A DNA stretch of 26,394 nt from a virus. Each line of letters opens with the position of its first letter. Positions within the stretch are counted from its first letter, which is position 1. The notes under the pieces were generated by a model. It had not been told where the DNA came from and ran no database searches. It saw only the letters and a list, made by a program, of their open reading frames with translations. Both the position numbers and the translations under genes were made by a program. The stretch is taken from IMG/VR virus record IMGVR_UViG_3300006874_000111, positions 1 through 26,394 of that record; one strand, given 5' to 3'. This document shows, one piece after another, positions 1-26,394 of the stretch.

Positions 1-24
1 AAAAAAAGGGCGTTGCCGCCCTTT
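1..24 (-). terminator. Intrinsic terminator of the lipoprotein gene
   Basis: An 8-bp perfect stem (5-12 with 17-24) closes a 4-nt loop that reads GCAA, a GNRA tetraloop, on the minus strand. On the minus strand the 3' arm runs directly into an uninterrupted T tract at the window edge. The hairpin begins about 10 nt after the stop codon of the minus-strand lipoprotein gene, so it should end that transcript. On the plus strand the tail is only TTTG, so it works mainly leftward. Confidence 0.85.
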
Positions 25-33
25 GATTATGCT

Positions 34-1116
34 TTATTGGCAAACAAATAAGCCGTCTGCATTTGGACTACAAGTAATTGGATCAGCCAATTCTGCACCA
101 AGCAAATCAATAGTGTTTTGCATGTCAGCAATAATTGTGCTGTAATTAGTACCTTGTGCATCAAGCAAGTTCATGCCAGTTGTACCAACTGTGCCCACAG
201 CATCGATACCATGTGTACCAAGTGTGGTGAGGTTGGTCATACCTGCCGAACCCATTGCTTGAATACCATCCATGCCTGCACCAGAGATGGTGGTCATGTT
301 GGTCATACCAGTTGTTGCTACTGCACCAATAGTGGTCATGCCGTATTGACTAACTTCGTTGAGATTAGTCATACCAGCAAGGCCAAGTGTAGCCATGCCT
401 TCCATACCAGTTGTAGCAACACTATCAACTGTGGTAAAACCAGTTGTAGCAATGCTGTCAGCAGTTGCAAAGCCATAGCCAGCCACTGTGGTAGTTGCAT
501 TGAAACCTGTTGTTGCAATGTTTTCATTAGCAGTGAATCCTGCTGTAGCAATAGTGCCAGCAGTTGTTAAACCTGCTGTACCTAATGCAACTGTTTGGTC
601 ACCTGCTGTATTGAGAGCGCCAAACCCTGCAACACCCAAATCAACTAGTTGTTGACCACTGGCCGCGGCGCCTTCTGCCCAGGATGAACCTAGACTAGTA
701 ACCATGTTTTGCTGTCCTAACTGAATTGCTTCGTTAGATGCAAAACTTGCCATTTGGATTTCACGTGCATTGTTTGATGAATTCTTAGCCACATCAGATT
801 GAATCCACAATCCACCAAGTGTTGCAACCGGTGTTGCAAGTACTTTGGCCCAACTGAGTGCATCTGACTCAATATATTGTGGTGCAATTGTAGCATCCTT
901 GCTCATTGCAATAGCCATCGTGGCCACTGCTTTTGAAGCCGCATCACCAGAATTTGCGATAGTGGCTAATGCCCTATATCGTGCTTCTGTTGCTGAGGCA
1001 TTTGCTTGTGCCGCCTGTTGAACTGCGAGATAGTAATCAGACCTAGCACCAGAATTGGCACAGGCAGATACTAATACAGTGGCGGTTAACACAAACAATA
1101 GTTTTACTACGTTCAT
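34..1116 (-). CDS. Secreted lipoprotein with 11-residue (hendecad) repeats
   Basis: A 360-residue phage-encoded lipoprotein. The N-terminus is a lipoprotein signal: basic MNVVK, a hydrophobic stretch, then lipobox VSAC with the acylated Cys at residue 19, so it should sit in the inner or outer membrane facing the periplasm. Residues about 30-150 are Ala-rich and probably helical. Residues 182-324 are thirteen consecutive 11-residue units beginning G-[FMLI]. The C-terminus has two Cys (349, 359) that could form a disulfide, consistent with export. The start has SD AGAGG. A near-consensus sigma70 promoter (1222-1250) suggests early expression, with a possible late octamer at 1272-1279; a weaker TATAAACA lies at 1133-1140. 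No family is recognised. Early phage lipoproteins such as T5 Llp block superinfection, so that role is an inference only; a virion or lysis (spanin-like) role is an alternative. Confidence 0.85.
   Translation of the reverse strand: MNVVKLLFVLTATVLVSACANSGARSDYYLAVQQAAQANASATEARYRALATIANSGDAASKAVATMAIAMSKDATIAPQYIESDALSWAKVLATPVATLGGLWIQSDVAKNSSNNAREIQMASFASNEAIQLGQQNMVTSLGSSWAEGAAASGQQLVDLGVAGFGALNTAGDQTVALGTAGLTTAGTIATAGFTANENIATTGFNATTTVAGYGFATADSIATTGFTTVDSVATTGMEGMATLGLAGMTNLNEVSQYGMTTIGAVATTGMTNMTTISGAGMDGIQAMGSAGMTNLTTLGTHGIDAVGTVGTTGMNLLDAQGTNYSTIIADMQNTIDLLGAELADPITCSPNADGLFVCQ
145..573 (-). repeat. Thirteen in-frame 33-bp / 11-residue repeats
   Basis: Codons 182-324 of the lipoprotein gene encode 13 contiguous 11-residue units, each starting with Gly followed by Phe, Met, Leu or Ile, with hydrophobic residues near positions 5 and 8 and small residues at 9. 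There are no insertions between units. A less regular pair of units (11 and 10 residues) precedes them from residue 161. The DNA copies are degenerate, so the repeat is old or selected at protein level. The spacing matches the a/d/e/h pattern of hendecad coiled coils, with Gly/Ala at the core positions. Confidence 0.85.
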
Positions 1117-1221
1117 GATCGTATCCTCTTGTTGTTTATAAACTACTCTTCAAAGTATTCCTTAGCGAAACACTTTGAAAGTAATTCAACAATGCATGAT
1201 ACCACTGTACATTGAAGAACT

Positions 1222-1250
1222 AATATACAGGTAAAACATCATATTGTCAA
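1222..1250 (-). promoter_or_regulatory. Sigma70-type promoter for the lipoprotein gene
   Basis: On the minus strand TTGACA (1245-1250) is followed after exactly 17 bp by TATATT (1222-1227). It points at the lipoprotein start about 105 bp downstream. It matches the two other promoters of this type in the window (4441-4469 and 16913-16941), supporting use by unmodified host RNA polymerase early in infection. Confidence 0.75.
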
Positions 1251-1271
1251 CCTATATATGCTCTGTAAAGG

Positions 1272-1279
1272 TATTTATT
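1272..1279 (-). promoter_or_regulatory. Possible late promoter octamer AATAAATA
   Basis: The minus strand reads AATAAATA followed by CC. The plus-strand context TATTTATTGTAGTAAA is almost identical to that around 9854-9861 (one difference over 16 bases), so it is likely a real signal rather than chance. It would give the lipoprotein gene a second, late promoter with a long leader. Confidence 0.45.
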
Positions 1280-1294
1280 GTAGTAAATAACAGC

Positions 1295-2440
1295 ATGCCA
1301 GATAATTTGAACAGAAACATAACTGCAATGTACGGCAGTGTAATAGACACAATACATATTAAAAAGCCTATACTATATCATTGTTTGATAAGACAAAAAG
1401 ACTACGATGCATTAGATTATAATCCTCATGATGGTACAACCTATGTGCCAAAATTTGATTTTACTGATATATGGACCAAACAAGAAATAAGACAAGTTGT
1501 GTTTTCTAAGGGTGCAGTAATTATAGATTTTTCTGGAGAAAATTATCATGATAATTTAGATGTGTGTAAAGGTGTGGTTAATGCACTAGGTGAGTTAGGT
1601 ATACCTGGTAATCAAGTGGTTTATTTGAGTGGTAAGCATAACGAAGCATCTATTAGAAATACACCTGCATACATTTTACATTTGCCTGTGTTTGATTATT
1701 ATATGCGTAAAAAATATAATGAAAGTGTAAATCGCTTAGAATTTTTGCAAACCAACAAGCAAGAAAAATTATTTGTTTGCCCAATGCGTAGATTACACAG
1801 CCTTAAGATATTTAGAACTAAAATGCTTTTGGAAATGCACAAGGCAGATTGTATTAAGTATGGCATGATTTCACATATGAGTATGCCCGATAGTTACAGA
1901 CATTTTTTTACAGAGTCTGAATGCAACACACTAGATGAAATTTTACCACTGTGGATAGATTATAATATGGATGCTACACACGGAAGTGAAATATCACATG
2001 ACCCTTACAAAGGCAAAGGTTACCTAGCACCTTACTCTGATATGATAGCAAATACATATTTTCATGCAACTGTGGAAACATGGATTGATCAATTCTTTAT
2101 AACTGAAAAAACATATAGACCAATGTATCACAAAATGCCTGTATTGATATTAGGTGGTGCTGGTTCAAACACAAAAATCAAAGAGTACGGTTATAAAACA
2201 TATGAAGATTGGTTTGATCTAAGTTGGGACAATGAGCCAAATGATAATAAAAGAATTAAATGCTATGTTAACGAAGTACAACGTGTGTGCAAATTACTTG
2301 AAAATATGTCAGTAGCAGAACGTATTAGTTGGAGTACAAAAAATATGAATGTACTAGAACACAATTTCAATAACATGAAGCAATCACAGTATTTAGAAAA
2401 TCAATTTGCAAAATTAGCAGAGCACATAAATCAGTTATGA
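1295..2440 (+). CDS. Glycosyltransferase-like protein (GT10-like C-terminal motif), copy 1
   Basis: About 381 residues from ATG 1295; an in-frame TTG at 1244 exists but lies inside the -35 box of the opposing promoter, so it is unlikely. No strong SD is visible before 1295. Near residue 270 it has 'TEKTYRPMYHKMPVLILGG', which resembles the C-terminal nucleotide-sugar-binding motif (TEK...P/V...G) of GT-B fucosyltransferases of family GT10. An F-x-C-x-M-R segment lies mid-protein. It is paralogous to the next gene (shared FxCxMR, TEK, and YKTYEDWFDLSWD blocks) and overlaps it by ATGA, so they are co-translated. Likely role: adding a sugar to phage DNA, virion protein or host surface glycan. 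The family call is inferred from motifs; the acceptor is unknown. Confidence 0.7.
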   Translation: MPDNLNRNITAMYGSVIDTIHIKKPILYHCLIRQKDYDALDYNPHDGTTYVPKFDFTDIWTKQEIRQVVFSKGAVIIDFSGENYHDNLDVCKGVVNALGELGIPGNQVVYLSGKHNEASIRNTPAYILHLPVFDYYMRKKYNESVNRLEFLQTNKQEKLFVCPMRRLHSLKIFRTKMLLEMHKADCIKYGMISHMSMPDSYRHFFTESECNTLDEILPLWIDYNMDATHGSEISHDPYKGKGYLAPYSDMIANTYFHATVETWIDQFFITEKTYRPMYHKMPVLILGGAGSNTKIKEYGYKTYEDWFDLSWDNEPNDNKRIKCYVNEVQRVCKLLENMSVAERISWSTKNMNVLEHNFNNMKQSQYLENQFAKLAEHINQL

Positions 2441-3594
2441 ACAAATGGGAGATAGGCAAAGATGCTTCAAATGAATCTTTGAGAACATTCGATATTGCAT
2501 TGAATGGTTTGTCATTTGAGCAATTCTTATATCCTATAATAGGCGAGGGTAATTATGAATTGCAAACAATCTCAAAGTCCAGTATTTTGCCTTTAGAGCA
2601 AAAAGATATCAATCAACCAACTCATTACAAAGACTTATTTACAAAACCCAAAAAAGGTTATACAAAATTGCCAACATTGCAATTTTTCTTAGGCGTTTGG
2701 AATCACAAGTACTCAAACTATTTTTCAGCAATATCACCTGCTGTATTGCAAATGTTAAAAAACAAACAGGTGATAATTGTGTTCAATAACTTTAGTGAAG
2801 CATGGCCACATGACATGTATAATATTCCCATGGCCATAGAAAGCGAAGCAATAAAATACGGCTTTCCATTAGAGAATATTGTTTACATAACAGGAAATAT
2901 GTATGATACTGAACGTTATATAAAGGAAAGTGCATATAAAACACTAAATGTAGTTAGCACTTCTTACTGGCACATAATGACACATTTTAATAATTCAAAC
3001 TTTGATCATTATGAAAAGCCTGCAACATACAATAAAATATTTGCTTGTTTGATGAGGAAAAATAGAATACACAGAAAGTTATTGTTAGATATGCTTGAAA
3101 AAAATAATCTATCCCAATACGGTTTGATTTCATTTCCAAACGTACACGAAATTGATCAGCCATTGAGTAGTGTGCAATTTCTCAATTCTTTAGAACACAT
3201 ACACAGAGATTGTTTGTTTAGTGTTACAGCAGAAACACATCATAATAGCACAGTTTACACAGAAAAAGTAATTAAACCAATGTTATGCAGGATGCCTCAA
3301 CTAATTATTGGCAATGTAAATGCAAATAGTGATCTAAAATTAGCAGGTTATAAGACTTACGAAGACTGGTTTGATTTAAGTTGGGATAGTGAAAACGACT
3401 TAGAAAAGAGGTTGTATTGTGCTGTTGAAGAAATTAAAAGTGCTGTAAGACGCTTATATGCACTCACAGATGCCGAAAAGCATGCCTGGGTAAACAAAAA
3501 CACTGATGTTTTACAACACAACTATCAGCAAACAGTGAATAACAGCGAATGTAAAAAAGTTTTTACAGACCTACTTTATAGCATTAATCTTTGA
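2437..3594 (+). CDS. Glycosyltransferase-like protein, copy 2 (tandem paralog)
   Basis: A 385-residue paralog of the upstream gene, starting in its stop codon (ATGA). Shared landmarks are 'FACLMRKNRIHRKLLLDML', 'VYTEKVIKPMLCRMPQLIIGN' and 'GYKTYEDWFDLSWD'. The TEK-x6-MP-x-LI-x-G block again recalls GT-B fucosyltransferases (GT10-like). The rest has diverged strongly, so the two probably act on different donors or acceptors, or form a heterodimer. It ends 19 bp inside the 3' end of the opposing small gene (3576-3875), and no terminator hairpin separates the convergent transcripts. Function is inferred from motif only. Confidence 0.7.
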   Translation: MNKWEIGKDASNESLRTFDIALNGLSFEQFLYPIIGEGNYELQTISKSSILPLEQKDINQPTHYKDLFTKPKKGYTKLPTLQFFLGVWNHKYSNYFSAISPAVLQMLKNKQVIIVFNNFSEAWPHDMYNIPMAIESEAIKYGFPLENIVYITGNMYDTERYIKESAYKTLNVVSTSYWHIMTHFNNSNFDHYEKPATYNKIFACLMRKNRIHRKLLLDMLEKNNLSQYGLISFPNVHEIDQPLSSVQFLNSLEHIHRDCLFSVTAETHHNSTVYTEKVIKPMLCRMPQLIIGNVNANSDLKLAGYKTYEDWFDLSWDSENDLEKRLYCAVEEIKSAVRRLYALTDAEKHAWVNKNTDVLQHNYQQTVNNSECKKVFTDLLYSINL

Positions 3595-3875
3595 GAACTA
3601 GTAGGCTGACACTTCTTTTGATACTCATTAATAAGTTCATCACCTTTAAGTTGTTCACCAAAGTATCTGAGAACTTTACCATCTTGTTCTCTTTTGATAA
3701 GACCACTATTGAATGTAGTGTCAGTTACGTTTTTGTTGTTTGCAGTGTCTTCAGGTTTATCATCATACCACATACTACTTATTGAATGTATATGGATATC
3801 TTTAATACCCTCTGCCCATTCTTCTGCTTCTAATAACAATCGTTGTCTTTCAACTTTTTCTGAATGTTCTGTCAT
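3576..3875 (-). CDS. Small hypothetical protein coupled to the exonuclease gene
   Basis: About 99 residues, starting MTEHSEKVERQRL at 3875. This start lies inside the stop of the exonuclease gene (ATGA overlap) and is preferred over the longer reading from 3917, whose extra N-terminus lies entirely inside the upstream gene. The protein is charged, with an N-terminal helix rich in Glu and Arg, and no Cys cluster, signal peptide or membrane segment beyond the start. I do not recognise a family. Translational coupling to a DexA-like nuclease suggests a related role in host DNA breakdown or its control, which is inference. Confidence 0.65.
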   Translation of the reverse strand: MTEHSEKVERQRLLLEAEEWAEGIKDIHIHSISSMWYDDKPEDTANNKNVTDTTFNSGLIKREQDGKVLRYFGEQLKGDELINEYQKKCQPTSSQRLML

Positions 3876-4411
3876 CTTTCTTGTACTCCAAAATGTGCAA
3901 ATGTTTGCTGTACACAAACTGCTTGAAAAAATGCATCTGCACTTGCATCATGTAAATCCTGTTGTATGGCTTTGCGTGGATCTGCAGGCATCATGTTAAA
4001 AATAGTTCTGCAGTCTTGCACTTGCCAAAACGCCCAACGTCTATGATGATCAAATTGCTTGAATAAGTTTTCAAGTATAACCATATCAAATTGTGGTCCT
4101 TGACACCATATTTTATCTACGTCCCATAGCCATTTATTTAAGTCTTTGAAAAACTGATCTAATGGTATACGGCCTTCTTCGCTGAATGCTTCGTCTTGAA
4201 TATGTTTGGGTAATTTAGCCCACCACTCAAGAGTGCTTTCTAATACACTACGACCTGCATTCATTTGCTCATCAGCACTTGGACGCCACAATGTTCTAGT
4301 GTGTGGTTCTACATTTGTAAAAGGATCAAACTTACAAGCACCAACACTTAACACAACGCAATCAGGTTCTGTGCCTAATGTTTCTATATCGATCATTGCA
4401 TGTGTAGCCAT
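3872..4411 (-). CDS. DEDDh 3'-5' exonuclease, DexA/DnaQ-like
   Basis: A 179-residue protein of the DnaQ/RNase T fold that should remove nucleotides from DNA (or RNA) 3' ends by two-metal catalysis. Exo I is 'MIDIETLG' (Asp8, Glu10). Exo II is 'CQGPQFDMVILENLF' (Asp109). Exo III is 'HDASADA' (His154, Asp159), the DEDDh signature. It is shorter than T4 DexA and contains little beyond the nuclease core; it resembles the exonuclease VIII-like group in T4-like marine phages. It has its own near-perfect sigma70 promoter and a short leader with GAG before ATG, which fits early use in degrading host DNA. The following small gene is coupled by ATGA. An exoribonuclease activity cannot be excluded. Confidence 0.85.
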   Translation of the reverse strand: MATHAMIDIETLGTEPDCVVLSVGACKFDPFTNVEPHTRTLWRPSADEQMNAGRSVLESTLEWWAKLPKHIQDEAFSEEGRIPLDQFFKDLNKWLWDVDKIWCQGPQFDMVILENLFKQFDHHRRWAFWQVQDCRTIFNMMPADPRKAIQQDLHDASADAFFQAVCVQQTFAHFGVQER

Positions 4412-4440
4412 ATTATACTCAGATTTATATTAAAAATTAT

Positions 4441-4469
4441 ATTATATGCTAAAAAGGTAATATTGTCAA
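4441..4469 (-). promoter_or_regulatory. Consensus sigma70 promoter for the exonuclease gene
   Basis: The minus strand has TTGACA (4464-4469), a 17-bp spacer, and TATAAT (4441-4446): a perfect match at both elements and spacing. The -35 box lies inside the last codons of the upstream SGNH-like gene, and the expected start lies about 23 nt before the ATG at 4411. A TATAAATC sequence at 4422-4429 could be a late element but is weaker. Confidence 0.85.
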
Positions 4470-5159
4470 CAGTTGTGTAGCAAAATACTTGTGTGCTTTA
4501 AGAGATAAATGCCCATCGGGTGCTTCTCCAAATTTTAGCAACGCACCAGTCATAGTGAATGGCATTTTTATTTTATTCCAATGTGGTAAACAATATGTAT
4601 CATATTGTGTGTTCTTTCCTCTAATTGGTACTTCGCTTATAAGTTCAAATTGTGGAACTAAAGGTACACCTGTGTGTATAACATGTTTAATACCCAATGA
4701 TTTCAAATACATATCTGCATGATTCATATACAATAATGTATCTATATAGGAATTGTTATCTGTGTGCAAATTCTCATAAAAGTTTAATACATAATCATCC
4801 TCATGCCAAGGACCAATAGTGTGCATATCACATCGAAACAGATTAACACTTGAATCATCTAGTGTTTTACTTTCAGGATAAATTGTGTAATCGTACTCAT
4901 CTGTAACTACGGCAAACCTGGCTGGAAACGACCAACAAATAATAACTATGTCATCTTCTTTATGTTCGGCATTACAAATTACATGCCAGATAGTTTTATT
5001 TCCAATACCAATTCCTGCTCTATTTGATGCAGGTATGCTGTGTGAGTTACCTAGCAAATAGGGCCAACTGTTTTCATCGGGTATTTCAGGACAGGGATCG
5101 TTTGGATTTAAGCCTTGACCAACTGTAAAACTATCACCGTAAGCAACTATTCTGGACAT
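4449..5159 (-). CDS. SGNH/GDSL-like hydrolase (first of three in the window)
   Basis: A 236-residue protein with the SGNH block I 'YGDSFTVG' (nucleophile Ser10), a block II-like 'NRAGIGIGN', and a C-terminal 'PDGHLSLKAH' (Asp215, His217), the Asp/His part of the triad. These enzymes hydrolyse esters, typically removing or transferring acyl groups on sugars or lipids. It starts 2 nt after the stop of the glycosyltransferase-like gene 5162-6022 and is probably the last gene of that set (6924 to 4449), so a role in trimming or deacetylating a glycan is plausible. No signal peptide is seen. Two more distant relatives occur at 21074-22649. The substrate is unknown. Confidence 0.75.
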   Translation of the reverse strand: MSRIVAYGDSFTVGQGLNPNDPCPEIPDENSWPYLLGNSHSIPASNRAGIGIGNKTIWHVICNAEHKEDDIVIICWSFPARFAVVTDEYDYTIYPESKTLDDSSVNLFRCDMHTIGPWHEDDYVLNFYENLHTDNNSYIDTLLYMNHADMYLKSLGIKHVIHTGVPLVPQFELISEVPIRGKNTQYDTYCLPHWNKIKMPFTMTGALLKFGEAPDGHLSLKAHKYFATQLLTILPF

Positions 5160-5161
5160 GC

Positions 5162-6022
5162 TTACAAAACTAATTTTTCGTCGTCGTCAAATTTTGGTTT
5201 GTCTGTGTTTATAGAATGTAATTGACCAGCACCTTTTACATCTTCTCCCCACTGCATTTTAGCAAATGGATCTTGTATTCCTGCTTTGACATCTTCCCAC
5301 CATTGGCTTTTTTGTCCAATGCGTTCTAAGAACCAAGCAATTTTATATGCACTACGCACTCTTTGATTTTGCATATCAGGGTGTCCAAAATCTCTGGGAT
5401 CGTCTGGATTGCCTTCCATGTACTTGCGATTCTTAAATGTTTCATCATCGTTGTTGCCAGTGAGGTCTGCTCTATCATGTAAAATTTCTACATCAATTCT
5501 TTCAAAGATGTCCAGCATATATGCAATATGACTTAGCCAAGCATCGTTTTGTGCATTTTGACTGAGATGATCCATTAGTCTAAACCAATCTTTAGGAACA
5601 ATAGGTAGTATAGCATACGGATGACCATTGTGATTATCTTTTGGACCAAGCAATTTGAATTGTCCATTATATGAAGTGATTACTTCGTCCCACCCCTCTG
5701 TTAACATTAGTGCATCATCATTCCAAAAGAACAACCATTCACCAGTTGCATTTTGAGCAAGTGTGTTTACATAAGTGTGTAAATTTTCATAACCAAGAGG
5801 TTGAAATATATTTGCTCGACACTCAATTTTGTTTTCACGTAAGTATGGTGCTATCTCATCTTCTATATATTTTTTTACTTTATCGTCATCATCATCTAAG
5901 CCTAATATAATTTCAATGCGTTTAGTATGACTTGCTTTAGATACCAATGACTCTAAACTTTTTTTGAGTACGTCAGTTCTACCTCTTGTAGGTAAAAGTA
6001 AAGTTATAATTGTATCATCCAT
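5162..6022 (-). CDS. GT-A (family 2-like) glycosyltransferase
   Basis: A 286-residue protein. The N-terminus 'ITLLLPTRGRTDVLKKSLESL' is the first strand and helix of a family 2-type GT-A fold; 'EIILGLDDDDDKV' follows, and 'GEWLFFWNDDALM' near residue 101-103 occupies the place of the metal-binding DxD (NDD). It should transfer a sugar from a nucleotide donor. The start codon overlaps the stop of the upstream glycosyltransferase-like gene (TAATG), so the two are made together. The Asp run at residues 43-47 is unusual. The acceptor could be virion protein, DNA or host polysaccharide; the sequence does not say which. Confidence 0.8.
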   Translation of the reverse strand: MDDTIITLLLPTRGRTDVLKKSLESLVSKASHTKRIEIILGLDDDDDKVKKYIEDEIAPYLRENKIECRANIFQPLGYENLHTYVNTLAQNATGEWLFFWNDDALMLTEGWDEVITSYNGQFKLLGPKDNHNGHPYAILPIVPKDWFRLMDHLSQNAQNDAWLSHIAYMLDIFERIDVEILHDRADLTGNNDDETFKNRKYMEGNPDDPRDFGHPDMQNQRVRSAYKIAWFLERIGQKSQWWEDVKAGIQDPFAKMQWGEDVKGAGQLHSINTDKPKFDDDEKLVL

Positions 6023-6924
6023 TATCTAGGATTTCCTGTAAATAATTTTCTGATATTTCCTCTGAATGTGTAATGTCCAACATGGTTAAGTGCTGTACGT
6101 GGATCGAGATAAACTTCGCCGCCCATATTTTGCCACAGTCTACAGAATGTATAATCCTCACTCAAGTAACGTTTGCTTTCAGGATCAATCATTGTGTCAA
6201 ACAATGCATACATGTATGGTTCAAATTTATTATCTACATTAATATCATTTTTGTATTTTAATTCTGGATGTGCATCAAACATTTTTTGAACTGTATCTTT
6301 TTTAATACACATAAAGCCTGTGCCAGCATCTTTTAACTTGACTAAATTATCTGTAATTTGTACTTGTGTGGTTGTATTACCTTCTTGGTTTTTCATAAAG
6401 TCGAAGTTTACTACATAATTAGAACTGTGTCCTTCGATAGTGTTTGCATTTTCATCCTCATTTGCTCGAGCGGCTCCAATAATGCTGTCCCAATTAATTG
6501 CTTTTTTGGGATATGCTCCAACAACCACAGGTTTGTCATATGCAACCATACGCAACATATCTTCAGGGTTGAATTCAATATCTGCATCAACAAAAAATAA
6601 ATGTGTTGCTTGTTTATTTTCCATAAAGAAACTGGTCAGTGTGTTACGTCCACGTGTGACTAAACTTTCATTTGCCAGTGTGCTAACAGTGTAAGGAATA
6701 TCGTACTTGCCAAAAAGGATAGCAAGTCTCATCATACTTCTAAAATATGGTTCGCCAATTTGGCCGCCATAGCAAGGTGTAGCAATAAAAATATGTTTTT
6801 GTCTTAACAATCCTACTGGAATCTCGATCTTTTGATCAAGCAATTTGTGCATTACTGCATCGTCATTTTTAGGTGGTTGTGTTTTTGCTTGTTGTTTTTT
6901 AGGTTTGCTTTTTTTAGCCGCCAT
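6022..6924 (-). CDS. GT-A glycosyltransferase-like protein with Lys-rich N-terminus
   Basis: A 300-residue protein. Residues 1-25 are Lys/Gln-rich and probably disordered. The core begins at 'HIFIATPCYGGQIGEPYFRSM' and contains 'HLFFVDADIEFNPEDML' with a clear DxD (Asp113, Asp115), followed by 'VVVGAYPKK' and a C-terminal 'EDYTFCRLW' that could supply a catalytic acid. This arrangement is typical of GT-A enzymes found in T4-like marine phages. SD AGGAT lies before ATG. It heads a tight three-gene set with the next glycosyltransferase and an SGNH hydrolase-like gene. It follows tRNA-Ser by 59 bp, in which I see no convincing promoter, so it may be read with the tRNAs. Substrates are unknown. 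Confidence 0.78.
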   Translation of the reverse strand: MAAKKSKPKKQQAKTQPPKNDDAVMHKLLDQKIEIPVGLLRQKHIFIATPCYGGQIGEPYFRSMMRLAILFGKYDIPYTVSTLANESLVTRGRNTLTSFFMENKQATHLFFVDADIEFNPEDMLRMVAYDKPVVVGAYPKKAINWDSIIGAARANEDENANTIEGHSSNYVVNFDFMKNQEGNTTTQVQITDNLVKLKDAGTGFMCIKKDTVQKMFDAHPELKYKNDINVDNKFEPYMYALFDTMIDPESKRYLSEDYTFCRLWQNMGGEVYLDPRTALNHVGHYTFRGNIRKLFTGNPR

Positions 6925-6983
6925 TTATATATCCTATTTTATATCTATACTTAGTAAGTTACTGCTAACCTCAATTAGTAAAG

Positions 6984-7073
6984 TGGCGGAGAGAGAGGGA
7001 TTCGAACCCTCGATACAGTTACCCGTATAACACCTTAGCAGGGTGCCGCTTTCGACCACTCAGCCACCTCTCC
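6984..7073 (-). tRNA. tRNA-Ser(GCT)
   Basis: A 90-nt class II tRNA. The acceptor stem GGAGAGG/TCTCTCC (one G-T pair), anticodon GCT in the loop CTGCTAA, long variable arm and T arm GAGGG-TTCGAAT-CCCTC are all present. Discriminator G is followed by an encoded CCA (3' end at 6984). It reads AGC/AGT codons. It lies 4 nt after tRNA-Gly. Confidence 0.97.
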
Positions 7074-7077
7074 GTTC

Positions 7078-7152
7078 TGGAGCGGATATCGAGAATCGAA
7101 CTCGAATCTAAACCTTGGCAAGGTCTCATAATAACCGTTATACTATATCCGC
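7078..7152 (-). tRNA. tRNA-Gly(GCC)
   Basis: A 75-nt tRNA with a perfect 7-bp acceptor stem GCGGATA/TATCCGC, anticodon GCC within TTGCCAA, T arm ending in TTCGATTC, discriminator T and an encoded CCA. It starts 6 nt after the stop codon of the oxygenase gene, so it must be processed from the same transcript or one starting inside that gene. It reads GGC/GGT. Confidence 0.96.
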
Positions 7153-7158
7153 GTCTAC

Positions 7159-7740
7159 TTATTTAATGAACGTGACCAAATTATTTTCATAAGTTTGGTT
7201 AGTTTCTATTGTAGCATTAGATAAATGAATGTCAAGTGTTAATCTCAAACAATCATTGTCAGGTACTCGAACTTTGTGATTAAGGTGTCCACCGTATATT
7301 ATCAATCTATTAAATTGGTTTTGTATATATTCATCCTCTATAAACAATCCTGAATTTTTGTCGTTGTCTTGTTCATTGAGAAATAATGTTGTTGATATAT
7401 AAAATGTATCTTCGTTAACTGCTGTAAAATCTTTGTGTTGTTGTACAGTACTGCCTTTAGCAAAACAAGGTATAGTTGCACTTACTTGGTGTCTTAATGT
7501 TGCACGTGATTCATATTCTGTAATATAGTTTGTAAACCAATTTTGTAGTGAGAATTTTTGTTGTAAGTTTCCTTGTGATTGAGGACAATGAAAATGAACA
7601 TATTTTGATTGCTCAAATTCTTTATAACTGTTTGAAAATGTTATAGTTGGAAGATATAATTTGATGTTTGTAAGAATCTTACTTGGTATAGCATTATCTA
7701 TAATAAAAACAGGTGTGTTTTTTATCTTGGTTTTTTTCAT
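7159..7740 (-). CDS. 2-oxoglutarate/Fe(II)-dependent oxygenase family protein
   Basis: A 193-residue protein from ATG 7740 (SD AGG); a longer open frame upstream is just tRNA-Ala read through. It has the iron-binding HxD 'QQHKD' (His102, Asp104), the strand 'ISTTLFLN', 'NSGLFIED', a distal His ('IYGGHLNHKV', His152 or His155) and an Arg that would bind 2-oxoglutarate ('DCLRLTLDIHL', Arg166), in the order expected for a prolyl-4-hydroxylase-like double-stranded beta-helix. Such enzymes hydroxylate or demethylate protein, nucleic acid or small molecules and are common in marine T4-like phages. It is sandwiched between two tRNA pairs, 13 nt after tRNA-Ala and 6 nt before tRNA-Gly. The substrate is unknown; a tRNA or ribosomal target is tempting but rests on location alone. 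Confidence 0.75.
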   Translation of the reverse strand: MKKTKIKNTPVFIIDNAIPSKILTNIKLYLPTITFSNSYKEFEQSKYVHFHCPQSQGNLQQKFSLQNWFTNYITEYESRATLRHQVSATIPCFAKGSTVQQHKDFTAVNEDTFYISTTLFLNEQDNDKNSGLFIEDEYIQNQFNRLIIYGGHLNHKVRVPDNDCLRLTLDIHLSNATIETNQTYENNLVTFIK

Positions 7741-7753
7741 ACTAAACCTATCA

Positions 7754-7829
7754 TGGTGGAGCCGACAGGGGTCGAACCTGCGACCTTCTGGATGCAAACC
7801 AGACGCTCTCCCAACTGAGCTACGGCCCC
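7754..7829 (-). tRNA. tRNA-Ala(TGC)
   Basis: A 76-nt tRNA with acceptor stem GGGGCCG/CGGCTCC, D arm GCTCAGTTGGGAGAGC, anticodon TGC (loop TTTGCAT), T arm CAGG-TTCGACC-CCTG region, discriminator A and encoded CCA. It lies 4 nt after tRNA-Thr. One G-T pair in the acceptor stem is at position 3, close to the usual G3-U70 alanine identity element. Confidence 0.97.
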
Positions 7830-7833
7830 ACTG

Positions 7834-7909
7834 TGGAGCTCGTAGTCGGAATCGAACCAACGACCTACTGATTACAAATCAGTTGCTCTACCTGCTGAGC
7901 TATACGAGC
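7834..7909 (-). tRNA. tRNA-Thr(TGT)
   Basis: A 76-nt tRNA with a perfect acceptor stem GCTCGTA/TACGAGC, D arm GCTCAGCAGGTAGAGC, anticodon TGT (loop TTTGTAA), T arm TTGG-TTCGATT-CCGA, discriminator T and encoded CCA. It is the first gene of the tRNA group on the minus strand, and a TATAAATA octamer ends 11 nt before its 5' end. Confidence 0.97.
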
Positions 7910-7920
7910 ATTCCGAAAAT

Positions 7921-7928
7921 TATTTATA
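7921..7928 (-). promoter_or_regulatory. Late promoter octamer TATAAATA before the tRNA group
   Basis: A perfect T4 late consensus TATAAATA on the minus strand, ending 11 nt upstream of tRNA-Thr. If used, transcription would begin about 5 nt before the mature tRNA 5' end. It lies in the 27-bp gap after the small gene 7937-8104. Confidence 0.6.
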
Positions 7929-7936
7929 AAAAGTGA

Positions 7937-8104
7937 TTACCTTTCGTTGGGTCTTTTGGATACAAATTCGTTGAGACGTTCTGCTTCTTTTAGCACGTCT
8001 TCAGTGGTAGGCATGTCCTCAGGATTCTTAGCTCTAGCCTGAAGGATTTCTCTTGCCTCACGAACTAGATCAAGTCTAATCTCATATGGTGTTTTATTGG
8101 ACAT
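7937..8104 (-). CDS. Small conserved-type phage protein
   Basis: About 55 residues starting MSNKTPYEIRLDLVREAREIL at 8104. This start has SD AAAGGA at good spacing; the longer reading from 8155 would place its start upstream of the SD and across the late promoter, so I reject it. The protein is helical and highly charged, without Cys or membrane segments. Short proteins with an 'NPYEIR'-type start are familiar in T4-like marine phages, but I know no function. It is transcribed from a GATAAATA octamer at 8139-8146, divergently from the small plus-strand gene at 8211, and leads into the tRNA group. Confidence 0.75.
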   Translation of the reverse strand: MSNKTPYEIRLDLVREAREILQARAKNPEDMPTTEDVLKEAERLNEFVSKRPNER

Positions 8105-8138
8105 ATAATTTTTTTCCTTTACAAAATTACTATAATCA

Positions 8139-8146
8139 TATTTATC
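8139..8146 (-). promoter_or_regulatory. Late promoter octamer GATAAATA (minus)
   Basis: GATAAATA followed by TGATTATAG on the minus strand, about 35 nt before the ATG at 8104, leaving room for the SD. It forms a divergent pair with 8183-8190. Confidence 0.65.
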
Positions 8147-8182
8147 TGTTACCAATAAGATTATTAAGTAATGCTTTAAGTC

Positions 8183-8190
8183 GATAAATA
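8183..8190 (+). promoter_or_regulatory. Late promoter octamer GATAAATA (plus)
   Basis: TCGATAAATAGAAC on the plus strand, 20 nt before the ATG at 8211. The expected start leaves a short leader with a full SD (AAGGAGAG). Confidence 0.7.
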
Positions 8191-8210
8191 GAACATCAAC
8201 AAGGAGAGAA

Positions 8211-8417
8211 ATGCCTATAAAATTTAAGCCCTCACAAACAACATTCGTAAAAGGACGAGGAACTAAAACTGAGCATTTCTACATCAAGAACACATCGACT
8301 GAAGAACTTATTGATTACATCAATAAAGGTCAGAAACCAAAAATTAAACAAAAGTGTCGTAATGAACTCGATCGTAGAGGTGTTAAATTAGTTTGGGTTC
8401 CAGTAACGTCTGACTAG
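8211..8417 (+). CDS. Small basic conserved phage protein
   Basis: A 68-residue basic protein (MPIKFKPSQTTFVKGRGTKTEHFYIKNTS...) with a strong SD (AAGGAGAG) and its own late octamer. The pattern 'KFKPS..TFVKGRGT.TEHFYIK.T...EL..YIN...KPKIKQKCRNEL.RRG' is of a type often seen in T4-like marine phages; I do not know its function. A basic protein with a helix-rich C-terminus could bind nucleic acid. Its last 30 bp overlap the 3' end of the opposing metallopeptidase-like gene, with no terminator visible between the convergent transcripts. Confidence 0.8.
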   Translation: MPIKFKPSQTTFVKGRGTKTEHFYIKNTSTEELIDYINKGQKPKIKQKCRNELDRRGVKLVWVPVTSD

Positions 8418-8786
8418 TTTGTATTCTAATCCGTACGCCTCAACTTCACGTTGATCTCTGCCCTTCTGGTTTTTCCTACATTCAAAAACATTGCCTTCCA
8501 TTAGTTGTTTTGCATGAACTAATTCGTGTGCAAAGGTTACAACTATTTCATCAAAGTCATGCTTCTCATATTCGTAACCTACATTAGTACCTCTGGCTAA
8601 TTCAATTATAATTGATTCATCATCTCCATGACAATAACCCATAGCACCATCTAAATGTTTTTCAGATCTTACTTCTATGTCAACATCATGATTGATATCT
8701 CCGCATATATCATTTAGAACATTCTGACCAAACTGTTCTAATTGTCGTTTTTGGCGTAGTTGGCCTGTGAAGTAAAAATGAATCAT
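8388..8786 (-). CDS. Small HExxH metallopeptidase-like protein
   Basis: A 132-residue protein with a zinc-binding HExxH, 'TFAHELVHAKQ' (His87, Glu88, His91), and a downstream acidic helix 'REVEAYGLE' (Glu114/Glu116) that can supply the third ligand, as in gluzincins and the SprT/ImmA-like minimal proteases. No signal peptide or membrane segment is seen, so it should act in the cytoplasm. Its ATG lies in the stop codon of the PP-loop gene (ATGA), so the two are translationally coupled. Possible roles are cleavage of a host regulator or of a phage protein, including a product of its partner. The substrate is not evident. Confidence 0.75.
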   Translation of the reverse strand: MIHFYFTGQLRQKRQLEQFGQNVLNDICGDINHDVDIEVRSEKHLDGAMGYCHGDDESIIIELARGTNVGYEYEKHDFDEIVVTFAHELVHAKQLMEGNVFECRKNQKGRDQREVEAYGLEYKLVRRYWNPN

Positions 8787-9847
8787 ATGTCTGCAACTAT
8801 ACTGTTTGAGTTTTTAATATCCTTACCATTAACAAAATTATTAAATGTTTCCATAATACTTTCAAAGTTATTATATTTTGGTGCAAGTTGATATTGTCTT
8901 TTGTTATACCATTCTGTTCTTTCGTTATGTCTCCAAAGGGGAACTCGATACCTTTTATTAAATTCATCCAGGTCACCTTTTTGTTTCATATAGTGTATGC
9001 GTAATAATTCAAAACCAGTTTCTTTTCTAAATGGAATTTTGTATTCGGCCCAATCAAATGCTTTATAATATTTTATTTTGTAATCATAGATATCATATCT
9101 AAACTTTTTATCGTTGATCATGTATGGCAATTCATTGTATTTTTTAAGCACTCTCATGTTATGATAATAGGATAAAAATAAAATTTCCCTTGACATAAAC
9201 ATAGGATCAACTATGAGATCGATATTATTTTGTTTAGCAAAATTTAGCCACGGCACATAACGCCTTTTATAGAGATCTTTGTCTTGTTCAATTCTCATAC
9301 CAGTAACACCTTTCTTTGATTTGTATCCTGGTGGAAAACACTGTCCATTAAAGTAACCAAAAATTGGAACCTCACCTCCTATAACAAATGTACTATCATT
9401 AGAAATACTTGAAATACATTTAGCATGAGTTGCAATTTGTGGACTGTTAAAATAATATTGTTTACTGAAATCAAGTACGTGATTATCCTCAATAAAATCA
9501 CGCAAATCAAAATCAACGTATGTGTGGTCAGCACCCATATGGTCAGCAAATATTTTACTAGATACTACATCGCCAGGGTTGACCACACTGTCGTCCCACA
9601 TAAATCTAAATGTTACACACTTGACATCTTCACAATATCGATTAAAAACATTAAACGCAAATTGACTATCAAGCCCGCCGCTGAGTAACAGTGTAATTGG
9701 TTTATTTTTATAAGGTTCTAGGGCTTTTTGAAAGTGATGCTGGATGTCATAATTGTTTGGTTCTTCTATGTGAATATTGGATATGCCCTCTGAAAAATCA
9801 AAGAAAAAAGTTTCAGGAGAGCCAATAGATAGAGTGTTTGTAACCAT
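8783..9847 (-). CDS. PP-loop ATP-pyrophosphatase, asparagine-synthase-like, without glutaminase domain
   Basis: A 354-residue protein with a PP-loop 'LLLSGGLDSQFAF' (SGGLDS at residues 56-61) that binds ATP and adenylates a substrate carboxyl, as in asparagine synthetase B and relatives. 'FADHMGADHTYVDFD' and 'FVIGGE' fit the second half of the nucleotide site. The N-terminus lacks Cys2 and the class II glutaminase domain of AsnB, so it must use another nucleophile or free ammonia. The C-terminal 150 residues are Tyr/Lys/Arg-rich and not recognised. It is coupled to the HExxH gene and diverges from the subtilase gene, with late octamers facing both ways. No SD precedes the ATG; an AATAAATA octamer ends 6 nt before it. 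It could modify a peptide, a tRNA or a metabolite. Confidence 0.75.
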   Translation of the reverse strand: MVTNTLSIGSPETFFFDFSEGISNIHIEEPNNYDIQHHFQKALEPYKNKPITLLLSGGLDSQFAFNVFNRYCEDVKCVTFRFMWDDSVVNPGDVVSSKIFADHMGADHTYVDFDLRDFIEDNHVLDFSKQYYFNSPQIATHAKCISSISNDSTFVIGGEVPIFGYFNGQCFPPGYKSKKGVTGMRIEQDKDLYKRRYVPWLNFAKQNNIDLIVDPMFMSREILFLSYYHNMRVLKKYNELPYMINDKKFRYDIYDYKIKYYKAFDWAEYKIPFRKETGFELLRIHYMKQKGDLDEFNKRYRVPLWRHNERTEWYNKRQYQLAPKYNNFESIMETFNNFVNGKDIKNSNSIVADI

Positions 9848-9853
9848 TCAATG

Positions 9854-9861
9854 TATTTATT
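9854..9861 (-). promoter_or_regulatory. Late promoter octamer AATAAATA, 6 nt before ATG
   Basis: The minus strand has AATAAATA then CATTGA then the ATG of the PP-loop gene. With the octamer centred about 10 bp upstream of the start, as in T4, transcription would begin at or next to the ATG, giving a leaderless mRNA. There is no alternative Met nearby and no SD. Confidence 0.6.
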
Positions 9862-9873
9862 CTAGTAAAATAT

Positions 9874-9881
9874 GATAAATA
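9874..9881 (+). promoter_or_regulatory. Late promoter octamer GATAAATA for the subtilase gene
   Basis: ATGATAAATACTTATT on the plus strand, 47 nt before the ATG at 9929. It forms a perfect 8-bp inverted repeat (GTATTTAT/ATAAATAC) with the opposite-facing octamer, making a compact divergent late promoter. Confidence 0.7.
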
Positions 9882-9928
9882 CTTATTAGAAATATCCACA
9901 CTATTAGGACATTACTGGAGCAAATACA

Positions 9929-11509
9929 ATGGCAAAATATTTAATATCGTTAGATAGTGACGTATATGCTGATAATGCGGCTGGAGCAACAGCCATTACT
10001 GATACGGGTGCATCTATTTATACAACGTATAGTTTACCTTTAACTTACGAAATTGAAGCAACACCGGAACAACTTAACAGTATTGGTAATATCAGTCAGC
10101 AAGAATACTCAACATTATCAACACAGATTTCACCTCAGGGTGCTACGTTTAGTTTAGCACACTTGAACTATACGCAAGATCCGCAAGGAAATATCACATA
10201 TCAAAATGTACAAAACGGTGCAGGTGTAGATGTTTTCTTGATTGACACAGGAATAGATGCAACTCACCAAGAGTTTGTAAGTGCAAACATTTCCAACTTA
10301 TGGACAAACTTTAGCGGTGACGCAAACATTTCCAACTATGATGACGAGGTAGGACACGGTACTGCTGTAGGCAGTTTAATTGCAGGTGGTAATATTGGTG
10401 CGGCTCCAGGCGCTCAAGTACACAATGTTAAACTGTTTAACGCAACTGACGGTAATGTCACTATAGGAGAGATTATTAGCAGTTTAGATGCAGTATATAA
10501 CTATCACCAAAGTAACGACAATACTAAAATTAAAATTGTCTGTACTCCATGGGTAATTAGTCAAAATAACTTTGTTGATGCAAAAATTCAACAAATGAAT
10601 CAAAACAACATGATTGTTGTTGCATCAGCAGGTAACACAGGCGAAGATGTAAATCAGTTTTCACCAGCAGGTAATAATTTTGCAATAACTGTAGGTGCAT
10701 TTAACAGCAGTAACGAAGTAACAACATTTACAAATGGTCCTACTACATCAGGTGGTTCCGGTTTTGTTAATTACGGTGCTCAATTAGATTGTTTTGCACT
10801 AGCAGTTGATATTAGTGTAGCAGATCATGCCAATGTGTCTAACTATAATACTTCAAGTGGTACTAGTTTAGCGGCAGGTATTGCGTCAGGTGCTATTGCA
10901 GGATATGCACAACGTGATACAGCATTAAGTGCGCCAGAGCTCAAAGAGAGATTCTTAGCAGAAGGTCACATGTGGGGTGTTAACGATTTAACATACGACA
11001 ATGCAAATGTTAACTATGATGATGTTTACAAGTCAATGGTAACTACTGTAAGTAATCAAATTCCTACATTGTTTAGTACACAATCAGGTAGAATTGCAAA
11101 CGTACAACGTGGTTCAAACGTAACTGTTGATTTAGGTATTACTTCTACAGCAACAGCAAATGTTGCAGTATTAGATTTTGCTCCTTTACCACCATGGATT
11201 GAATTCAACGGTGCTACTGGTGTTGTAAGTATTAATAGTGGACACGAAGATTGTACTGCTAACTTATCACCAGGTGTATATATCTTTGCTGTAAAAGGAA
11301 CTGTTATACAAGATGAGGCTGACTCTTCTCAAAACGTTATTGTTGTTGAAGAATACAGTGTTGGATTGTATACAACAAATGCAAACGAAGTAGATGGTAG
11401 TAGTGACGGAAACATAAGTTCTTACTACTATGATAATTCAAATAACGAATATGACGAAGTTGTAAACTATCAGGTTGCACCGTCAAGTAAACCATCGTTT
11501 AAGAACTAA
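9929..11509 (+). CDS. Subtilisin-like (S8) serine protease with I9-like prodomain and Ig-like C-terminus
   Basis: A 526-residue protein with a complete subtilase active site: Asp106 ('DVFLIDTGID'), His143 ('EVGHGTAVGSL'), oxyanion Asn236 ('ASAGNTGED') and Ser313 ('SSGTSLAAG'; the usual Met and Pro are Leu and Gly). Residues 3-70 look like an inhibitor_I9-type propeptide ('YLISLDSD...TYEIEATPEQLNSI'), which would fold and inhibit the enzyme until cleaved. After residue 375 follows a beta-rich, cadherin/putative-Ig-like module ('LDFAPLPPWIEFNGATGVVSI') and a Tyr/Asn/Ser-rich tail. No signal peptide is present, so it would act inside the cell or in the virion. SD TGGAG and a late octamer indicate late expression. 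Possible roles are processing of a structural protein, virion-borne digestion of surface protein, or self-release of a fibre domain. Confidence 0.9.
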   Translation: MAKYLISLDSDVYADNAAGATAITDTGASIYTTYSLPLTYEIEATPEQLNSIGNISQQEYSTLSTQISPQGATFSLAHLNYTQDPQGNITYQNVQNGAGVDVFLIDTGIDATHQEFVSANISNLWTNFSGDANISNYDDEVGHGTAVGSLIAGGNIGAAPGAQVHNVKLFNATDGNVTIGEIISSLDAVYNYHQSNDNTKIKIVCTPWVISQNNFVDAKIQQMNQNNMIVVASAGNTGEDVNQFSPAGNNFAITVGAFNSSNEVTTFTNGPTTSGGSGFVNYGAQLDCFALAVDISVADHANVSNYNTSSGTSLAAGIASGAIAGYAQRDTALSAPELKERFLAEGHMWGVNDLTYDNANVNYDDVYKSMVTTVSNQIPTLFSTQSGRIANVQRGSNVTVDLGITSTATANVAVLDFAPLPPWIEFNGATGVVSINSGHEDCTANLSPGVYIFAVKGTVIQDEADSSQNVIVVEEYSVGLYTTNANEVDGSSDGNISSYYYDNSNNEYDEVVNYQVAPSSKPSFKN

Positions 11510-11530
11510 TCAAAAACTTTTTAACAATAT

Positions 11531-11577
11531 AAAACCTCATTATAAATACTAGCAACAGTAAATTATAATGAGGTTTT
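11531..11577 (+). terminator. Hairpin: terminator of the subtilase gene and SD-sequestering leader
   Basis: A perfect 15-bp stem pairs 11531-11545 with 11563-11577 around a 17-nt loop, and the 3' arm runs into T11579, giving a six-T run. It begins 21 nt after the subtilase stop and could terminate that transcript. The 3' arm also contains the GAGG (11570-11573) that is the SD of the next gene, so read-through RNA would hide it. The late promoter 11541-11548 lies across the 5' arm. Confidence 0.75.
11541..11548 (+). promoter_or_regulatory. Late promoter octamer TATAAATA inside the hairpin
   Basis: A perfect TATAAATA followed by CTAG. A start 6-7 bp downstream (about 11554) falls in the hairpin loop, so RNA from this promoter lacks the 5' arm and leaves the SD GAGG (11570-11573) free, 6 nt before ATG 11580. 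Confidence 0.75.
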
Positions 11578-11579
11578 TT

Positions 11580-12608
11580 ATGGAAGTTGATTTAACAACC
11601 AAAAACAATGTCTTTAATGCAGTTGGTTCACAAGGCCAATGGTTTCAGCATAGATGGGGCAAACGTTCTTATCCAAATTTGGAATTAGATATAGATGATG
11701 TAAGAAAAATTATTTCTAATATCAAAGAAGGAGAATCTGTATACGCAAAATCAGTATATGGTGATTCTATGCAATGGGAAGATATTGCAGAACTTGCTTC
11801 AGACTTAGGCGAAAAACTTATTATAACAACTTACGGTATGGCAGGCGAAGATAAAATCGAAGCCATTAATAAAACTGGTGCTTATATACATGTTCTTTTA
11901 GACGGTGTTGACGACATGTGTGGCAAAGTTTTTCTTAGAGCAAAGTGGAGTAAAATAGATTCGTTTATTGAAAGTTGCAATAATAAATTAATCGAATTTT
12001 ATGTATACGAACACAACAAACATCAGATTCCTGATATTATCAAATATTGTCACAAGAAAGATATCTTCCTAAAACTAACACCAGGTATTGCTAAAGATGC
12101 TGTAGGTAGTGCTATCATTGATCAAATGGGCGAATGGTTATACGATGTTATGCCCGAAGATGTTAACACAGACTTCAAAGGCCCTGGCTATTGGACTGCA
12201 GAACTTGAAGAGTTTGGTGACGTAGAACCAGTTGAAGTTCAACGCAATACTGAAAATCATACATCATTAAGAACTTTCTTAACAAGTCCTGAAGGTAGAA
12301 GTATTTTAGAAAAGCCTTTGGTTTCAACTTACATTCCAAACGAAGACTATTTTGAAGACTTTGAGGAAGAATACAATGAATCTGTAACAGAAAATTTTTA
12401 TATTTCTGTATCTGGACATGTATTCAAAAGTCACGAAGAATACACAATGTTTTCACAAATGCTTTCTCCCGATTGGGACGTATCTACAGAAACTTGCAAA
12501 ACTGATGCCGTAACACACAATTTGTTTGCACAAAAGGTATTATGGTTTGCTAAAAAGTTTGATGAAGATTACATCAAAGACGTTGAAATAGATAAAGTAT
12601 TTTCTTAA
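11580..12608 (+). CDS. Radical-SAM-like barrel protein lacking the cluster cysteines (putative)
   Basis: About 342 residues from ATG 11580, with SD GAGG 6 nt upstream; an ATG at 11568 lies in the hairpin before the SD and is unlikely. The first half alternates strands and helices in the way of a radical SAM TIM barrel: 'VYAKSVYGDSMQWEDIAELASDL' (position of the GGEP strand), 'KLIITTYGMAGEDKIEAINKTGAYIHVLLDGVDD' (position of 'ITTNG...vSlDG'), then 'IPDIIKYCHKKDIFLKLTPG'. No CxxxCxxC motif is present; the few Cys are scattered, so the enzyme, if related, would not bind a normal [4Fe-4S] cluster. The C-terminal third is acidic. It follows the subtilase gene and meets the PAAR gene convergently with a 4-bp overlap (TTAA region). 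The family call is a weak pattern inference; the gene itself is clear. Confidence 0.6.
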   Translation: MEVDLTTKNNVFNAVGSQGQWFQHRWGKRSYPNLELDIDDVRKIISNIKEGESVYAKSVYGDSMQWEDIAELASDLGEKLIITTYGMAGEDKIEAINKTGAYIHVLLDGVDDMCGKVFLRAKWSKIDSFIESCNNKLIEFYVYEHNKHQIPDIIKYCHKKDIFLKLTPGIAKDAVGSAIIDQMGEWLYDVMPEDVNTDFKGPGYWTAELEEFGDVEPVEVQRNTENHTSLRTFLTSPEGRSILEKPLVSTYIPNEDYFEDFEEEYNESVTENFYISVSGHVFKSHEEYTMFSQMLSPDWDVSTETCKTDAVTHNLFAQKVLWFAKKFDEDYIKDVEIDKVFS

Positions 12609-12889
12609 ACTAATCCAACAAATGTATTAGGTGACCCTACTGATACAGGGTGTCCACATGTGGCTAGAGCGCCAAGGTGTGCAGGTGGTAATCCTTTGAC
12701 TTTTACTCTCGGTGCACCTTGTGCAATAAATGCTGTAGTATGAGGTGGCTCACCATGTGATGATACTGCATCACCTAAAAGACTAACAGGAATACCATTT
12801 ACATTAACACCAAAAACAGGTATAGCACCAGGGCCAACTATGACTCCTAGAGTTACTAAATCTCCTAATCTTGCAATTGGTGCTCCCAT
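12605..12889 (-). CDS. PAAR-domain baseplate spike-tip protein (gp5.4-like)
   Basis: A 94-residue Gly/Pro/Ala/Val-rich protein of the PAAR family ('MGAPIARLGDLVT...VNGIPVSLLGDAVSSHGEPPHT...APRVKVKGLPPAHLGALATCGHPVSVGSPNTFVGL'), full length for the family. PAAR proteins form a small cone with a bound metal (His/Cys ligands; two His and one Cys are in suitable places) on the tip of the T4 gp5 or T6SS VgrG spike and help pierce the outer membrane. Here it is the last gene of the nrd operon, 5 nt after the LSm-like gene, and a GATAAATA octamer 6 nt before ATG could give separate late expression. No SD is obvious. Confidence 0.9.
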   Translation of the reverse strand: MGAPIARLGDLVTLGVIVGPGAIPVFGVNVNGIPVSLLGDAVSSHGEPPHTTAFIAQGAPRVKVKGLPPAHLGALATCGHPVSVGSPNTFVGLV

Positions 12890-12894
12890 AAATA

Positions 12895-13218
12895 TTATTT
12901 ATCTTCAGATTTTTCTGATTCTTGAGCTTCCATGGCAATTTCTTGCTCGATCATATCTTTATAATCGTTTGCAGTTAATTCTAAACTTTTTGCTACAGTA
13001 AAAATTTCTTTAGTACTAAGAATTAATTCTTGTGATGGTGATGTCAATAAGAATGGTAATAGTACAACATCTTCTTGGTTAACAAAAACCACTTTGGGTC
13101 TATCAACAGTCAAAAACTTTTTATCTTCATCAACACCATTAAGTTTACAAATAATTTCTTGACCGTTATTGGTTCGAATGGTAATAATTTTACCAATCAT
13201 TTCATTTATGTTGTACAT
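12895..13218 (-). CDS. LSm/Sm-fold-like small protein in the nrd operon
   Basis: A 107-residue protein. 'MIGKIITIRTNNGQEIICKLNGVDEDKKFLTVDRPKVVF' reads like the Sm1 motif strands (binding strand, 'G.e..g.l.g.d....l.l.....'), followed by 'VVLLPFLLTSPSQELILSTKEIFTVAKS' and an acidic tail. Sm-like rings bind RNA in Hfq and LSm proteins, but RNA-contact residues cannot be assigned. Its ATG overlaps the glutaredoxin stop (TAATG). Proteins of this shape recur in T4-like marine phages without known function. The last codons (GAT AAA TAA) double as the late octamer before the PAAR gene. Confidence 0.6.
   Translation of the reverse strand: MYNINEMIGKIITIRTNNGQEIICKLNGVDEDKKFLTVDRPKVVFVNQEDVVLLPFLLTSPSQELILSTKEIFTVAKSLELTANDYKDMIEQEIAMEAQESEKSEDK
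12896..12903 (-). promoter_or_regulatory. Late promoter octamer GATAAATA, 6 nt before the PAAR ATG
   Basis: GATAAATA on the minus strand overlaps the stop codon of the LSm-like gene and is followed by ATATTT and then ATG of the PAAR gene, the same 6-nt spacing as at 9854-9861. It would separate late expression of a virion protein from early expression of the nrd genes. Being also codons, it may be chance. Confidence 0.5.
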
Positions 13219-13493
13219 TAGATTGAGCCTAAGTTAGATGTGTCTATACCATTGATTTTTTCTTTTATCTCATCAGCACTCAGAGATTTTAATCCTTGAT
13301 AGCCGCCTTCTACAAAAAGTTTACCATCTTTGTAAATTTGAGGCATTGTTCTGTGTCCTTCAGATAAAATGAATTGCATTTGATCTGCATCTTCTTCGAT
13401 GTTTACTTCTTCAAATTCAATATCAATATTTTTTAATAGGTTTTTTGCTTGTACACAATAACCGCAGTTGTTTTTAGAATATATTGTTAACAT
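13218..13493 (-). CDS. grx: Glutaredoxin
   Basis: A 91-residue glutaredoxin with active site 'NNCGYCVQAK' (Cys9 and Cys12; CGYC rather than CPYC), the cis-Pro loop 'HRTMPQIYKDG' and the glutathione-binding 'GGYQGL'. It should reduce the C-terminal disulfide of the phage ribonucleotide reductase, the role of T4 NrdC. Its ATG overlaps the nrdB stop (TAATG), and it continues by the same kind of overlap into the LSm-like gene. Length and motifs are complete. Confidence 0.92.
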   Translation of the reverse strand: MLTIYSKNNCGYCVQAKNLLKNIDIEFEEVNIEEDADQMQFILSEGHRTMPQIYKDGKLFVEGGYQGLKSLSADEIKEKINGIDTSNLGSI

Positions 13494-14575
13494 TATAAAC
13501 TCAGTCCCTTAAATGTGTCTTCAGTTACGTCTTGTTTAGTACCACCAATAACATAACTGCTAATTTCTGTTTCTTGCGGTGCAACTTGTACTTCGCCACC
13601 TGAGATCCACTTTTGCGTCCAAGGTAGCGGGTTACTTGCACTTACACTATACGGTGCAGTTAATCCAACTGCTCTCATACGTTTTGCACCAATCCATTCT
13701 ACATACTCTTTGAGAAGTTGTGCATTCAAGCCAATCATTGAACCATCTTTGAACAAATACTCTGCCCAATTCTTTTCTTCTCTGATTGCACTCATAAACA
13801 TTTCAATGCATTCATTCTCACATTCTGCTTTGATTTTTGCAAAGTCTTTATCGTCTTGTGGCAAAAACTTCAGCATCTGTTGAGTACTAGCCAAATGTAC
13901 ATTTTCATCTCTGGCTATCAATTTAATTATCTTGGCATTACCTTCCATTTTCTTTAATTCGGCAAATGCCCAACTACAAGCAAATGAAACATAAAAACGT
14001 ACACCTTCTAGTATATTTACTGCCATTAGTGCTAACCACAATGCTTTTTTATGCTCGTAACTGCCGTATTCTTTGTCCTCTGGATCATTCATATCTATGA
14101 GGTTATCATAATACTTGCTGATACTGTCACTGCATTGCACAATCTCATTAACGTCTAATAGTTCATCAAACACTTTACTAGGGTCTGCATAAATGTTTCT
14201 AATAATGTGCGTGTAACTTCTACTGTGGATTGTTTCACTGAATGCCCATGTTTCAATCCATGTTTCCAGTTCTGGTAAACTCACAATTGGCAATAATGCT
14301 AAATTAGGTGAACGACCCTGAACACTGTCTAACAATATTTGTCGTTTCAAATTACTAGTAAAAATGTGTTGTTCATGCTCAGTGAGATCTTTGAAATCTT
14401 TGCTGTCTTTGCTGATATCAACTTCTTCTGGTCGCCAAAAGAAACCCAACTGCTTGTCAGTTAGTTTATCAAACTGTCTGTACTTCAATGTGTCATAACG
14501 TTGCAGGTTGACGCCGCCATCAAAAAACATTTTGTTTTTTGTGTGATCTCTTTTTTTAGCATTGAATACTGTCAT
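13493..14575 (-). CDS. nrdB: Ribonucleotide reductase class Ia, beta subunit
   Basis: About 360 residues from ATG 14575, which aligns with the E. coli NrdB N-terminus; an upstream in-frame TTG (14590) would overlap nrdA. It carries the diiron centre and tyrosyl radical used by NrdA. Ligands are Asp83 ('LLDSVQGRSP'), Glu114 and His117 ('SETIHSRSYTH'), Glu190 ('ILEGVRFY'), Glu224 and His227 ('ARDENVHL'); the radical Tyr is 121. The spacing matches E. coli 84/115/118/122/204/238/241 apart from a deletion of about 13 residues before Glu190. The C-terminal tail 'EDTFKGLSL' is the flexible end that docks to NrdA. It starts 2 nt after the nrdA stop without a clear SD, so coupling is likely. Confidence 0.96.
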   Translation of the reverse strand: MTVFNAKKRDHTKNKMFFDGGVNLQRYDTLKYRQFDKLTDKQLGFFWRPEEVDISKDSKDFKDLTEHEQHIFTSNLKRQILLDSVQGRSPNLALLPIVSLPELETWIETWAFSETIHSRSYTHIIRNIYADPSKVFDELLDVNEIVQCSDSISKYYDNLIDMNDPEDKEYGSYEHKKALWLALMAVNILEGVRFYVSFACSWAFAELKKMEGNAKIIKLIARDENVHLASTQQMLKFLPQDDKDFAKIKAECENECIEMFMSAIREEKNWAEYLFKDGSMIGLNAQLLKEYVEWIGAKRMRAVGLTAPYSVSASNPLPWTQKWISGGEVQVAPQETEISSYVIGGTKQDVTEDTFKGLSL

Positions 14576-14577
14576 TG

Positions 14578-16875
14578 TTAAATTTTGCAACTATCGCAAT
14601 CCTCATCGTCTGTGATTTCTGACTGGGGCAATGGGGCATCAAACTTATCGATGTCAACTTCTCCCTGTCCATCGTATGTATTATTATAGTAAAGTTGTTT
14701 TCCGCCATACTTGTAAAACATGATGACGTGTTGTAGTAGAACACTCATTGGAATTTTTTCGTCTTCATAGTGTTCTGGATTATAAGAAGTATTTACCGAA
14801 ATACCTTGGTCGATATACTTTTGTAATACAGCACAAATTTTCAAGTAACCTTCTGGTGACTTTTGATCCCACAGTAAGTCATACTTGTTTTTGAGTTTAG
14901 CATACTGTGGTACAACCTGCTTTAACACACCATGTTTGCTTTGCTTAATGCTAACATAACTGCGTGGCGGTTCAATACCGTTTGTGCTATTACTAATCTG
15001 TGCAGAAGTTTCTGCAGGCATAAGTGCCATTAGTGTTGAATTCCTAATGCCAGTTTCTGCTAACTGCTTACGCAAACCTTTCCAATCCATGCGTTCTTTG
15101 TGCTTAATAAGTTCGTCTACTTCTTTCTTGTATGTTTGGTTAGGTGTAATACCCTTTCCATATTTTGTTTCTGCAATGCCTGGTATAGCACCTTTTTCAA
15201 CTGCAAGATCAGCACTGGCTTTAATCAAGTAGTAACTCCATGCTTCTGCCCACTCGTCGACAAGTTCCAAATTAGGATTTTGATAATTAGTATCATTTTT
15301 TGCTAACCAAAATGCAAAGTTGATAATACCAATGCCCAGTGGACGTCTCTTTTCTGTTGCTAATTGTGCCGCCAATACAGGGTACTTTTGGTAGTCTAAG
15401 AGTGCGTCTAAGCCTCTTACAGCAAGTTCGCAAGGCTTCTGGAAGTCTTGTACAGTCTTTATCTTGCCCCAATTGATTGCACTTAAAGTACACAATGCTA
15501 TTTCACCATTAGGATCATTTACACTTTCCAAAGGAGTAGTTGGTAAGTCAATTTCGCAACATAAGTTACTCATTTTAACAGGTGCAACACTCTCATCAAA
15601 ACTGCTGTGAGTATTAGCATGGTCAACATTCATCAAGTACACACGACCTGTATCTTTACGTTCCTGTACAAATGCACTAAACAAGTCAATTGCTTTGATA
15701 GTTTTTTTGCGTAGGCGTGTATTGCGTTCTGCTGTTTCGTATATTTCTTTGAACTTGTCTTGGTTTGCGTAGAATGCGTCATATAATCCCGGCACATCAT
15801 GCGGAGAAAACAATGTGATGTCGCCGCCACTGAGCAGTCTCTCATACATCAGTTTGTTAAACTGCACACCATAGTCCATATGACGTACACGATTTTCTTC
15901 TGTGCCTTTGTTGTTCTTTAGTACCAGCATGTCCTCAATTTCATAGTGCCAAATAGGGTAGTATAGTGTAGCGGCTCCGCCTCTTACACCACCTTGGCTA
16001 CAACTTTTTACAGCACTTTGAAATAACTTGTAAAAAGGAATAACACCTGTGTGTGTTGCATCACCGGTTCTAATAGGTGAACCAATTGCTCTAATACTGC
16101 CTGCTCCTATGCCAATGCCTGCTTTCTGACTTACATACTTAACAATACTACTGGTAGTAGCATTAATGCTATCAAGGCTATCATCGCTTTCGATGAGAAC
16201 GCAGGAACTGAATTGGCGTTGCGGAGTTCGTACACCAGCCATAACAGGAGTAGGCAAAGAAATGTAATGTAAACTGATTGCATCATAATAATCCTTAACA
16301 GTTTGTAATCTTGTTTCTGCAGGATAATCGCTAAACAGTGTTGCCGAAATCAACATGTATGCAACTTGAGGTGTTTCAAAAATTTCACCTGTTGCTCTGT
16401 TCTGCACAAGATACTTGCCACGGAATTGTTCCATAGCCGCATACGTGAGGTTTTCGTCACGTCCATGAACTATGTAATCACTAAGTTCGTCAATTTCTTC
16501 TTTTGTATATTTCTCAAGGATTTCTTTGTCATAGAAACCTCTGTCAATGTTGTCTTGTATGATGTCACACAAACACGGCGGTGTAAATGTACCGTACACC
16601 ATTTTACGTAAATGATAATTAATTAGCCTACCAGCAACAAACTGATAATTAGGTGCTTCATCAGAAATTAAGTCAGCGGCACTTTTAATCAGTGTTTCTT
16701 GAATATCGCTACTTGTAATACCACTATAGAATTGAATGTGGCTTTTTATTTCTACTTCTGAGGGACTTACACCTGTAATTCCATCACATGCATGAAAAAC
16801 AACTTTGTGTAATTTTTCAAGTTCGAGATCTTCTTTCCTTCCATCTCTCTTAGTGATCTGTATGTGTTTTGACAT
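14578..16875 (-). CDS. nrdA: Ribonucleotide reductase class Ia, alpha subunit
   Basis: A 765-residue enzyme that reduces ribonucleoside diphosphates to deoxy forms for phage DNA synthesis. An N-terminal ATP-cone (residues 3-95) suggests dATP feedback control is kept. Catalytic residues fall at exactly the E. coli numbers: Cys225 ('SSCVLIES'), Asn437, Cys439 and Glu441 ('NLCCEID') and Cys462 ('ALCTLSAIN'); the radical-transfer tyrosines are Tyr729/730 ('LYYNNTYDG'). The C-terminal redox pair is a close CxxC ('DCDSCKI'), tighter than in E. coli. SD AAGGA lies before ATG. A sigma70 promoter (16913-16941) drives nrdA-nrdB-grx-LSm-PAAR. Confidence 0.97.
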   Translation of the reverse strand: MSKHIQITKRDGRKEDLELEKLHKVVFHACDGITGVSPSEVEIKSHIQFYSGITSSDIQETLIKSAADLISDEAPNYQFVAGRLINYHLRKMVYGTFTPPCLCDIIQDNIDRGFYDKEILEKYTKEEIDELSDYIVHGRDENLTYAAMEQFRGKYLVQNRATGEIFETPQVAYMLISATLFSDYPAETRLQTVKDYYDAISLHYISLPTPVMAGVRTPQRQFSSCVLIESDDSLDSINATTSSIVKYVSQKAGIGIGAGSIRAIGSPIRTGDATHTGVIPFYKLFQSAVKSCSQGGVRGGAATLYYPIWHYEIEDMLVLKNNKGTEENRVRHMDYGVQFNKLMYERLLSGGDITLFSPHDVPGLYDAFYANQDKFKEIYETAERNTRLRKKTIKAIDLFSAFVQERKDTGRVYLMNVDHANTHSSFDESVAPVKMSNLCCEIDLPTTPLESVNDPNGEIALCTLSAINWGKIKTVQDFQKPCELAVRGLDALLDYQKYPVLAAQLATEKRRPLGIGIINFAFWLAKNDTNYQNPNLELVDEWAEAWSYYLIKASADLAVEKGAIPGIAETKYGKGITPNQTYKKEVDELIKHKERMDWKGLRKQLAETGIRNSTLMALMPAETSAQISNSTNGIEPPRSYVSIKQSKHGVLKQVVPQYAKLKNKYDLLWDQKSPEGYLKICAVLQKYIDQGISVNTSYNPEHYEDEKIPMSVLLQHVIMFYKYGGKQLYYNNTYDGQGEVDIDKFDAPLPQSEITDDEDCDSCKI

Positions 16876-16912
16876 GTGTTTCCTTGTGTGTACCAGTTGA
16901 ATATACAGTTGT

Positions 16913-16941
16913 ATTTTATACTACTATACTTATCTTGTCAA
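16913..16941 (-). promoter_or_regulatory. nrdA: Sigma70-type promoter of the nrd operon
   Basis: The minus strand has TTGACA (16936-16941), a 17-bp spacer and TAAAAT (16913-16918), about 38 bp before the nrdA ATG. The -35 is 6 bp downstream of the stop codon of the upstream gene 16947-17372, from which no terminator separates it. Confidence 0.8.
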
Positions 16942-16946
16942 GTGGT

Positions 16947-17372
16947 TTAGTTATCTAGTGCTATATTATATGAAGCAAATACTGTACAGTTATCTAAAGC
17001 ATATTGTTCAGTAACAACCTCTTCGGGTAAGAAATTGTAGCAGTAACCATCATGGAAAAATACTGCTCCATCCACTCCTGTTATATGATTACTTATGCCT
17101 CTGAAAAGCATTTGATCGCAGTTTATGAGTTGCAAATTTTTAAGTGTGTTTGCCATTATTAGGCTCACACCTGTTTGGCAAAAATAACCCTCATTGACTA
17201 TTTCAAACACAGAAGGCCATTTATTACTATAATAATCTAAGTAGCGGGGTAGTATTTTTATCTTAGCGAAGTCTACTAACACTTTTTCTATAGTGCCATC
17301 AGATGGAAAATTTTCTCTGTACTGTCTCCAAACTCTTAATCTGTCAGAGCTTGAATGTGTGGGTAAAAACAT
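16947..17372 (-). CDS. Unrecognised protein following the fibre-like gene
   Basis: A 141-residue protein whose ATG follows the TAA of the 1002-residue fibre-like gene with no gap, so it is translated after it by re-initiation. I do not recognise a family. It has an Arg-rich start ('SSDRLRVWRQYRENFPSDGT'), several aromatic residues and four Cys, and no signal peptide or membrane segment. Placement immediately after a long fibre-type gene is where phages often keep a fibre assembly chaperone or a receptor-binding accessory, but this is inference from position only. It ends 6 bp before the nrd promoter. Confidence 0.7.
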   Translation of the reverse strand: MFLPTHSSSDRLRVWRQYRENFPSDGTIEKVLVDFAKIKILPRYLDYYSNKWPSVFEIVNEGYFCQTGVSLIMANTLKNLQLINCDQMLFRGISNHITGVDGAVFFHDGYCYNFLPEEVVTEQYALDNCTVFASYNIALDN

Positions 17373-20300
17373 TTATGATGTACTTGACCAACGTCTAATA
17401 ATATATTTTAATCTTAACTCTGCACCAATATTGTGTGCTGTATATGTAAATGGTGTAACACTTGGATCTACGATTTGATTTTGTAGTCTAAGTTCTACTT
17501 CGTCACCATTTAATACTGCTTCAAATTGTGGTTCTACAATAGGATCACTTGATGAGATTTCATAACTGCTTGAGAATGTATCATTTAACACAACTGCATT
17601 TGCTGGATCTGAAAAATCAGTTCTTGCAGTAACAGTCATTGTTCCTATTCTCATGTACTTGTTTGCAGAACCTGCCTTTTCTGTTAAAGTATAATCTAAT
17701 ACAAAACTATTAAATACACCAACACCAATACCAAACAATTTAGCATTAGCACCATCACTTAATAAAATTGGCTCAATAGTTAATGAATTGTATGTTGTGG
17801 TTGTTTCACCAAAGGCCGCGGCTTCTCTGGTTTGTAGTTCTAAATTGGTTTTTAGATTTAGCAATCCTTTTGTACCATCAGATGTATCAGTTTCTCTGTC
17901 TATTGGACTCTGATTGTAAATCTTATTTGTTAACTCATTGTAGAAACCTGCTTCTTCTCTGGTAGCAAAAGTTATTTCATTGTATGTTGTATCTATAACT
18001 AAATCAAATGAATCTGCTAAGTTATTATTAATATGTGTTAATCCACTTGCATATAGAGGACCACCACTAAACACATCAACAAACATATTAACATCTCTGT
18101 CTTTGACTAAACCATCTAGCCATGTTTCTAATTTTGCCCTAACAGTATTATTTGCTCTATCATATGTGCCTGGTGACAAACCTAATACACTTAATGTTGG
18201 TACTGTTTTGTCCTCATATAATGAGAAAGAAATACCACCTGCTGACACACTTGATAAACTAGGTCTCTGAGAAACATATAATTTATTGAGACTGTTATCT
18301 TCCTGTATACTCCAATTCATTGTTGGGAAAATACTTGTATTAGCACCACCACTTGTTGTTTGTACTAATGATCTATTTACTATAACAATAGCGTCTTGTA
18401 TACTACTTGCACTCGATAAATCAATTGACAACACAGGAGCCGCTTTAGTTGTACCTGTGTAACTTGCCCCAAGTACTGGCATCAATTCACCATTAGAACC
18501 TATTTGGGCTGAGGAACCTGATTTCATTGCCCCATTAGTAACAAACACAGTATTTGCTGTTGTTTGATCTGCGTCAATTGTTGAAGTAGTGTTTACTATT
18601 GTTCCATCATTATCAGTTGTAATTACAACACTTGAAACTAAACTTGTGAATTCATTATCAGGAACTAAAAGTGTAAAACCAGTATCTACGTTTGCACTTC
18701 CTATACCATGGTCAATAAATCCTACGTTAGCAATGTTTGCTGACATAGTTGCAGTGTTACCACCAAGTATACCATTTTGTATTTCAATTACAAATGAGTT
18801 ATTAAGTGAATCTATTGATTGTACCTCAAAAATAGAATCGTGTAAATCTCCAGCAGAATTAACCATACGCACAAAATGCCCTGTTGCTAATCCTTCTACA
18901 AACTTACTATCAGAACCTATAACTGATACATTTGTTTCACCTGCTTGACTAGTAATTAAATTAGCAGTACCAAATCTCACTAATTGCCATGATGACTTTG
19001 GTATGTTAATATCTAATGTTTTAGCAGTACTGTCTATAGTTGCTACGTCAAACATTTTATTATTGAGATAATCATTTACATTAGGTGTTGTTATTTTTGC
19101 TTTGTTGTATCTGTACGTTCCGCCATCAACACTGAATATGTCATTGAAGTTTGCATTATCAAAATCTACAGTATATCTTTCTGGAGTACTAGTACTGCCA
19201 AAATTTGTACTTGTATTACCTGTAACGTCAGCATCGTAATATTGATCTTCTCTGCCTATAACAAAAGAACCAAGTGTAAGTCCTGTGGTGCTTGAAATGT
19301 TTGCACCGTCTGCAAATACTGCAATATGTCTATTTTCTAATGCAAAAAATCCAGTACCCGAACTAGTGCTTACTCTGATGTTTTGTTCTGGTATTCTTCT
19401 GTAATAAGGAATGCTGTAAGCATCATAAAAACTGTTTGCTTGATTGGTAGCGGATATGTTTCCGTTAACACCAGTTAGTGCCAAGTTTACATTTGCATTG
19501 CTGTAATAGCAAAGAGACACATCATCTGTTACACTAGGTGCAGTTCTAAGAGTCAGTGTATGATAACCTGTAGAAGTAATATTACTTGCATTTAATACGT
19601 AATCAGCATTTGCACTAGGCACAGTTAAAATAGAAGAATTTGATTCTGGTATAAGTTTAATACCATTCTTCCTCACAATAACATCTGTGCTCTTAAAAGT
19701 ATCAGTGTTGTAATTATTTACAATGCTGTTAGGTATAAATTCTATGTTGGAGTTCTGGGTTAGAGTTTGTGCTTGGTTAAGAGTAATTGTGTAATTATTA
19801 AATCCATCATTTACAATATTAAGAACTTTAACTTGATTGCCGCTGATTTCTGTACCATTTACAAAATCACCAATACGTATGCCGTCAAAGTCTGCTGGAT
19901 TACCTGCATTGTTTACTACAAATGTATCTGAACCATTTACATCAGCATTTGCTAGTAAATGTACACTGTTTGTAGTTTCTGTGCTGAATACAGGAAACTG
20001 AGAACTCATATTATAGAATTCTGTTTTATCGCCCGAATCTAAACCAGTTAAAAGTGAACGAACTTCTTTTGCTTCAACAGAATCAGAAAATTGTGTACCA
20101 TCAAATTCTCCTTTTTTAATAAAGTAAAAAGGAACAGTGAATGCAATAATATTATTGTTTGCAATACTAATTACATGGTCTCTGCCACTTACAGTATTTT
20201 CAATATAACTAGTAGTACTGAGATCAACAGAGTTAGGATTGTTAGGATCATGACCAATATAAACTTGCTTACTATCAACCGCTAGGCCAATTTCACCAGG

Positions 20301-20381
20301 TCGTAAAGGTTGTGGGAGATCTTGTTTAAGTCCTCTTCTGTGTTGTATTCTAGATACTATAGTTTTGTCGTTTTCTGCCAC
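17373..20381 (-). CDS. Very long tail-fibre-like virion protein (Mtd-type N-terminal domain)
   Basis: A 1002-residue protein. Residues 8-43, 'RIQHRRGLKQDLPQPLRPG' then 'EIGLAVDSKQVYIG', are the N-terminal motif shared by phage major-tropism-determinant and other fibre proteins that attach to the tail or baseplate. The rest is rich in Asn, Ser, Thr, Asp and Val with short strands, as in beta-structured fibre shafts; no enzyme motif is seen. It uses a GTG start (20381) with SD GGAG, and a GATAAATA octamer just upstream indicates late expression. No chaperone or glycosidase domain was recognised at the C-terminus ('AELRLKYIIRRWSSTS'). A role in host recognition is likely but the exact position in the virion is not shown. 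Confidence 0.85.
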   Translation of the reverse strand: MAENDKTIVSRIQHRRGLKQDLPQPLRPGEIGLAVDSKQVYIGHDPNNPNSVDLSTTSYIENTVSGRDHVISIANNNIIAFTVPFYFIKKGEFDGTQFSDSVEAKEVRSLLTGLDSGDKTEFYNMSSQFPVFSTETTNSVHLLANADVNGSDTFVVNNAGNPADFDGIRIGDFVNGTEISGNQVKVLNIVNDGFNNYTITLNQAQTLTQNSNIEFIPNSIVNNYNTDTFKSTDVIVRKNGIKLIPESNSSILTVPSANADYVLNASNITSTGYHTLTLRTAPSVTDDVSLCYYSNANVNLALTGVNGNISATNQANSFYDAYSIPYYRRIPEQNIRVSTSSGTGFFALENRHIAVFADGANISSTTGLTLGSFVIGREDQYYDADVTGNTSTNFGSTSTPERYTVDFDNANFNDIFSVDGGTYRYNKAKITTPNVNDYLNNKMFDVATIDSTAKTLDINIPKSSWQLVRFGTANLITSQAGETNVSVIGSDSKFVEGLATGHFVRMVNSAGDLHDSIFEVQSIDSLNNSFVIEIQNGILGGNTATMSANIANVGFIDHGIGSANVDTGFTLLVPDNEFTSLVSSVVITTDNDGTIVNTTSTIDADQTTANTVFVTNGAMKSGSSAQIGSNGELMPVLGASYTGTTKAAPVLSIDLSSASSIQDAIVIVNRSLVQTTSGGANTSIFPTMNWSIQEDNSLNKLYVSQRPSLSSVSAGGISFSLYEDKTVPTLSVLGLSPGTYDRANNTVRAKLETWLDGLVKDRDVNMFVDVFSGGPLYASGLTHINNNLADSFDLVIDTTYNEITFATREEAGFYNELTNKIYNQSPIDRETDTSDGTKGLLNLKTNLELQTREAAAFGETTTTYNSLTIEPILLSDGANAKLFGIGVGVFNSFVLDYTLTEKAGSANKYMRIGTMTVTARTDFSDPANAVVLNDTFSSSYEISSSDPIVEPQFEAVLNGDEVELRLQNQIVDPSVTPFTYTAHNIGAELRLKYIIRRWSSTS

Positions 20382-20406
20382 TGCTAAGTCTCCAATTGCT
20401 TAACAG

Positions 20407-20414
20407 TATTTATC
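20407..20414 (-). promoter_or_regulatory. Late promoter octamer GATAAATA for the fibre-like gene
   Basis: GTGATAAATACTGTTAAG on the minus strand, 25 nt before the GTG start. It overlaps the end of the PD-(D/E)XK gene, and its expected start leaves a leader of about 20 nt that keeps the SD GGAG. Confidence 0.75.
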
Positions 20415-21084
20415 ACTTTTGTGAATAATATTCTAGCAGACGTTTGCCCCATAGTTCGCAATAGTGATCAAATTCATCGCCTTCAATCACAAAATCTTTA
20501 TATTGACCTTCTCTGTCTACCATGAGTATAGCAACTTGTTTAATTTTGCTATCAAACATTTCATTGTGTGCTAATGCATAAGCACAACCTTGCATGAAAT
20601 AGTCTTCAATCCATTCACGTTTTTTGATTTTTTTAGCGGTCTTGAAATCAATAATTGCAGGTTTGCCATTCCACATTCCAATAGCATCACTGGTGCCAGC
20701 ATAAAGCCCTTCGCTGATAAGACCTACTTCAACACCCCAAAGTTCATCAATTTGACTCATGCCATCTCTGACCATTTTATCAACCATTTGCTTTGCCATA
20801 ATGCTGATGAGATTATTACCAGTTATTTCCCATGCTTCACCTAGAACATATTTTTCTAAGGCATTATGTACTTTGGTTCCGAGTCCTGCACTTTCTCTGC
20901 TTATGCGGTTTGCTTCTTCTTCACCGACACGTTTACGCCAGGCTATAAGAGCAGTCTTATCTCCTGTATCGCTTAAGATAGTGGTTACACTTGGTACAGG
21001 TTTTTCAGACTCATCAACATACTGTCTGCCCTGTTTAGTTTGTATACGCCTTAGTTCAGGGTATTTGTATTTTTCAACTAGCAT
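20413..21084 (-). CDS. PD-(D/E)XK nuclease, RecB/Cas4-like
   Basis: About 223 residues from ATG 21084 (SD GGAG); the longer frame from 21189 lies within the upstream gene. It carries the RecB-type nuclease core: 'GLGTKVHNALEKY' (His73), 'GVEVGL' (Glu119), 'YAGTSDAIGMWNGKPAIIDFKTAKK' (Asp133, Asp146, Lys148) and motif QxxxY 'YFMQGCAYALA' (Gln165, Tyr169). Such enzymes cut DNA ends or flaps; in T4-like marine phages they are annotated as exonucleases and likely act in recombination or host DNA breakdown. No Cys cluster for an Fe-S site as in full Cas4 is present. It overlaps the upstream SGNH-like gene by 11 bp. Confidence 0.82.
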   Translation of the reverse strand: MLVEKYKYPELRRIQTKQGRQYVDESEKPVPSVTTILSDTGDKTALIAWRKRVGEEEANRISRESAGLGTKVHNALEKYVLGEAWEITGNNLISIMAKQMVDKMVRDGMSQIDELWGVEVGLISEGLYAGTSDAIGMWNGKPAIIDFKTAKKIKKREWIEDYFMQGCAYALAHNEMFDSKIKQVAILMVDREGQYKDFVIEGDEFDHYCELWGKRLLEYYSQK

Positions 21085-21904
21085 TAAAAATCTCCAAAAG
21101 TTTGTTAGCCATTTGTTCATGGCAATGTAAGTTAGGGTGGAATTGACAAGGGTGTATATATTCTTTATGTGCAGGATGGCTTTTGTCAACTACAAATTCT
21201 ATAGACTCATATTCATTTTCGGTTGTGCCTTTTGTTACTGGCATACCCAATATATCAACAAAATTTGTTCCTGTTGTCAAATCAAAAAGTGCATTTGTTT
21301 TTTCGGTAAGCCAACACTCATCTGGCACTAGGTTTATTTCCTCATTGATGTGTATTGGTCCCCACACATTAAAAATATAAAATTTTATATTATGTGTTTT
21401 GCAAAGAAGGTACATTTCATTTATTGTTTTAGTTGTCTCGTATTCACTGAATGGGTATACAGGTTTAAGTTTGTTTTTGAAATACACTTTATGATTTTCT
21501 GCATGCCTATTTATATTTTGATGATAGTGGCAATGATCTTCATCTGTTCTTGCATAGTCTCTGCTTTGTGCTGTTGTACCTAAAAACACTATATTGTTAT
21601 GCACTAACTCTGCTGGATATTGTTGTATCCACTCATATAAATTATACAATGAAAAAGAAATACTGCCGCCACTGAAGCCAAAATTCCAATGTTTAGCATT
21701 TAACATATCACTGAATTTTCTCCCAAAAACAAAATTAGGCATGTTATAACCAAATGTAGCATTAGGAACATATTTTAGAGAAAGAAAGGCACTAGCAAAT
21801 GTTTCTACGTTCCTACCATTCTTTGGTCTTCGCAATGTTTCTTCCTTATATAGTTCAGAACCTATAACCCAACTATCTCCAAAAAATAAATGATTAGTTT
21901 TCAT
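21074..21904 (-). CDS. SGNH-like protein, paralog B
   Basis: A 276-residue protein with block I 'LFFGDSWVIGSELY' (Ser11 by the GDS motif) and a C-terminal 'CQFHPNLHCHEQMANKLL' resembling 'DxxHPNxxGHxxiA' but with the Asp position replaced (Cys or Gln), so the triad may be incomplete. Mid-protein 'NFGFSGGSISFSLYNL' and 'IVFLGTTAQSRDY' fit blocks II and III. It is a clear paralog of the next gene upstream (shared GDSWVIG, F-G/P-GGS, LYN, LLCK-x-xNIK blocks), overlaps it by 11 bp with SD GGAG, and overlaps the nuclease gene by another 11 bp. An esterase or acyltransferase acting on glycans is the family expectation; it may be a non-catalytic relative. Confidence 0.7.
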   Translation of the reverse strand: MKTNHLFFGDSWVIGSELYKEETLRRPKNGRNVETFASAFLSLKYVPNATFGYNMPNFVFGRKFSDMLNAKHWNFGFSGGSISFSLYNLYEWIQQYPAELVHNNIVFLGTTAQSRDYARTDEDHCHYHQNINRHAENHKVYFKNKLKPVYPFSEYETTKTINEMYLLCKTHNIKFYIFNVWGPIHINEEINLVPDECWLTEKTNALFDLTTGTNFVDILGMPVTKGTTENEYESIEFVVDKSHPAHKEYIHPCQFHPNLHCHEQMANKLLEIFNAS

Positions 21905-22649
21905 CTAGTAACTCCATCAATTTTTCATGCAGTTTTTTATGACCTAATAAATTTACATGGTAATCATTTATATATTTGTTTTTAATTTCATTATCAGTAT
22001 ACCAAATTTCATATGCTTCTACACCAAATGTTTCTTTGAATAAAGTGCCTGGGAGCAGATATTTGGTTGATAAATCAAAAACATCTATGTGTTTTGATGG
22101 TGTGAACTGCTCCCAAGTCTGTATGAGATGTAATTTTATATTGTAATTTTTACAAAGAAATATTACCTGATTAAGCACTCTAGTGTTATTGTACTCAAAG
22201 AAAAATGGTGTGTCCCATTTATCTGTTAAAAAATTATGATTGCTTTCTTTGCTTAATTGGCCATTAGGATGTACATGATAATGTTTATACTCAATATCAT
22301 CTATAAAAAATGCTCTAGTAGTTCCACTTACACAAAAGAAAAATGTGTATTCTACATCAGGCTGATAAACTTCTTTGAAGAATTTTGTCATGTTGTACAA
22401 TTGAAATTCCATAGAACCACCAGGGAAAGCATAGTTTATAAAATCAACGTCTCTGCTTTTGCTTGTTAAACTTGCAAATGAATATTCTGGATGAGACCAA
22501 TCTCTGGTTAAATTAGGAAATTGTTTTGTTTGTTTTAATCGCTGGTAATGAAGTTCAGGCGTCATAGACTTATCCTGTTGAAAAATCTCATCGTACAATC
22601 CTGTACCGATGACCCAACTATCGCCGAACCACACGTCTATTTTACTCAT
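21894..22649 (-). CDS. SGNH-like protein, paralog C
   Basis: A 251-residue paralog of 21074-21904, with 'VWFGDSWVIGTGLY' (GDS near residue 10), 'NYAFPGGSMEFQLYNM', 'FFFCVSGTTRAFF', 'VIFLCKNYNIKLHLIQTW' and C-terminal 'NDYHVNLLGHKKLHEKL', where Asp and His are one residue closer than the usual DxxH. No signal peptide. It is the first gene of the C-B-nuclease group; a partial late octamer (GATAAATT) lies 3 nt before ATG and the SD is weak. Having two tandem copies in one operon, besides the more distant copy at 4449-5159, suggests a shared substrate class with different specificities. Function is not proven. Confidence 0.7.
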   Translation of the reverse strand: MSKIDVWFGDSWVIGTGLYDEIFQQDKSMTPELHYQRLKQTKQFPNLTRDWSHPEYSFASLTSKSRDVDFINYAFPGGSMEFQLYNMTKFFKEVYQPDVEYTFFFCVSGTTRAFFIDDIEYKHYHVHPNGQLSKESNHNFLTDKWDTPFFFEYNNTRVLNQVIFLCKNYNIKLHLIQTWEQFTPSKHIDVFDLSTKYLLPGTLFKETFGVEAYEIWYTDNEIKNKYINDYHVNLLGHKKLHEKLMELLDEN

Positions 22650-22652
22650 AAT

Positions 22653-22660
22653 AATTTATC
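22653..22660 (-). promoter_or_regulatory. Weak late-promoter-like octamer GATAAATT
   Basis: GATAAATT followed by ATT and ATG on the minus strand. One mismatch to the octamer seen elsewhere and a spacing of only 3 nt make it doubtful, but no other promoter is evident in the 62-bp gap after 22712. Confidence 0.3.
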
Positions 22661-22711
22661 AACCACTAATAATATATAGTAGTTATAGATACTGTTTTAT
22701 GTAATTATTGA

Positions 22712-23026
22712 TTACCAAGATATATTCCAGATTATAGTTTGAGTATCATTTTGCTTGATGTTTACTCCATAACCTAAATCTGTGAAATATTTTTTGACGT
22801 AGTTTAATTGATCTACCTTTGCGGCATCATTTGTAATACTAAAGTATGCTTTGTAATAAGCATTGCTATCAGTCATTGTGGTACCAGACGATACATTTGC
22901 ATAAAGCACACCAGCAGACACATTTGCTAAAATTGCAGTTTCTATACTGCGAACTTCGCCATGAATAGTAATATTATTTCTTGTATCTATTCTTGCATCT
23001 TTAGCATTTGTAAATATACTTGCCAT
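22712..23026 (-). CDS. Conserved-type small phage protein, likely virion-related
   Basis: A 104-residue protein (MASIFTNAKDARIDTRNNITIHGEVRSIETAILANVSAGVLYANVSSGTTMTDS...). The layout, with 'TNAKDARIDTRNN', 'HGEVRSIETAIL' and a C-terminal 'YVKKYFTDLGYGVNIK...TIIWNISW', is a type found among structural genes of T4-like marine phages, but I cannot name a function. It starts 3 nt after the stop of the preceding gene and ends the block that began at 26394. No signal peptide, Cys or catalytic motif is seen. Confidence 0.75.
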   Translation of the reverse strand: MASIFTNAKDARIDTRNNITIHGEVRSIETAILANVSAGVLYANVSSGTTMTDSNAYYKAYFSITNDAAKVDQLNYVKKYFTDLGYGVNIKQNDTQTIIWNISW

Positions 23027-23029
23027 AGT

Positions 23030-23374
23030 TTACGCCTTAATGTCACCTAATGCTTGATCACCTGCCATTTTACCAACATCAACTGATGGTTCAGAATCGG
23101 TCTCAACATCACCACTTAATTCATCTGCGGGTACAATTTTTTCATGATCTGCACTACTTGCAAATCCAGAGTCACGTACCTTTTTTACTAGTGTGTCTAA
23201 GTCTATTAAAAATCCATTCTTTGCTAATAAATCGCGAAACATTTCAGTTGGTATTTCTTTAGCATCCATGCGAGTCATAACCTCAGACGAAAGTAGATCT
23301 TCTATTGCATCTTCTACTTCGTCGTCCCAGGCTTTGCTGGCATAATCCAACAATGTAACTTCGCGAATTAGCAT
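23030..23374 (-). CDS. Acidic hypothetical protein
   Basis: A 114-residue acidic protein beginning MLIREVTLLDYASKAWDDEVEDAIEDLLSSEV. The first 70 residues are helical ('IPTEMFRDLLAKNGFLIDLDTLVKKVRDSGF'), the last 40 are Asp/Glu/Ser/Gly-rich and likely disordered. Its ATG overlaps the stop of the 443-residue upstream gene (TAATG). Similar short phrases (LLxxV, an acidic ALGD/GD-rich tail) appear in that neighbour, suggesting they work together, perhaps in capsid or prohead assembly; that is inference from position. No family recognised. Confidence 0.75.
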   Translation of the reverse strand: MLIREVTLLDYASKAWDDEVEDAIEDLLSSEVMTRMDAKEIPTEMFRDLLAKNGFLIDLDTLVKKVRDSGFASSADHEKIVPADELSGDVETDSEPSVDVGKMAGDQALGDIKA

Positions 23375-24705
23375 TAAATTTCTGCTCTACCTAATGGTTC
23401 TTCTTCAGGGCCAGCACTTGCAGGAATGTTATCTTCTAGATCATCTTGCGGCTCATTTAACCCTAAGTCTGAATCCATGTCACCACCTAATTCACCAGTG
23501 TCGCCTAATGCTCCATCTGCCGGCATAGCATCACCAGATAGTTCTGCAACTGCTTGATCAAATCCTGCTTTAATTGCTTTACTTGCTTCAAGATGTTGTG
23601 ATAATAATCCGTTGATGTTATCAGAGAAACTAAGTGCTTTATCAGCACCCATTTCGCCACGTACTTGATCAGCAATAGCAGGTAAGTCTTCGTTCATCAT
23701 ACGACCTAGTCTTTCTACTTGATCTTGAATATCATCTGCTAATGCACGTACAGCCATAACAACTTCTGCTTCTTCGACGTTTACTTCTTCAGCAATCATT
23801 TCACTTAAGATATCATCAAACATGCTGTCAAATGCTTCTTTGACTTTGTCTTGTTTATTTTCTTTTACGGACTCAGTTTTACTCATTGCATCTTTAACTT
23901 CTTCTGGTTTCATGCCAAGTTCTTTTGCAATTTCTTCTATGCTCTTACCATCTGCTTTAAGTTTGTGCATGTATTGAATGCTATCATTTAATTTTCTTTC
24001 TGCAATTTTGCGACCAAACATTTGAATACCATTTACCATAGCATCTTCGTCGAGACCATTAAGGAAACCAACCACTGCGTCTCTGCTTTTACCTGATACT
24101 TCTGCAAATAAGCCTAACTTTTCTTCAATAGCGTCATAACTGCTAGTGTCTACCATTTCGATACCAATCTCTTTAGCAAGTTCTGCTAATAGACGTTCGT
24201 TAAGTTCAGTATCTGCTTGGTTCTCAACACTTGACATAATTGAACCACTTCCACACTCGTCCATATAATCTTTTGCCGCTTTGATAATAATGTGCTTGAT
24301 GTGATCATCGTCATATGCAAAACGATTATCCATTCTATAACGATTCATGCATTCACCACATGCTTCGTCCATAGTGTAGCCGCTGTCCATTAATGTGCGA
24401 ACACTGTCACTGATCATGCCTTTCATTTCCATATACTTTGGAGACTCAGCATACATACCTTCCAATAACATAGTGTCAATGGCATCTCTGATACCCAAGA
24501 ACTTTGCGTACTCAGGTTCTAGTTGAAACTTTTTATTGCTGTTGCGAAGTTTGACTACAGCCAAATTAGCAGTTTCTTTAAGTTCAAGTAATTTTCTTTT
24601 TGGCAAAAATGACTTCTTGAAAGAAACACCAAACTCTTCGCCCAACATTTTAGTAATTTTGCCTAACTTAACGTTAGGTGTTGGATTTAATTGATTTAAT
24701 AACAT
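23374..24705 (-). CDS. Conserved-type phage protein, probable virion or assembly component
   Basis: A 443-residue mostly helical, acidic protein (MLLNQLNPTPNVKLGKITKMLGEEFGVSFKK...). It contains 'DEACGECMNRYRMD' and 'DYMDECGSGS', giving three Cys in a limited region (no clear zinc motif), an HTH-like 'SIEEIAKELGMKPEEVKDAMSK' around residue 255-275, and a disordered acidic tail rich in GD and EE. Proteins of this type occur among structural genes of marine T4-like phages, without known function. SD AGGAAA precedes ATG and a GATAAATA octamer lies upstream, so it is late. The HTH-like segment may be a plain helical hairpin rather than DNA-binding. Confidence 0.78.
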   Translation of the reverse strand: MLLNQLNPTPNVKLGKITKMLGEEFGVSFKKSFLPKRKLLELKETANLAVVKLRNSNKKFQLEPEYAKFLGIRDAIDTMLLEGMYAESPKYMEMKGMISDSVRTLMDSGYTMDEACGECMNRYRMDNRFAYDDDHIKHIIIKAAKDYMDECGSGSIMSSVENQADTELNERLLAELAKEIGIEMVDTSSYDAIEEKLGLFAEVSGKSRDAVVGFLNGLDEDAMVNGIQMFGRKIAERKLNDSIQYMHKLKADGKSIEEIAKELGMKPEEVKDAMSKTESVKENKQDKVKEAFDSMFDDILSEMIAEEVNVEEAEVVMAVRALADDIQDQVERLGRMMNEDLPAIADQVRGEMGADKALSFSDNINGLLSQHLEASKAIKAGFDQAVAELSGDAMPADGALGDTGELGGDMDSDLGLNEPQDDLEDNIPASAGPEEEPLGRAEI

Positions 24706-24737
24706 AGTGGTTTCCTATTCATAACTGTAATAGTACT

Positions 24738-24745
24738 TATTTATC
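24738..24745 (-). promoter_or_regulatory. Late promoter octamer GATAAATA
   Basis: ATGATAAATAAGTACTATT on the minus strand, about 32 nt upstream of the ATG at 24705, leaving a leader with SD AGGAAA. It should drive the 24705-22712 gene set. Confidence 0.75.
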
Positions 24746-24770
24746 ATTTTATTGAAAATTGTAAAAGGAC

Positions 24771-25223
24771 TTAGAATAGATTCTTTACTTGCTGTAGAGC
24801 ATGTTTTTGTCTGAGAACACTTTCAATCAACCTGTGGCGAGTGGATTCAAAGCGAAAATCATCTTTTGTAGTTTTCATGGTGTGTCTATAAAACATGCAT
24901 TCGTTTTTGAGATCAACATATTTGTTAATTATTGTTTGAGGACGTCTAAATAAATGTCCTTCTCTAATTGTCGTCTGATGTAATTTTTGCTGGTTTAGAC
25001 GCACACAGAGCACGTTAGCAAGGTTTTTATTAGGAAGGTGTGTCAATACTACCCTTTTTGTAACAGCCTCTATAATCTCAAACATACCAGTACTTTCATT
25101 GTATGAAATTACAAAGACACCACGTTTAGCAACATTTTTTGCAATGTTGTCTAATTTTTTGCTTATAACTCTTTTATTCAATTTTACTTTTTTGTGGGTA
25201 GATCTTGAAGCCAATAACATCAT
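24771..25223 (-). CDS. Conserved-type basic phage protein
   Basis: About 150 residues from ATG 25223 (or the adjacent ATG 25220), chosen because SD AAAGG lies at good spacing; the longer frame to 25292 runs deeper into the neighbour. It is basic: 'THKKVKLNKRVISKKLDNIAKNVAKRGVFVISYNESTGMFEIIEAVTKRVVLTHLP', a small alpha/beta domain, then helices with 'NKYVDLKNECMFYRHTMKTT'. The pattern 'K.KLN..V.KKLD.IA..V...GVFVIS.N..TGMFE.I...TK.VVL..LP' is of a kind found in T4-like marine phages. It overlaps the upstream small gene by 50 bp in another frame. Function is unknown. Confidence 0.75.
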   Translation of the reverse strand: MMLLASRSTHKKVKLNKRVISKKLDNIAKNVAKRGVFVISYNESTGMFEIIEAVTKRVVLTHLPNKNLANVLCVRLNQQKLHQTTIREGHLFRRPQTIINKYVDLKNECMFYRHTMKTTKDDFRFESTRHRLIESVLRQKHALQQVKNLF

Positions 25224-25398
25224 TTTTTCTGACCTTTTGTAGTATATTTCTACAGTACATGTCTTCAGCCATGTATCGAGTTCTTTCGTCAAATTTACTT
25301 ATCGGACAAAACTGTTCAAAATCTATTTTATTGAAAAGACGGGTTTCATCTCTGTTGATAAAACTTAATATACCATCTTTACACTTAACTGCTCTCAT
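25174..25398 (-). CDS. Small hypothetical protein
   Basis: A 74-residue protein (MRAVKCKDGILSFINRDETRLFNKIDFEQFCPISKFDERTRYMAEDMYCRNILQKVRKNDVIGFKIYPQKSKIE) starting 2 nt after the stop of the preceding gene and overlapping the next by 50 bp. It has three Cys and a basic C-terminus; 'DERTRYMAEDMYCRNIL' is an amphipathic helix. No family recognised. The tight junction with the upstream stop and the SD of the next gene inside its 3' part support it as a real gene rather than a shadow. Confidence 0.65.
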   Translation of the reverse strand: MRAVKCKDGILSFINRDETRLFNKIDFEQFCPISKFDERTRYMAEDMYCRNILQKVRKNDVIGFKIYPQKSKIE

Positions 25399-25400
25399 GA

Positions 25401-26078
25401 TTAACCACCGGCATGCATTGCGGCCATATGTGCTTTGTATTTTTTAGTGCCTTTTTTGTGTGGGCTTTTGCCTTCATCTATGTCTAGTTTTGCTACAGCA
25501 TCTTCTATTGCTTTACCTGTATCTCTGCCTTGATAAAATGCTGGCATGTTATCTGCCATGTATGATTCTATTTCATCTTTGTTTGCAAAGTTGTCTAAGC
25601 CTCTTTCTTTAACTAATGCAACTAATATTTCTACTGCTTTTTCTCTGCTGGCACCTTCGCTTAATGGCATTCCTGTTTCAACAAAACTAGCATCTTTACC
25701 TCTGTTTTGCAGAGTTCTAACCATTTTTTGAGCTTGACTTCTAGAAGCAACAACTTTCCATACTTTGCCGTTTATTTTTACAGCATAATTATTTTTTTCA
25801 TTGCGTAATTCATATTCAAGTTCGCGTTTCTTAAAATCACTGATTTCGTTAGTTTTCTTCTTCTTTTTCTTTTCGTCACTGCTGTGACCAAATGTTTTAT
25901 GAACCAATTTGTCTAACTTCTTGTGGAACTCGTCCTCTTGTTTACCTGTAGCATCTTCGTTTTTTTTCTTTTTAGGAAACACAGATGGATTTTTGCGTTT
26001 GATCATTTTGCCCATGGGCATAGCAACACCTGCTATTGCGCCTGCCATTGTTTCGTTTATAATATCTTTAATAAGCAT
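25401..26078 (-). CDS. Lys-rich phage protein with 'KKGTKKYKAHMAAMHAG' C-terminal tag
   Basis: A 225-residue protein. The N-terminus (MLIKDIINETMAGAIAGVAMPMGKM) is a Gly/Ala/Met amphipathic or short hydrophobic helix, followed by a Lys-rich disordered stretch (about 25-75). A small domain 'YAVKINGKVWKVVASRSQAQKMVRTLQNRG' (about 98-130) recalls short alpha/beta domains in phage structural proteins. Another helical unit and the C-terminal 'SPHKKGTKKYKAHMAAMHAG' follow; the latter is familiar at the ends of several marine phage proteins. SD AAGGA lies 12 nt from ATG. It might be a prohead core or protease-related substrate; I have no proof. Confidence 0.75.
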   Translation of the reverse strand: MLIKDIINETMAGAIAGVAMPMGKMIKRKNPSVFPKKKKNEDATGKQEDEFHKKLDKLVHKTFGHSSDEKKKKKKTNEISDFKKRELEYELRNEKNNYAVKINGKVWKVVASRSQAQKMVRTLQNRGKDASFVETGMPLSEGASREKAVEILVALVKERGLDNFANKDEIESYMADNMPAFYQGRDTGKAIEDAVAKLDIDEGKSPHKKGTKKYKAHMAAMHAGG

Positions 26079-26082
26079 AATA

Positions 26083-26394
26083 CTATTTATTCCTTCCGCC
26101 CTTCATGTTGGCACACCAGTGATACATTTTACCACGTTCACCGCTGTATTTTTTTGCTTTTGCACGGAGACTACTCACTGAGCCTTTGCAACTGGCTCCT
26201 GCCTTCTTTACTCGGCCGGGTCTACTCTTGCCTTTCACTTTGCCGTCAGCAAAGTTTTCATCTACTATTCTTTCACCGTCTTTATACTGTGGATGAGTTG
26301 TACGCATCAGTAACTTGTATGCGGCATCACCATCATCAAACTCATCAACTTGCATGACCTTAACAGGTACCTTATGACGTTTTAACCACTGGTT
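26083..26394 (-). CDS. Conserved-type phage protein, 3' part (runs off the window)
   Basis: The open frame continues past the right edge of the window; only 103 codons are visible. The C-terminal 'RPGRVKKAGASCKGSVSSLRAKAKKYSG' followed by 'KMYHWCANMKGGRNK' is a short Cys-containing, basic motif that I have seen at the C-terminus of diverse marine T4-like phage proteins. Upstream is 'VMQVDEFDDGDAAYKLLMRTTHPQY'. The start of the protein is not in view; an internal Met (26355) could be a start but nothing decides it. It reads straight into the next gene with a stop (TAG) 4 nt before ATG. Function is unknown; a structural or packaging-related role is inferred from neighbours. Confidence 0.75.
   Translation of the reverse strand, partial: NQWLKRHKVPVKVMQVDEFDDGDAAYKLLMRTTHPQYKDGERIVDENFADGKVKGKSRPGRVKKAGASCKGSVSSLRAKAKKYSGERGKMYHWCANMKGGRNK
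26084..26091 (-). promoter_or_regulatory. Late-promoter-like octamer AATAAATA, 5 nt before ATG
   Basis: AATAAATA then GTATT then ATG on the minus strand. It lies within the last codons and stop of the upstream gene (GGAATAAATAG), so it may be coincidental; an SD (AAGGA) is also present immediately 5' of it. Confidence 0.35.

Follow-up and report, generated by a model that had tools for sequence, protein, structure and literature searches.

In a 26,394-nucleotide fragment of a marine T4-like phage (IMG/VR record IMGVR_UViG_3300006874_000111; this whole stretch is hereafter the window), a subtilase gene is followed by a gene for a 342-aa protein, gene 11580, whose start codon abuts a long hairpin carrying a late promoter motif. 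What does an element of this kind do between two genes? The initial annotation had read it as a stage switch of the T4 lysozyme type, in which RNA reading through from the subtilase gene keeps the ribosome binding site of gene 11580 closed within the stem and late RNA, having lost the 5' arm, frees it. The features on which the question turns are as follows.

9874-9881 (+), late promoter motif of the subtilase gene, GATAAATA, 47 nt before the subtilase ATG
9929-11509 (+), subtilase gene (Pfam Peptidase_S8, 1.9e-23)
11531-11577 (+), hairpin, terminator-like and abutting the start codon
11531-11545 (+), 5' arm, AAAACCTCATTATAA
11541-11548 (+), T4-type late promoter motif TATAAATA, spanning the junction between 5' arm and loop
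11546-11562 (+), hairpin loop of 17 nt
11554 (+), predicted late transcript start, the sixth base past the last A of TATAAATA
11563-11577 (+), 3' arm, TTATAATGAGGTTTT
11570-11573 (+), Shine-Dalgarno-like GAGG within the 3' arm, in the window's clade only
11574-11579 (+), T6 tract, putative terminator U-tract and spacer to the ATG
11580 (+), start codon ATG of gene 11580
11580-12608 (+), gene 11580, product with a radical-SAM-like fold lacking CX3CX2C (AlphaFold model, Foldseek)
16875 to 12605 (-), nrdA/nrdB operon, leftward

A terminator-like hairpin at the start codon

Direct reading of the sequence confirmed the perfect 15-bp stem, the motif TATAAATA, the GAGG and the T run as first annotated, and the minimum fold of positions 11520-11600 is exactly the claimed stem (-21.6 kcal/mol, z -5.86), with none of 200 shuffled versions as stable as the native sequence. 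This is the sole perfect stem of at least 10 bp (loop 3 to 30) in the window, and 40 Markov replicas of the window yielded no perfect stem of 15 bp, the maximum being 12; the hairpin is far beyond chance. No Rfam family matched it. A second in-frame ATG lies inside the 3' arm at 11568, and relatives start at the equivalent of 11580.

A stable stem running directly into a U-tract, the mark of an intrinsic terminator, is found at 11531-11579. The stem is A+T-rich (3 G-C pairs) and the hairpin would make a modest terminator; a terminator consensus scan of the window limited to loops of 3 to 8 nt did not list it because its loop is 17 nt long.

The embedded motif matches the late-promoter motif of the lineage

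By itself TATAAATA is not rare, with 4 copies in the window against 3.57 expected by chance, so its weight comes from its position and its conservation. Of all 7-mers upstream of genes in the window and four longer contigs, ATAAATA shows the strongest bias towards the sense strand (45 sense versus 15 antisense). Contig G001 has 39 copies on its two strands together, and 25 of them stand upstream of a gene in the sense orientation where 2.3 would be expected. Sense enrichment upstream of a phage group's genes, which we took as the mark of a late promoter, was thus found, and by these counts NATAAATA is the late-promoter motif of the window's lineage. The late motif NATAAATA is likewise found upstream of genes in the cyanophages S-PM2 and Syn9 (PMC2984593). 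Unlike these cyanophage promoters, which are usually free-standing, the motif studied here is embedded in a hairpin, and most relatives' hairpins carry CTAAATA or TTAAATA, forms that depart from NATAAATA at one position and are weakly enriched upstream of genes.

Late-promoter spacing in T4 sets the position at which transcription starts. The same spacing is independently suggested by related phages, in which NATAAATA-N5-ATG forms a sharp peak, and it places the transcript start past the 5' arm in every hairpin carrier, so that late RNA would be unable to fold the stem. The earlier proposal of a late promoter in the hairpin is thus borne out by the T4-type motif in the window and by TAAATA in all hairpins of the family, and the loss of the 5' arm from late RNA follows under the T4 spacing rule, the start itself being predicted.

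The layout is conserved while the stem changes

Homologues of gene 11580 recovered by IMG/VR searches share 24-83% identity. In 32 of 48 distinct upstream regions a hairpin immediately precedes the ATG and carries TAAATA in the loop or the 5' arm; over the last 52 nt these 32 reduce to 29 distinct elements. Stems are unrelated between clades, being CCTCATTATAA/TTATAATGAGG in the window and CCGTGYTA/TARCACGG, GCCCGTATT/AATACGGGC, GCCGCAC/GTGCGGC, GCTGCAC/GTGCAGC or GCACTAA/TTAGTGC in other clades. Stem positions hold C-G, G-C, A-T or T-A depending on the relative, with paired changes at nearly every position. As MAFFT misaligned the window hairpin with those of the relatives, whose loop lengths differ, pairs were counted hairpin by hairpin, a count that does not capture the window's own stem (2 pairs counted) and leaves the other rows unaffected. 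The initial annotation had held that stems broken without compensation in related phages would speak against it; apart from a lone mismatch in L356, none was seen. Its suggestion that the stem and T run can terminate the subtilase message likewise agrees with a terminator-like layout conserved through compensatory changes.

The constants of the 29 elements are TAAATA, the T-tract and the ATG, and the invariant columns in an alignment of 15 representatives are mostly TAAAT and the T-tract. The rightward T-tract is T6-T7 in 28 of the 29 and T5 in the remaining one; the leftward tract is variable, several elements (L009, L012) having T-tracts on both sides. TAAATA itself shifts from loop to stem between relatives. 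A sequestered Shine-Dalgarno sequence is not conserved: GAGG occurs in the window and its clade only, relatives having ACGG, GGGC, CGGC, CAGC or GTGC at that position, and the hiding of such a sequence is not what the family has conserved.

Scans of the hairpin carriers' contigs found one such element each, at the gene 11580 homologue. The hairpin appears dispensable, since L338 and L378-L380 retain the subtilase gene upstream and have no such element, and the clade L381-L397 has no terminator hairpin. Members of that clade show TAAATA-GAGAT-ATG, a promoter motif standing by itself 5 nt ahead of the ATG, from which RNA is predicted to start at the AUG itself; two of them (L057, L058) have a different hairpin that reaches into the coding region and encloses the start codon. 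Save in L338 and L378-L380, the gene's own promoter is, by motif, constant wherever the gene lies behind subtilase. On this comparative record the late promoter inside a hairpin at the start codon is a real and conserved layout.

Neighbouring genes and the product of gene 11580

The motif NATAAATA occupies the place of the subtilase promoter in all 25 relatives checked. The promoter scan listed no strong sigma70-like site on the + strand between the subtilase late promoter and the hairpin. For the leftward nrd operon a sigma70-like promoter lies at 16941 (-), and the operon's unit and that of gene 11580 overlap tail to tail at 12605-12608. All four tRNAs of the window are on the - strand, as are an asparagine-synthase-like domain protein at 8783-9847 (Pfam 2.2e-5), divergent from the subtilase gene, and a 1002-aa protein at 17376-20381 whose borderline match to Mtd_N (major tropism determinant N-terminal) only just passes the Pfam threshold.

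The gene has been rearranged in L337 and L341-L343, where it stands behind nrdA-nrdB on the same strand, the subtilase gene being on the opposite strand beyond PAAR. In L337 and L341 it is directly downstream of nrdAB, and the hairpin and the late promoter are both absent. The protein tree nests L337 among hairpin carriers, which is consistent with loss of the hairpin when the gene moved; the placement of L341, a long branch, is unsure.

The product of gene 11580 matched nothing in Pfam or PHROG. An AlphaFold model built from 34 sequences reached a pLDDT of 85 (62 from 7 sequences), and by Foldseek it matches the radical SAM enzymes SkfB (E 7e-7), BlsE, anSME and MoaA in the PDB. We rejected assignment as a radical SAM enzyme, the cluster-binding cysteines being missing: CX3CX2C is absent from the family in the alignment and present in the distant relatives L062 and L064, and the distant relatives L059-L067 retain the cluster cysteines. 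On the model, the protein is possibly a pseudoenzyme.

A proposed boundary at which late transcription would terminate and restart

We propose, with a probability of about 0.6, that the element is a compact boundary separating the transcription units of two late genes, at which transcription would terminate and then restart. RNA polymerase leaving the subtilase gene would meet an intrinsic terminator, the stem and U6, and mostly stop. The same hairpin DNA would provide the late promoter of the next gene, from which a gp55-type late polymerase would restart near 11554, downstream of the 5' arm. The new RNA, lacking that arm, could not form the stem and would be translated, whereas read-through RNA would keep the hairpin intact as far as the start codon and be poorly translated, so that gene 11580 would be expressed from its own promoter. 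In folding calculations, the openness of positions -14 to +3 rises between the long and the short RNA from 0.10 to 0.34 in the window, from 0.00 to 0.89 in L008 and from 0.14 to 0.75 in L009. The translational silencing of read-through RNA is probably a by-product.

Hairpins of related anatomy precede T4 e, soc, 49 and I-TevI (also segB, and mobE of Aeh1), where a late promoter overlaps the 5' arm, the hairpin masks the next gene's ribosome site and late RNA is made without the 5' arm (PMC3014915, PMC2988022). The present element is like them in that TAAATA overlaps the 5' arm or loop in 29 of 29 elements and in that, by folding, the Shine-Dalgarno/AUG region is covered in the long RNA and more open in the late one. 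It is unlike them in lacking a conserved sequestered Shine-Dalgarno sequence, although GAGG is present in the window, and in having upstream RNA that, judged by motif, is not early or middle; the hairpin is moreover terminator-like, with U6-7 running into the ATG, and what it precedes, in marine T4-like phages, is a gene unrelated to the T4 targets. From its sequence the element would work like the T4 hairpins, and we do not file it as a strict-sense member because neither early read-through nor a conserved Shine-Dalgarno sequence is apparent. With the intrinsic terminators of T4-like phages it shares a stem, a U-tract behind it and a place where a transcription unit ends, but its stem-loop DNA bears the promoter of the next gene and its U-tract doubles as leader and spacer to the ATG. 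Our literature searches turned up no account of a promoter within a terminator in T4-like phages, a result that speaks only weakly for absence.

A stage switch of the T4 lysozyme type, in which early or middle read-through RNA would hold the ribosome site shut and translation would await late RNA from the embedded promoter, gains from this match in anatomy to T4 e, soc, 49 and I-TevI, and the promoter motif in the hairpin, the predicted loss of the 5' arm and the conservation of the element all stand. A genome-wide opening test also recovered T4 genes of 157 and 258 aa, lengths that match gp49 and I-TevII, and in the isolate Synechococcus phage ACG-2014e an element laid out alike, its 3' arm containing GGGAGG, stands behind gp43, uvsX, gp41 and mazG and before Syn7803C85_151. 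Early read-through and a conserved Shine-Dalgarno sequence are the parts that fail. Since a separate late promoter motif serves the subtilase gene at 9874-9881, as in the relatives (25/25), RNA reading through from it is expected to be late too, and the supposed contrast between late RNA and subtilase read-through is not supported; between that motif and the hairpin no strong sigma70-like promoter was listed on the + strand. Where the gene follows nrdAB and is likely to be early, as in L337 and L341, it has neither hairpin nor promoter, which argues that early silencing is not a general need. We therefore consider a stage switch unlikely at this locus.

Still less probable is that the hairpin is a terminator only, perhaps a bidirectional one that would also stop leftward nrd RNA running antisense through gene 11580, with TAAATA incidental. 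The canonical stem and U-tract in relatives, the T-tracts on both sides in several of them, the nrd promoter at 16941 (-) and the tail-to-tail overlap would all suit such a function. It leaves unaccounted for, however, the invariance of TAAATA inside otherwise freely changing hairpins and its presence 5 nt before the ATG in L381-L397, which have no terminator hairpin, and a bidirectional role fits poorly with a variable leftward T-tract. A conserved loop motif on a variable stem is also a signature of hairpins bound by protein, so the element might be an RNA site for a phage or host protein (the gene's own product, or a RegA-like repressor) recognizing TAAATA in the loop. We regard this as very improbable, given that TAAATA is the promoter motif of the lineage, that the motif also occurs with hairpins in front of unrelated genes and that it moves from loop to stem.

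Occurrence before other genes

IMG/VR was scanned with the pattern TAAATA-N(1-25)-GGTTTTTTTATG (GGT7ATG), which fixes GG-T7-ATG, so that only the hairpin and the motif count as evidence. Among the matches listed, the motif lies inside a hairpin before 26 of 49 open frames, 15 of them outside the gene 11580 family; a reversed-motif control gave 9 of 30 among the matches listed, but 7 of these are ATAAATA sites, and 2 remain once such late-promoter sites are set aside. Genes of phrog_1462 are among the other targets, along with those for a tail-fibre assembly protein, GIY-YIG proteins and a tail tube protein. For the ACG-2014e element a stage switch is plausible; Syn9 has CTAAATA without a hairpin at the apparently corresponding place. 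The wider claim, to which we give even odds, is of a recurrent module in marine T4-like phages, an intrinsic terminator that contains a late promoter and has its U-tract extending to the following ATG, which would end one unit and start the next within about 45 bp, would block translation of read-through RNA and would have arisen, or been kept, before several unrelated genes.

A general tendency of start regions at late promoters to pass from closed to open was rejected, there being no overall enrichment (50 of 225 late-promoter genes above 0.3, against 145 of 868 controls), and the hairpin element thus appears to be a special case. Longer start-spanning stems, scoring at least 18, were somewhat more frequent at late promoters, with 24 of 204, a set that includes the gene 11580 family, against 167 of 4356, in a comparison where AT-rich motifs favour pairing.

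Late promoter motifs five nucleotides from the start codon

ATAAATA followed by an ATG (frame of at least 60 codons) at exactly 5 nt was seen in 38 cases, against 1 for spacings 0 to 4 together and 5 for spacing 6. These loci are at 26091-26076 (-) in the window, in contigs G001, G004, G006 and G007 (L019-L034) and in Pelagibacter phage HTVC008M (L301-L308), where the genes include the baseplate wedge and DNA end protector; there are none in T4 or Syn9 and 1 in P-SSM2. Combined with T4 spacing, a 5-nt interval would start late mRNA at the A of the AUG, leaving it leaderless. Prediction of late promoters is reported to have failed in pelagimyophages (PMC7029224), an outcome that leaderless late mRNAs may explain.

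Significance

The T4 lysozyme hairpin is a classic, described in the literature that we found for T4 and its close relatives. Here, a hairpin with an embedded late promoter is maintained across divergent marine phages, with a deep comparative record. What has been kept is the promoter, the pairing, the U-tract and the proximity to the ATG, and what has not been kept is the Shine-Dalgarno sequence, which points to termination and restart as the core function. The layout also offers a signature by which late promoters might be recognized in pelagiphage-like genomes.
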